50,617 bases of DNA. Origin: Thermoguttaceae bacterium (GTDB taxonomy: Bacteria; Planctomycetota; Planctomycetia; Pirellulales; Thermoguttaceae). The stretch is taken from positions 1 to 50,617 of the forward strand of contig JARKPK010000170.1 of NCBI GenBank assembly GCA_029975295.1, read 5' to 3'. A model generated the notes under the pieces. It made no database searches and had not been told where the DNA came from. It saw only the letters and a list, made by a program, of their open reading frames with translations. The position numbers were made by a program, and so were the translations under genes. Below are positions 1 through 50,617 of this stretch, piece by piece (positions within the stretch are counted from its first letter, which is position 1; every line of letters starts with the position of its first letter).

Positions 1-1740
1 CTGGGCGCCGTTGTCGGGCAGGGCCGCGTCGATCTCGATCGCCGAGCCGTCGCTGAACTGGAGCGTTGCGCCGGTGATCTGATCGAGATGGTTCGGGCGA
101 TCCACCAGCCACACGCGCGAAACCGTCTGCGGCTTCTCCCACGTCAGCCTGATCCAAGCCGCTTCGCGCTTCCCGTGCGAGGCCCATTCTTCGTTGATGT
201 CGTGGGGATAGCCGCCCGGCTGGCCGTCGATCGCACCTTCGGCCCGATAGCCGGGATGGATCGAGTCGGCTTCGATCTTCGCCCGCGGTGCGACGTTGTC
301 GGGCGACGCGAACGGATTGGGCTTCTGCTTCGGCTTTTCGCCGGGGGCCAGCAGCCGAACCTCGTGCAGGCACAAACCGTAACGCCCGCCGGGCGGATCG
401 ATTTTCAGCTTCATGCCGTTCCAGTTGGCCGCGAAATTGGCCGAATAGCAGAGCCAGAGCGTCTTGCCGTCGGGGCTGATGAACTTCGACGGGAAATTGA
501 GGAAATAGGCCTGCTCGCCGAAATCCTTCATGTAAACGACCAATCGCCAGGGACCGGTGATTCGGTCGGCCTCTAGGATGTACGAGTTCATCTTGGCGCA
601 CGTGGGCCAGCCATCGGTGACGCACATCAGGTATTTCTTCAAGCCCGGCACATAGGTCGCCGTTGCGCAACCCATGTTGTTGTTCCAGTCGAGCAACGGC
701 CTGATTTTCGAGAAATCGCCGGTCCACCGGGGATTGCCTTCGGAATCGTGCCCGGCGAAGAACTCGTAGGCGGCCAGGTTGTTGATGGTTTCGGGGCTGG
801 GGGTGACGCGGGCCAAATAAACCTGGTCGGCGGAAATCCAACTCAGATTGGCGTAGCGCGGCTTCGGATCGTTCTCTTCTGCGCCCATGCCCAGCAGGTA
901 GGCCTTTCCATCGGGCGAGTGCTCCATGTTCTTGCCGAAGTCGACGAAATGCGGAGCGCCCATTTTGACCGGGCCCATAAACGCCGCTGGCTCGGGAAAA
1001 AGCGGCTTTTCGGGCGACAGCGGCGACGGAATCCAGGTTTTGCCGTAATCCTTCGAAATGCGAAAGCCCGGCATCGGCCCCAACACCGGCCAGTTGTAGG
1101 TGAAGCCTTCGTGCTTGACGGATCCCGCGGGGCCGAGGCAATAGGTGCTGTAGTACCATATTCCGTTATGAACCAGGCTGCCCGCCGGATAACGGCCCTG
1201 ATAGGGCCTCGGGCTGGCCGGTTGGGGCGGCGCGGTGTTCTTGATCTGAAGTGTCCGCGGATCGTCGCCGATCAACACCGCGTTGCCCGTGGTCGCTCTG
1301 TCGCCGCCCGAGGTCGATCGCACACCGTCGGTCGTCCCGTCGGTCCAGGGCGAGTAGAGGTTCCCATCAGACGCCCACGAGGGGTAGAACGTGTCGCCGC
1401 AGTGGTAGTCGCTATGTACGCCGGTGAACAGGATGCCCGCCAGCTCTTTTGACGGTTCGAACGGACAATCTTCGGGCGGCTGCGAGGGCCAGTGCCGATA
1501 GCCCCGCAAGGGAAGATCGACGACGCGCTGCCTGCTTGCGCCGTTGGCCGGGCCGGGTTCGGCGGCAGGCAGCGCGGGCAAGATCGCGGCAGCCACGGCC
1601 CAGCCCAGCAAAATACCGACCCGATAGGCCCGTAAGCTGCGGAAAGCGGCCGCGGGCGCAGCGAAGGGGCCGGTTGCGCGCTTCGTGCGCTTGGGCTGCG
1701 TTTCTTTCTCGAATTCGTTTCGGTTCCGTTGTTTGTTCAT
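1..1740 (-). CDS. Secreted beta-propeller-like glycosidase with DUF7402-type C-terminal domain, partial
   Basis: The reading frame is open from ATG at 1740 to the window edge, so the C-terminus is missing; 580 codons are visible. An AAGGA Shine-Dalgarno lies 8 nt before the start. Residues about 40-62 form a hydrophobic signal segment ending in ALPAAEP, after an unusually long basic leader, so the product is probably exported. The middle has the look of a five-bladed propeller hydrolase of the DUF4185/sialidase-like kind (repeated Trp/Gly/Asp strands such as FTGVHSDYHCGDTFYPSW and DWNNNMGCATATYVPG). From about residue 485 a galactose-binding-like domain resembling DUF7402 follows (EWASHGK...AWIRLTW...DRPN..DQI...FSDGS). 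The role is probably binding or cleavage of a polysaccharide outside the cytoplasm; the substrate is unknown. It is the last gene of a minus-strand run and starts 35 nt after the small membrane protein gene. Family naming is from memory of motifs, not a search. Confidence 0.75.
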   Translation of the reverse strand, partial: MNKQRNRNEFEKETQPKRTKRATGPFAAPAAAFRSLRAYRVGILLGWAVAAAILPALPAAEPGPANGASRQRVVDLPLRGYRHWPSQPPEDCPFEPSKELAGILFTGVHSDYHCGDTFYPSWASDGNLYSPWTDGTTDGVRSTSGGDRATTGNAVLIGDDPRTLQIKNTAPPQPASPRPYQGRYPAGSLVHNGIWYYSTYCLGPAGSVKHEGFTYNWPVLGPMPGFRISKDYGKTWIPSPLSPEKPLFPEPAAFMGPVKMGAPHFVDFGKNMEHSPDGKAYLLGMGAEENDPKPRYANLSWISADQVYLARVTPSPETINNLAAYEFFAGHDSEGNPRWTGDFSKIRPLLDWNNNMGCATATYVPGLKKYLMCVTDGWPTCAKMNSYILEADRITGPWRLVVYMKDFGEQAYFLNFPSKFISPDGKTLWLCYSANFAANWNGMKLKIDPPGGRYGLCLHEVRLLAPGEKPKQKPNPFASPDNVAPRAKIEADSIHPGYRAEGAIDGQPGGYPHDINEEWASHGKREAAWIRLTWEKPQTVSRVWLVDRPNHLDQITGATLQFSDGSAIEIDAALPDNGAQ

Positions 1741-1775
1741 GAACCGGTTCCTTGTTGGTTCGCCGAAGGCGCAGG

Positions 1776-2144
1776 CTAAGGCTTCGAAGGAGCTTGGTCT
1801 GTTGGTTTCTGGGGGAAGGATTCGGCGGTCAATTCGCGGAGTTTGGCGTCGTATTTGGCGAATATGCTTTGGAAGTCGCGAATCCAGCGTGCGCCCTCGA
1901 TCGTCAAATACAACAACCGCCCGACAACGACAGCGTAGCCGGCAAGGGCGTAGCCCATTTCGCCTCGGATGAGAAACAGAACAATGCAGACAATGGAAGC
2001 AAGGACGAACGCCATGTCGTACAGCACCATTCGCCGTGTATCGGACGGTTTCACCGACCGGTAGTAACTGACGATGAATCGCTCGCGCTCGGTGAAATCG
2101 ACGGGATCGGGCTGCGCCATCTCTTGCGGTTTCCTCGTTGCCAT
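1776..2144 (-). CDS. Small membrane protein, hypothetical
   Basis: A protein of 122 residues that I do not recognise. It has a hydrophilic N-terminus, two adjacent hydrophobic segments (about residues 43-64, DMAFVLASIVCIVLFLI, and 67-84, around YALAGYAVVVGRLLYL) separated by a short charged turn, and a charged C-terminal tail. This fits a two-helix hairpin inner-membrane protein. The frame stays open upstream to 2417, but that part overlaps the phosphatase gene and is Arg-rich nonsense, so I start at 2144 (MATRK). An alternative ATG at 2120 (MAQPD) has GAGG about 12 nt upstream and may be the true start. It lies 104 nt after the phosphatase gene and 35 nt before the propeller gene, on the same strand, so co-transcription is likely. 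Confidence 0.7.
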   Translation of the reverse strand: MATRKPQEMAQPDPVDFTERERFIVSYYRSVKPSDTRRMVLYDMAFVLASIVCIVLFLIRGEMGYALAGYAVVVGRLLYLTIEGARWIRDFQSIFAKYDAKLRELTAESFPQKPTDQAPSKP

Positions 2145-2248
2145 GCCTTCCGACCCGCGCGGGGCCGGCTGCTTGCGGGCGGCCGAGCGCGGCCTTGCCG
2201 CCGGCGCCCGAACGCCATCCGGAGCGGCGCGACACCGCCGAGCAGCGG

Positions 2249-2857
2249 CTACCGCTCGACTTGGCCGGCAGACTTCCGGTCGGTCTTCTTCACGCCGGCT
2301 TCCTCGGCGACGGCATCGATATCGAGGTCGCGGATCCAATCGGGCAGGTTCGTCCACACCTCGTGAAACCCGAATCCGCCCTCGGTCATCTCTCGAATCG
2401 CTTCCTCCTTCGTCCATCCCTGCACGGCCACTCGGTAGATCGCCACCATCGTGCCCGTCCGATCGGCGCCGTGTTGGCAGTGAACCAATACGGGAGTGCG
2501 TTTCGGGTCGGCGGCGATTTGCAGAAATCGCACGGCTTCCTTGCGTTCGGGATGCCAGGCCTTCATGTAGATGTGCTCGTAGGCCAGGCCGGTATCGCCG
2601 ATTTCGTCGCGATCGGAATGGAATGACCGGAGGTTGACGATCGTCGTCACCCCGAGGCGCTTGAGGCTGCGCATGCCCTCGGCCGTCGGCTGGGCGCTGC
2701 GATACAGGCCGTCGCTAACGCGGAAGAGATTGGGCACGCCCTCGGCCTCGACCGGCTGCGCCCATTCCTTCGGCCGCTCGGCCGCCGGTTCGGCCGTGCA
2801 TCCCCAGCTACTCAACGCGATCAGAAGCATTCCGGCGCGAACGGCTGATGTCGGCAT
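2249..2857 (-). CDS. Secreted dual-specificity / tyrosine phosphatase family protein
   Basis: The product is 202 residues. It carries the Cys-phosphatase P-loop HCQHGADRTG at residues 126-135, with nucleophile C127 and phosphate-binding R133, matching the HCxxGxxR signature of protein tyrosine and dual-specificity phosphatases. Upstream blocks (NLFRVSDGLYRSAQPTAEG, VNLRSFHSDRDE) are typical of the small bacterial and plant/fungal-like DSP group. The N-terminus is a short hydrophobic signal ending near Cys20 (LLIALSSWGC). The cysteine suggests a lipoprotein, but Ser-Trp-Gly before it is a poor lipobox, so Sec secretion without lipidation is also possible. The start at 2857 is chosen because the longer frame to 3067 overlaps the preceding gene and lacks a signal. 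An extracytoplasmic phosphatase could act on phosphorylated sugars or inositol phosphates as well as on proteins; the substrate is not shown by sequence. Confidence 0.85.
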   Translation of the reverse strand: MPTSAVRAGMLLIALSSWGCTAEPAAERPKEWAQPVEAEGVPNLFRVSDGLYRSAQPTAEGMRSLKRLGVTTIVNLRSFHSDRDEIGDTGLAYEHIYMKAWHPERKEAVRFLQIAADPKRTPVLVHCQHGADRTGTMVAIYRVAVQGWTKEEAIREMTEGGFGFHEVWTNLPDWIRDLDIDAVAEEAGVKKTDRKSAGQVER

Positions 2858-3000
2858 TGTAGCGGTCGCAATATTCGAGGTGTGGGAGGAAACCAGAACG
2901 ATTCTACCACAACTCGCGTTCCGACACGGGTCTGCTCCGGCCAGCAGTCGCCCCAGCCGTCGCACGGCCTGCAACGGCGGCTCGTTGATCGCCCGCGCGA

Positions 3001-5298
3001 TCACTTGATCAGGCGGGCTTCGATGTTGGCGATTTCGCGGTTGACGAACTCGTCGGTCAGAAGCCACTCTTGGTAAAGGCGTTCGATCTGCCGGATGTAG
3101 AAATCGACCGACGATCGCGTCAGGTTGGCCTGTTGGTCCTTGGGGCGATCCTCGTCGCGAATGGGCGGGCGAATGCGCTCGGGCCGCGGTTGATAGTTCG
3201 GATCGACCACCAGAACCGGCAAGGTCTCGGCGGGCAGCAGATGACGCCAGAGGAACGCCTGCATCCGGTCTTCGGCTGGAACGGCCTCGCGGACGATCTC
3301 GCCGTCGCCGACTTTCGCCTTGCCGACAACATGGAAATCGATCGGCTTGTCCATTGTCGCCAGCGTAGTTTTCAGCGAAAGCCGGGCCATCTCCTTGCCC
3401 GCCGGAATAGTGATCGGCGCCGACTCGAACCCGGGCGGCAACTCCCGAAAGCTCAATGCGATCGGGCCGTCGAATCCGTCCTTGCGGACGGCGAACACGG
3501 TAACCGCCGTGGCGCTGTTGCTGCGGAGGACGATGCGGGAGGGAACAACGCGGAGATCGAAATCGGGCTGCGGTTCGCTGATCCGGATTCGATAGGCGAA
3601 CTCTTTGCCCGAACGTCGCTGCGTATCGCCGAGATGGACGTAATATTTTCCATCGGCGGGCAATTTCACCATGACATACGAATCGGCATGGTCCGTGTTC
3701 AACCCGGAGGCGGCGTCGTAATGGTCATCGTTCAGTGCGATGATCTTACCGTCGGGTCCGGTGATTTTGACGAACGAGTCGAGCGGCGAGGCCAAACGGC
3801 GGGCGTTGACTTCCGCCACAATCGTTTGTCCGGCCTTGCCTTCGACTTCAAAGACATCCCAATCGCCGGGCCGATCGATGCGGCCGTTGACGATGATCGG
3901 CAACGCCACTTTCTGCGCCTTGGCCGGCTCGTCGTTCGGTTCGGCGTCGAGGCATTCGGGCAGCGTGTCGAGGGCGAAGGGCAGGTCGTTTGACGCATAC
4001 TGCCCGTTGACGGCGGCGATGAGATGCCGCCCCGGAGTCGCGTCCTTCGGCGGCAGAATCGAGGCGTTGTTCAGGTTCCACCCGTCCATTTCGATCTTCA
4101 CTTGTTCGCCGACGCGGGCGCCCAAGGGAAAGACGCTCGTGACAAAGGGCAACTCGCCGATGGTGATCCGATAAACGAAACTCTCGCGTCCGCGGAAAAG
4201 CGCCTCGTTGATCGTGAGCACGTACTCGCCGTCGGCGGGGACTTCGTAGTAGATCAGCGGGTCGGGATTGAAGCGGAAATCGTCGTTGTAGGCCACCTCG
4301 TTGCCGTGGGCGTCGTAAAGCCGTAGCACAGCCTGGAGCCAGCCGGGAACGCCGTCGGGCACATAAGGGATCAGGTCGCGGGCCTTGACGGAGATCACCA
4401 GCCGCTGGCCCTTGGATGCGGCGAAACGATAGCGGTTCACTTCGCCGGCGGCAATTTGGCCGTTCATGGTGCAGGGCACCACGATCCGCATCTCTTCTTC
4501 GGAAACCGGCCGTTTGCGCTGGGCCAGGTGCTCCTTGCCCAACACGGGAATTTTCATGGTTTTCATCGGTTTGCGGGCGACTTCGGGCACTTGGCCCACG
4601 AAGAAGGGCAGTGCGTTCGAGACGCCCCGCTTGGTGATCACGCGGATTTCTCGCCGGCCCGGCTTGGCGTCGGGCGCGATGGTGACTTCGGCGAAGACAA
4701 GTTCCGTTTGCGCGCGCACGGCGGGGTCGCGCTCGTCTTCGGCAAACATCCGTTCGATCCGCTCGATCAGCTTTTGTTTGGCCAATTCCTTGGCCGAAGC
4801 GGGCGGTTCGCTTTTTGCAGCAGCGGCTTTCGGGTCGGCAAGCTTTTCGAGCTTCGCATGGCACTTGACGCAAACCTCCGCCTCCGGCGGATTGGCCGAG
4901 CCGCAAACCGAGCAAACCAATGCGGGAACCGCGTTGGGGCCGGTGTCGGGCCCGATCGGCGCGGGAAACTCGTACCAAAGCATCTTTTCGGTCATTGCAT
5001 CGCAGAGGACCGTCTCGGGCTTCTTCAGTTGAGCAAGCTGCTGCCGGAGCAACCCTTGCTCCTGGTTGTCGAGAACGCGGTAGTAGTCCACCAGGCGGAC
5101 TGAAACGCCTTCGCCGGTGACCACGATGTCTGAAACGTAAAGAAGCTGCTGCCCGCCCATGCGAATCGGGAAGGTCGAGCCTTGCTGGCCGCCGGCGGGA
5201 TAAACATATCCGATGTACTGGTTCTGCGCGTGAACCGCGGAAGCCGCCGCTGCCCATACGACCGCAGCGAAGAACGGAAGCTTTGTCAACCGACCCAT
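3001..5298 (-). CDS. Secreted PPC-domain protein with embedded zinc ribbon
   Basis: The product is 765 residues. The start at 5298 is fixed by GGAGGA six bases upstream and by the signal peptide that follows (MGRLTKLPFFAAVVWAAAAS, cleavage near AVHAQ). Longer starts up to 5349 lack both. Residues about 280-400 and 490-600 look like bacterial pre-peptidase C-terminal (PPC) beta-sandwich domains: G.W D.F.V.. KAGQ, LDS.. .I..PDG, N DD..., DG.Y.... An unusual feature is a four-cysteine zinc-ribbon-like knuckle at C129/C132 and C143/C146 (CSVCG...CVKCH), followed by a charged helical linker. No protease catalytic domain is seen, so it is probably a structural or binding protein of the cell envelope. 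It lies 106 nt downstream of the DUF1501 gene, and PPC proteins often accompany DUF1501/DUF1553 genes in planctomycetes. Confidence 0.85.
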   Translation of the reverse strand: MGRLTKLPFFAAVVWAAAASAVHAQNQYIGYVYPAGGQQGSTFPIRMGGQQLLYVSDIVVTGEGVSVRLVDYYRVLDNQEQGLLRQQLAQLKKPETVLCDAMTEKMLWYEFPAPIGPDTGPNAVPALVCSVCGSANPPEAEVCVKCHAKLEKLADPKAAAAKSEPPASAKELAKQKLIERIERMFAEDERDPAVRAQTELVFAEVTIAPDAKPGRREIRVITKRGVSNALPFFVGQVPEVARKPMKTMKIPVLGKEHLAQRKRPVSEEEMRIVVPCTMNGQIAAGEVNRYRFAASKGQRLVISVKARDLIPYVPDGVPGWLQAVLRLYDAHGNEVAYNDDFRFNPDPLIYYEVPADGEYVLTINEALFRGRESFVYRITIGELPFVTSVFPLGARVGEQVKIEMDGWNLNNASILPPKDATPGRHLIAAVNGQYASNDLPFALDTLPECLDAEPNDEPAKAQKVALPIIVNGRIDRPGDWDVFEVEGKAGQTIVAEVNARRLASPLDSFVKITGPDGKIIALNDDHYDAASGLNTDHADSYVMVKLPADGKYYVHLGDTQRRSGKEFAYRIRISEPQPDFDLRVVPSRIVLRSNSATAVTVFAVRKDGFDGPIALSFRELPPGFESAPITIPAGKEMARLSLKTTLATMDKPIDFHVVGKAKVGDGEIVREAVPAEDRMQAFLWRHLLPAETLPVLVVDPNYQPRPERIRPPIRDEDRPKDQQANLTRSSVDFYIRQIERLYQEWLLTDEFVNREIANIEARLIK

Positions 5299-5404
5299 TC
5301 GATATCCTCCATTCCGGCGTTTCATCGCCGGCGACAAACGCATGCACACCGCGGGAGACGCGCGGGGGCGTCTCCCGCATCGCCTGATCTGTTTGAACCG
5401 ATGG

Positions 5405-6817
5405 TTACAAAATCTCTTCGAGCAACCCGGCCGATTTCATTCCTTCCTTTTCCGTGTCGAGCACGTGAACATCCAGCCCTTCCGGATTGGGCAGAGGGGC
5501 CGTCGGGTCGATGCCTCCCAGCAGGTAGATGCTGCCAAGCAGGTCGGCCGGATAGACCGGCCGTTCCTTGGGGAGCTCGCCTTTCTCGTCCGACGAGCCG
5601 ACGACCCGGCCGCCTTTGAAGCCGCCGCCAGCCACGAGCACCGAGAAGACGTTGCCGTGGTGGTGCCGTCCGCCGTTCCAAGGCGGTTCCCAGGCCACCT
5701 TCGGCGTTCGGCCGAACTCGCCGGTGCACCAAACCAGCGTTTGATCGAGCAGGCCGCGTTCACTCAGGTCGGCCAACAGCGTTGCCAAGCCCTGGTCGAG
5801 CATGGGGCACTGCCGCTTCATCGTGGCGAAGTGGTTCGAATGCGTGTCCCAACCGCCGGGGAAGCTAATGGTGACGTAGGGCACACCCGCCTCGACCATC
5901 CGCCGAGCAGCCAAGCACTCTTGTCCGAAGGTGTGGCGGCCGTAGCGGTCTCGGGTCGCCTTCGATTCGTTCTCGAGGTTGAAAACCTCCTTGCCGGATC
6001 CCATGATCAGCCCGTAGGCCTTTTCTTTGGCCGCCTCGGCCTCGGCAATCTCCTCGGCGTTGGCAAGGCCGTAGCCCATCATGTTGACCTTGTCGAGCAG
6101 GTCGCGGCGGGCGCCTTGACGGGCATCGCTGATTCCGCGGTTGACAATGCCCTGCACCTCGAATCGCTCGGCGTTCGGATCGCCGCCGGTGGCGAAGGGT
6201 TTGTAGGCGGGGCCGAGGAATCCCTCTTCCGAAAACCGTCCGGCCGCCTGAAGCATGACGATATAAGGCGGGAGCAGCCCTTTGTATTGGTTCCTCTTGA
6301 AATAGGTGAACACCGCGCCCACGCTGGGAAACGCCAGCCGGCCGCCGGGGCTGTGGCCGGTTTGCATCAGATAGGCGGCGGTTTCATGGCCGTTGTTGCC
6401 GTGCGTCATGCTGCGGATGAGTGAGAACTTGTCGGCCTGCTTGGCCAGCAGGGGGAACAGGTTGCTCAACTGGATTCCGTCGACGTTCGTGGGTATGACC
6501 TTGTCGAATTCGCCCAAGTAGTCGTTGCCTGTGCCGGGCTTCGGGTCCCAAGTGTCGTTCTGCGACATCCCGCCCCAGAGGAAGATCTGAATAACCGACT
6601 TGGTTTGGCCCTTCTTGGCCTTCGCCCGGGCCGCTTCGTCCCGCACGGCCTTCTCTTCGGCGAGTTTTTCGGCGGGCTTCTTTTCCGCCTCGGCGGCAAA
6701 AACGCGGTGGCTCAGGCCGCCGGCCGCGATCAGGCCCGCAGCGCCCAATGCGCCGCGACGAACAGCCTCGCGACGGGGCAGGTGTTCGTGATGGTCGGAG
6801 TTCTGGTTGGTCCTCAT
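5405..6817 (-). CDS. DUF1501 domain protein, Tat-exported
   Basis: The product is 470 residues. The start at 6817 has GGAGG nine bases upstream. The N-terminus has a twin-arginine signal (RREAVRRGALGAAGLIAAGG), indicating folded export. The body matches the planctomycete DUF1501 family, related in fold to alkaline phosphatase/sulfatase superfamily proteins: FLWGGMSQNDTWDPKP near the start, SMTHGNNGHETAAYLMQTGH in the middle, and WCTGEFGRTPK..WEPPWNGGRHHHGNVFSVLVAGGG near the end. The catalytic role is not established for this family. It follows the DUF1549/DUF1553 gene by 86 nt; this pair is a hallmark of planctomycete genomes, and the two products are presumed to act together outside the cytoplasm. 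The protein is complete at both ends. Confidence 0.95.
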   Translation of the reverse strand: MRTNQNSDHHEHLPRREAVRRGALGAAGLIAAGGLSHRVFAAEAEKKPAEKLAEEKAVRDEAARAKAKKGQTKSVIQIFLWGGMSQNDTWDPKPGTGNDYLGEFDKVIPTNVDGIQLSNLFPLLAKQADKFSLIRSMTHGNNGHETAAYLMQTGHSPGGRLAFPSVGAVFTYFKRNQYKGLLPPYIVMLQAAGRFSEEGFLGPAYKPFATGGDPNAERFEVQGIVNRGISDARQGARRDLLDKVNMMGYGLANAEEIAEAEAAKEKAYGLIMGSGKEVFNLENESKATRDRYGRHTFGQECLAARRMVEAGVPYVTISFPGGWDTHSNHFATMKRQCPMLDQGLATLLADLSERGLLDQTLVWCTGEFGRTPKVAWEPPWNGGRHHHGNVFSVLVAGGGFKGGRVVGSSDEKGELPKERPVYPADLLGSIYLLGGIDPTAPLPNPEGLDVHVLDTEKEGMKSAGLLEEIL

Positions 6818-6903
6818 GCTTTCCGTCCTCCTTTTACTCCCTTGGGAGTGCCATGCCGGGAATGCGGCCGTTTCGCACCGTGCCGCAACGATGATCGCGT
6901 CAA

Positions 6904-9900
6904 TCAATGCCGCAACAGGAACTCGGGGTTATTGATCAGCGCCCAAGCGATGTCGATCCAGGCGTCGCGCCCGCGCGCCACGCCGGCCTTGAGGTATTGC
7001 TCGGCAACTTGCACATCCGTTTCTGTCGGGTAGCGCGAAAGGATGGTCAGGTACAGCTTGTCCAGCGTTTCTTTGGGGGGGCCGCCCGCGGCGAACATGG
7101 CCGCGAGCTTCGGGCCGGTTTGCAGTTTGTTCTGAATTTGCCCCGAGTTGAGCATGTGAAGCCATTGGGGCGAGGCGAGTTCGTTCACGCGCTCGCTCTC
7201 GGTTCCCGTGGCGCGGGCCGATCGACCGAACAACGTCAGGAACGAATCGGTCACGCTGCCGTCGGCCAGGGCGACCGCTGGCATATCTTTCGGGATGTAG
7301 GTGAAGGGCTCGGGGACAGCGCTGGTGTAAAGGTCGGAACTGCCCGTGATGCGGTTGACCGCGTCGATCAGCACCTCCGCTTCGACGCGCCGCAACGGAT
7401 AGCTGGCGAAGTTGGCCCGCGCTTCGGGCGAGTTGTATCGGACGACCGATGAGAACTGGTATGTGGTCGAAGTGAAGATCAGCCGCTTAAGATGTTTCAG
7501 GTTGTAACCGCTCGAGACAAGTTCTTTCTCCAAATAAGCCAGCAGTTCCGGATTGCTCGGCGGATTGTCGTCGCGGATGTCGTCGGGCTCGTGGATGATG
7601 CCGCGCCCCATCGCCCAAGCCCAAGTGCGATTGGCAATGTTCTTGGCGAACCAAGGGTTCTCGGGCCGGATAAGCCACTCGGCGAACACCTCGCGCGGAT
7701 CGCGATCGGAGGGAATGGCGACCTTCGTGCCGTCGGGGAAAACCGCATTGAGCGGACCGTTCGGGCTGATCGCCTCGGGCAACGCTTGCGGAATTTGGTT
7801 GGTGGCCACCACCGACTTGGCCACATCGTCGATTCCCGGCGCCGTGCTGCCCGGCACGGCCACCGACTTCAACGGATCCCAGAAAACGATCTCTTCCTTC
7901 CACTCGCTAGTGGGTTTGTAGCCAATCTGTGTGAAGAATGCGGCCATGCCCGCCAGTCGATCTTCGGGCCAGGCATGAACCCGAGTGCCCATCATCGCCA
8001 GCCCGACGGCCGCGGCAATGCCCTCCGGGGTTTTGTCTTGAATGGCGCGATAGAAATTCACCGGGCCGACCCGGAAATTGCTCCCGTTGGAAGTGAGCAG
8101 CTCTCGGGCGAATTGATCGTAGGGCTTGTTTCGGGCGATCGATTCCCAGATCCAGCGATGATAGGCCTGTGCCGCGTTGGGCCAAACCTTTACCGGGAAC
8201 TCCGCCTTGACCCGCAGCACGTCGCTCCATCGCATGGCCCAGTAATCGGCATGCGCGGTTTGGTCCAACAGCCGATCGATCAGGGCGATCCGTTTATTCT
8301 GGTCGGCATTTTCCAGAAACGCCTTGGCTTCCTCCGCCGTGGGCAGCTTGCCCGTCAAATCCAAATAGGCGCGGCGAAGGAATACGGCGTCGGAGCAAAG
8401 GGCCGGCTTCATGCCCAGGGAGTTCAACTTGGCGAAGACGATCTCGTCGATCCGGCCGGCAGGCTTCGGCGGCTCGGGGCTTTCCATAATGTTCGCCAAT
8501 TGCTTGGCGGCTCTCAGACGGTACACTGCCGCTCGGGCTTGCTGGGCCTCGGCACGCTTCTGCTCGGCAACTTTCACCGCTTCAAGGAAAGCGGCGCGGG
8601 CCTTCTCGGCTTCCGCCTTCAACGGCACAGCCGCGGCTTCCGCCTCTTCGGCCGCCTTTTCATCGGCCGCATGCGACTCTTTGGCTCCGGCAATCCGCTT
8701 TTTCAAGTTCTCCACGGCCTCTGCGGCGGCTTGCTTTCGCGACTCGGCGCGAGCCAGCTCTTGCACGCTGTTGTTAACCTGAATGGCCGCCTGCTCGAAT
8801 TTCTGCCGAACGGGCAGCAACGCCGCCCGGGCCTGATTGGCCGCCTGCCGCTTGGCAACCGCTTCGTCAATCGCTTTCTGGCGGGCGGCATCGAGTTCAA
8901 GCATCTCCTTCGCAGCTTCTTCGGCTGCTTGATTGGCCGCCGCAGCAGCAGCCAGTTGGTTCTTGGCGTTCGCCGCGGCTTCGTCGGCGGTCTTTTTCTG
9001 TGCCTGCAACTCGGTCAGTTTTTGTGCCAGTGCCGCAGCCTGCGCTTGTGCCGCTTGCTCGGCCTGCTGCGCTTTCGTCAGGGCGGCCTTCGCCTCGTCG
9101 GCCGCCTTGCGCTTCGCGGCTGCTTCATCGGCGGCTTGCTTCTTTTCGGGCTCGGGTTTCGCGGCATCGGCGGCGAGTTGTGCGGACCGGTCCGCGGCTT
9201 CCTTGGCGGTCTTTTCCGCGGCTTCTACGGCCGCGGCGGCAGCGGCCGCTTGGTTCTTAGCATTTTCTGCGGCCGTGTCGGCGGCTTTCTTCTGCGCGTC
9301 GGCCTCGGCCAGACTCTTGGCGAGGGCCGCCGCCTGCGCCTGCGCTGCTTGCTCGGCCTGTTGCGCTTTCGTCAGGGCGGCCTTCGCCTCGGCCGCGGCC
9401 TTGCGCTTCGCTGCCGCTTGCGCAACGGCCGGCTTCTTTTCCTCGGCCAGTTTTTCGGCGGCCTGCGCGGCTTCATCGGTCCCCTTGATGGCATCGGTAG
9501 CGGCGGCCAATTGGCTTTTGGCGGCGGCCAAGGCCTCGTCGGCAGACTTCTTCTGCGATTCGGCCTCTGCCAGCGCCTTGGCGGCGGCCGCGGCCTGGGC
9601 TTGAGCCGCCTTTTCTGCTTGCTGTGCGGCGGTCAGCGCCGCCTTCGCTTGGTCGACTGCTTTCCGCTTGGCGGATGCGTCGTCGGCGGCTTGCTTCTTT
9701 TCGGGTTCGGGCTTGGCGGCGTCGGCAGCGATTTGCGCGGCCCGGTCCGCGGCTTCCTTGGCGGCCTTCTCTGCCGCTTCCACGGCCGCGGCCGCAGCGG
9801 CCACTTGGTTCTTCGCATTGGTCACGGCCGTATCCGCGGCCTTCTTCTGCGCGTCGGCCTGGGCGAACTTCTGCGCGGCCGTGTTGGCCTGAGCCGTTGC

Positions 9901-10482
9901 CTGCTGTTCTTTCTGCTGCGCCGCGCTTAGTGCGGCCTTGGCCGCATCGGCTGCGCGCCGCAAAACAATCGCTTGAGTTGCCGCCGCCTTGGCTTCGACG
10001 GCCCACTTGTCGGCCGCATCAGAAGCGGCCTTCGCCGCGGCGTCGGCGGCCTTGACGGCCTGCTCCGCTTCTTCATAGGCTTGCTGCAAGGGGGCGACTG
10101 CGGCCCGCGTTTCGACCAACGCCTGCTCGAGCTTCGGCTTGGCAGCCGTTGCGTCTTCCAACGCCTTGACCGCGGCGGCTAAGGCGGCCTCGGCCTGTTC
10201 CAGTTCCTTCACGCCGGCATCGCCCGACAGTCTCTTCGCTTCGGTGGCCTGTTGGCGTTTGGTCGTGGCGGTGTTTCGTGCGTTGCCGTACTCAGCGTCG
10301 GCCTTTTGCAGGGCGGCCCGCAAAGGCGCCACCGCGGCTTCGGCTTCCTTGGCGGCTTTTTCAGCCGCCTCGTAAGCAGCCTGCGCCTGAGCCTCGGGAC
10401 TCATCTCGGCCTCTGCCGCGGCCGACAACGAACCCCAACACGCCAGAACAACTACCAGTAGAAGAATCGCCGTTGTTCTCAT
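6904..10482 (-). CDS. DUF1549/DUF1553 protein with very long Ala-rich coiled coil
   Basis: The product is 1192 residues. The start at 10482 (MRTTAILLLVVVLACWG) has GAGG nine bases upstream and a signal peptide; the frame upstream to 10629 lacks both. Residues about 25-660 are an Ala/Lys/Glu/Gln-rich, almost proline-free coiled coil with repeats of about 98 residues. From about residue 674 a DUF1549 domain begins (RIDEIVFAKLNSLG, FLRRAYLDLTGKLPTAEEA, YWAMRWSDVLRVK), and from about 927 a DUF1553 domain (REVFAEWLIRPENPWFAKN, NRTWAWAMGRGI). I see no CxxCH heme motif, so the cytochrome-like PSCyt1 part that often precedes DUF1549 is absent and the coiled coil takes its place. The coiled coil may span the periplasm or hold a multimer; that is inference. 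It is the first gene of the minus-strand block, with DUF1501 next. Confidence 0.92.
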   Translation of the reverse strand: MRTTAILLLVVVLACWGSLSAAAEAEMSPEAQAQAAYEAAEKAAKEAEAAVAPLRAALQKADAEYGNARNTATTKRQQATEAKRLSGDAGVKELEQAEAALAAAVKALEDATAAKPKLEQALVETRAAVAPLQQAYEEAEQAVKAADAAAKAASDAADKWAVEAKAAATQAIVLRRAADAAKAALSAAQQKEQQATAQANTAAQKFAQADAQKKAADTAVTNAKNQVAAAAAAVEAAEKAAKEAADRAAQIAADAAKPEPEKKQAADDASAKRKAVDQAKAALTAAQQAEKAAQAQAAAAAKALAEAESQKKSADEALAAAKSQLAAATDAIKGTDEAAQAAEKLAEEKKPAVAQAAAKRKAAAEAKAALTKAQQAEQAAQAQAAALAKSLAEADAQKKAADTAAENAKNQAAAAAAAVEAAEKTAKEAADRSAQLAADAAKPEPEKKQAADEAAAKRKAADEAKAALTKAQQAEQAAQAQAAALAQKLTELQAQKKTADEAAANAKNQLAAAAAANQAAEEAAKEMLELDAARQKAIDEAVAKRQAANQARAALLPVRQKFEQAAIQVNNSVQELARAESRKQAAAEAVENLKKRIAGAKESHAADEKAAEEAEAAAVPLKAEAEKARAAFLEAVKVAEQKRAEAQQARAAVYRLRAAKQLANIMESPEPPKPAGRIDEIVFAKLNSLGMKPALCSDAVFLRRAYLDLTGKLPTAEEAKAFLENADQNKRIALIDRLLDQTAHADYWAMRWSDVLRVKAEFPVKVWPNAAQAYHRWIWESIARNKPYDQFARELLTSNGSNFRVGPVNFYRAIQDKTPEGIAAAVGLAMMGTRVHAWPEDRLAGMAAFFTQIGYKPTSEWKEEIVFWDPLKSVAVPGSTAPGIDDVAKSVVATNQIPQALPEAISPNGPLNAVFPDGTKVAIPSDRDPREVFAEWLIRPENPWFAKNIANRTWAWAMGRGIIHEPDDIRDDNPPSNPELLAYLEKELVSSGYNLKHLKRLIFTSTTYQFSSVVRYNSPEARANFASYPLRRVEAEVLIDAVNRITGSSDLYTSAVPEPFTYIPKDMPAVALADGSVTDSFLTLFGRSARATGTESERVNELASPQWLHMLNSGQIQNKLQTGPKLAAMFAAGGPPKETLDKLYLTILSRYPTETDVQVAEQYLKAGVARGRDAWIDIAWALINNPEFLLRH
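8992..9852 (-). repeat. Internal tandem repeat of 294/261/294 bp within coiled-coil gene
   Basis: The codons for the motif (A/S)QKK recur at 9841, 9547, 9286 and 8992, giving spacings of 294, 261 and 294 bp (98, 87 and 98 residues). Each unit has the same order of sub-blocks: NAKNQ-polyAla, VEAAEK.AKEAADR, KPEPEKKQAAD, KRKA..AKAAL, AQQAE.AAQAQAA. The 87-residue unit lacks an 11-residue stretch, which is one hendecad, so coiled-coil phase could be kept. This suggests growth by unequal duplication inside the coding region. Confidence 0.85.
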
Positions 10483-10836
10483 CTCGAATGACCTCAATGA
10501 ACCCATTTCGACGAAGGCTGCCGTACCGCAACAGGGCGAGCGGGCTGTCTCCCGAAACCAAGGCGCATCTGACTTCGCTAGGCCCGATCGGCCGCCATGG
10601 CCGCGCGGCTTCTGCCCGGCGGGAACCAAGGCATAACTGATTGATGGAAACTCCCAAGCTCCTTCACTGTCCGTGAGGCTTGCGAGGCAGGTTGGTCAAA
10701 ACTGGGTGGGACACACAAATCAAGGGCGGGATGGGTCGATCTGGGCGATGCCCAGCGCCGATGCTCCTTGCGGACCCACCAGCCTGGCCGACCCCCGATA
10801 TCCGGTCAACTCATCATAGTTTACCAGCTACCTCCC

Positions 10837-10865
10837 ATTATCGCTGCCCAATTCCAGCCATGCAA
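10837..10865 (-). promoter_or_regulatory. Candidate sigma70-type promoter for the minus-strand block
   Basis: Reading the minus strand, TTGCAT (10865-10860) is followed after 17 nt by GATAAT (10842-10837). The -10 matches five of six consensus bases, the -35 only three. It would leave a leader of about 350 nt before the DUF1549 start at 10482. A second possible -10, TATGAT at 10818-10813, has no good partner. Confidence 0.3.
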
Positions 10866-10993
10866 CACTCTTTTTGTCAGTTTCCGCGACAAATCCGGTT
10901 CTGTGCGAAAAACCCGTCGGCCGGCGGAGTTTGGCATTGCGATCCCGTAGTGCGTGACGCAACCGTTCCGCTCGCGGGTGAAACTTCGATGGT

Positions 10994-10999
10994 TATAAT
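10994..10999 (+). promoter_or_regulatory. Candidate -10 box (TATAAT) for FAD oxidoreductase gene
   Basis: A perfect TATAAT at 10994-10999. No convincing -35 lies 16-18 nt upstream. Transcription would begin near 11006, leaving about 45 nt to the preferred ATG at 11051, whereas the upstream ATG at 11009 would be almost leaderless; this favours 11051 as the true start. Confidence 0.35.
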
Positions 11000-11050
11000 C
11001 GGGGCGGAATGTGTTCGAAAATTCCGGTTCGACCGACGGAGAAACCCGCC

Positions 11051-12763
11051 ATGCTTTGCTGCCGTTTGCGCGCAACTTCGCAACGTTGGGCGTTATTAAG
11101 TTCCGTGGTTCGGTTCGGTTCTGTCTTGGCGCTGGTTGCCGCTGCCGCTGCCGCTGCGGCCGTCGCTTCTGCTGCCGAAGAGCCGCTGGCGGCCGACGTC
11201 TGCATCTATGCCGCGACGCCGAGCGGTTTGTGTGCGGCCGTTGCCGCCAAGCAGGAAGGTTGCTCGGTTGTCGTTATCGAACCAAGCCGCTGGCTGGGCG
11301 GTGTGTTGGGTGCGGGCATCAAGCCGATGCAAGACTGCCCCGAGCCGCGTGCCGTAGGCGGGCTGACGAAAACCAAGGTGTTTTCCGCGGGCAACGATCC
11401 GCCCACGATCCGCCAAAGCTTTGCCCGCTGGGTGAATGACGAAGGGATCGATGTCGTCTACGAGTATCGAGCGGCACGCGTCGAAAAACAGGGCCCTCGA
11501 ATCGTTCGATTGCACCTTGAACACGCACCGCCCGACGAACGCGGAGTGCCCGCGGCGCAAGCGCAACCGGGTTCGGAAAAAACGGTTGCCGCCAAAGTGT
11601 TCATCGACGCCAGCTACGAGGGCGATTTGATGGCGGCAGCCGGTGTGAAGTACTCGGTTGGCCGCGAGCCGGCCGATCAATATGGCGAGAAGCCCGCCGG
11701 GGTGGGGCCGTGGACCAATTGGCGCCCGATCGATCCATTTCGCGAGCCCGGCAATCCGCAAAGCGGCCTGCTGCGGTGGGTCGAGGCCGATCACGGCAAA
11801 CCGATTGGGGCGGGCGACGACTACACGCAGGCGTACAATTTTCGCTTCTACGTGACGAGCGATCCGGCTCATCGGGCCGAGATCGTCCCGCCACCCGACT
11901 ACCAAGCCGAGGATTTCGAACTGGTCGGCCGCTACGTACAGCATATTCTTCGCTGGGCCGAAGGCGACACGGCGAAGGCCCTGCCAAAGCTCTCCGGCAT
12001 TTTTCCCGGTTGGCGCAACAGCGGCGACTACAACTATCAGCGCGAGGCCTTGGTGACGATCGCCCCGTTGGGCGTGAGCCGACTATATCAAGACGGCGAC
12101 TGGCCGACCCGCTCGAAGATTTGGCGCATGCACATCGACTATTTGAGCGGCGTCCATCACTTCCTGAGCACCGATCCGCGCGTGCCCGCGGAGTTCCGCC
12201 GCAAGACGGCTGCCCTGGGGCTCGACAAAAGGATGCATCCGGAAACGCAAGGTTGGCCGCACCAGCTTTACGTGCGGATCACTCGTCGGATGGACGGGCG
12301 CTACAAGCTCACGCACGCCGACGTGCTCAACCAGACGCAGGTGGACGATTCCGCGGGCCTGGCGCTTTACGGCGTTGACACGTACCCGGTGCGACGGGTG
12401 GCGGCGAAAGACCCGGCGACCGGGGCTCTGGGCATCGCCACAGAAGGAAACATGTTCCTCGGCGGCGCTCGCGGCACCGGCAAGCCGTACCCTGTTCCCT
12501 ACCGCGCCCTGACGCCCCGCGCCGAACAGTGCGAAAATCTCTTGGTGCCGGTATGTTTTTCGGCCAGCTACATTGCCTATGCTTCGGCCCGCATGGAGCC
12601 GGTGTTCTGTATTCTGGGCGAAACGTCGGGAGTGGCCGCCGCGCAGGCGATCCGCGGCAATCTGGCAGTGCAGGCGGTTGACGTTCCGGCGCTGCAAGCC
12701 CGTTTGGTCCAACGGGGACAAGTTCTCGCGTGGCCGCCGCAAGAGCCGAAGGATGAGCGATAG
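11051..12763 (+). CDS. FAD-dependent oxidoreductase, secreted
   Basis: The product is 570 residues. ATG at 11051 has GGAG about nine bases upstream; an in-frame ATG at 11009 is possible but poorly placed. Residues about 13-43 make a signal peptide with a long poly-Ala core. The FAD-binding Rossmann segment follows (DVCIYAATPSGLCAAVAA, then VVVIEPSRWLGG), in the A-T-P-S-G variant seen in the FAD_oxidored (PF12831) family of secreted planctomycete and Bacteroidetes enzymes. Later blocks typical of the family include FIDASYEGDLMAAAGVKYSVGRE, the substrate region RITRRMDGRYKLTHADV and the C-terminal ENLLVPVCFSASYIAY...EPVFCILGE..G.AAAQA. It probably oxidises an extracellular sugar or alcohol; the substrate is unknown. 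It is transcribed towards the GH106-like gene and shares a hairpin in the 81-bp gap. Confidence 0.88.
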   Translation: MLCCRLRATSQRWALLSSVVRFGSVLALVAAAAAAAAVASAAEEPLAADVCIYAATPSGLCAAVAAKQEGCSVVVIEPSRWLGGVLGAGIKPMQDCPEPRAVGGLTKTKVFSAGNDPPTIRQSFARWVNDEGIDVVYEYRAARVEKQGPRIVRLHLEHAPPDERGVPAAQAQPGSEKTVAAKVFIDASYEGDLMAAAGVKYSVGREPADQYGEKPAGVGPWTNWRPIDPFREPGNPQSGLLRWVEADHGKPIGAGDDYTQAYNFRFYVTSDPAHRAEIVPPPDYQAEDFELVGRYVQHILRWAEGDTAKALPKLSGIFPGWRNSGDYNYQREALVTIAPLGVSRLYQDGDWPTRSKIWRMHIDYLSGVHHFLSTDPRVPAEFRRKTAALGLDKRMHPETQGWPHQLYVRITRRMDGRYKLTHADVLNQTQVDDSAGLALYGVDTYPVRRVAAKDPATGALGIATEGNMFLGGARGTGKPYPVPYRALTPRAEQCENLLVPVCFSASYIAYASARMEPVFCILGETSGVAAAQAIRGNLAVQAVDVPALQARLVQRGQVLAWPPQEPKDER

Positions 12764-12796
12764 TTCGGGGGCAACGGCTTGCGATTTTGTCCGGCT

Positions 12797-12822
12797 GCGC
12801 CCTGAAAGCTCGCACAGGGCGC
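12797..12822. terminator. Hairpin between convergent genes
   Basis: GCGCCCTG (12797-12804) and CAGGGCGC (12815-12822) form a perfect 8-bp stem with a 10-nt loop in the 81-bp gap between the stops of the FAD oxidoreductase gene (+) and the GH106-like gene (-). There is no U-tract on either side, so it may be a bidirectional but weak or factor-assisted terminator. Confidence 0.45.
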
Positions 12823-12844
12823 GGCCGCGCGCGAATGGTCTGCC

Positions 12845-15604
12845 TCATTTCCCGCCGCAAACGAATCGCTGCGGCGGCTTCACGGTAAGAATGATCTGTT
12901 CATCCGCTTTTCCGAAATAGCCGCCCCAACCGACGCTGATCGAGGCGATGGCCTTGAGATCGAGCGGGCCGCGCGTTTGTCCGAACGGTTTGAATTGGCT
13001 GAACAGGACGCATGCGCGGCCTGCGCCCGGCGTGTTCAGGTAATGTCCGGTGCCGGCCAGAAATCGGTCGCCCCGAGCCGTATTGAGAAAAACCAGCAAC
13101 TCGGCAGGTGTCGTTTGTCCCTCGGGCGTGGCCACGTCGATGGCTAGTCCTTCGGCCGCCGACAGATTCAGCGGTTGCCCATAGGAAAAGTTCAAGAACA
13201 GATGCGTGTCAACCTGGTCTTTGGTTAAGACGGCCGCCGCGCGCCAGCCGGAAAGGTGGTCGCCCGAAAGCTCTGATCGAACGAATGTTCCTTGTCCCAC
13301 CGTTGGTTTCGGTGTCGGAGGAAGCGGTTCGCAGGTCCACGCAATCGCCGAGGCCGGGTTGCCGCTCAGACGTTTCGGCACGTTGCGGTGCGGCGAGCGA
13401 AAGAGCATGGCTCCGTAGGGACCCAGCCGCACAGGAACCCGAGTTCCCTCGGTCTGCGGAGTCATGGTTCCGATGGCCGGGTTCCATTGCTCGGTCACAC
13501 CTCGACCGCAGAACTGAACGACGCCTTCCCAAGCGGCTTCGCTGTCGTTGATGGCGAAGTACACGTCGTGTCCGTCGATGTGCCGGCGGGTGATTTTGAT
13601 GGGCGCGTTCGCTTCGGCGCAAACTGCGTCGCGTTCGAAAAGCGAATCGAGCAGCTTGGGGGTCAAAACCATCATCGACGGCGGCAACAAGATGCCCGCG
13701 CCCCCGGCTGCGTTAGTCGCCACGGAGGGCGCCGCGTCGGTTCCGAACATTTCACAGGCGATTGCTTCAACGCGCGCGGAGGGAAAGTCGTTCTGGCTGT
13801 TGGTCGGTCGGGCGCCGATGGCAATCACCACTCCGCCCGCCCGCCAGAACGCCGCAATTTTCTCCCAGGCGTCGATCGGCAGAGTGTCGGCGGCGGGCAA
13901 CACCAAGGCCCGCCAGCGCAGCGGGCCGTGGACCAGCGCCGAATCGGCCACTTCGGCCGCGCGCAACGCCTGAGCGTCGACATAGGTGAAATCGCGATTG
14001 GCGGCGAAGAGAGCCTCGCTGACCCCGTCAAACACCGATTCGATGCGTCTGGCGGACGGTTCGTCCGTCGCGCCGCGATAGGCCGGGACAAAGCGCGGCC
14101 AGAGGCTCTCGATTGGGTAGAGCACGGCCGTATCGGCCACTTGATGCCCGCCCCGCAACATGGTTTGGCATCGGCCGACGTGCGTGTTGAGCCGCTGCAA
14201 CTGCTCGTCGTTCAGTCCCTGGAAGGAGTAATAGCTGGTAAGAGTGTTGATTCCGCCCCAGACAAGCCGATTGCAGGCGCCGCGGATTTCGTCCTCGGTG
14301 ACGATGCGGACAGGGCGCGTATCGCCCGCGGGCCGGTAGCGCTGGCTGTGATCGGAGACCTCGCACATGGTGACCGATCGGCCCTCGATGTCGGCGATGC
14401 TGCCGATCAAACGAGCGATGTGCCAGGGCGTTTCCGGCGGCAGACTGGTCAGGCAGTCGATGCCGGGCGCATCCAACCGCCGCATGCAACGGAAGAAGTC
14501 GCCGTAGAGCGGAACATGCCCCACGAGCGACTCCTCCATCAAGAGATGGCCGCCCGAGAGGATATTATGCTTGCGGCACCACGTTTGAATCTGACCGAAG
14601 TAGTTCTCGGCGACCAAATCGCCCACCAAGTTCCAAAAATCGTATCTTGCCCGCGCGCCGATCGGGCCTGCCTCGGCCACCAAGGCCGGCAACAGGGGGC
14701 GCAGTTCGCGGCCGCAGCGTTCGCGAAACTCGCGCTCGAGGGTCAACGACCAGGGCAGCACGCGGTAGGGCATGGGACGAAACCAGAGGTTCTGCAACGA
14801 AGGTTCGTCGGTGAAGGTGGCTACGAAGCAGCGCCCCAGGTCGGGCCCCAATTTCTCGGCATAGCGCGCATGAGTCACCTCTAAGAACCGCGCCGTCGGC
14901 TCCGGAGTTAACAGGTCGATGCAGGGCTTCTTCAGCGCGAGACTCACCGCGGCATGCGTCCCTTCGTAGATCAACTCGTCGGTCATCACAACCACAAGCC
15001 AGTCGCCCTCGGGGGCCTCCCAGGCAAGCCGGCCGTCGCGCACGGCGGCGGCCAGGTCTTGCGATTCGCTCAACACGATCTTGCCGCCGCGCCGCGGCAA
15101 TGCGGCGGCTAGAACCAATCGGCCGGGCGGCACGGCCAACGAAACCGCGCCGCCGCAGCTGGTCGCTTCGGCAACAAGCAGACCCCGCGCGGCCCATTCC
15201 GGATGCTCGCGCAGCGTGAGCCCGCCGGCGCTGCCCGAGGGGTAGCCGCACTCGTCGTAAAGCCAAAGCGACATGCCGGCCGCTTTGGCCCTGCGGACAC
15301 CGCGCAGAAAGGCGGGCCATTTCGTTTCGTCCTCGACATAGCCCCCAAAGGCGACGTTGCCGGCGAAGCCGCCGAAGCCTCGTGCGGCCAGCGTCCGCAG
15401 TTGCCGGTCTTGCTCGGCCGGGTCGTCCTTCTGAGCGTGAATGATCGGCAGAATTCGGGTCGAAGGCGGCGGCACGGCAAAGCGCTCGACCAGCGGGCGG
15501 TCTTCCGTCGGCAACGACGGCAGGGCCGTCTCGGGCTGTTCCGACGCGCGGCCAATCGAACAGAGAAGCCAGAGAAGAACATTGATTCGGAGGGCTCGCT
15601 TCAT
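12845..15604 (-). CDS. GH106-like (alpha-L-rhamnosidase-type) glycoside hydrolase, secreted
   Basis: The product is 919 residues. The start at 15604 (MKRALRINVLLWLLCSIGRA) gives a clear signal peptide; the longer frame to 15742 does not, although the Shine-Dalgarno here is weak. The N-terminal catalytic part has the block LWLYDECGYPSGSAGG followed by HPEWAARGL, typical of the GH106 / GH106-like group, and later CFVATFTDEPSLQN, which has the acidic residues expected of a TIM-barrel glycosidase. Residues about 500-650 resemble a beta-galactosidase-type trimerisation or Rossmann-like domain (VADTAVLYPIESLWP, WRALVLPAADTLP, WRAGGVVIAIG). The last 250 residues look like beta-sandwich carbohydrate-binding modules. 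It probably removes rhamnose or a related deoxysugar from algal or plant polysaccharide. GH106 itself is my best guess; a related unclassified family is possible. Confidence 0.75.
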   Translation of the reverse strand: MKRALRINVLLWLLCSIGRASEQPETALPSLPTEDRPLVERFAVPPPSTRILPIIHAQKDDPAEQDRQLRTLAARGFGGFAGNVAFGGYVEDETKWPAFLRGVRRAKAAGMSLWLYDECGYPSGSAGGLTLREHPEWAARGLLVAEATSCGGAVSLAVPPGRLVLAAALPRRGGKIVLSESQDLAAAVRDGRLAWEAPEGDWLVVVMTDELIYEGTHAAVSLALKKPCIDLLTPEPTARFLEVTHARYAEKLGPDLGRCFVATFTDEPSLQNLWFRPMPYRVLPWSLTLEREFRERCGRELRPLLPALVAEAGPIGARARYDFWNLVGDLVAENYFGQIQTWCRKHNILSGGHLLMEESLVGHVPLYGDFFRCMRRLDAPGIDCLTSLPPETPWHIARLIGSIADIEGRSVTMCEVSDHSQRYRPAGDTRPVRIVTEDEIRGACNRLVWGGINTLTSYYSFQGLNDEQLQRLNTHVGRCQTMLRGGHQVADTAVLYPIESLWPRFVPAYRGATDEPSARRIESVFDGVSEALFAANRDFTYVDAQALRAAEVADSALVHGPLRWRALVLPAADTLPIDAWEKIAAFWRAGGVVIAIGARPTNSQNDFPSARVEAIACEMFGTDAAPSVATNAAGGAGILLPPSMMVLTPKLLDSLFERDAVCAEANAPIKITRRHIDGHDVYFAINDSEAAWEGVVQFCGRGVTEQWNPAIGTMTPQTEGTRVPVRLGPYGAMLFRSPHRNVPKRLSGNPASAIAWTCEPLPPTPKPTVGQGTFVRSELSGDHLSGWRAAAVLTKDQVDTHLFLNFSYGQPLNLSAAEGLAIDVATPEGQTTPAELLVFLNTARGDRFLAGTGHYLNTPGAGRACVLFSQFKPFGQTRGPLDLKAIASISVGWGGYFGKADEQIILTVKPPQRFVCGGK

Positions 15605-15699
15605 GGGGCGTCGCTCGCAAGTGAAGGGCGGAAGAAGTCGAAACGCACAGGGCGCGCCGCGCTCGTCAAACAATTCGCCCTGACGGGCAAGGCCCGCCC

Positions 15700-15728
15700 A
15701 TTGTACTGCCGCCGAAACGCGACTCCAA
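15700..15728 (-). promoter_or_regulatory. Candidate promoter for the GH106-like gene
   Basis: On the minus strand TTGGAG (15728-15723), 17 nt, then TACAAT (15705-15700). The -10 matches five of six, the -35 three of six, and the spacing is optimal. It would give a leader of about 90 nt to the ATG at 15604. Confidence 0.4.
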
Positions 15729-15729
15729 T

Positions 15730-16526
15730 CGAATGCAGTCAAATCGTTATCGACGGACTAATGAATAGCGAATGGCTGTCCTCGTCTCTGCGTTGTGATG
15801 TTCATGCGATTTGAATGCCGTGCACCGGAGATGACGACGGACGGTTTCTGCGATTGGTCGGCGCGGCGTTGATGGCATCGCTGCCCCTGCCGGGATCGAC
15901 CGGCTTGGGCGCTTGGGCAGCTTGCCGGTTAAACTCTTGACACCCATCGCCGCTGCGACGAAGATCAAACTATCGATCCTCAGAGAATCAATCGCACTGT
16001 CCTGTGTCGCTGCCGTTGGCGGAAGCCGGCCGTTCGCGGAGCGGCTTCGTGGGATTGATATCCTGAGCATCAACGGTTCGCCCGCCCCGCTTTTGTCACG
16101 CCGAATGCGAATACTCGCCTTGAAACAGCGGTTCCTCTCGCTCAAACCGGTGTGTTTTCTCTGTAGAAGCTGTGTTTGTTCGGTTGAGGTGCAAAGGGGC
16201 CGACCGATGGGAAGCCGACTTGCGGAGAGGCGGAGAGATTGCCAATTCGAGCCTGAAATCGTTCCGGATTGATGATCGCGCGGCCAATGCCGACCGGGGC
16301 GACGGCAACATGCAACATCGTGTGAGAGCGTTGTTCGAGGCCGAGCGCCCCTTGTCTTCGCAATCCTTTGCTCGTCGATGGTGGCGTGAATACGAGCGGC
16401 AGTATCGTGTTTCAGAAAAGCAATGTTGATGAGCCGACCGGCGGCAGGCCGAGATCGGCAGAAGAATGCGATTCGCGTTGGCGCTGCAAGTCCGAGGATC
16501 AATACATCCCAAGCGGAGTGAACTGC
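15730..16526. other. Long intergenic region without convincing gene
   Basis: About 800 bp between divergent genes. Open frames exist on both strands (for example minus 15747-16502), but their translations are Arg/Ser-rich, lack domain-like hydrophobic patterning and have no Shine-Dalgarno, so I call none. A perfect TTGACA at 15937-15942 faces the plus strand, but the sequence 17 nt later (GAAGAT) is a poor -10. It may hold the promoter and leader of the HzsA-related gene or an unrecognised RNA. Confidence 0.45.
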
Positions 16527-19500
16527 ATGTTGTGGAAAGGGCGAATTGCGCTGAATAGAACCGCAGAAGGTGCGAAGCGGCCCGCGCGGGCATTGCGCGC
16601 ATTGGGCCGCTTGGCCGCGCCGGCGGCTGCATTTGTCTTTGTGCGAACCTATTTGCTTTTTGGTCCGGTGTTGCTCGGCGCGACCGTGTGGGGTGTCGCA
16701 TGGGCTTCGGCCGCGGAGCCGCTGTCCGCTGTTGTTGTGGCGGCGTCTTCGGAATATTCAGACGATTATTCAGCCGAGTTCGCCCTCGACGCCAACCCGC
16801 ATAGCCGTTGGGCCAGCAAGAGATTCAACGCCAAGCCCGAGTGGCTGCGCATCGACCTGGGCCGTTCGGCTCAGATTCCCTCGCTGGCGATTCGTTGGGA
16901 GGCGGCCTATGCGGCGGAATACGACATCGAGGTGTCCGACGACGGCCGGACTTGGCGGTCGGTTCATCAACAGCGATCCGGCAAGGGCGGCCGCGAGGCG
17001 GTCGAGGGGCTCGACGCCCGCGGGCGCTATGTCCGCGTGCTTTGTCTGAAGCCCGGCCCGCCCGGGATATTCTCGATTTGGGAAGTGGAGCTTGGCGGCG
17101 AGGCCGGCCGATTGGCGGCCGACGCCCGGCGACGGATCGAGGCCCAGCAGGCCGAGGCCGCCGGTCGCGTGCTCGACTCGATGAAACGGCAAGGCGTCGA
17201 AGAGATCGTCTTCGCCCTTCGGCAGCCGGGGAAAGACGGGCACTGGTACGCCAACTTTTCGTACTACGCTGACAACGACGAACGGTTGACCTACGGGCCC
17301 GGCGGCAAATTGTGCCGCATGAATGTAACGACGCGCGAGGTTGTCGTGCTCGTCGATGATGCCGAGGGGGCGGTCCGCGATCCGGTGGTGCATTACGACG
17401 CTCGGAAGATCCTTTTTTCGTATCGCCGAGGCAAGAGCAAGCATTTTCACTTGTACGAGATCGACGTGGAGGGCCGAAATCTGCGGCAACTGACCGACGG
17501 AGAATACGACGACATCGAACCCTGCTATCTGCCCGACGATTCGATCGTTTTCGTCTCCAGTCGCTGCCGGCGCTGGGTGAACTGCTGGCTGACGCAGGTG
17601 GCTGTGCTGCACCGTTGCGATGCCGACGGTCGGAACATTCGGCCGATTTCGGCCAACATCGAACACGACAACACCCCTTGGCTGTTGCCCGATGGTCGGG
17701 TGCTTTATCAGCGATGGGAATACGTCGATCGCTCGCAGGTAGATTACCATCACCTTTGGACGGCCAATCCCGACGGCACGAACCAAATGATCTTCTACGG
17801 CAATCTGCACGCCGGCACGCTGATGATCGACGCCAAACCGGTGCCCGGCAGCCGCAAGGTCGTGGCGATCTTCTCGCCGGGGCACGGACGGCGCGAGCAC
17901 GACGGGGCCATTACGCTGGTCGATCCGAGCCGCGGACCCGACGATCGCGGTTCGTCGCGGCCGATTACGCGAACGGCCGACTATCGCGATCCCTGGGCAT
18001 TTTCGGAAACGGAGTTCATGGCCGCCCAAGGCCGGCGCATCGTGCTTGTTGACGGCGAGGGGCGAGCCTACGAGTTGTTCCGGGTTTCGTCGGAGCAGGC
18101 CGCCGCCGGGTTGGAGTGCCATGAACCGCGGCCGATTGCGCCCCGGCCGCGCGAGCCGGTGCTGGCCGACCGCGTGGACCTTCGCCAGGCGACGGGCCGG
18201 GCCGTGTTGGTCAACGTCTATCAAGGCCGCAACATGGAAGGGGTGCGCCCCGGCGAGATCAAGAAATTGATGGTGGTCGAGTCGCTGCCCAAACCGATCA
18301 ACTTCACCGGCGGCATGGACCCGCTGACCTATGGCGGATCGTTCACGCTCGAACGCGTGCTGGGCACCGTGCCGGTCGAGCCCGACGGCTCGGCCTACAT
18401 GGAACTGCCCGCCCTGCGGTCGCTGTTCTTCATCGCGTTGGACGAGCACGACTTGGCCGTGAAGCGGATGCACAGCTTTCTCACGGTGCAACCGGGCGAA
18501 GTGGTTGGCTGCGTGGGCTGCCACGAGCAGCGTTCGCAAACGATCCAACCGCCCGACCTCTCGGCCGCAACGATGCGGCGGGCCAGCCGGATCGAGCCGA
18601 TTGCCGACGCGCCCGACGTCTTCGACTTCCCCCGCGACATTCAACCGATTCTCGATGCCTTGTGCGCCGATTGCCACGGCTACGAGAAGACGGCTCGCGG
18701 CGGGCCGTACGAGGGCGGCGTGATCCTCACCGGCGACCGCGGCCCGATGTTCTCGCACGCCTATTTCACGATGACGGTCCGCCGGCTGTTCAACGACAAC
18801 CGCAATTTGGCCAAGAGCAACTACCCGCCGCGGGCGATCGGCTCGTCGGCGAGCCGAATCTTCCGTATGGTCGATGGCTCGCACAATGGCGCAACAGCGA
18901 CCGAAAAGCAGAAGAAGATGCTGCGGCTCTGGATCGACCTTGGCGCACCCTATCCCGGCACCTATGCCGCGTTGGGCGGCGGGTCGATCGGCGGCTACCT
19001 GGAAAACACCTTGGTCAACGTCGATGCGCAATGGCCGACCACGCAAGCGGCGGCCGAGGTGATCGATCGCCGCTGCGCCTCGTGTCATCAGGGCGCCATG
19101 ACGCTGCCCAAGTCGCTTTCGGACGAACGCGGCGTTTCGTTCTGGCGATTCGATGTCAATGATCCGCGATTGCGGCTGAGCCGGCACATCGTGTTCAATC
19201 TGTCGCGGCCTGAGCGTTCGCTGCTGCTTCTGGCCCCCCTTTCTGCGGAAGCCGGCGGGCTGGAGCTGTGTCGCGACGAGCGGCGCAGTCGGGCGAAGGT
19301 TTTCGCCGACGCCGACGACCCGGACTACCGCACCCTGCTGGCGATGGTGGAGGCGGGCCGCGACAACCTCAACCGCATCACCCGTTTCGACATGCCCCAT
19401 TTTCGGCCGATGCCGCAATACCTGCGCGAAATGCGCCGCTATGGCGTGCTGCCCCGCGATCACGCCGACGATGCGCCGGTGAACGTGTACGAGCTCGACC

Positions 19501-19565
19501 GCCGCTACTGGCAGTTGTTCGAGTATCGGCCGATGGCTGATCGGCCCGGCCCGGCCGACGAGTAG
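16527..19565 (+). CDS. HzsA-related multidomain protein with discoidin domain and three CxxCH motifs
   Basis: The product is 1012 residues. ATG at 16527 has GGAG eight bases upstream. A long basic leader and hydrophobic stretch (around residues 36-66, ending WASAAEP) form the export signal. Residues about 68-195 look like an F5/8-type C discoidin domain (AEFALDANPHSRWASK, WLRIDLGRSAQIPSLAIRWE, YDIEVSDDGRTW). A TolB/PD40-like propeller region follows (KILFSYRRG, HLYEIDVEGRNLRQLTDG, CYLPDDSIVFVSSRC, WLLPDGRVLYQRWEYVDRS). The second half resembles the middle and C-terminal parts of the hydrazine synthase alpha-subunit family and carries CxxCH motifs at C662-H666 (CVGCH), C713-H717 (CADCH) and C850-H854 (CASCH), which could bind c-type heme. 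Annotated relatives occur widely in planctomycetes that do not make hydrazine, so a hydrazine role is not implied. It precedes a URO-D family gene by 198 nt. Confidence 0.88.
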   Translation: MLWKGRIALNRTAEGAKRPARALRALGRLAAPAAAFVFVRTYLLFGPVLLGATVWGVAWASAAEPLSAVVVAASSEYSDDYSAEFALDANPHSRWASKRFNAKPEWLRIDLGRSAQIPSLAIRWEAAYAAEYDIEVSDDGRTWRSVHQQRSGKGGREAVEGLDARGRYVRVLCLKPGPPGIFSIWEVELGGEAGRLAADARRRIEAQQAEAAGRVLDSMKRQGVEEIVFALRQPGKDGHWYANFSYYADNDERLTYGPGGKLCRMNVTTREVVVLVDDAEGAVRDPVVHYDARKILFSYRRGKSKHFHLYEIDVEGRNLRQLTDGEYDDIEPCYLPDDSIVFVSSRCRRWVNCWLTQVAVLHRCDADGRNIRPISANIEHDNTPWLLPDGRVLYQRWEYVDRSQVDYHHLWTANPDGTNQMIFYGNLHAGTLMIDAKPVPGSRKVVAIFSPGHGRREHDGAITLVDPSRGPDDRGSSRPITRTADYRDPWAFSETEFMAAQGRRIVLVDGEGRAYELFRVSSEQAAAGLECHEPRPIAPRPREPVLADRVDLRQATGRAVLVNVYQGRNMEGVRPGEIKKLMVVESLPKPINFTGGMDPLTYGGSFTLERVLGTVPVEPDGSAYMELPALRSLFFIALDEHDLAVKRMHSFLTVQPGEVVGCVGCHEQRSQTIQPPDLSAATMRRASRIEPIADAPDVFDFPRDIQPILDALCADCHGYEKTARGGPYEGGVILTGDRGPMFSHAYFTMTVRRLFNDNRNLAKSNYPPRAIGSSASRIFRMVDGSHNGATATEKQKKMLRLWIDLGAPYPGTYAALGGGSIGGYLENTLVNVDAQWPTTQAAAEVIDRRCASCHQGAMTLPKSLSDERGVSFWRFDVNDPRLRLSRHIVFNLSRPERSLLLLAPLSAEAGGLELCRDERRSRAKVFADADDPDYRTLLAMVEAGRDNLNRITRFDMPHFRPMPQYLREMRRYGVLPRDHADDAPVNVYELDRRYWQLFEYRPMADRPGPADE

Positions 19566-19763
19566 TGCGGCAAGGGCGGGCGGTTGGGCGGGAACTTGGC
19601 CGGGCGGAGCTTCGTCGGCTGACGCAGGGGCGTCCCGATCTTTCGGCCAACGCGGCGAACTGCCCGGCACATTGCTGGGAGCCGACTGTGTTGGCTGGGG
19701 ATGGCAGACGAACACGAAGGGATCGTCCAAAGAACATGCGGCACTTCGCCCCGAGATAAATCG

Positions 19764-20729
19764 ATGAAAATCTCCTTCACTCCGGTCATTTATGAACACG
19801 CCGCTCGATTCACCGGTCGATCGGTTTGGGATGTGTCGCGCAACGCCGATTTGATGTTCGAAGGCCATCGCTTGGCCTATCTCGAATATCGGCAGCAGGT
19901 GATTGCCGTTGGCATCGACATCTACAATCTGGAAGCGGAAGCGTATGGCGCGCGGGTCGAAGGCGGCGGGGCCGACGCGATTCCCGCCATTCGGCATCCG
20001 TTGCTCAAATCATTGGACGAGGGATTGCATCTGCCGCCGTTCGACCCGCAGCGTGACGGACGAATCGGCATGGTCCTTTCCGTCGGCCGCCGGCTGAAAC
20101 GCGAGTTCCCCGACGCCGACGTGCGGATTCCCGTCGCCGGTCCGTTTTCCATCGCATTCAACCTGCTGGGCATCAACCAGCTCTGTATCGACGCGGCGCT
20201 TCGACCCGACGAAACGGCCGCGTTCCTCATGCGTTTGGCCGAGAACCAGGCAGTCCTTTGCCGGGCCATCGCCGCGGCAGGATTGGATGTGGCTTTCTTC
20301 GAGTCGGCCGCCGCCCCGCCGATCCTCTCGCCCCGACAATTTCACGACCTGGAACTTCCGGCGCTGCGGCGGATTTTGGAAATCGCGGGCAACTGCCTCG
20401 GGCATCCCGTCCCATGCATCATGGGCGGCAATACCTTTCCAATTTTGGACGACATCCTGTCGACCGGCACGAATTACGTCGCGTGCAACGTGGAGACAGA
20501 CCAACGGGGGTTCGTGGAGGCCGTCGCTCGAAAACAGCCGCACGTGAAGATCCGTGTCAATCTCGATCCGGGCGTTGTTGCCTGTTCCGACCCCCAGCGG
20601 ATCTACCGCGCCATCGACCATGTTCTCGACATTGTCGCCGGTCGGCCCCAGTGCGTGATGGGCACCGGCGCGATGCCGCTGGAAACCCCGCCCGAAAATA
20701 TCCGGCTCATCCGCCAGTACGTCGCCTAA
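19764..20729 (+). CDS. Uroporphyrinogen decarboxylase (URO-D) family protein
   Basis: The product is 321 residues. The start at 19764 (MKISFTPVIYEHAARFTGRS) matches where the fold begins; an in-frame ATG at 19701 would add 21 residues of no evident value. The sequence fits the URO-D / cobalamin-dependent methyltransferase MtaA-like TIM-barrel family: an N-terminal SVWDVSRNADLMFEGHRLA, then VGIDIYNLEAEAYGA, PVAGPFSIAFNLLG, GLDVAFFESAAAPPILSP and C-terminal GTGAMPLETPPENIRLI. It is probably not heme-pathway HemE, because the N-terminus and genomic setting differ from that enzyme. Close relatives are often annotated only as URO-D family proteins in planctomycetes and may act in methyl transfer or an unknown decarboxylation. 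It is cytoplasmic, with no signal peptide. Confidence 0.85.
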   Translation: MKISFTPVIYEHAARFTGRSVWDVSRNADLMFEGHRLAYLEYRQQVIAVGIDIYNLEAEAYGARVEGGGADAIPAIRHPLLKSLDEGLHLPPFDPQRDGRIGMVLSVGRRLKREFPDADVRIPVAGPFSIAFNLLGINQLCIDAALRPDETAAFLMRLAENQAVLCRAIAAAGLDVAFFESAAAPPILSPRQFHDLELPALRRILEIAGNCLGHPVPCIMGGNTFPILDDILSTGTNYVACNVETDQRGFVEAVARKQPHVKIRVNLDPGVVACSDPQRIYRAIDHVLDIVAGRPQCVMGTGAMPLETPPENIRLIRQYVA

Positions 20730-20903
20730 AGCCGCTCGCGGCGAGATGGGCGGGCCGCGCGCCGCGGAGTCTGCCTGTTTGGGCCGACCGGTCTCGCCCC
20801 CCGCATCGCCGCCGCTGGCCGCGGGCGTGTGCTGCGAGGAAGCCGGAGCGAGCCCTCCTTTCCCGCCCCCCAACCGGCTAGGTAAGTATTTTGCCTGCCG
20901 TAC

Positions 20904-20931
20904 TTGTCTTTATTTTTGATCGCCGTACAAT
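20904..20931 (+). promoter_or_regulatory. Candidate promoter for the PEP-CTERM gene
   Basis: TTGTCT (20904-20909), 16 nt, TACAAT (20926-20931): four of six and five of six consensus bases. It sits in the only AT-rich patch of the gap and would start RNA near 20938, about 68 nt before the ATG at 21006. Confidence 0.45.
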
Positions 20932-21005
20932 GGCCCGGTGTTCGAACGGCTTGGGGCTGTTCGGCGAATGGTCGGTTAGCAGCGCATTGAATTTGGGAGG
21001 GCGCA

Positions 21006-21905
21006 ATGTTTACGTTCCGGCAAGTTGCGTTGGCGACGTTGTTCACCGTGGGACTTGCGGCCGATGCCGCCCTCGGGCAGACCATTTCAAGGCAGTGGTC
21101 GGGCGTGGAGACGATGTTCGGGTCGCAAAGCAATGCTTTTACGGCCTCCGACCCGATTGGCATTTTTTGGGCCGGTCCGCCGATCGGGCCGTACCCGGTC
21201 GGTGCGGTCATTCCAACGCTGCCCGCTCCGCCGGCTCCAACGATCTCTCCGACGGGCGGCAACCCGTTTGCCGGCCTGCTTTACTCGTGGTTTGCCAGCG
21301 ACAACTTAGGGACGAACTCGACGACCTACGCTCAGCCGTTTCTCGACGACAATATCGCGGCAACTCCCACGGTCACGTCCGACATCAGCATCGCCATCCC
21401 GTCTTGGCGTTTCGTGCAAGAGCCCAATGCCCCTGGCTACGCCTACGAACAGATGAATTTCGGGTCGAACTACTTGTTCACCTCGAATCCGGGCCTGGGA
21501 CCTTCAGCCCCTGCTCTGCCGCTTTTCATCAGCGGGGCTGTCGTGCCCGGGCCGAACGCCTACCTGCAATTCGATGCCGTAATCGACTACACCTGGCTTC
21601 CGGTGAACGTGAACTCGGCCGGAGTGATTAGTCCGGCCGGGCCGCCCGCGCTGCTGGGAACCCTGTCGTATTCGTTTTCCCAGCCCACCGGCGGGGCCTT
21701 TGGCGCAACAGTGTTCAGCACCGGTTCGCTGCTGGGCGTGCCGTCGGGCGACGGGATCTTGGCGCTGACCGGGCACGCGTGGATTGCCGGCGATCCGTTC
21801 GATGTTACCGTTTCTACGGTGCCTGAGCCCGGTGCGCTGACCCTTCTGGCCGCTGCGGCCCTTGGCGCGGGGGGCATTGCCGCTCGTCGCAGGTTCAATC
21901 GCTGA
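21006..21905 (+). CDS. PEP-CTERM sorting domain protein
   Basis: The product is 299 residues. GGGAGGG lies five bases before ATG 21006. The N-terminus is a Sec signal peptide (MFTFRQVALATLFTVGLAAD, cleavage near ALGQT). The C-terminus is a PEP-CTERM signal: VPEP at residues 272-275, a hydrophobic helix (GALTLLAAAALGAGGIAA), then basic RRRFNR, the tripartite pattern recognised by exosortase. The body is rich in Pro, Gly, Ser, Thr and Asn with beta-strand-like patterning and shows no domain I can name. The protein is expected to be cleaved and delivered to the cell surface or extracellular polysaccharide. No exosortase gene is seen in the window. Confidence 0.9.
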   Translation: MFTFRQVALATLFTVGLAADAALGQTISRQWSGVETMFGSQSNAFTASDPIGIFWAGPPIGPYPVGAVIPTLPAPPAPTISPTGGNPFAGLLYSWFASDNLGTNSTTYAQPFLDDNIAATPTVTSDISIAIPSWRFVQEPNAPGYAYEQMNFGSNYLFTSNPGLGPSAPALPLFISGAVVPGPNAYLQFDAVIDYTWLPVNVNSAGVISPAGPPALLGTLSYSFSQPTGGAFGATVFSTGSLLGVPSGDGILALTGHAWIAGDPFDVTVSTVPEPGALTLLAAAALGAGGIAARRRFNR

Positions 21906-22278
21906 ATCGCTTACGAACGACGCACCGTTTTTCCACCTCTTGTCACACAACGGGCGTTCCCGGCGTTGGCGGCCGGGCTTTGCGGCCCACCGCACGCGTT
22001 TTCGGGCGGTCGTCCGGTCGGTTCGGCGCAGGCCTTCGAGCGGTCGCGATATACCGATCAGCAAACATCTTATTGGCGATCGGCACCTGCTGGCATCGAC
22101 GTGCTATCAGGTGGCGACCCGGCGGCGACTGCATTCAAACCTCAGCCGGTTATGGTTTGGGTTGGGCCTTCGGCGGGCGTTGGCGTCTTGGGCCGCTGTT
22201 CACAATTCTCTTGCGCGGTCTGGCGACGTCCGAGGTCGAAGGTCCGGTCGGTTCGGTCGAAAAAGGATCGAATTCGCC
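21906..22278. other. Intergenic region, no gene seen
   Basis: About 370 bp between the PEP-CTERM gene and the promoter of the CsrA-receiver gene. Short open frames are Arg-rich and look like chance. No hairpin with U-tract is evident after the PEP-CTERM stop. Confidence 0.4.
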
Positions 22279-22307
22279 TTGGCGGGCAGGGGCGTTTCTG
22301 CTATAAA
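22279..22307 (+). promoter_or_regulatory. Candidate promoter for the CsrA-receiver gene
   Basis: TTGGCG (22279-22284), exactly 17 nt, TATAAA (22302-22307): four of six and five of six consensus bases with ideal spacing. RNA would begin near 22314, giving a leader of about 95 nt before ATG 22409. Confidence 0.5.
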
Positions 22308-22383
22308 TCGGCTGGGATAGTAGCGAGCGTCGCCAACGCTTGTTGTTCGCGGTGACGCGGCATGCCGAGGATGAACGGAGGCA

Positions 22384-22405
22384 AGCCTATTCCAGGAGGG
22401 AGGCT
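22384..22405 (+). promoter_or_regulatory. Leader hairpin with Shine-Dalgarno and GGA in the loop
   Basis: AGCCT (22384-22388) can pair with AGGCT (22401-22405), leaving a 12-nt loop that contains AGGAGG (22394-22399), the ribosome binding site of the gene starting at 22409. Further GGA triplets lie at 22369-22371 and 22377-22379. A GGA in a hairpin loop over the Shine-Dalgarno is the classic form of a CsrA target, and the gene itself begins with a CsrA domain, so autoregulation is a reasonable but untested idea. The five-base stem is short. Confidence 0.45.
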
Positions 22406-22408
22406 GGT

Positions 22409-23092
22409 ATGCTCGTCCTAGCACGTGATTGCGACTCGGTCATTCGGATCGGCCCAGACATCCGGGTGAAGGTTCTTTCGATCCGCAAGCAGCGGGTGAA
22501 AATCGGCGTCGACGCCCCGGGCAACGTCCGCGTGTGGCGCGAAGAGATCGGACCGTTGCCGGAGGCGGACGAGGAACACCAAGAGATTCTCTTGGACGAA
22601 CCGCAGCTGCCGCGCGAGCCGCAGCGCGACGAGGATTTCTCGATCCTCGTCGTCGAAGACGATCCCGATCATGCCCGCCTGATCACCAAAGTGCTCACCG
22701 ACTGCCGTTTTCCGCAGGTGACTTTGGCGAAGACCGGCGAGGCGGCCATCAAGGTTCTCGGCGCCGACGGGGCGACTGCGGCCGACGGCTTTCTGCCGCA
22801 CTTGGTGTTGCTCGACCTGCAATTGCCCGACATGTCGGGCGTGGACGTCTTGCGGCGGATTCGCTCGACCAACCGGCTTCAGACCACGCCGGTGGTCATG
22901 CTCAGCGCGGCCCGTGAAGACTACGCCGTTGCCGATTGCTTGGAGGCCGGCGCCAACGCTTTCGTCAACAAGTCGGCGCAATACCGCGAGTTCCGCGAGT
23001 CGGTCAGTCGCATCGCGCAGTTCTGGAAGCACGATTGCCGTATTTTGCGCCAACGCGCGACTAATCCGGGCTTCAGCCCCGCGGCATCTTAA
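22409..23092 (+). CDS. CsrA domain fused to response regulator receiver domain
   Basis: The product is 227 residues; ATG 22409 follows AGGAGGGAGG closely, and the start coincides with the CsrA N-terminus. Residues 1-47 are a near full CsrA fold (MLVLARD...IRIGPDIRVKVL...RVKIGVDAPGNVRVWREEI). The RNA-binding residues known from E. coli CsrA, R6 and R44, are in the same positions; T5 is replaced by Ala. A charged linker (about 48-76) leads to a receiver domain: acidic pocket E83-D84-D85, phosphoacceptor D136 in LVLLDLQLPDMSG, switch S166, and conserved K188. No DNA-binding output domain follows; the last 20 residues are basic. The likely role is phosphorylation-controlled mRNA binding, with CsrA as the output. 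CsrA works as an intertwined dimer, so the receiver may control dimerisation. No histidine kinase is nearby. Confidence 0.92.
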   Translation: MLVLARDCDSVIRIGPDIRVKVLSIRKQRVKIGVDAPGNVRVWREEIGPLPEADEEHQEILLDEPQLPREPQRDEDFSILVVEDDPDHARLITKVLTDCRFPQVTLAKTGEAAIKVLGADGATAADGFLPHLVLLDLQLPDMSGVDVLRRIRSTNRLQTTPVVMLSAAREDYAVADCLEAGANAFVNKSAQYREFRESVSRIAQFWKHDCRILRQRATNPGFSPAAS

Positions 23093-23206
23093 TCGGAAGA
23101 ACGCTGATCGAGCCTCCGTGTTCGAGCCCGCAAGAACGCCAGCCGGACTCGGGGGGGCGAGCGGTTCGTTGTTTGCGAGTCACTCTTTCGAGATGTCCGC
23201 GAGAGG

Positions 23207-26200
23207 TTACGCCGCGCGGTTTTCCGCGGAAGGATCGTGGGTGCGGCGGCCGCGGTCGGGCGAGCGTTCGCGAGGGTCGTCGCGGACGATGATTTCGCCG
23301 TTCTCGCGCACATCTTCGAATCGCACCGAAACCTGCCGCGAAACGCCCGACTCTTGCATCGTCACGCCGTAGAGCGTGTCGGCGGCGGTCATGGTCTTCT
23401 TCGAGTGGGTGACGATGATGAATTGGGTCCAGGCCAAGAAGTCTTTCAAGACCTTGGTGAATCGGTCGATGTTCGCTTCGTCCAACGCGGCATCGACTTC
23501 GTCGAGCACGCAGAACGGGCTGGGGCGGCTGCGGAAGATCGCCAAGAGCAGGGCCACGCAGGTCAACGTTTTTTCGCCGCCGCTTAGCAGCGAAATCGAT
23601 CGGGGTTCTTTGCCGGGCGGACGGGCGACGATCTCGATGCCGCTGTCGAGGATGTCGACGCCTTCTTCAAGCACGATATCGGCCTGCCCGCCGCCGAACA
23701 AATCGCGGAACAGCCCCTGAAAATGCCCGCGAACCGTCTCCAGCGTTTCGCTGAGCAGCCGGCGGCTATCGACATTGATGCGCTGAATGATTTTCTCGAG
23801 GGCGGCCTTGGCCTTGACCAGGTCGTCGTACTGCTCCGACAACGCGCGGCAGCGCGATTCGAGTTCGTCGAGTTCGTCGAGCGATTCGAGGTTCACGTTC
23901 CCCAGGCTGTTGATTTTGCGGCGCAGGTCGTCGATTTCCTCCTGGGCGGCGTCGCGGGCCACAGACTCAGCGGCGTCGGCGCCGTCTTCGGCCAATTCGA
24001 TACCGTACTCTTCACGAAGCCGATCGACCAGCGCCGTGCGTTGCGTGCGGAGCTCGCCCTCGGCCAGCTGCTCGGCGTGGACGCGCTCGTCGATCTTTCG
24101 GCACTTCGCCCGCAAGCGTTGGGCCTCGGCGGCCTCGGCGGCGCGTTGCTGCCGCAGCTCGTCGCGCTGCCGTTCATAACGGCCCACCTCGGCAGCGGCC
24201 GACTCGCGCAGCAAATACAGCTCGGCCAATTGCGATTCCGCATGGAGGATGTTCCAGCGCACGGCCTCGGCGCGGCGCGCCGTTTGTACAAGCTGCTGGC
24301 GGCTGTCGCTCAGCGCCCGCTGCCGTTCGCGGTCGTGTTCTTCAAACTGAGCGAGTCGCGCGTGGAGATTGCCGAGCCGCTCGTCGCTCTTGGCCAGTTC
24401 GATGCGGATTTCGGCGGCCGCGCGATCGCACAAACGGCGGACTTCTTCGGCCTGCTCGCTTTGCCGCTGCGCGGCGGCGTACGATTGCTCGAAGGCGGAA
24501 AGCTCGGCGCGCGCGGCGGCCAGTTCTTCCTCGCAGCGGGTGAGTTCGGCCGAAGCCTTGGTTGAGTCGTCTTCCGCAAGTCGCAGTTGCTCGTCGAGCG
24601 AAGCGATGCGGGCCGCGTGTTCGCGGCGGCGCGATTCGGAGGCCGAAAGCTGCGCGCGAAGCTCGGCCAACGACTCGGCCGCGCGGCGGCGCCGATCGGC
24701 GGCTTCGTCCACGGCGCGGCGGGCCGCTGCGGTTTCAGCTTCCATTCGTTCCAGTTCTTCGCCCGCAGCGGCAATCGTCTGATCGAGCCGGGCGAGTTCG
24801 GCCGCGAGTGATCGCAGCTCGCTCTTGCGAGAGATCAGACCGATCGATCCCTGCGGCGGACCGAGTTGCAAGACGCCGTCGGCCGAGGCCATTGCGCCGT
24901 TGGGCGCAATGAATGTCAGGCCCGGCGCCTGCTCGGCCAGATCGATCGCGTCGGCCGGCGCTCGTACGAAGAAAGTCTTACCCAAGAGCCGCGGCAGCAA
25001 TGGCTCGAATTGGGGATCGGTTTCCACGAAACGGTCGGCCCTGCCGATTACAGCCGGGTGTTCTTCGCAGCGGGCGGCGATTGAGTCGCCGACATCCGCG
25101 CCGGTTGGCGGCTGCGCGCCCCGCGAGCCGAGCCAGATCAACCCGACTCGTCCGCCCAGTGAGGGAGTTTGCCGCCGCAAGTGTTCGCGGAGCTCGTCGC
25201 CCCCGGCAACCACCAAGTACTGCGTGGCGGGCCCCAGGGCCGCTTCGATCAGCGGGGCCATGTCCACGCTTACCCGAAGCACGTCGGCCAACATGCCCAC
25301 CACGGACGACCAGGGGCCGGCATCGGGCCGGCGTGCCGCCGAGAGCACCCATTTGACGCCTGCGCCCACGCCTTCCTGGCGCCGTTCGAGTTCTTCCAGC
25401 AACCCGATTCGCTCGCGGACGGCAACTGCGCGGCGCTGCTGCTCGGCGCAACCGGCCTGAAGCGCGGAGCAACGGGCTTGGAGGTCATCGCGGGCCGTCT
25501 GTGCTGCGGAAAGGTCGGTTTGGGCGGCCGCGTCTTCGGCGGCCAAACGAGCCGACTCGCGCTGGATGCGCCGGTGTTCCTCGTCCATTGCCGCGGCTAG
25601 CGACGCGCACTCGGCGCGGCGGTCAGCCGCGGCCTTGCAAGCCGCCTCCGCGCTCTGCCGCTTGGCGCGAAGGGCCGCGGCCCGCGTCTCAAGCCCGCTA
25701 ACCTTTTTCGCTTGGACGTTCACCGCCTCGCGGCGCTGAAGGTGCTCGTTCTTCAGTCGATCCGAGGCGGCAATGGCTTCGGTCAGACGCCGCTCGGCTT
25801 CGCCCATGCGGAGCGCAATTCGCTGGTGCTCCTCTTCGGCGCGTTGCAGCGACTCAACTGCCTCGCGCATCTGCTGCTTCAGGTCTCCGGCGCGCATGCT
25901 GACCGCAAGCAGTTGCTTGTTGGCACGCGAGGTTTCTTGCTCCAGTTCATCGAGCAGCGATCGATCATGCTCGATCGCCGTTTCCAAAGCGGCGATGCGG
26001 GCGCGGCAGTCGGCAGCCTCGGCTTCGAGGCGGTGCGTCGCTTCTTCGGCGGCGGCACTGGCCGCGTCGGTTTCGGCCATCCGCGACTCAATGCCGCTCA
26101 GCGCCGCGGCCCACTCGGCGTGTTGGCGATGCAATTCGGCGATGGCTTCGCGCCGGACCGAGATCTGCGCGGTCAGCCGCCGGTAGTCGAGCTGGGCCAC

Positions 26201-26881
26201 CTGGGTGCGCAGTTCTTGCAGCCGCGATGCATACTCGCGGTAGCGCCGCGCTTTGCCGGCCTGCGCGCGCAGCCCTTTAAGGCGGTTGTCCACCTCCTCG
26301 ACGATGTCGTGCAGGCGGAGCAGATTCTGGCCGACGCGGTCGAGCCGCCGCATGGCTTCCGCCTTCTTCCCGCGGAAACGGCTGATGCCCGCCGCTTCCT
26401 CGAACAGCGATCGGCGGTCGCGCGGCGACGCTTGCAGCAGGGCGTCGACCTTGCCTTGCTCGATTACGCAATAGGCCTGAGCGCCCAATCCGGTGCCCAA
26501 GATCAGGTCGCGGATGTCGCGCAGCCGGGCCGGCGCGCGATTGATCAGATATTCGCCCTCGCCGCCGCGGTACACCCGCCGCGTGATCGACACTTCGGGG
26601 GCGTCGAAGGGAATTCGCCGCGCCGCGTTGTCGAAGATCAGCGTGACTTCGGCGCTGTTCATCGGTCGGCGCGTGCCGGAGCCGTTGAAGATGACGTCGG
26701 CCATTTCCTGGCCGCGCAGGCTCTTCACGCTTTGCTCGCCGAGGACCCATTTTACGGCATCGACGATGTTCGACTTGCCCGATCCGTTCGGCCCGACGAC
26801 CACCGTGATGCCCGCGGGAAACTCGAACCGCGTGCGGTCGGCGAAGCTCTTGAATCCGACAAGTTCCAAGGCCTTGAGCAT
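23207..26881 (-). CDS. smc: Chromosome segregation protein SMC
   Basis: The product is 1224 residues, slightly longer than the usual 1150-1200. It begins [20 protein letters not shown], with the Walker A loop GPNGSGKSN at residues 30-38. Long Ala/Glu/Arg-rich coiled coils run from about 170 to 500 and 690 to 1040, around a hinge domain at about 500-690 ([37 protein letters not shown]). The C-terminal head has the ABC signature LSGGEK at 1099-1104 and Walker [10 protein letters not shown] with D1127-E1128. All key ATPase motifs are present. SMC forms a ring dimer that compacts and helps separate chromosomes with ScpA and ScpB, neither of which is in the window. The gene lies 167 nt after the FlgI-like lipoprotein gene and converges with the CsrA-receiver gene. 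Confidence 0.98.
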
Positions 26882-27048
26882 ACCCGCACCTTGCCGTCGC
26901 CCCGTGCATCATCGTCGGGCTTGTGCCGGGCGGCTCAACAGCGCCGGCCGGACCAAGCAGGTTCGCTTCCGCCCTCCTTCCCGCCGGAGCCGCCTTCGGC
27001 GGAAACCGGACGGGCCGGCGATGAGTCGTTCGGTCCTCCCGGAGGCGA

Positions 27049-28836
27049 TCACTCCTCGCTGCTGGTTACGCGCGACCACCAGTCGCGGATGGGCCGCCGT
27101 TTCGCCGGCTGTTCGTCGGCCGGCTCCGAGTCGGTGTCGGAGCGATCGGTTTCGCGCGGCGCTCGTTTGCTGAACAGCTCGCCGGCCGGGGTCGAGGGGG
27201 CTTTGGCCGATGCGCCTTCAGAACCGCCGCCCGGGCCGCCTTCGTCGCGGCGATAGGTTCGGCCCGCCTCCGGCAAGGCGTCCACCTCCAAACGCGAGGG
27301 CAGTGCGCCGCACAGCTTGGCCTCTTGCAGGGCTTGGACGACGTCGGGGTAGCGCCCGCCAAGCTCGACCACCGCGCGAATGACTTCGTCGAGTTTCGTC
27401 GATACCACCCGTTTCTGTTCGGGCTCGTTGACGGCGAACCGGGCGACGGAGATTTCCTCGGGGCCCACGCTGGTGATCATGATCTGATTGCCGGCGTTGA
27501 CGGCCAACGGCGTGACCAGCCGTTGATCGCGGCCGAACAACACCAGCTCCGCCCGCCGGCTGTGCGTGACATGCACCAACGGCGGGCCGAGCGAATCGAC
27601 CACGCAATACGCGAAATGCCCGCCGAGGTTTTCGCCTTTCACCAGCGGGTCTTCACGGTTCATCGCCCACAAGGCGCGGAAGGCGCCATAGCGGGTTTCG
27701 GTGCTGGGCAGATCGAGCATTTCGCGGAGCTGCTCGTAGGCGGTGTAGTCGTCCATGGCGCTTAACGCCGTCAGCGCGAACACGCGGAAAGCCGGTTCGG
27801 TGCGGGCCAGTTGCCCCAACGGCTCGGCCGCCTCGCGACGATCGAGGTAGGCCAAGGCCTCGGCCGCGTAGAAGCGGACCTCGCGATGATTCGAGGCGAG
27901 TCCCTTGAGCAGGACTTCGGCCCCTTGCGGGCCGATCGCTTCGAGCTGCAAAGCGGCCTGAGCGGCGGTTTCCGGTTCGAGCAGCTCGCGCGAAAGCCGC
28001 TCGACGCGCTGCATCCGCTGCGCGTCGGTTTCGCTGATGGCCACGGCACGGCACACCTGCACGTAGCGGGCGATATTGTCTTTGTAGCGCGGGTGAACGG
28101 CCAGGACGATGAATTTGTCGTTGCGCGCCTTGGCCACGCCGGTTTGCGTTCCGCGATCGAACATGTGGAATCGCTTGTTGATCGCGGCGGCGATGCGCGC
28201 GGCGTTGAACACGTCTTGATATCCCTCGCGGAGCACGAGGCCCAAGTCTCGCGACTTTTGGCACACGCCGCCCCCGAGTACTCGGCCGCGGCAAAGCATC
28301 ACTTGGTCTTTCTTGCTCTCGGCGGCCGGATCGATCATCACAGCGCCTTGCGCCAGGGCCAGCAAGCTGCCGTGGCGATACACCCCGCCGAGCAATTGCA
28401 TTTCGCTCAGACGGGTTTCCATCAACCATCCGCCGCGGAGGCTGGTCGTGTCGCTTCGTCCCGGCACGCGCACCTCGATGTCGAAGCGGTCGCCCTTTTG
28501 AATGCCCGGCCGCAGCCAGCCTTGCACCTTCACCAGCGAGCAGTTGCGCGACGCAAGCAGCGTTTGCGGGTTGACCACGCCGCGCGCCTGCATGTCGTCG
28601 ATCAGCGACTGGCGCTCGGGCGACGGGCCCGGATCGCTGCCAGTGCCGTTCAAACCGGTGACCAAGCCGACGGCCTCAACGCGAATCGGGTGCGTGCCGA
28701 AGGCCACGGCCCGATCGCCGACCAAAGGAATCGCCGGACTGTCGGGTTCTTCCGGGCTTTGCGAGCGGATGGCAAGCGAGCTGCAACCGGCCAAGATCAT
28801 TGCGCCGCAGAGCAATACGATGACGCGCGATTTCAT
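27049..28836 (-). CDS. FlgI-like (flagellar P-ring family) lipoprotein with HEAT-like repeats
   Basis: The product is 595 residues. From ATG 28836 it has a lipoprotein signal, MKSRVIVLLCGAMILAGC, with lipobox LAGC and Cys18. Residues about 45-165 match the N-terminal region of the flagellar P-ring protein FlgI (VGLVTGLNGTGSDPG, WLRPGIQKGDRFDIEV, SLRGGWLMETRL, LALAQGAV) and continue with FlgI-like blocks to about 270. Residues about 275-380 look like HEAT-type helical repeats (AAQAALQLEAIGPQGAEVLLKG, EVRFYAAEALAYLDRREA). The last 60 residues are charged and disordered-looking. Typical FlgI is about 365 residues, not lipidated, and has no HEAT part. It may form a ring-like envelope structure not tied to a flagellum, since no other flagellar gene is present here. 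It is upstream of smc on the same strand. Confidence 0.8.
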   Translation of the reverse strand: MKSRVIVLLCGAMILAGCSSLAIRSQSPEEPDSPAIPLVGDRAVAFGTHPIRVEAVGLVTGLNGTGSDPGPSPERQSLIDDMQARGVVNPQTLLASRNCSLVKVQGWLRPGIQKGDRFDIEVRVPGRSDTTSLRGGWLMETRLSEMQLLGGVYRHGSLLALAQGAVMIDPAAESKKDQVMLCRGRVLGGGVCQKSRDLGLVLREGYQDVFNAARIAAAINKRFHMFDRGTQTGVAKARNDKFIVLAVHPRYKDNIARYVQVCRAVAISETDAQRMQRVERLSRELLEPETAAQAALQLEAIGPQGAEVLLKGLASNHREVRFYAAEALAYLDRREAAEPLGQLARTEPAFRVFALTALSAMDDYTAYEQLREMLDLPSTETRYGAFRALWAMNREDPLVKGENLGGHFAYCVVDSLGPPLVHVTHSRRAELVLFGRDQRLVTPLAVNAGNQIMITSVGPEEISVARFAVNEPEQKRVVSTKLDEVIRAVVELGGRYPDVVQALQEAKLCGALPSRLEVDALPEAGRTYRRDEGGPGGGSEGASAKAPSTPAGELFSKRAPRETDRSDTDSEPADEQPAKRRPIRDWWSRVTSSEE

Positions 28837-29792
28837 GCTTCCCTGCACTCCTCGACGCAAAATCGACAGCCGCTGGGCGGAAGGCTGTCGGCGTGACTAA
28901 ACGTATCGTTCGAGAACGGAGAGCGGCTCGGTCGCGCTGCACGCGCCCTTCGGCCGTTTCGCTTTGCTCGCGACCGCTTGGCCTGCGAACGCAGAACCGT
29001 TGAGTTGCCTCGGATTCCGGCCGCCGTCCCTGGCCGACCAAAGAGGCCGAGCAACTCTGCGCCGCAGCGACTGATCGCGTGTACACAATCGCCGCGCGCG
29101 GCGCAAAACTACCGCCTTGCGGGGCGGACGATACCCGCAGGGCGGTCCAGCGTCAAGATCAAGCGCCGTGCGAAAAGGCGGAGATCTGGAGGATCGGGTG
29201 GCTGCCGACCGCTCGGTCTTTGGGTTCCATCCGCCTTGGGGGGAACGCCTGTGCGGTTGCCCACTTTCGGCGGACTTGGCAAAGCGTTGCTTTCAGCCTG
29301 CGGCTGGGTGGTTCGGCCGTATTTCCTGCAATTCCCGGATTGCCGGATGCGACACTGTGCCGGGAAAGTTGTGCCCATCCTTCCGTGGCGGGCACTGCGG
29401 CTTGGGCTGGCGCGGAAATAGCGAAGTAATAACTGCGTAAAGCAGGGTGTTTGCGCGCGTGATCTGGCTTGCACAAAACGGGCGGAAATGGTATTCCAGC
29501 ATGATCCTAGCGGTTCGCCGAACGGCAAACGTCGGCGGCCGCGGTTCGCTGGTCGGAGCGCGCTTTCGGTACGGCTGGGCGAGGCCAATTTGCGAACCCA
29601 GCCGGTCGGTTTCGACTGGGCCGATCTCCGGATGCGATTGCGGCGGATAGAGAATCGCCGTGGCGGTGGAGCGTGGCTGTCGGCCGGTTGGTGCGGCAAC
29701 GGCAGCCGGATGGTCGGTGGAGCAGACGGTTTTCGGCACGCAGCCCGGGGCGGTTCGGGTGCGTACATACGATCACTCACGAGGCACAGGAA
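28837..29792. other. 956-bp intergenic region, no gene recognised
   Basis: This lies between the divergent FlgI-like (-) and E1 (+) genes. Frames exist on both strands, including a long minus-strand frame that continues through the E1 gene as an antisense shadow, but none has a Shine-Dalgarno, domain pattern or plausible composition. I see a small hairpin CTGC-GTAAA-GCAG near 29433-29445 and no clear promoter pair. It may contain leader RNA or an unrecognised element. Confidence 0.4.
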
Positions 29793-31982
29793 GTGTCGAA
29801 GCCTTTGGAACAATCGACGGCAATGGGACGGGCGACGGTCGCTCGGATGTCGAACGCCATGCCCGCACTGCCCGCGAGCGAGGCGGCGGTTGCCGCACCG
29901 GGCTGCGTTGGACCGCGCACCGATGCGGGCGAGGTTGCGGTTGAGCCGGCGGCCTCGGGCGGCCGCAGCCTGCGATTCGACGCGTCCGAGCCTGCTGCGG
30001 GCCTTTGGCCTCGTTTTCCGCAACGGCTGGGGCGCGAGGCGTTTTACGCGGCGGCTTATCCGTTGATCTATCGGTCGCGGCGGCTGGAAGAGCGACTGAT
30101 TGAGCTGTTCCGCAAAGGGTATGTCAAGGGCACGGTAACGATCAGCATCGGCAACGAGGGCACGGCCGTGCCGATGGCCATGCCGATTCGCCCCGGCCGC
30201 GACGTCGTTTCGCTGCTGCATCGCGACTTCGGCGGTCATTTGGCCCAAGGGGCTTCGCCCCATCAATTGCTTTGCCAGTACTTGGCCAACGCCGAAAGCC
30301 CGACGCACGCCACTGAGGGAAACGTGCATCACGGCGATGCCTCGCGGCGCCGCTTCCCGATGATTAGTCATTTGGGCAAGATGCTCAGCTTGGTGGTGGG
30401 CGGCGTTTGGGCGGCGCGCAAGGCGGGCGAAGACGCCCTGGGGCTGGCCGCCATCGGCGACGGAGGAACGAGCACCGGCGAGTTCCACGAATCGTTGAAT
30501 ATCGCCTCGGTGCGCCGAGTTCCCGTGCTTTTCCTGATTGAGAACAACCACTACGCTTTTTCCACGCCCACGAGCTTGCAATACCGATGCCGGCGGTTGT
30601 CCGACCGCGCTGTTGGCTACGGCATTGAGGGCTGCACGGTGGACGGCACCGACGCCTGGGCCGTTTATTCCGCCGTGTGCGACTCGCTGGAGGCGATGGC
30701 TGAGCAATCGCTGCCCCGAATCATCGAGTGCGTCAGCCTCCGGCTGCACGGGCATGCCGTGTACGACAAGGCGGAGTACGTTTCTGAGGAACAGCTTGCC
30801 CAGTGGCGGCAGCGCGATCCGTTGCCGGCGGCCCGGCGGCGATTGCTCGATTGGAGCGGTTGGTCGGACGCAGGGGCCGGCGCGCTTGAGCAACAGATCG
30901 ACGCGGAATTGGAAGACGCCGTGGCCCGCGCGCTGCGCGTGGCGCGGCCCGACCCCGCTTCGCGGGTGTGGACGGCCGTGGCGCCCAGCGCTCCGCCGCG
31001 GCTCAAACCAGTGCAATGGCCGCGGGTGAAGAACGGCGATGCCGTGCGGCTGGCGCTGGAGACCCTGCTTGCCGACGAACCGGCGGCCTTTGTGATGGGC
31101 CTCGATGTCGGGCCGTACGGATCGGCCTTCAAGACATGTAAAGGACTGATCGATCGATTCGGTCCGGATCGCGTGCTCGACATGCCGTTGTGCGAATCGG
31201 GCTTGGTCGGATTTGCTCTGGGGGCTTCGCAGACGGGCGGACGACCGATCCTCGAGTTCCAGTTTGCCGATTTTTCAACCGAGGCGGCTACCCAATTGGG
31301 GCTCAATGCCGGAACGTGGTATTTCCGCGCGGGCCGGCCGGCGCCGCTCGTGATCCGCTTGCCCTGCGGGGGCGGCTTGACGATGGGCGCGTTTCATTCG
31401 GGCGAGTTCGAGGGCCTTTGGTCGCGCTTTCCCGGGCTGAAGCTGCTTTACCCGGCGACGGCGCAAGAGACGTACGAAGCGATTCTGGCCGCCTTCTATG
31501 ATCCGAACCCCTGCTTGGTTTTCGAGCACAAGCTGCTCTATTGGAGCAAGGCCGGTCCGATCGATTTCGACGGCGACCTGAGCCGCGCGTGGCGCGCGCG
31601 GGTGCATCGGCCCGGTGCCGACTTGACAGTCGTGGCCTTCGGTGCGATGGTGCACGAATCGCTGGCCGCGGCCGCCAAGGTCGATTGCTCGATGGAGATT
31701 ATCAATCCCCTGTCGCTCCAGCCGTTAGACGAAGAGGCGTTGGTTGCGTCGGTCGGCAAGACGGGCCGCCTTCTGGTGGTTCAGGAATGCGGCGAGTGGC
31801 ATGGCCTGGGCGACCGGATCATCGCCCTGATCGCCCGGCGGGGCATTCCTTTGAAGAGCCCCCCGCGATTGCTGGCGGCGCCGAACGTTCCGGTGCCGTT
31901 CGCGGCGGAGTTGGAAGCATTCTGCCGGCCCGATGCGGAGAAGATCGCAACCGCCGCGGCCGAATTGTGCAAGGAATCTTGA
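29793..31982 (+). CDS. Fused E1 alpha-beta thiamine-diphosphate 2-oxo acid dehydrogenase
   Basis: From GTG 29793 (GAGG eight bases upstream) the product is 729 residues; ATG at 29823 or 29847 is an alternative, and the N-terminal 70 residues look unstructured. The first half is an E1-alpha domain with YRSRRLEERLIELFRKGYVKG, HRDFGGHLAQG and the TPP-binding motif GDG at 222-224 to NN at 251-252. From about residue 410 it is an E1-beta domain (FVMGLDVGPYGSAFKTCKGL, VLDMPLCESGLVGFALGAS, PLVIRLPCGGG), so both subunits of a pyruvate/acetoin/branched-chain-type E1 are in one chain. It decarboxylates a 2-oxo acid and should acylate a lipoyl domain. The stop overlaps the ATG of the lipoyl-KAS III gene by one base, which points to translational coupling and a shared pathway. 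No E2 acyltransferase or E3 gene is present. Confidence 0.9.
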   Translation: MSKPLEQSTAMGRATVARMSNAMPALPASEAAVAAPGCVGPRTDAGEVAVEPAASGGRSLRFDASEPAAGLWPRFPQRLGREAFYAAAYPLIYRSRRLEERLIELFRKGYVKGTVTISIGNEGTAVPMAMPIRPGRDVVSLLHRDFGGHLAQGASPHQLLCQYLANAESPTHATEGNVHHGDASRRRFPMISHLGKMLSLVVGGVWAARKAGEDALGLAAIGDGGTSTGEFHESLNIASVRRVPVLFLIENNHYAFSTPTSLQYRCRRLSDRAVGYGIEGCTVDGTDAWAVYSAVCDSLEAMAEQSLPRIIECVSLRLHGHAVYDKAEYVSEEQLAQWRQRDPLPAARRRLLDWSGWSDAGAGALEQQIDAELEDAVARALRVARPDPASRVWTAVAPSAPPRLKPVQWPRVKNGDAVRLALETLLADEPAAFVMGLDVGPYGSAFKTCKGLIDRFGPDRVLDMPLCESGLVGFALGASQTGGRPILEFQFADFSTEAATQLGLNAGTWYFRAGRPAPLVIRLPCGGGLTMGAFHSGEFEGLWSRFPGLKLLYPATAQETYEAILAAFYDPNPCLVFEHKLLYWSKAGPIDFDGDLSRAWRARVHRPGADLTVVAFGAMVHESLAAAAKVDCSMEIINPLSLQPLDEEALVASVGKTGRLLVVQECGEWHGLGDRIIALIARRGIPLKSPPRLLAAPNVPVPFAAELEAFCRPDAEKIATAAAELCKES

Positions 31983-33310
31983 TGGACGCTGGTGTTTTTC
32001 GGCTTTCGCTCTATCTGCCGGCTCAGGGGGCTTCCGAAACGGAAGCAACGATCATCGAGTGGCATGTGGCCGAAGGCGACCGCTTCGAACAGGGGCAGTC
32101 GTTGGCGCAGGTCGATAGCGCCAAGTCGGTCTTCGAGTTCGAGGCGCCGTGCCGCGGGCGGGTGATTCGTCGGTTGTTCATCGAAGGCGAGGCGGTGCCG
32201 ATGAGCAAGCCGGTGCTGGAAATCGAAACGGACGATCCCGCCATGCGCGATTGGATTCCGCCCGCCCCTGCCGCCCTGCCCGAGGCCGGCCCGGCGGTTC
32301 AACGGCCGGCGGCGGAATTTCTGCCGATGCCCCGGACGGCGCAAACGGTGAGTTTGTTGGCTGTCGGCGGGTATCTGCCGCGGCGGGTGGTGACCAACGA
32401 GGAGCTGGTCGAACATCTGCCGCACATCTCGGCGGATTACGTCGAGCAAGTGACCGGAATTCGCGAGCGGCGTTGGGCGTTGCCGGGAGAAAGGCCCTCC
32501 GATATGGCCTACGCGGCGGCGCTCGAGGCGATTCGCAAGTCGGGACTGGCCACCAAGCAGATCGACGCCATTATTCTGGCCACCACCACGCCCGACGTGG
32601 CCATGCCGGCTACGGCCGCATTTCTGCAAGATCGCCTGAATTTGCCCACCATTCCCGCGTTCGATCTCAATGCGGCTTGCTCGGGATGGCTCTTCGCCGT
32701 CGAGATGGCCCGCGGCATGATCCTCTCCGGCGCGGCACGACATGTGCTCACCGTCGGAGTCGACATGCAGTCGTATCTGCTCGACAAGACGGACGAAAGC
32801 GCGTTCTTCATCTTCGGCGATGGGGCCGGGGCGGCCATCGTGGCCGCGCATGAGGGCTCGGGCGCGAAGATCGTCCGCACGGTGCTGGGCGGCGACAGCC
32901 GCGGCCTGCATTTGGCCCGCCGCAACACGCCCGGCTTCTGGCCGGTCAATGCCGTGGGCGAGATCGATCCGTGGATCCGGCTCGATGGTCCGGCTCTGTT
33001 TCGCGGGGCCGTAGAGAACTTCGCCTCGTTGGTGCGCGAGTCGCTGGTCCGCAGCGGCTGGGCTCCCGACGAAGTCCGCTGGGTCATTCCCCACCAGGCC
33101 AACGGGCGGATTCTTCGCGCGGCCGCCAAGCGCAGCGGAGTGCCGTTCGAACGGTTCTTCTTGAACATGGATCACGTGGGCAACACCTCTAGTGCAAGCA
33201 TTCCCTTGGCCATCGTCGAGCTCGAACCGCGACTTCAGCCCGGCGACCGCTTGCTGCTTTGCTCGGTGGGCGCGGGCTTGACCACGGCCGCCGTATGCTT
33301 AGAGTGGTAG
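31982..33310 (+). CDS. Lipoyl domain fused to 3-oxoacyl-ACP synthase III (KAS III, FabH-like)
   Basis: The product is 442 residues, starting at the ATG that overlaps the E1 stop (TGATG), with AAGGA just upstream. Residues about 5-85 form a biotinyl/lipoyl-type domain (ASETEATIIEWHVAEGD, then QVDSAKSVFEFEAP, RGRVIRRLFIEGEAV). Lys48 sits where the lipoyl lysine is found, though the usual Asp just before it is Ala47. A Pro/Ala-rich linker (about 90-120) leads to a full KAS III: catalytic Cys233 in NAACSGW, His371 in IPHQANGRI and Asn401 in HVGNTSS, the standard triad. Standard FabH is about 320 residues and has no lipoyl domain. There is no E2 acyltransferase motif. The likely role is accepting an acyl group made by the adjacent E1 on its own lipoyl arm and condensing it with malonyl-ACP; this is inference. 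Confidence 0.9.
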   Translation: MDAGVFRLSLYLPAQGASETEATIIEWHVAEGDRFEQGQSLAQVDSAKSVFEFEAPCRGRVIRRLFIEGEAVPMSKPVLEIETDDPAMRDWIPPAPAALPEAGPAVQRPAAEFLPMPRTAQTVSLLAVGGYLPRRVVTNEELVEHLPHISADYVEQVTGIRERRWALPGERPSDMAYAAALEAIRKSGLATKQIDAIILATTTPDVAMPATAAFLQDRLNLPTIPAFDLNAACSGWLFAVEMARGMILSGAARHVLTVGVDMQSYLLDKTDESAFFIFGDGAGAAIVAAHEGSGAKIVRTVLGGDSRGLHLARRNTPGFWPVNAVGEIDPWIRLDGPALFRGAVENFASLVRESLVRSGWAPDEVRWVIPHQANGRILRAAAKRSGVPFERFFLNMDHVGNTSSASIPLAIVELEPRLQPGDRLLLCSVGAGLTTAAVCLEW

Positions 33311-33529
33311 CCGGCGGGCGGGCAACAGACGTTCGCAGACGCCGCTCGGGCTGCCCGGCGCCGGCCGCGGCCCGTCGTGGGCAATGTCTGCGGGAACGCC
33401 GAGCCTGATGCCGATGCCGGCCTGAATCAGCCGCTTGCCGCGTTTTTTCCCGCGGCAGAGCGCGGCGGTTTTCGCAACAGAACACGCGATTTCAATCTTC
33501 CGGCTGCATGATGCGATGGATGGTTTGCC

Positions 33530-34087
33530 ATGCCGATCTACGAGTTCTACTGTCGTGATTGCCATCGGATTTACAACTTTCTTGCTCGGCGATTGAATGT
33601 CGAGGCGGCGCCGGCCTGCCCGCGCTGCGGGCGCCCGCAGTTGGAAAAGCGATTGTCGCGATTCGCCATCGGCCGGCGGCGCGAGACGGCGACCGAAGAT
33701 TCGGCCGGAGCGTCGGGCGGCGACGATGCCGCCATCGAGTCGCTGCTCGGCGAGTTGGAACAGCAAGCGGAACACCTTGACGAAAACGATCCGCGGCAAA
33801 TGGGCCGGCTGATGCGGCAGTTGTGCGAGAAGACGGGCATGCCGATCGACGGTCCGATGGCCGAGGCCCTCCGCCGGCTTGAGGCGGGAGAAGACCCCGA
33901 CCGCATCGAAGAACAGATGGGCGACCTTCTCGACGCGCTGCCCGACGACGCCGCGCCTTGCGAAGAACCCGAACCCGAATTGCCCGGCAGGTCGGCCCGC
34001 ACCGCCGGGCGAAAGGGCTCGACGCGCGACTGGGTGCGCCGCCTGAAACCACCGGAAACGGACGACGGCCTGTACGATTTGGTTTGA
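33530..34087 (+). CDS. FmdB-type zinc ribbon protein
   Basis: The product is 185 residues. The N-terminus is the FmdB / putative regulatory protein zinc ribbon: MPIYEFYCRDCHRIYNF, with metal cysteines C8 and C11, then C30 and C33 (CPRCG). The remainder is acidic and helical (ESLLGELEQQAEHLDENDP, EAGEDPDRIEEQMGDLLDAL) and ends in a charged tail. Simple FmdB proteins are usually 60-110 residues, so this one is extended. Function of the family is poorly known; a regulatory or metal-linked role is often suggested. It lies 219 nt after the lipoyl-KAS III gene on the same strand, and a functional link is uncertain. Confidence 0.85.
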   Translation: MPIYEFYCRDCHRIYNFLARRLNVEAAPACPRCGRPQLEKRLSRFAIGRRRETATEDSAGASGGDDAAIESLLGELEQQAEHLDENDPRQMGRLMRQLCEKTGMPIDGPMAEALRRLEAGEDPDRIEEQMGDLLDALPDDAAPCEEPEPELPGRSARTAGRKGSTRDWVRRLKPPETDDGLYDLV

Positions 34088-34119
34088 TCGCTCGGCCGCG
34101 GTCTTTGGTTTGGGCTGAT

Positions 34120-34148
34120 TTGTCAACCGTCGGGGCCGCCGCTATGCT
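34120..34148 (+). promoter_or_regulatory. Candidate promoter for the DUF4838 gene
   Basis: TTGTCA (34120-34125), 17 nt, TATGCT (34143-34148): five of six and four of six consensus bases at ideal spacing. It would give a leader of about 150 nt to ATG 34308. Confidence 0.5.
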
Positions 34149-34307
34149 GATAACGTCCGCTGGGCCGATGGTCGTGCCCTTCGGCCTGTTCGGCGGTCTT
34201 CTTACGCGGCGTTGCGAGGGCGGAAACCCGATTCCCAGGACGGATTCCGCGGGCTTGCGGAAGACATCCCCCGCATCAACATCATTCCCAGAACGAAAGG
34301 CGATGCC

Positions 34308-36263
34308 ATGACCCGTTTTCCCGACGGCTTGTTCCGATTCGATCGTGCAACCCGTGCGGCCGCTGCGCTGCGGCGGTCGGTCGTTGTTCGATTCAGCATC
34401 GTTCTAGCGGTTTGGATGATGGCATTCGCCTGTCGATGCCCGGCCGCCGAGAACGCGCAACAGGTCGAAATCGTCCGCGGCGGGAAGAGCGATTGGAGAA
34501 TCGTCATCCCGGAGAATCCCGATCCGCCCAACGCTCATGCGGCCGACGAGCTTCAGTTGCATGTTCGCCAGATGACCGGCTGCACGCTGCCGATCGGCCG
34601 AGGGCCGTTGGACTCGGCGGCGCGGGCGATCGTCGTCGCCCCGGCCGAGCGGGTGCGCGCCGCGGGCTACGACCTGCCGGCGGTCGAAAACCCTGAAGGC
34701 TACCGCATTCGCGTGCTGCCCGACCGCGTGCTGGCGGCCGGCGGCGGGCCTCGGGGGACGCTGTATGCCGTTTACGGCCTGCTGGAAGACCACTGGGGAT
34801 GCCGTTGGTTCGCCCCCGGGGTGCATCGCATTCCCCAACGCGAAACGCTTTCGCTGCCGATGCTTGACGAACGGACCGCGCCGGTGCTCGAATACCGCGA
34901 GCCTTACACAGCCGACTGCTTCGACGGTGATTGGTGCGCGCGGAATCGCGTCAATTCCAGCGCGGGCCGGCTCGAGGAAAAGCACGGCGGCAAAGTGCGA
35001 TTCGGCCGCGGATTCTTCGTCCATACCTTCGAGCGGCTCGTTCCGCCCGAGAAGTATTTCGACGCCCATCCCGAGTACTTTTCGCTGGTGAAGAACAAAA
35101 AGGGCGAAATGGTGCGGCTCAAGGAGCGAAGCCAATTGTGCTGCACCAACGAAGAGGTGATTCGGCTGTGCATCGAGGGCATTCGGGCGGCGATCGCGGC
35201 CGACCCGTCGGCCACGGTGTTTTCCGTCTCGCAGAACGATTGGTACAACAACTGCCAATGCGATTCGTGCCAGCGGTTGGCCGAGGCCGAGGGCTCGCAG
35301 ATCGCGCCGGTGCTGGCGCTGGTCAACCGCGTGGCCGAGGCGATCGAGAAGGATCATCCCGACAAACTGATCGAAACGCTGGCCTACCAATGGACCCGCA
35401 AGGCGCCCAAACAGATGCGGCCGCGGCCCAACGTGATCATCCGCCTGTGCTCGATCGAGTGCTGCTTCTCGCACCCGCTGGCCACCTGCGACAGCCCGGT
35501 GAACGCGGCCTTCCGCGCCGACGCGGCCGAGTGGGCCAAGGTGTGCAATCGCCTTTGGGTGTGGAACTACGCCACCGATTTCGCCCATTACCTGCTGCCG
35601 TTTCCCAATCAGCGCGTCCGCGACGACAACGTGCGGTTCTACCTCGCGCACAACGTCAAGGGCATCTTCGAGCAAGACACCTACAACACCACTGGCGGCG
35701 AGCTTTCCGAGTTGGGCGGCTACATGACGGCCAAATTCCTGTGGAACCCGAACTACGACGAGAACAAGGCCATCAACGAGTTTCTCGAAGGCTTCTACGG
35801 CCCCGCGGCCGGCCCGATCCGCCGCTACATCGACCTGTTGCACGACTACGTGGAGAAGGAGAACATCCACGTGAACATCTGGGCGCCGCCCACCAGCCCC
35901 CATTTGGCCGAGAAGCTGCTGATCGAGGCCGACGCCCTATGGCAGGCGGCCGAAGAAGCAGCGGCCGGGCAACCTGATGTGCTGGCGCGGGTGAAGCGAT
36001 CGCGGTTGAGCGTTGATTACGCGATCATCGCGCGGACGATGCACCATGCGACGAAGAACCCGCCGGAAAAGACGGAGCTGGCCCCGTTGGCCTTGCGGCG
36101 GCGCGACGCCTACTTCGAAAACTTGCGCACCAGCGGCCTCACCCGACTGCACGAGCACAAGCCGCTGGATTTCGAGCTGCACCGGAAGAACGTAACGGGC
36201 CTGCTCGATCGGCTGACCCCGGCCGCGCCGGCAGCGCCCAGCGGCGGGGCCGGCGAACGTTGA
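34308..36263 (+). CDS. DUF4838 domain protein, secreted, probable carbohydrate-active enzyme
   Basis: The product is 651 residues. ATG 34308 has AAAGG upstream; the longer frame from 34212 lacks a signal. A basic leader and hydrophobic segment (residues about 24-45, VVVRFSIVLAVWMMAFACRC) form the export signal. Residues about 50-185 resemble the GH20/GH67-type N-terminal beta-alpha domain (ADELQLHVRQMTGCTLPI, GTLYAVYGLLEDHWGCRWFAPG). The rest is a DUF4838 TIM-barrel-like domain with VFSVSQNDWYNNCQCDSCQ, IETLAYQWTRKAPK, RLWVWNYATDFAHYLLPFPN and GIFEQDTYNTTGGE. Relatives are linked to polysaccharide breakdown, but an activity for the family is not established to my knowledge. It converges with the Gfo/Idh/MocA gene over a 100-bp gap in which I see no clear terminator. 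Confidence 0.88.
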   Translation: MTRFPDGLFRFDRATRAAAALRRSVVVRFSIVLAVWMMAFACRCPAAENAQQVEIVRGGKSDWRIVIPENPDPPNAHAADELQLHVRQMTGCTLPIGRGPLDSAARAIVVAPAERVRAAGYDLPAVENPEGYRIRVLPDRVLAAGGGPRGTLYAVYGLLEDHWGCRWFAPGVHRIPQRETLSLPMLDERTAPVLEYREPYTADCFDGDWCARNRVNSSAGRLEEKHGGKVRFGRGFFVHTFERLVPPEKYFDAHPEYFSLVKNKKGEMVRLKERSQLCCTNEEVIRLCIEGIRAAIAADPSATVFSVSQNDWYNNCQCDSCQRLAEAEGSQIAPVLALVNRVAEAIEKDHPDKLIETLAYQWTRKAPKQMRPRPNVIIRLCSIECCFSHPLATCDSPVNAAFRADAAEWAKVCNRLWVWNYATDFAHYLLPFPNQRVRDDNVRFYLAHNVKGIFEQDTYNTTGGELSELGGYMTAKFLWNPNYDENKAINEFLEGFYGPAAGPIRRYIDLLHDYVEKENIHVNIWAPPTSPHLAEKLLIEADALWQAAEEAAAGQPDVLARVKRSRLSVDYAIIARTMHHATKNPPEKTELAPLALRRRDAYFENLRTSGLTRLHEHKPLDFELHRKNVTGLLDRLTPAAPAAPSGGAGER

Positions 36264-36363
36264 GTTAGGACCAACGTCCCCGGTGCCCTACGGATCGCGG
36301 TTAGCATACCGTCCAGCGCCGTTGCAACACGGTGGGGCGGGCGTCGGCTCGTGTCGTTCACGT

Positions 36364-37674
36364 TCAGGCGGTGCGCCAGGGATCGCGTTCCGGGCGGCTG
36401 CGCAGGCCGTTCGCTTCGGCATCATCGACGAAGGTTTCGGTTTGCGGATCGATCCGCAGTTTGCGGCGGAGCAGCCAAGCCAAGGCGGCCGCGTGGCAGG
36501 CGATGTGCGAGCGGCGCATCACGGTCGAGTTGCACACCGGCGCCTGGCGGCTCTTGACGCAATCGAAGAAGTTGCGCGCGTGGGCCGACACATCGAGCCC
36601 GCGCACCCGTTTGGCGCCCGGCGGGATCGATTCGGCCAACGCGTCAGGCTTGGCGACGAGTTCGCCGCTGTCGCCGGTTTCGACCGAGCCGGCGTCGCCG
36701 ACGAAGCGCACCGGGCAGGTGCCCAGCCGCGTGATGAAATGCGGATCGCGGTTGCCGAACGGCTCTTTGAGGAAGTCCATCACCACCTGCACGCCGTTGG
36801 CGTAGCGGCACACGATTTTGTCGTCGTGCGGTTCGTATTCGATCGGCATGGTGTCGTCGGCCGAGTTGGCCCACTGGCACAGGTCGAGCGTGTGCGCGCC
36901 CCAATCGAGCAGTCGGGCGCCCGAGTCGAAGTCCCAGTAGCCTCGCCAGCCGCCGGCCACATACTTGGCGTTGTAGGGCCGCCACGGAGCGGGTCCGAGC
37001 CAGAGATTCCAGTCGACGACTTCGGGATCGGGCGTCGGCTCGGCGGGGAGCCATTCGGTCAGCACGCCGGGCGTGTAGATGCTAGCATACAAGGTGTGGA
37101 GCTTGCCGAGCTTGCCCTGGCGCGCCCATTCGACGGCCCATTGGAAGTTGGGCACGCTGCGCCGTTGGGTGCCCGCCTGAAAAACGCGGCCGGTGCGGCG
37201 CATGGCGTTGTCGAGCCGTTGGCAAAGCTCGATCGTCAGCCCGCACGGCTTCTCGCTGTAAACATCTTTGCCGGCCTCGGCCGCCATGATCGAGGCCGGC
37301 GCATGCCAACGGTCGCCTGTGGCGACAAGCACGGCATCGATGTCCTTGCGATCGAGCAGCGCGCGAAAATCGCGGTAGAGCTTGCACTCGGTGTTGCCGT
37401 AGTGCTTATCGACCAATTGCTTGCCCGCCTCGCGGCGCGAAGCCTGCACGTCGGCAATCGCCAAGCAACGAACGTCAGGCAGTTGGAGAATCGCCGTCAA
37501 GTCGTAGGTGCAGCGCGGGCCGATTCCAATCACCCCAAGGCCGATCGTCTCGCTGGGCCTCGCGGCCGGTTCGCCGCTCCAAGCACGGGCGGCCAACAAC
37601 GTGGGCAACGCGCAGACGGCGCCAGCCGCCGCTGAACGGCCAAGGAATTCTCGACGTGTGTGTTGCTTGCTCAT
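36364..37674 (-). CDS. Gfo/Idh/MocA family oxidoreductase, Tat-exported
   Basis: The product is 436 residues. ATG 37674 has AAGGAT upstream. The N-terminus is a twin-arginine signal (TRREFLGRSAAAGAVCALP). The NAD(P)-binding Rossmann fold follows (ETIGLGVIGIGPRCTYDL, VRCLAIADV, DIDAVLVATGDRWHA), with the family EKP motif in VYSEKPCGLT. The C-terminal dimerisation and substrate domain includes WDFDSGARLLDWGAHTLDLC and the final YRD/H-like region around SRQAPVCNSTVMRRSH. Export of such enzymes with cofactor is common in planctomycetes. The substrate is likely a sugar or sugar derivative. It sits between DUF4838 and GH5-like genes, consistent with glycan use. Confidence 0.93.
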   Translation of the reverse strand: MSKQHTRREFLGRSAAAGAVCALPTLLAARAWSGEPAARPSETIGLGVIGIGPRCTYDLTAILQLPDVRCLAIADVQASRREAGKQLVDKHYGNTECKLYRDFRALLDRKDIDAVLVATGDRWHAPASIMAAEAGKDVYSEKPCGLTIELCQRLDNAMRRTGRVFQAGTQRRSVPNFQWAVEWARQGKLGKLHTLYASIYTPGVLTEWLPAEPTPDPEVVDWNLWLGPAPWRPYNAKYVAGGWRGYWDFDSGARLLDWGAHTLDLCQWANSADDTMPIEYEPHDDKIVCRYANGVQVVMDFLKEPFGNRDPHFITRLGTCPVRFVGDAGSVETGDSGELVAKPDALAESIPPGAKRVRGLDVSAHARNFFDCVKSRQAPVCNSTVMRRSHIACHAAALAWLLRRKLRIDPQTETFVDDAEANGLRSRPERDPWRTA

Positions 37675-37800
37675 CGTTTTGATCCTTCGAGGGAGATTCG
37701 TATCGCCAGAGAGGGCTGCCGATTTCACCGCACGGCCCTATAAGGCCGAGCCGTTCGCCGCGATGGCTGTGTGCCAGGTTGGCCTTCGCCCAATTCAACT

Positions 37801-37828
37801 ATTATTGTCCGCCAGATGCGCAATGCAA
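37801..37828 (-). promoter_or_regulatory. Candidate promoter for the Gfo/Idh/MocA gene
   Basis: Minus strand: TTGCAT (37828-37823), 16 nt, AATAAT (37806-37801). The -10 matches five of six bases. The leader would be about 120 nt to ATG 37674. Confidence 0.4.
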
Positions 37829-37890
37829 CGATTCTCCCTGCCGCAACGCCGCGGGCTTTTGGGGCAAATGTTTCCCGTTGCAGGGCAGTC

Positions 37891-40188
37891 TTACCGCACC
37901 ACCTCGATGAGATACCAGCACACGGCCGGTTCTCCGATGGGAATGCGGAAGCCGGCCTGCCGGCCGGCGCGCTCGGCTCGGATATCCACGGCCGGCGCCA
38001 TCGCGCGGCCCGTGGGCGACAGCGGCACGGCGCGAATCGCCTGCGCGCCTTCGATGCCGAATAGCCGCACTTGGCCGGAAACGCGCTCGATGAGCACCGG
38101 GCCTTTGCCGTGTTCGAGCAGCAGTTGGCGGTCGTCGGCCCACTTCATCCCGCTGTTGCCCGACCATGCGGTCGTTCCCAGCAGCAGCCGCTGCGATTGG
38201 GCGATCGGGCGGTCGTCGTCGGCGGTGAGCAGCACGGCCGCGAACACGTTGTCGAGCCGGATCGCCAGGTTGGCCGTCTTCCGCTCGTTTCGGCCCACGA
38301 ACCCGATCAGCCCTTGCGTCCGCGGCGTATCGACCGACACCCAGCCGAGCTTCTTGTCGGCGTCGCGCCAGCACAACTCGCCGGTGTCGCTGGCGATTTC
38401 CGCCAAGTTGGCCTCGGGCGGGAATGTTTCGCTTCGGGGCGCCTCGGCAAACTCGAACCGCAGCCGATGCCGCAACGCCGCCGAGCGCGGGAAGCCCGGC
38501 TTGAAGAACGGCCGCTCCTTCCAGCGTTCCATTCGCAATGTGTCGATCAAATCGTCGGGGCTGTAGCTGCGCAGCAGCGTGGTGCGGGCGGGCTGAACGT
38601 CGTGCCGATGCCACGCGGCCGAGCACAAGGCCACCGTGGCCACCTTCATCGAATCGTTGCTGAAATCGAACCAGCCGTGCGATTGAATGCCCTGCTCGGG
38701 CGGCAGTTTGCGACCTCGCCCCCAGGTGAACCAGTAGATGCCGTCCCAATCTTGCAGCATGGCGTAGGCGGTCAGAATCGGGAACCCTTCGCAGGCGAAC
38801 TCGTGCGGGAAGGGATGATTCACCTCTGAGATGGTGAACGGCTTGCCCGCCACCGGCGAACGGGCGAACTGAGTAACGGTCGAGTCGAGCGGGTCGTTGA
38901 CCATCGGCGTATTGCGGATCCACGTTTGGCCGTCGAGCCGCGGGTGTTCCCAGTAGCCGTGGCCGTCGATCACGTCGAACATCATGTTCGCTTTGATGTG
39001 CGCGAAGGCAGCGAACGAATCGTTGTGGTCGGCCGTGCCGATCACCAGCGGCCGACACTGCAATTCTTCTTTGAGCAGGCGTTTCATGCCTTCGAAGAAG
39101 CGGTGTTCGACCTCGATGTAGAAGCGGGCCTCGGCGGCAAACCGCTCGCGCGAGGCCGACTTGAACTGGTTGGGGGCCAGCCGGGGCACCCGGCCCGCGG
39201 GCCCGACACCCGCCTCGCGGCGCAAAGCGGCCAACTGCTCGGGCGAGAGCTTTTCGACCAGCCAGGCGTTGTACAGGTCGGTCAGCTCTTCGGCGTATGA
39301 AGTCGGCAGCGGCGACCAGGTCGAGGGCGTCGGCTTCTCTTGGCCCACCAGTCGGCCGCCCACCCAGCCCTCGAGCACCGAGTTCTCGTTGACGATTTCG
39401 ATGAACGCCACGGCCGGGTCGTGGCGGTACTCGTGCCCGCGGTACGGATTGCGATGCGTCAGCAGTTGCCGCGCGTATTCGTGCTGAAGCTCGATGAGCC
39501 GCGGGCTGAAGTAGGTGGCCGACTTGCCGTAGCCGAGGTGCTGCCAGTCGCGCACGCCGTCGCCCTCTTTGTAGTTTCGCCCCACGTTGAGGTTCAAATT
39601 GATGTAGATGCCTCGCTCGGCCAGTTGATGGATGAAGTAGTCGAACCGGTCGAGCCGCTCGGGATCCAGCGCGCGGGTGTCGTTGCGCTTCGGGTCGAAG
39701 AGCGATCCCCAGGTGCTGTCCATGTGGTGGAACCGCACGCAGTTCACACCGAGCCGAGTCAGATCGTCGGCGATGGCCGGGGCCACGTCTTTCTCGGGGT
39801 AGCCGTCGGGACCGCAGATGTTCACGCCCCAAATGCGGAAGCGGCGGCCGTCGGGTCGAACCAGCCGATCGTTCTCGACGCGGATGAATCCGTCTTTTCC
39901 CGCCGGGGCTTCGAGAAAGCGGCGATGATCGACGAGGATTTTTCCCTCGGCCCGCCAATCCATCGGATAGGGGCGGAACTCGCCGCGCTCGATCCGCGGC
40001 ACCGGCGACTCGCCCGCCCAAGCCGGCCGAACGCCGAGCGACAATCCCAGCAGGACCGCCGGCAACAGCCAGGCGGCGGCAAACCAGGCCGCCCGACTCT
40101 GCGCACGAACTGCTGGTCGAACAGAGCTCGCGGCACACCAGCGCACAACGCCAGAGCTGAACAGAGAGGATGGGTGTGTTTGCTTCAT
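37891..40188 (-). CDS. GH5-like (clan A) glycoside hydrolase, secreted
   Basis: The product is 765 residues. ATG 40188 has AAAGG about eight bases upstream. A long N-terminal leader with a hydrophobic core (residues about 34-58, WFAAAWLLPAVLLGLSLG) ends near AWAGE. The TIM-barrel part has RFRIWGVNICGPDGYPEKD, LGVNCVRFHHMDSTWGS, the acid/base block IEIVNENS (N267-E268) and the nucleophile block FTISEVNHP (E455), as in clan A glycosidases such as cellulase-type GH5. The barrel ends with DGIYWFTWGR. The last 230 residues are beta-rich and may be carbohydrate-binding domains. Substrate is probably a beta-linked polysaccharide; the exact family is not certain. Confidence 0.87.
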   Translation of the reverse strand: MKQTHPSSLFSSGVVRWCAASSVRPAVRAQSRAAWFAAAWLLPAVLLGLSLGVRPAWAGESPVPRIERGEFRPYPMDWRAEGKILVDHRRFLEAPAGKDGFIRVENDRLVRPDGRRFRIWGVNICGPDGYPEKDVAPAIADDLTRLGVNCVRFHHMDSTWGSLFDPKRNDTRALDPERLDRFDYFIHQLAERGIYINLNLNVGRNYKEGDGVRDWQHLGYGKSATYFSPRLIELQHEYARQLLTHRNPYRGHEYRHDPAVAFIEIVNENSVLEGWVGGRLVGQEKPTPSTWSPLPTSYAEELTDLYNAWLVEKLSPEQLAALRREAGVGPAGRVPRLAPNQFKSASRERFAAEARFYIEVEHRFFEGMKRLLKEELQCRPLVIGTADHNDSFAAFAHIKANMMFDVIDGHGYWEHPRLDGQTWIRNTPMVNDPLDSTVTQFARSPVAGKPFTISEVNHPFPHEFACEGFPILTAYAMLQDWDGIYWFTWGRGRKLPPEQGIQSHGWFDFSNDSMKVATVALCSAAWHRHDVQPARTTLLRSYSPDDLIDTLRMERWKERPFFKPGFPRSAALRHRLRFEFAEAPRSETFPPEANLAEIASDTGELCWRDADKKLGWVSVDTPRTQGLIGFVGRNERKTANLAIRLDNVFAAVLLTADDDRPIAQSQRLLLGTTAWSGNSGMKWADDRQLLLEHGKGPVLIERVSGQVRLFGIEGAQAIRAVPLSPTGRAMAPAVDIRAERAGRQAGFRIPIGEPAVCWYLIEVVR

Positions 40189-40632
40189 CGGGCGAAACCT
40201 TTATTGTCTTATTGTTGAATGGCGCCTTCGATGGCGCGATATTTTTCGGGACGGTCCACTTAAGACGCAACGATTCACGTAGGGATGTCTACTTATCGAG
40301 GGTTTGCGTTGCAGGCAGCCGTGGGCCCATTGGCAAAAAGTAGCCGCGCCGGGCCAGGAATCGGTTCGGTCCGTTGCAGCGGAGGCAACCAGCCGCGAAG
40401 GGCGCCCAGCGCGGTCGTATCGGTGCAGGCCATCGACGCGGGCGTTCAACGCACTGGGCCGAGCGTCATGGCAAAAAGCTACCCAGCGGCCATGCGGTAG
40501 GATAACATACCAAGGACGGAACGCAACGGTTCGACGCCGATGCCGGCCCGCTCTGCATTGCGACCTGCCTTACGGTGCGCCGGTCCGACCGTTGCCGAAT
40601 ACTCTCCCGCCGCGAACTTTGGAAGCCCACCG
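40189..40632. other. Divergent intergenic region
   Basis: 444 bp between GH5-like (-) and beta-helix (+) genes, with no credible coding frame. It holds a small hairpin GCGCC-TTCGAT-GGCGC followed by GATATTTTT near 40222-40250; in plus orientation this looks like a terminator, but no plus-strand gene lies upstream, so it may instead be a leader structure of the minus-strand gene. No good promoter pair was found. Confidence 0.4.
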
Positions 40633-42336
40633 ATGAAACCGACGTTTATTCTCCCGTTCGGCCGAAGTGCCTTGGATTTGCTCCGTATTGTGCCCGGGTG
40701 GTTGATTGCTGTGCTGGCGGCGGCAACGGTTGCGATGGCGGCGGCGAGTGTTGCGCCGTGGGATGTTTCACTGTCGGCCGCGGTTGCCGCCGAGCCGGGG
40801 AACAAAGCAGCGGCGGGAAGGAATGAAGCCGCCGGCAGTGCGCGGGCGGCGTTGGGTGCGAACACACCAGCCGGCCGACTGCAAACCTCGAAGTTGTGGG
40901 GCCGCAACGGCGAACTGTGGTCGCCGGAAAGCCGCCTGCCCGACTTCTCGATGGCCGGCTATCGCCGCGGCGAAGAAGCGTACCGCGTGCCTAAACAAAG
41001 CGTGTCGGTGAAAGACTTCGGAGCGACGGGCGACGGACGCACCGACGACACGGCCGCCTTCCGCCGAGCGCTGGAGGCCGGCGCCGGCAAGCTGATCGTC
41101 ATTCCGCCGGGGCGCTACGTGCTCACCGACATCCTGCGCGTTTCCAAATCGAACACCGTGCTCCGCGGGGCCGGCCCGGGCCGCACGGTGTTGGTGTTCT
41201 CGAAGCCGGGGGTAGAGATCGAGCCGCGCATCTCGAAGACCGACGGCGGAGAGCCGACCACCAACTGGTCGTGGGCCGGCGGGATGATCGTCGTCGGCGG
41301 GCCGATGCCGCGCTCCGAAGGGGCCGTCAAAGTCGCTGCCGAGGCCAAGCGCGGGCAGAAGCAACTCACCCTCGAATCGGCCGTCTTCCGCCCGGGCGAC
41401 GAAGTGATGCTCACCCTAAACGACGATGCCGAGCAATCGCTGGTCAAATACCTTTATCGCAACCAGACGGGCAACATCTCGGGCCTGAACCGCTGGCGCA
41501 TCGTGCAGGTGTTTCGCGTAACCAACGTCAGCGGAAACACCATTTCGCTCGATCGGCCGCTGCGATTCGACGTGCGCGCCCTCTGGCGGCCCACGGTCGA
41601 ACGTTTTCGCCCCAGTGTAACCGATGTGGGCGTCGAGTCGCTCAGCTTCGACTTCCCGCTGCGGCGCTACGAGGGCCATTTCAAAGAGGTGGGGCTCAAC
41701 CCGGTCGAAATTGCCCGAGGCGCCGCCCATTGCTGGCTGCGCGACATCACCGTTCGCAACGCCGACAGCGGGCCGTATGTGTTCGGCTTCTTCTGCACGG
41801 TAGAAAACATCCGCCTTCAGGCCGACGCCGATCGGCTGTCGAAAGAGGGGCACTCGGGCCATCACGGCATCTCGCTTCAGGGCAACGACCTGCTCTGCCG
41901 CGATTTCGCCATCGAAACCCGGTTCATCCACGATCTGACGGTGCAATCGTCGGTCGGTTGCGTGTTCGCCCGCGGCAAGGCGGTCGATCTGTGCATGGAT
42001 CACCACCGCTGGGCGTCGTACGAAAACCTGTTTACGGACATCGACGCCGGCAAGGGTACGCGGCTGTTCGCCTCCAGCGGGGGCGGCAACCGCGGCAACC
42101 ACAGCGGGGCGGGCGCCACGTTTTGGAACATCCGCGCCGAAAAGCCTTCGCGTTTTCCCAACTGGGGAATCGACGCGATCACGATCGTCGCCCTGCCGAT
42201 CACCGGCGGCGAGTCGATCGCGGCCGCGCTGCCCAGCCCGACGGCCGAGCAGGGCCGCTGGCTCGAATTGATCCCGCCGGGCCAACTCCAGCCGCCGAAC
42301 CTGTATGAAGCGATGAAAGCCCGCCGGGCGAAATAG
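40633..42336 (+). CDS. Pectate-lyase-like right-handed beta-helix protein, secreted
   Basis: The product is 567 residues. ATG 40633 has GGAAG eight bases upstream; the frame upstream to 40540 has no signal. A membrane-crossing signal (VPGWLIAVLAAATVAMAAAS) is followed by a low-complexity Ala/Gly stretch. Residues about 115-210 match the Pectate_lyase_3 / GH28-like start: VKDFGATGDGRTDDTAAFRR, KLIVIPPGRYVLTD, NTVLRGAGPGRTVL. Beta-helix repeats continue (GHHGISLQGNDLLCRDFAIE, NLFTDIDAGKGTRLFASSGG). Likely a polysaccharide lyase or hydrolase; the residues that would settle which are not identified. It lies divergent to the GH5-like gene and 127 bp ahead of the sulfatase gene on the same strand. 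Confidence 0.87.
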   Translation: MKPTFILPFGRSALDLLRIVPGWLIAVLAAATVAMAAASVAPWDVSLSAAVAAEPGNKAAAGRNEAAGSARAALGANTPAGRLQTSKLWGRNGELWSPESRLPDFSMAGYRRGEEAYRVPKQSVSVKDFGATGDGRTDDTAAFRRALEAGAGKLIVIPPGRYVLTDILRVSKSNTVLRGAGPGRTVLVFSKPGVEIEPRISKTDGGEPTTNWSWAGGMIVVGGPMPRSEGAVKVAAEAKRGQKQLTLESAVFRPGDEVMLTLNDDAEQSLVKYLYRNQTGNISGLNRWRIVQVFRVTNVSGNTISLDRPLRFDVRALWRPTVERFRPSVTDVGVESLSFDFPLRRYEGHFKEVGLNPVEIARGAAHCWLRDITVRNADSGPYVFGFFCTVENIRLQADADRLSKEGHSGHHGISLQGNDLLCRDFAIETRFIHDLTVQSSVGCVFARGKAVDLCMDHHRWASYENLFTDIDAGKGTRLFASSGGGNRGNHSGAGATFWNIRAEKPSRFPNWGIDAITIVALPITGGESIAAALPSPTAEQGRWLELIPPGQLQPPNLYEAMKARRAK

Positions 42337-42463
42337 CCGCGGCGCGTTTGGGCGGGATGAGGCGGGCGGTTTTCGGCCCGGTTCGTCCGGTTCGTAGCAA
42401 GGCCCCGATTGTGCGGCCTCGGGTTGCCGCGCCCGCAGCGTTTCGGATGAAAGCAGGTGGAAC

Positions 42464-43822
42464 ATGAGACGATCGCCGGGATGGATTTTGCTGGGAATTG
42501 TGCTTGCCGTCGGCGCCGAGCAGTTGTCGGCTGCGAGTGAATCGCGCCCCAACTTTCTGCTGATCTTCACCGACGACCACGGCTACGGTGATGTTTCGGC
42601 CTACGGACCGACCGACGTGCAAACGCCGAACATCGACCGCATCGGGGCCGAGGGCCTCGTGTTCACCGCGATGAGGGCCAACTGCACGGTCTGCTCGCCG
42701 TCGCGGGCGGCCTTGCTCACTGGTTGCTACCCCGATCGCGTCGGCGTGCCCGGCGTGATCCGCACCCACGCCGACGATTCCTGGGGCTACTTCGCACCCG
42801 ATCGGCGTACGTTGGCCGACGAGTTGAAGAAGCTCGGCTATCACACGGCCCTGGTGGGCAAATGGCACTTGGGGTTGGAATCGCCGAATCTGCCCAACCA
42901 GCGCGGCTTCGACCTCTTCCACGGATTCCTCGGCGACATGATGGACAGCTACACCACCCATTTGCGCCATGGAGTCAACTACATGCGCCGCAATGGCGAG
43001 GTGATTGAACCGGCCGGGCACGCCACCGAACTGTTCACCGATTGGGCAATCGACTATTTAAGCGACCGAGCGAAGTCCGAGGAGCCTTTCTTCCTTTACC
43101 TCGCCTACAATGCGCCGCATTTTCCCATCGAGCCGCCCGACGATTGGCTCGCCCGAGTCAAAACGCGCCTGCCGCAGCTCGAAGACAAACGCGCGAGGAA
43201 TGTCGCGTTCGTCGAGCACCTCGACCACTGCATCGGTCGAGTGCTGGCTGCGCTGAACCAGCTTGGGCTCGAGAAGAACACGCTGGTCGTGTTCACGGCC
43301 GACAACGGCGGTTCGCTGCCGCACGGACAAAGCAACGGCCCGTGGCGCGGGGGCAAACAAGATCACTACGACGGCGGGCTCCGTGTGCCCTTCATGCTCC
43401 GTTGGCCGGCCGAAGTGAAGCCCGGCGGCCGTAGCGATTACGCCGGGTTGGTGTTCGACCTGTTTCCCACGTTCATGGAACTGGCCGGAGGCAAGCCCGC
43501 CGAGGATCTCGACGCGGTCAGTCTCGGGCCGGTTCTGCGCGGGCGAACGATCGCCGGCCCGCGAGAACTCTATTTCGTCCGCCGCGAGGGCGGACCGAAG
43601 TACGGCGGCAAAAGCTACGAGGCGATCATCCGCGGGCCGTGGAAATTGATGCAGAACGACCCGTTTAGTGCGTGGGAACTCTACAACCTTGCCGACGACC
43701 CCCGCGAAACGACGAACCGAGCGGCAACCAATCGGCCAATAACAAACGAGCTGGGGGCGGCGTTGCGACGGCATATTCAGCGCGGCGGCACAGCGCCCTG
43801 GCAGAAGCCCGCCGCGAAGTAG
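42464..43822 (+). CDS. Type I (formylglycine) sulfatase, secreted
   Basis: The product is 452 residues. AGGTGG lies just before ATG 42464. Residues 1-25 are a signal peptide. The arylsulfatase fold starts at RPNFLLIFTDDHGYGDVSAY, with metal-binding D37-D38. The sulfatase signature is CSPSRAALLTG with Cys77, which would be turned into formylglycine by a maturase encoded elsewhere. Further family blocks are GKWHLGL, YLAYNAPHFPIEPPDDW, VVFTADNGGSLPHGQSNGPWRGGK and the C-terminal WELYNLADDPRET. Length is typical. In this setting the substrate is probably a sulfated polysaccharide, in line with the neighbouring glycan genes. Confidence 0.96.
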   Translation: MRRSPGWILLGIVLAVGAEQLSAASESRPNFLLIFTDDHGYGDVSAYGPTDVQTPNIDRIGAEGLVFTAMRANCTVCSPSRAALLTGCYPDRVGVPGVIRTHADDSWGYFAPDRRTLADELKKLGYHTALVGKWHLGLESPNLPNQRGFDLFHGFLGDMMDSYTTHLRHGVNYMRRNGEVIEPAGHATELFTDWAIDYLSDRAKSEEPFFLYLAYNAPHFPIEPPDDWLARVKTRLPQLEDKRARNVAFVEHLDHCIGRVLAALNQLGLEKNTLVVFTADNGGSLPHGQSNGPWRGGKQDHYDGGLRVPFMLRWPAEVKPGGRSDYAGLVFDLFPTFMELAGGKPAEDLDAVSLGPVLRGRTIAGPRELYFVRREGGPKYGGKSYEAIIRGPWKLMQNDPFSAWELYNLADDPRETTNRAATNRPITNELGAALRRHIQRGGTAPWQKPAAK

Positions 43823-44092
43823 CAACAGAGCAACGCACCTGCGATCGGTCGAGCGTTTGAACAGACTGGTCTGCGCGTCCGCCGTCTTATTCATCTTTGT
43901 GCGCAATGGCGCCGCTTCGCGCGCCTAAGCGGCCATTCGCCGAACCGGGAAGCGCGGCGGATTCAGCCCGTCGATCGGAGAAACCGCTTCGTGCGTTTTC
44001 GCGTTTGCTCGTGGAACCGAGAAGCGGGCCGATATGCGGATCGGCGTCGGCGTGCGAGCCGGCAACGGCAAACGCCGGCCGGCTCTTCAAAG
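43823..44092. other. Intergenic region between sulfatase and tRNA-Ser
   Basis: 270 bp with no gene recognised and no clear hairpin terminator for either side. Confidence 0.4.
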
Positions 44093-44174
44093 CGGAGGGC
44101 ATGGGATTCGAACCCACAACCGGTAACCCGGCATCTGATTTCGAGTCAGACTGCTAACCGTTCGCGTACCCTCC
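44093..44174 (-). tRNA. tRNA-Ser (anticodon CGA)
   Basis: On the minus strand the 82-nt sequence folds as a class II tRNA. The acceptor stem GGAGGGT pairs with GCCCTCC using a U-G pair at the base, with discriminator G. The anticodon stem TCTGA/TCAGA holds loop CTCGAAA with anticodon CGA at 44143-44141. A long variable arm forms CCGG-GTTA-CCGG, and the T-loop is TTCGAAT. The long arm and discriminator G are serine features. CCA is not encoded. Confidence 0.95.
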
Positions 44175-44656
44175 TCGGAACTGTTCCTCCGCACGGGCTG
44201 GCGTTCGCCCGCTGCTTGCTCTCATGGATCATTCCCCCTCAGAGAACCGACCGCCGAAACCGAGACGGCCCGCGGCCAAATGGGCCCAACACACGGTTTC
44301 ACGCAGCCCAATCAGTTCTCTGAAGAACAACACAATGAGGCCGAGCGAAGAACGGCTCTGGAAAGAATCTTAGCCCTAACTTGGTGGAGTCGCAAGCCCC
44401 GCCTCCGAACAGGCGTACAGAGCCTGCCCGTGCCGAAACGGCCCCCATCCGGACGCGGAACCGCCGACCAAGCGCGTTCATTGCGGCTACGGCCGGCGAT
44501 CGCGTCTTCGGCTTGAACTGCGGAACCTCCGACACTCACGGCGCGGCAAAGGCCGTTGGCGACGTTCCCCTCTCCGCCGCACGATGGCGGGCGGCCGTCA
44601 ACCAGCACGGCGTGTTGAGGGGGGAAATGGCGGCGGTTCGCCGTTCGCAGCGGGGC
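44175..44656. other. Intergenic region between the two tRNA genes
   Basis: About 480 bp without a credible gene. Open frames that run into the tRNAs translate to well-known spurious tRNA-shadow peptides. No promoter for tRNA-Ser was evident on the minus strand. Confidence 0.45.
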
Positions 44657-44684
44657 TTGCCAGCCATCGGTTTCGTGATAAACT
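44657..44684 (+). promoter_or_regulatory. Candidate promoter for tRNA-Arg
   Basis: TTGCCA (44657-44662), 16 nt, TAAACT (44679-44684): five of six and four of six consensus bases. RNA would start a few bases before the tRNA at 44699. Confidence 0.5.
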
Positions 44685-44698
44685 GGGAGGTGACGTTT

Positions 44699-44772
<74 letters not shown>

Positions 44773-44797
44773 CTGACCAAACCTTCCAAGCAACTTC

Positions 44798-44824
44798 CCG
44801 ACCCGGCGGTTCACGCCGGGTCGG
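44798..44824 (+). terminator. Strong hairpin downstream of tRNA-Arg
   Basis: A perfect 10-bp GC-rich stem (44798-44807 with 44815-44824) and 7-nt loop, starting 26 nt after the tRNA. Only a weak T-rich patch (CTTTC) follows. Placement suggests it ends the tRNA-Arg transcript. Confidence 0.6.
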
Positions 44825-45011
44825 AGACTTTCATCGCCTCACCTCCGCGTTTTACGCCAATCTCCGCAAGGGTTTACGTCACCAGAGTCTCTGTCGTTGT
44901 CCCTCCCCATGCTGGGGTGGAGACATACCCACGACCACTGGCCGGAGGGATCGGGCAAACTCTCGGTGTCTCTGCCCTGTTCCCACGTTCGGGTTATAGC
45001 CTTGTCGGCAT

Positions 45012-45040
45012 CGCTCCCGAGCGGCCAACCGTTCGGTTGG
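45012..45040 (-). terminator. Tandem hairpins at the end of the minus-strand operon
   Basis: Read on the minus strand, directly after the stop of the GT2-GT4 gene comes CCAACC-GAAC-GGTTGG (45040-45025), then a tighter CGCTC/GAGCG inverted repeat to about 45012. No U-run follows. Position just after the last stop codon supports a terminator or a 3' end stabiliser. Confidence 0.5.
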
Positions 45041-46699
45041 TCACGGGCGAACTGCACCCTCTTCGGAATGACGACGAGCCCGTTCCAGTTGCTTGAGTAG
45101 CCCATCGACGATCGCCACCGGATGAAAGGCCGAGGCGGCGGACTCGCGGACGTGCATGCGATTCCGGTTCTGGAGTGATTGCAAGGCATCGAGGAGCGTC
45201 GCCAGTGCCGCCTCGTCCGCGTCGTTCTTCACGCACTTCGTGCCGGGCGGCAGGCGGTCGACGAAGACTCCGGTGACGCCGTCCCGGATGACCGGGGCCC
45301 CGGTGCGGACGCCGACCACCGGGCAGCCGGCGAGCAGGATCTCCTGCAGCGCGAGCGGGCCATGGTCGTCGTCGGCCAGGTAGGCGCAAGCCCGCGACCG
45401 GCGGGCGGCCTCGAACAACTGGTCCCGCTTGTACTGGCCGTAGTGCAGCACGACGTGCCGGGGGAAGACCTCGCACAGGTGTACGAGCAGGCCGGGCCGG
45501 TGGCCGTTCTTCGAGTAGACGAGCAGGTCGTACTCGTCGGGCAGTGGTTCCCCGGGCCACGGGTCGATGGGGTACGGCCAGGTGACGATCGGCGCGGTGT
45601 TCGCCGGGCCGCGGTTCGTGGCGATCAGGTCGCGGTACCAGTCGCTGTGGCAGAACATCGCCCGGCAGTTCTTCGCGTCCAGTAACGCGCATTCCTCGGC
45701 GTCGATGCGCGGCTTCCACGAGTAGGTGAAGAGCATGTTGGGGCCTTGCACGAACGGCCGGTCCTCCGAGTCCCACCAGACGGCGTAGCGGCGGTCGTCC
45801 CAGTGCCAGAACCACGGCAGCGCGCCGTCACTCGCCGGCAGCGACTTGATCGACAGCCAGTCCAACCCGGCGGCGATCCGCTTGCGGAGTTCCTTCTGCA
45901 GGGCGTACATGCCGTTGGTCGGGCCGTCGCGGCCGGGGGCGTGGACCGGGCCGATCAACTCGACCGGCATCAGGTCGTCGCGGTGCGAGACGTGCGGGGC
46001 GGCGGTGAACCGCCTGACCACAGGCATCCTGGTGAAGTCACGCGGCCAGCCGGGCTGGAGCTTGTGCTTGCCCTTGGTGGTCTTCTTGCCGAGGTCGCGG
46101 TAGCCGGCGTCGTCGAGGTGGCTCAGGTGGTAGCTGCCGGTGTCCACCCGGTAGTGGTAGAACGGCCGGGCGAACTCGCACGGGTCGCAGACGGACACCT
46201 TGGCCTCGTTCAACCGCCGGGCCAGGTCCTGATCCTCGCCGTTGTTGAGGGCGGCGTAACCGCGCACTCGGTCGAAGGCTTCGCGGCGCAGGGCCCAGCC
46301 GCCGTGGTAGAGGCCGCCGGTGTCGTGTTCCTTGAGGCCGTCGCCGTGGGTGAGCAGCACCAGCGCCGGCCGCGACCAGTCAGCCCGCTTCAACGCCTCG
46401 GCCTGGGTCGAGAACCAGTGCGGCAGGTAGACGTCGTCGTCGTCCGCGACCAGGAACCCCTCGGAGTCGGGCGCGGCCAGGGCGGCACAGGCGTTGCGCT
46501 TCTCGCCGAGCGTGCGGAAGCGGGCCGGCAGCGAGATCAGCCGCCAGCCCTCGCCCGCCTGGTTCTCGTACTGTCCGGCGTCGTCGAGGATGACCAGCTC
46601 CCGCAAGTGCCGCGGGTAGTCCTGGCGGAGGAACGACTCGACCAACTGGCCCAGCAGGTGCGGCCGGTGGAACGTGCAGCAGAGCGCGGCGAGCTTCAT
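45041..46699 (-). CDS. Bidomain glycosyltransferase (GT2-like plus GT4-like)
   Basis: The product is 552 residues. ATG 46699 overlaps the stop of the upstream gene as ATGA; the open frame upstream is out-of-phase overlap and is not used. Residues 1-230 look like a GT-A family 2 transferase: MKLAALCCTFHRPHLLGQLV, ELVILDDAGQ, a DxD-type DDDDVYLP, and GYAALNNGEDQDLARRL near the catalytic acidic site. Residues about 320-530 look like a GT-B family 4 transferase (LLVYSKNGHRPGLL, CAYLADDDHGPLALQEILLAGCPVVGVRTG, DGVTGVFVD). The two halves could add two sugars in sequence. It is the last gene of the GC-rich operon and probably cytoplasmic. Confidence 0.82.
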   Translation of the reverse strand: MKLAALCCTFHRPHLLGQLVESFLRQDYPRHLRELVILDDAGQYENQAGEGWRLISLPARFRTLGEKRNACAALAAPDSEGFLVADDDDVYLPHWFSTQAEALKRADWSRPALVLLTHGDGLKEHDTGGLYHGGWALRREAFDRVRGYAALNNGEDQDLARRLNEAKVSVCDPCEFARPFYHYRVDTGSYHLSHLDDAGYRDLGKKTTKGKHKLQPGWPRDFTRMPVVRRFTAAPHVSHRDDLMPVELIGPVHAPGRDGPTNGMYALQKELRKRIAAGLDWLSIKSLPASDGALPWFWHWDDRRYAVWWDSEDRPFVQGPNMLFTYSWKPRIDAEECALLDAKNCRAMFCHSDWYRDLIATNRGPANTAPIVTWPYPIDPWPGEPLPDEYDLLVYSKNGHRPGLLVHLCEVFPRHVVLHYGQYKRDQLFEAARRSRACAYLADDDHGPLALQEILLAGCPVVGVRTGAPVIRDGVTGVFVDRLPPGTKCVKNDADEAALATLLDALQSLQNRNRMHVRESAASAFHPVAIVDGLLKQLERARRHSEEGAVRP

Positions 46700-47466
46700 G
46701 AGTCCACGAACCTCCGAACGGCGTCGCGGAGCGGGGCGGCCATCGCGTGAACCAGGTCGGGGGCCAGGCACGGCCTCGGCTCGTCCCACGGGGCGTCGGC
46801 GATCCGCCAGCCGAGGTGAGTGTAGCCCGTGACGCGGTTCTCCGAGTTCGGCGGGCGGACGAGCGCGACCGGCGTGCCCATCGCGGCGCAGGGCAACAGG
46901 ACGTGCAGGCGGTTGGTCACCACCCAGCGGGCCTTCGCGTACAGTTGAAGCCGCCTGGTGGCTTCGGCCACGCGGTCGCAGTCGCGCGGCACGGTGTGGG
47001 TCAGCTTGGTGCCGGCAGCGATCCGGGGCGGCAGGCGTTCGAGATCGTTCGGGGCCACGTCCACCAGCAGCACGTCGTCGGTGCGCGGGCCGTAGGCGGG
47101 TTCCAAGGTCAGCGTGGCACACCACGACAGCCAGGCGTCGATGCCGTGGCGGGCGCACAGGTGGATCGTCCACGGGTCGCGGCAACCGATCGGGTCGGTG
47201 GCGTTGCGCGGGATCGCGTCGGGGTCGTTGGCGTGCAGGCCGACGAACAGCGTCCTGGCCCGCGTCCGCGGCGGCCAGTGCTTGTGGGCACCAAAAGCGT
47301 ACCAGCCGTTGACGACCCAGCGAACGTCCTCGCCCCAGTCGCGGGCCGGGGTCAGGTCGTCGCGGTCGACCCGCAGATCGACGCGGGGCAACAGCCGTTC
47401 GAGGGCGAGCGACTGGATGTCGTCGCCGATGTTCAGGGTGCGGTACCGGACGACGGCGATCTTCAT
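46696..47466 (-). CDS. Polysaccharide pyruvyl transferase family protein
   Basis: The product is 256 residues. ATG 47466 overlaps the upstream stop by four bases (ATGA), and its own stop overlaps the next ATG the same way. It starts MKIAVVRYRTLNIGDDIQSLA, the N-x-GD start of the pyruvyl transferase family (PF04230), and has later RWVVTNRLHVLLPCAAMGTPVAL, a block that in this family resembles a GT-B nucleotide-sugar site. It is shorter than many members (about 350). It probably adds ketal pyruvate to, or otherwise modifies, a glycan built by the flanking glycosyltransferases. Confidence 0.75.
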   Translation of the reverse strand: MKIAVVRYRTLNIGDDIQSLALERLLPRVDLRVDRDDLTPARDWGEDVRWVVNGWYAFGAHKHWPPRTRARTLFVGLHANDPDAIPRNATDPIGCRDPWTIHLCARHGIDAWLSWCATLTLEPAYGPRTDDVLLVDVAPNDLERLPPRIAAGTKLTHTVPRDCDRVAEATRRLQLYAKARWVVTNRLHVLLPCAAMGTPVALVRPPNSENRVTGYTHLGWRIADAPWDEPRPCLAPDLVHAMAAPLRDAVRRFVDS

Positions 47467-48515
47467 GCGGCGGCCCTCCGGCTGCGGGTGACGGACTCGA
47501 ACAGCTTCACCCAGGCGGCGGCCAGCACCTCCGGGTTGGCGAACTCGTTCACCAGCTTCTCGCGGGCGGTGTGGACGATCTTCATGCGCAGGTCCTCGTC
47601 GTAGGCGAGGGTGGCGGCATGGTGCGCCAGTTCCTCGTCGCAGTCGCCGAGGAGCCCGGTCACGCCGTGGTCGATCATCTCCTTCCAGCCCCAGTCGTTC
47701 TGGGCGACGACGGGGACGCCGGCGGCGAACGCTTCCAGGCCGGCGCGGGGCCAGTTCTCGCGGGCCCCGCCGTTGACCGGCAGCAGGCAGTGCAGCGTGG
47801 CGAAGAACTGCGGCGTCGGGATGGCCATCGGCCGCAGGATGCTGGCCCACGGCGGCGGCGGGCCGAGCTTGGCCAGCGTCCGCTCGTCCACTCCCATGAC
47901 CAGGGCCTGCCGGTGCCGGTAGGCGACGCGGTCGTAGATCCGCCAGGTGTTCGACGACCACTTGTCCGCGTCGCGCCGCGCCACCCGGCCGACCACGAAC
48001 GGTTCGTGCTTGCCGTGCGGCCGGGGGCGGAACTCCCACTCGTCCAGGTCGAACGCGCCGCGGATCAGGTGGCCGGTCGCCTTGTCGTAGCCGAGCGGGG
48101 CCAGTTGCGGCTCGAGTTGCTTCCGCTGGAAGTCGGACTGGAAGACGAAGGCGTCGGCGGGGCCGTGGTCGGCGAAGGCCTTCTTCTCGTGGTCGAACAG
48201 GAAGGTCATGCAGTTGGCCCAGACGAGCGGGCAGCCCAGCGCCCGGAAGCGGTGGGCGTGCGTCAGAAACTCGCCGTTGCAGAAGCTGACGACGGGCGAG
48301 CCGGCCAAGCCGGGGACGCGTTCGAGGTCGTCGGGCCGGGTCGGGTGGGTGACACAGCCCAGCGCGTCGAGCCGTGCCCGCCAGCGGTCGTCGAAGCCCC
48401 AGGTCGGAATCAGGTGGACGTCGAGTCCGGCCCGTCGCCAGAGCTTGACGGTGTGCCAGGCCTCGGTGTTGGCCCCGCCCATTTCGCCGGGGTAGCCGGC
48501 CAGGAAGACGCGCAT
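47463..48515 (-). CDS. GT4-like glycosyltransferase
   Basis: The product is 350 residues. ATG 48515 has GGAGG four bases upstream; the open frame continues to 49049, but that part is antisense-like low complexity over the Ser-rich gene. It starts MRVFLAGYPGEMGGANTEAW, a GT-B N-terminal Rossmann start with the Gly-rich GGANTE loop. The C-terminal nucleotide-sugar site is seen in NWPRAGLEAFAAGVPVVAQNDWGWKEMI and GVTGLLGDCDEEL, with the EAFAAGVPVV block of family 4. It follows the Ser-rich gene by 11 nt, so the genes are almost surely co-transcribed. Confidence 0.85.
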   Translation of the reverse strand: MRVFLAGYPGEMGGANTEAWHTVKLWRRAGLDVHLIPTWGFDDRWRARLDALGCVTHPTRPDDLERVPGLAGSPVVSFCNGEFLTHAHRFRALGCPLVWANCMTFLFDHEKKAFADHGPADAFVFQSDFQRKQLEPQLAPLGYDKATGHLIRGAFDLDEWEFRPRPHGKHEPFVVGRVARRDADKWSSNTWRIYDRVAYRHRQALVMGVDERTLAKLGPPPPWASILRPMAIPTPQFFATLHCLLPVNGGARENWPRAGLEAFAAGVPVVAQNDWGWKEMIDHGVTGLLGDCDEELAHHAATLAYDEDLRMKIVHTAREKLVNEFANPEVLAAAWVKLFESVTRSRRAAA

Positions 48516-48526
48516 GGAACCTCCGG

Positions 48527-50416
48527 TCAGAAGAAGATGACGAAGCTGCTCTCGGTCGGCGGCGGTGGCGGCGGCGGGATGACGAACGAACTGCTCGGCG
48601 CGCCCGACGAACTCGGCGGCGGCGGCTCCCACCAACTGCTGCTGCTCGACGAACTGCCGGGCCACCAGGAACTGCTCGGCCACCAGACGCTGCCGCTGCT
48701 CGGCGGGTGAACGATCACCTCGCTCGACGACGGCGGCGGAGCGAGGGAGGACGACGGGTCGATGACGACCAGGCTGCTCGACGGCAACGGGTCGATGCCC
48801 GAGGTCGAACTCGAACTGCTCGACGGCCAGGTGATGTCGCTCGACGACGGTGGCTCGATCCACGAGGAAGACGGCCAGGGCACGTCGCTCGATGACGGCG
48901 GATGGACCCACGACGAGGGCGGCTCGATCCACGAGGAAGACGGAACGACCCAGGACGACGAGGGAAGCACCAGCGACGACGAACTTATCCACAGGCTGGA
49001 GCTCGACCAGCCGGAGGAACTGCCCGAGCAGTTGTCGCAGCAGCAACACCCCGCCTGGTGGCTAACGGCCCACGAGCCCTCCTCGCGGGTGAGCCCGCCG
49101 TGTTCGATCCGCAGCGTGACGGTGCGGTGGTAGACGTACAGCCTGCCGCCCTCGCAGCGGACGTCCGTCTCGACGATGCCGACGCCCGGCCCGCTGCCGC
49201 TGCTGCCCGACCCGCTCGGCGTGCCGCTCGACGACCAGCCGCTCGACGACGGCCACAGGCTCGATGACGGCCACAGGCTCGATGACCAGCTACCCGAGCC
49301 GTCGCTGCCGGACGAACTCCACCACGAGGACCCGCTCCACGAACTGCCCGAGGACGACCACCAACTGCTGCCCGAAGAACTCCACCACGACGACCCGGAC
49401 GAACTCCACCACGACGAACTACCCGAGGAACTGGGCCACCACGACGAACTCGGCCAGGCCGACGAACTGCTCGACCAACCGCTCGACGACCCGCTCGAAC
49501 TCCCCGAACTCGACCCGGACGAACTGCCCGAACTGCTGCCGGACGAACTGCCGCTGGACGACCCGCTCGACGAACTCGACGACGAGCAGCACCCCTCGCC
49601 GAGCGCGACCACCTCCCACTTGCGGCTGTCCTCGAACCGCTTGGCCAGCCCGAACGTCCCGGCCGGCACCGACTCCGCCGACGGGCAGTCGCACCCCTCG
49701 CCGGAAGTGCTTTCGCCCCGGCACAGATCGGGGCAGACGACGCCGATCGAGTCGTGGACGGTGAGCGTCACCTCGACCGGGCACCACCGGCCGTTCTGGA
49801 ACACGACCGGCTTGGCCAGGGCCGCGCCGCAGCGCGACAGCGGTTCCAGCAACTGGAAGCGCAGCACGTCCTCGGCGTCGCCCAGCCGCACGACGGCCCA
49901 CCGCTCGGTCGAGCCGCTCTCCTCCAGCCACAGCACGCGGGCCGACCCGGCCGGGGCGTTGCGGAGCGACAGCGTGTTGCCCGGCTCCATCTCGGCGAAG
50001 TCGTACAGGTGGTCCGGATCGACGATCACCTTCACCGGCGTCACGCCGGCGACGATCCCCCGGCCGATGGCGTTGACGTCGAGCGGTTCGAGCAGCACCG
50101 CGAACCGCCCGGCGGCGATCGGGTCGTAGGGCGTGCCGCCCTCGAAGTTGACCTTGTTCTTGAACTCCTGCAGGTTGGCCAGCGGCCCGACGATCGGCTC
50201 CGACAGGGCGAGGACGGCGAAGCGGGGCAGCGCGAAGCCGGTGTTGTTCCGCACCCGCACGATGCCGGTCTGGCGGAACTCGTCGGCCGCGTCGGACTCG
50301 CTGTTGTGCCGGCGGTCGCGGACGTAGTTGGCGGCGTCCACGAAGCCGTTGAACGCGTCGGCCGGGAGGACCAGCCGCTGGCCGGGCAGCGCCTTCTTGA
50401 ATGGGTCGCCCGGCAT
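48527..50416 (-). CDS. Ser/Gly/Trp/Pro-rich repeat protein with phage-structural-like N-terminal region
   Basis: The product is 629 residues, starting one base after the previous stop. Residues 1-275 look folded, with no signal peptide: PGQRLVLPADAFNGFVDAAN, TGIVRVRNNTGFALPRFAVL and GRFAVLLEPLDVNAIGRGIV. I recall similar N-termini in virion or prophage-like proteins of planctomycetes, but this is unsupported by a search. Residues 278-410 are Ser/Gly/Trp low complexity (repeats of SSSG, then SSSWWPSSS-like units). Residues about 411-463 form a small Cys-containing module (ETDVRCEGGRLYVYHRTVTL, GCCCCDNC). Residues 464 to the end are a second Ser/Pro/Trp-rich part. Serine runs next to three glycan-related genes suggest O-glycosylation; a tail-fibre or surface adhesin role is possible. 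Confidence 0.72.
   Translation of the reverse strand: MPGDPFKKALPGQRLVLPADAFNGFVDAANYVRDRRHNSESDAADEFRQTGIVRVRNNTGFALPRFAVLALSEPIVGPLANLQEFKNKVNFEGGTPYDPIAAGRFAVLLEPLDVNAIGRGIVAGVTPVKVIVDPDHLYDFAEMEPGNTLSLRNAPAGSARVLWLEESGSTERWAVVRLGDAEDVLRFQLLEPLSRCGAALAKPVVFQNGRWCPVEVTLTVHDSIGVVCPDLCRGESTSGEGCDCPSAESVPAGTFGLAKRFEDSRKWEVVALGEGCCSSSSSSSGSSSGSSSGSSSGSSSGSSSGSSSGSSSGWSSSSSAWPSSSWWPSSSGSSSWWSSSGSSWWSSSGSSWWSSSGSSWSGSSWWSSSGSDGSGSWSSSLWPSSSLWPSSSGWSSSGTPSGSGSSGSGPGVGIVETDVRCEGGRLYVYHRTVTLRIEHGGLTREEGSWAVSHQAGCCCCDNCSGSSSGWSSSSLWISSSSLVLPSSSWVVPSSSWIEPPSSWVHPPSSSDVPWPSSSWIEPPSSSDITWPSSSSSSTSGIDPLPSSSLVVIDPSSSLAPPPSSSEVIVHPPSSGSVWWPSSSWWPGSSSSSSSWWEPPPPSSSGAPSSSFVIPPPPPPPTESSFVIFF
48590..49027 (-). 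repeat. Low-complexity Ser/Pro/Trp coding repeat, block 2
   Basis: Encodes residues from 464 to about 609. Units are looser than in block 1, built on PSSSW and PPSSS with Val, Ile and Asp between. It is followed by a short Pro-rich, Phe-ending tail. Confidence 0.75.
49187..49585 (-). repeat. Low-complexity Ser/Gly/Trp coding repeat, block 1
   Basis: Encodes residues 278-410. It begins with several exact four-residue SSSG units and shifts to units with paired Trp (SSSGSSWW). On the plus strand the same bases give an acidic frame rich in Asp, Glu and Leu, which is an antisense artefact. Confidence 0.85.
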
Positions 50417-50417
50417 G

Positions 50418-50617
50418 TCACACCCCGATGCCCAACAGGGCGAAGTTGCCGTACTCGTAGACCCGCTCGACGTAGGCCGCGACCGGCTGCTTGATCAGCG
50501 TCTCCTCGTCCTCGGTGTCGGCGTACCGCACCCACAGGTACTCCCAGCCCTTCTTCTCGATCCCGGTGATGTCGCCGACCTGCAGGTCGGTGGCGTTCGG
50601 GCTGGCGGCGAACTTGA
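50418..50617 (-). CDS. Hypothetical protein, partial (5' end outside window)
   Basis: The frame is open from the right window edge to TGA at 50420-50418. About 66 C-terminal residues are visible, including TDLQVGDITGIEKKGWEYLW and a final YGNFALLGIGV. I do not recognise it. The stop is one base before the ATG of the Ser-rich gene, showing tight coupling. If the region is phage-like, this may be another structural protein. Confidence 0.7.
   Translation of the reverse strand, partial: KFAASPNATDLQVGDITGIEKKGWEYLWVRYADTEDEETLIKQPVAAYVERVYEYGNFALLGIGV

Follow-up and report, generated by a model that had tools for sequence, protein, structure and literature searches.

A fused 2-oxo acid dehydrogenase E1 paired with a lipoyl domain-KAS III protein suggests a CoA-free route to chain priming

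FabH-type condensing enzymes (KAS III) are classically held to draw their primers from acyl-CoA. Does a gene pair in a Thermoguttaceae bacterium join such an enzyme to a 2-oxo acid dehydrogenase in a way that dispenses with CoA? The window (the whole stretch of DNA analysed, 50,617 nucleotides) carries on its forward strand a fused alpha-beta E1 of the thiamine diphosphate-dependent 2-oxo acid dehydrogenase type (29793 to 31982) followed by a 442-aa protein in which a lipoyl domain is joined to a KAS III domain (31982 to 33310). The coordinates bear out the junction described in the original prediction, as the E1 gene ends in TGATG and its TGA stop (31980-31982) has one base in common with the ATG of the fusion (31982-31984). 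The predicted E1 region holds for its conserved body (30006-31979), but the start at 29793, a GTG codon, is one of several candidates: the frame is open back to 29673 and conservation in an alignment with relatives begins only at ~30006, so 29793, 29823, 29847 and other codons are all possible starts. Among the flanking ORFs examined (SMC, FlgI/HEAT, a zinc ribbon protein, DUF4838 and a Gfo/Idh oxidoreductase) none encodes an E2 or E3, in agreement with the prediction. A scan of 28800-33700 returned two promoter-like sites, neither upstream of the pair on its strand, and six terminator-like sites against 5.3 expected.

Searching with the lipoyl domain alone, we found 33 other loci, and in all 33 an E1 gene lies directly upstream of the lipoyl-KAS III fusion, a recurrence that argues against a chance pairing. 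A second arrangement encodes E1, lipoyl domain and KAS III as one chain of ~1140 aa; it occurs in 17 of 296 genomes of the order and in two more (G170 and G299), and all 15 single chains read, of 19 found, hold the E1 in the same frame as the lipoyl-KAS III part. A fusion without an E1 partner was sought and found in none of the 33 named loci and none of these 15 chains. The pair does not sit in a conserved gene cluster: once shadow ORFs overlapping it by coordinates were left out, no neighbour recurred at more than six of the 34 loci, in a set where only 16 of 33 loci have at least 3 kb on both sides and 7 are shorter than 8 kb. Nor did plasmids yield either form; among 397 plasmid records with a match none covered 80% of the two-gene fusion, and the corresponding figure for the single chain was 0 of 991.

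The first protein has the hallmarks of PDH and BCKDH E1 enzymes. Its alpha half (E1_dh, 182.3 bits; 30075 to 30944) contains the GDG (30456-30464) and NN (30543-30548) of the cofactor motif and a His (30753-30755) aligned with His291 of human BCKDH alpha, the residue ahead of its phosphorylation loop. The beta half comprises a Transket_pyr domain (95.5 bits; 31035 to 31541) with a Glu (31194-31196) and a His (31395-31397) that is presumably of the His146-beta type, and a Transketolase_C domain (84.6 bits; 31596 to 31946). Both histidines are named in the titles of PDB entries 1ols, 1olx and 1olu, and the catalytic residues are invariant in 28 of 28 sequences. An AlphaFold model (pLDDT 83.3) matched known structures of both E1 halves, at Z 40 for beta and Z 34 for alpha. 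Two departures from the usual sequence are equally constant: in 28/28 sequences His replaces the Tyr of the YR pair and SHLG stands in place of SSPL, so the enzyme may act on an unconventional substrate. We dropped any call of the substrate from sequence, as the best PDB matches are BCKDH for the alpha half and PDH for the beta half.

The second protein opens with a lipoyl domain (Biotin_lipoyl, 40.6 bits against a cut-off of 22.1; 32015 to 32224) whose Lys48 (32123-32125, in DSAKSVF) is invariant in 33/33 sequences, the window and 32 relatives, as expected of a PDH- or BCKDH-type carrier. The Pfam family spans biotinyl as well as lipoyl domains, and one could imagine this one biotinylated, or unmodified and structural; we find that barely credible given the E1 partner, the invariance of the Lys and its setting, which differs from the MKM typical of biotin domains. 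Unlike a PDH or BCKDH carrier, the protein had no match to the E2 acyltransferase domain (PF00198), and NCBIfam E2 models matched the lipoyl part only far below their whole-protein cut-offs. A Pfam search of the two window proteins likewise returned no PP-binding (ACP) domain. An Ala/Pro-rich linker (32255 to 32341) follows; its predicted pLDDT is below 50 (means of 41-49 in blocks of residues 91-120), and the model does not fix the placement of the lipoyl domain.

The linker leads to a complete KAS III domain (32342 to 33307; ACP_syn_III 80.4 and ACP_syn_III_C 100.6 bits, well above cut-off; NF006829 304.3 bits, cut-off 249) with a predicted FabH fold (TMt ~0.92). Cys233 (32678-32680, NAACSG), His371 (33092-33094, PHQAN) and Asn401 (33182-33184, GNTS) form the expected triad, invariant in the window and all 32 relatives, so that the four residues named in the original prediction, Lys48 included, are all present and fixed. 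By the curated fabH model TIGR00747 the fusion nonetheless scores 275.3, below the cut-off of 292.1.

Might the KAS III domain still use acyl-CoA? In E. coli FabH we take W32, which presumably stacks on the CoA adenine, and R36 to be the CoA-contact residues. W32 is replaced in all 48 fusion KAS III domains read, by Tyr in 33/33 two-gene and by Asp or Glu in 15/15 single-chain domains; R36 is Val in 33/33 two-gene domains. In a set of plain KAS III enzymes each of the two is kept in 11 of 14. The ACP-side residues of the two-gene domains are intact (R249 in 33/33, K256 as K or R in 33/33). A strong reading of these changes as CoA loss is tempered by the aromatic ring that Tyr retains at position 32 and by the Arg kept at position 36 in 12 of 15 single chains. 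R151 was discarded as a sign of lost CoA binding, being non-discriminating in the alignment (Arg in 20/33 fusions and 6/14 plain enzymes).

It is accordingly conceivable that the domain works on acyl-CoA like an ordinary FabH, the lipoyl domain merely tethering E1 or feeding acyl groups to the PDH E2 and the CoA pool. The FabH fold, the conservative W32Y change and the arginines at 151 and 36 are what one would expect of such an enzyme, yet we judge it improbable: W32 is altered in both arrangements and R36 throughout the two-gene set, E1 is present at every locus checked, and in the single chains KAS III sits where sister proteins have an E2.

The rest of the home genome (99.99% complete) narrows the role of the pair. 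The window E1 is its one alpha/beta-type E1 (PF00676), and its one E2 (PF00198) lies on another contig directly after aceE (TIGR00759, 1411 bits; cut-off 859.9). An E3 is available in trans, as a PDH- or BCKDH-type complex needs (C145, 472.2 bits against a cut-off of 408.8), and lipoylation could draw on homologues of LipA and of the LplA/LipB family. In this genome the search for lipoyl domains covered the PF00364 family. Two other genes pass the fabH cut-off (308.7 and 340.2 bits), so we rejected the idea that the fusion replaces a housekeeping FabH; the pair is likely an accessory priming route and not the sole one. Of the 19 further genomes of the family in which the fusion is complete, 18 have additional KAS III matches, and only one (G006, 92% complete) showed the fusion alone. 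Because two other fabH genes coexist with it here, and because just 33 of the family's 119 genomes show it, the fusion is not essential as a rule.

Together these data suggest, at a probability of roughly two in three, that the two proteins form a module that primes chain synthesis without CoA, with lipoylation, CoA independence and substrate all putative. E1 would use thiamine diphosphate to decarboxylate a 2-oxo acid and, with its conserved catalytic residues, reductively acylate the lipoyl group on Lys48. The lipoyl arm, on its flexible linker, would deliver the bound acyl group to Cys233 in the KAS III domain of the same protein. That domain would stand in for the missing E2 acyltransferase and condense the acyl group with malonyl-ACP through the Cys-His-Asn triad. 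The 3-oxoacyl-ACP would pass to the ordinary fatty acid cycle, and the dihydrolipoyl group would be reoxidised by the E3 encoded elsewhere. Since an AceE-type PDH already serves pyruvate, a branched or other non-acetyl 2-oxo acid is the likelier substrate. The CoA-free starter route originally proposed is in part upheld, by the constant coupling to E1 (33/33), the single-chain arrangement, the lack of any E2 gene that could partner this E1 other than the one beside aceE, and the W32 change in both arrangements; that it is the sole priming route is unlikely, given the two KAS III genes over the fabH cut-off. If the module works in this way, passing primers from a lipoyl arm directly to KAS III would uncouple the start of fatty acid synthesis from the acyl-CoA pool and would give an orphan fused E1 gene a role. 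Being compact, the two-gene or one-gene module could also be used to choose starter units when lipid or polyketide pathways are engineered.

How does this compare with known systems? The precedent offered by the original prediction was the NapB/NapD type of glycolyl loading, to which the Qnc system is related. QncN, QncL and QncM, with SclQ1-4, load a glycolyl unit, and QncL/QncM include an E2-like acyltransferase domain and an ACP (PMC6335953). The precedent is apt in kind. Like the window pair, the Qnc/SclQ systems combine an E1-related thiamine enzyme (there in pieces) with a lipoyl domain, and their acyl unit ends up on a carrier protein, as it would here. They differ in having, within an antibiotic-type cluster, an E2-like domain and a dedicated ACP (PMC6335953). 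In the window pair KAS III comes right after the lipoyl domain, with no E2 or ACP domain and no recurrent cluster.

Loading regions of PKS/NRPS systems on two Streptomyces plasmids (NZ_CP061282 and NZ_CP108424) resemble the pair in having a fused E1 and then a lipoyl-first protein running to a ketosynthase, but their order is lipoyl-E2 acyltransferase-ACP-KS, with a ketoacyl-synt-type KS and no KAS III. We take these regions to resemble streptogramin clusters.

Some KAS III relatives are pure acyltransferases, and the window domain might likewise only move the acyl group from lipoyl via Cys233 to ACP, giving acyl-ACP without condensation. The E2-like domain and ACP partner of the QncL-type lipoyl protein (PMC6335953) and the Streptomyces order lend this some weight. 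We still hold it to be unlikely, as ACP_syn_III domains score well over cut-off and the triad used by condensing KAS III enzymes is invariant in 33/33.

Two fatty acid systems bear comparison with the route that we favour. In Photorhabdus, the BkdABC complex itself reportedly delivers a 5-methyl-3-oxohexanoyl thioester and supports iso-fatty acids, and an ACP domain dependent on a phosphopantetheinyl transferase is ascribed to BkdB (PMC4578411, PMC4901931). Like the proposed route, it is a dehydrogenase-type complex yielding a 3-oxoacyl thioester; it differs in that ACP domain, which the window proteins lack, the BkdABC layout being taken from published descriptions. In Bacillus, a branched-chain 2-oxo acid dehydrogenase with an E2 makes acyl-CoA, which FabH then uses (PMC6461809). 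The path from 2-oxo acid to FabH-primed fatty acid is alike, but there acyl-CoA links the two enzymes, whereas the window pair has no E2 and holds lipoyl domain and KAS III in one protein. Within open-licence PMC literature we found no paper naming a lipoyl-KAS III or E1-lipoyl-KAS III protein.

Phylogenies place the two arrangements apart. In the E1 tree (46 rows), the single-chain E1s (100/100) and the E1-lipoyl-E2 chains (98/98) are sister groups, and the two-gene E1s form a deep, separate clade far off (100/100, branch 2.71). In the KAS III tree (32 rows, with 12 of the 33 fusions), a 100/99 branch splits the two-gene from the single-chain lineage, plain FabHs and E. coli FabH lying on the latter side. 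The isolation of the two-gene E1s, with their invariant His for Tyr and SHLG for SSPL, would also suit another kind of acyl unit and another product, such as a polar unit (glycolyl, as in Qnc) destined for a special lipid and not a branched fatty acid starter. This seems to us a long shot: no biosynthetic neighbour recurs within the available flanks, and at residue 87 the KAS III domain has M, I or T, each smaller than the Phe found in E. coli FabH. This position is tied to substrate range, and a smaller side chain fits branched primers.

The E1-lipoyl-E2 sister chains belong to planctomycete family f66, whose long frames we had considered as E1-lipoyl-KAS III proteins and ruled out. They carry an E2-type C-terminus, named by its motif (DHRPFNG) and not by an HMM, where the single chains have KAS III, so the single-chain layout looks as if KAS III took over the place of E2. 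With moderate confidence, we propose that some 2-oxo acid dehydrogenases form an E2-less class, with KAS III instead of E2 accepting the lipoyl-bound acyl group, which would wire decarboxylation to CoA-free C-C bond formation. The class would have at least two origins in Planctomycetota: one as two coupled genes, one as a single polypeptide related to E1-lipoyl-E2. Two origins by different routes would make the idea testable by comparison beyond one enzyme. The lipoyl motif ends in KSVF in 12 of 15 single chains, like the DSAKSVF of the two-gene form, and the lipoyl part may therefore have a common origin in both arrangements.

The E1-type ORF of the pair is open in frame from 29673; its start codon is uncertain, and similarity among relatives begins at about 30006. 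It carries the Pfam domains E1_dh, Transket_pyr and Transketolase_C, and the lipoyl-KAS III fusion ORF that follows (31982-33310; Biotin_lipoyl, ACP_syn_III and ACP_syn_III_C) starts inside its stop. The ORF coordinates bear out the predicted TGATG overlap, with one base common to the E1 stop and the fusion start. The lipoyl-domain lysine (Lys48) and the KAS III triad (Cys233, His371 and Asn401, in fusion-protein numbering) likewise lie where the original prediction had placed them, and all four are invariant across 33 aligned sequences. Elsewhere in the window, both on the minus strand, a single protein has HEAT repeats after a FlgI (flagellar P-ring) domain (27049-28860), and a 765-aa ORF (37891-40188) has no Pfam match at E 0.001.

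The structure model of the fusion (pLDDT 81.5) has a low-confidence linker at about residues 91-120 and leaves lipoyl-domain docking unplaced; its KAS III region resembles FabH structures, with TMt about 0.92. The E1 model (pLDDT 83.3) matches PDH and BCKDH, with Z about 38-40 for E1 beta and about 30-34 for alpha, a comparison that does not separate the two types. The E1 GDG motif, NN motif, a Glu and two His are invariant (28/28); we take the two His to be of the kind that PDB 1ols/1olx/1olu name. Equally uniform (28/28 each) are His for the Tyr of the YR pair and SHLG for SSPL, which may point to an acyl substrate outside the classical ones.

Of 60 relatives compared, 36 belong to the same family: 19 of these have the full fusion, at 57-69% identity, one more, G019, holds a divergent fusion and another, G011, a fragment only. 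The two-gene version is found in 0 of 23 genomes from other families of the order. Family-wide, where many genomes are incomplete, 33 of 119 genomes and 24 of 40 genera have the fusion, a count that takes in the home genome and G019 and leaves out the G011 fragment. A lipoyl-domain scan of an 84,980-species collection gave 33 loci, all from MAGs, 31 labelled as Planctomycetota lineages and two otherwise (Nealsonbacteria and Sumerlaeia). The three sets overlap, and their counts are not additive. At all 33 loci the gene immediately upstream, in the same orientation, is an E1; these E1s are 55-69% identical, except for one piece (51%) of locus L086, where the E1 frame is broken, and a contig end cuts the E1 of L095 and the fusion of L110. 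At seven of the 33 a fusion start codon overlaps the final base of the E1 stop codon, as in the window. When the ORFs around these loci and the window were clustered, setting aside shadow ORFs that overlie the pair, no third gene recurred in more than six of 34; flanks extend at least 3 kb on both sides in 16 of the 33. So far as these flanks reach, the pair stands by itself. In genome G010 a plain KAS III gene (L091:12724-13686) follows the pair 1.4 kb downstream. In G006 (92% complete; L017, L114) the fusion protein has, at E 0.001 or better, a single listed match, the fusion itself, which may be that genome's sole KAS III.

The home genome is 99.99% complete, with 0.61% contamination. Its single PF00676 E1 is the window's, and its single PF00198 E2 directly follows aceE on contig C188 (TIGR00759, 1411 bits, cut-off 859.9). 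In this inventory, which took PF00364 as the lipoyl family, the window E1 has no evident lipoyl partner other than the KAS III fusion. The strongest PF00364 domains outside the window are in that E2 and just before accC, and three weaker, partial matches also exceed the cut-off. The E2 beside aceE may be an alternative partner for the window E1. The genome also encodes one strong E3, LipA and LplA/LipB-family genes. A KAS III relative on contig C145 (L113:4980-6035; PRK09258, 426.9 bits, cut-off 285) is a further ketosynthase.

In some genomes from other families, E1, lipoyl domain and KAS III lie in one ORF (Pfam in two). A search with the lipoyl-KAS III part of such a single chain reaches E 1e-70 or better in 17 of 296 genomes of the order, 0 of the 17 from the window's family; G170 and G299, both of family f83, bring the single chains to 19. 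The open frame spans 1115-1218 aa in 18 of these (G476 is listed with 569 aa), and one internal TAG is listed in three of the 17 rows. In all 15 chains read, a set that leaves out G564, G582, G476 and G521, E1 and lipoyl-KAS III share one frame, the E1 being read almost in full in four and over the C-terminal two thirds in the other 11.

In a tree of 46 E1s that took in four single-chain E1s, the two-gene E1s and that of G019 form one set (100/100) on a long branch, and the single-chain E1s (100/100) join the E1-lipoyl-E2 chains of family f66 (98/98). In the KAS III tree (32 rows, 12 of 33 fusions, 14 open forks and two very long rows), a 100/99 branch separates the two-gene fusions from the single-chain KAS III domains (100/100), 13 plain KAS IIIs and E. 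coli FabH falling on the single-chain side. The simplest reading of these sequences would be at least two separate joinings of KAS III to an E1 and a lipoyl domain, with KAS III in one lineage occupying the place of the E2-type domain of near relatives. Full independence of the origins is weakened by the lipoyl motif, which ends in KSVF in 12 of 15 single chains and reads DSAKSVF in the two-gene version. The strongest argument for KAS III acting in E2's stead, as acceptor of the acyl group on the lipoyl arm, comes from this apparent swap. The f66 chains themselves (L047-L052 and L118:4307-7834; about 1120-1190 aa) have DHRPFNG, in five of six locus frames and in L118, at what we take to be the usual E2 motif DHRxxDG; CoA may not be the carrier that they load.

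KAS III residues were compared with E. coli FabH (numbering from NC_000913), in which we take W32 and R36 to be CoA contacts and R249 to lie on the ACP side. All 33 two-gene domains (the window and 32 others; L110, cut by a contig end, is excluded) and G019 have Tyr for W32 and Val for R36. In the 33, R249 is always kept, K256 is always Lys or Arg, K257 is Arg in 32 and His in one, and F87 is Met in 30, Ile in two and Thr in one. The pattern fits a lost preference for CoA with ACP docking kept, but the Trp-to-Tyr change is mild, and residue 151 does not separate fusions from plain KAS III in the alignment on E. coli FabH. In the single chains W32 is Asp (14/15) or Glu (1/15), and 12 of the 15 retain R36. 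Of 14 plain planctomycete KAS IIIs, four of them from the home genome, 11 have Trp and 11 have Arg at these positions.

The genes, domains, conservation, linkage, second arrangement and helper genes are observed; every chemical step of the following route is inferred. Most likely, E1 would acylate the lipoyl group on Lys48, the acyl group would pass to Cys233, and KAS III would condense it with malonyl-ACP; the 3-oxoacyl-ACP product would enter the fatty acid cycle, and an E3 acting in trans would reoxidise the lipoyl group. The closest described systems, as far as the portions of the sources consulted extend, are QncN/QncL/QncM, with lipoyl, E2-like domain and ACP (PMC6335953), and Photorhabdus BkdABC, in which BkdB has an ACP domain (PMC4578411, PMC4901931). 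Both descriptions include an ACP, and a lipoyl-KAS III fusion is absent from those portions of either.

On two Streptomyces plasmids, NZ_CP061282 (L076:8013-18286) and NZ_CP108424 (L077:5941-13950), a fused E1 adjoins a PKS/NRPS that starts lipoyl-E2 acyltransferase-ACP-KS, which looks like a CoA-free loading module. Presumably these regions resemble a streptogramin cluster. At the motif corresponding to DHRPFNG, their loading regions read DHTVFNG/DHTVLNG.
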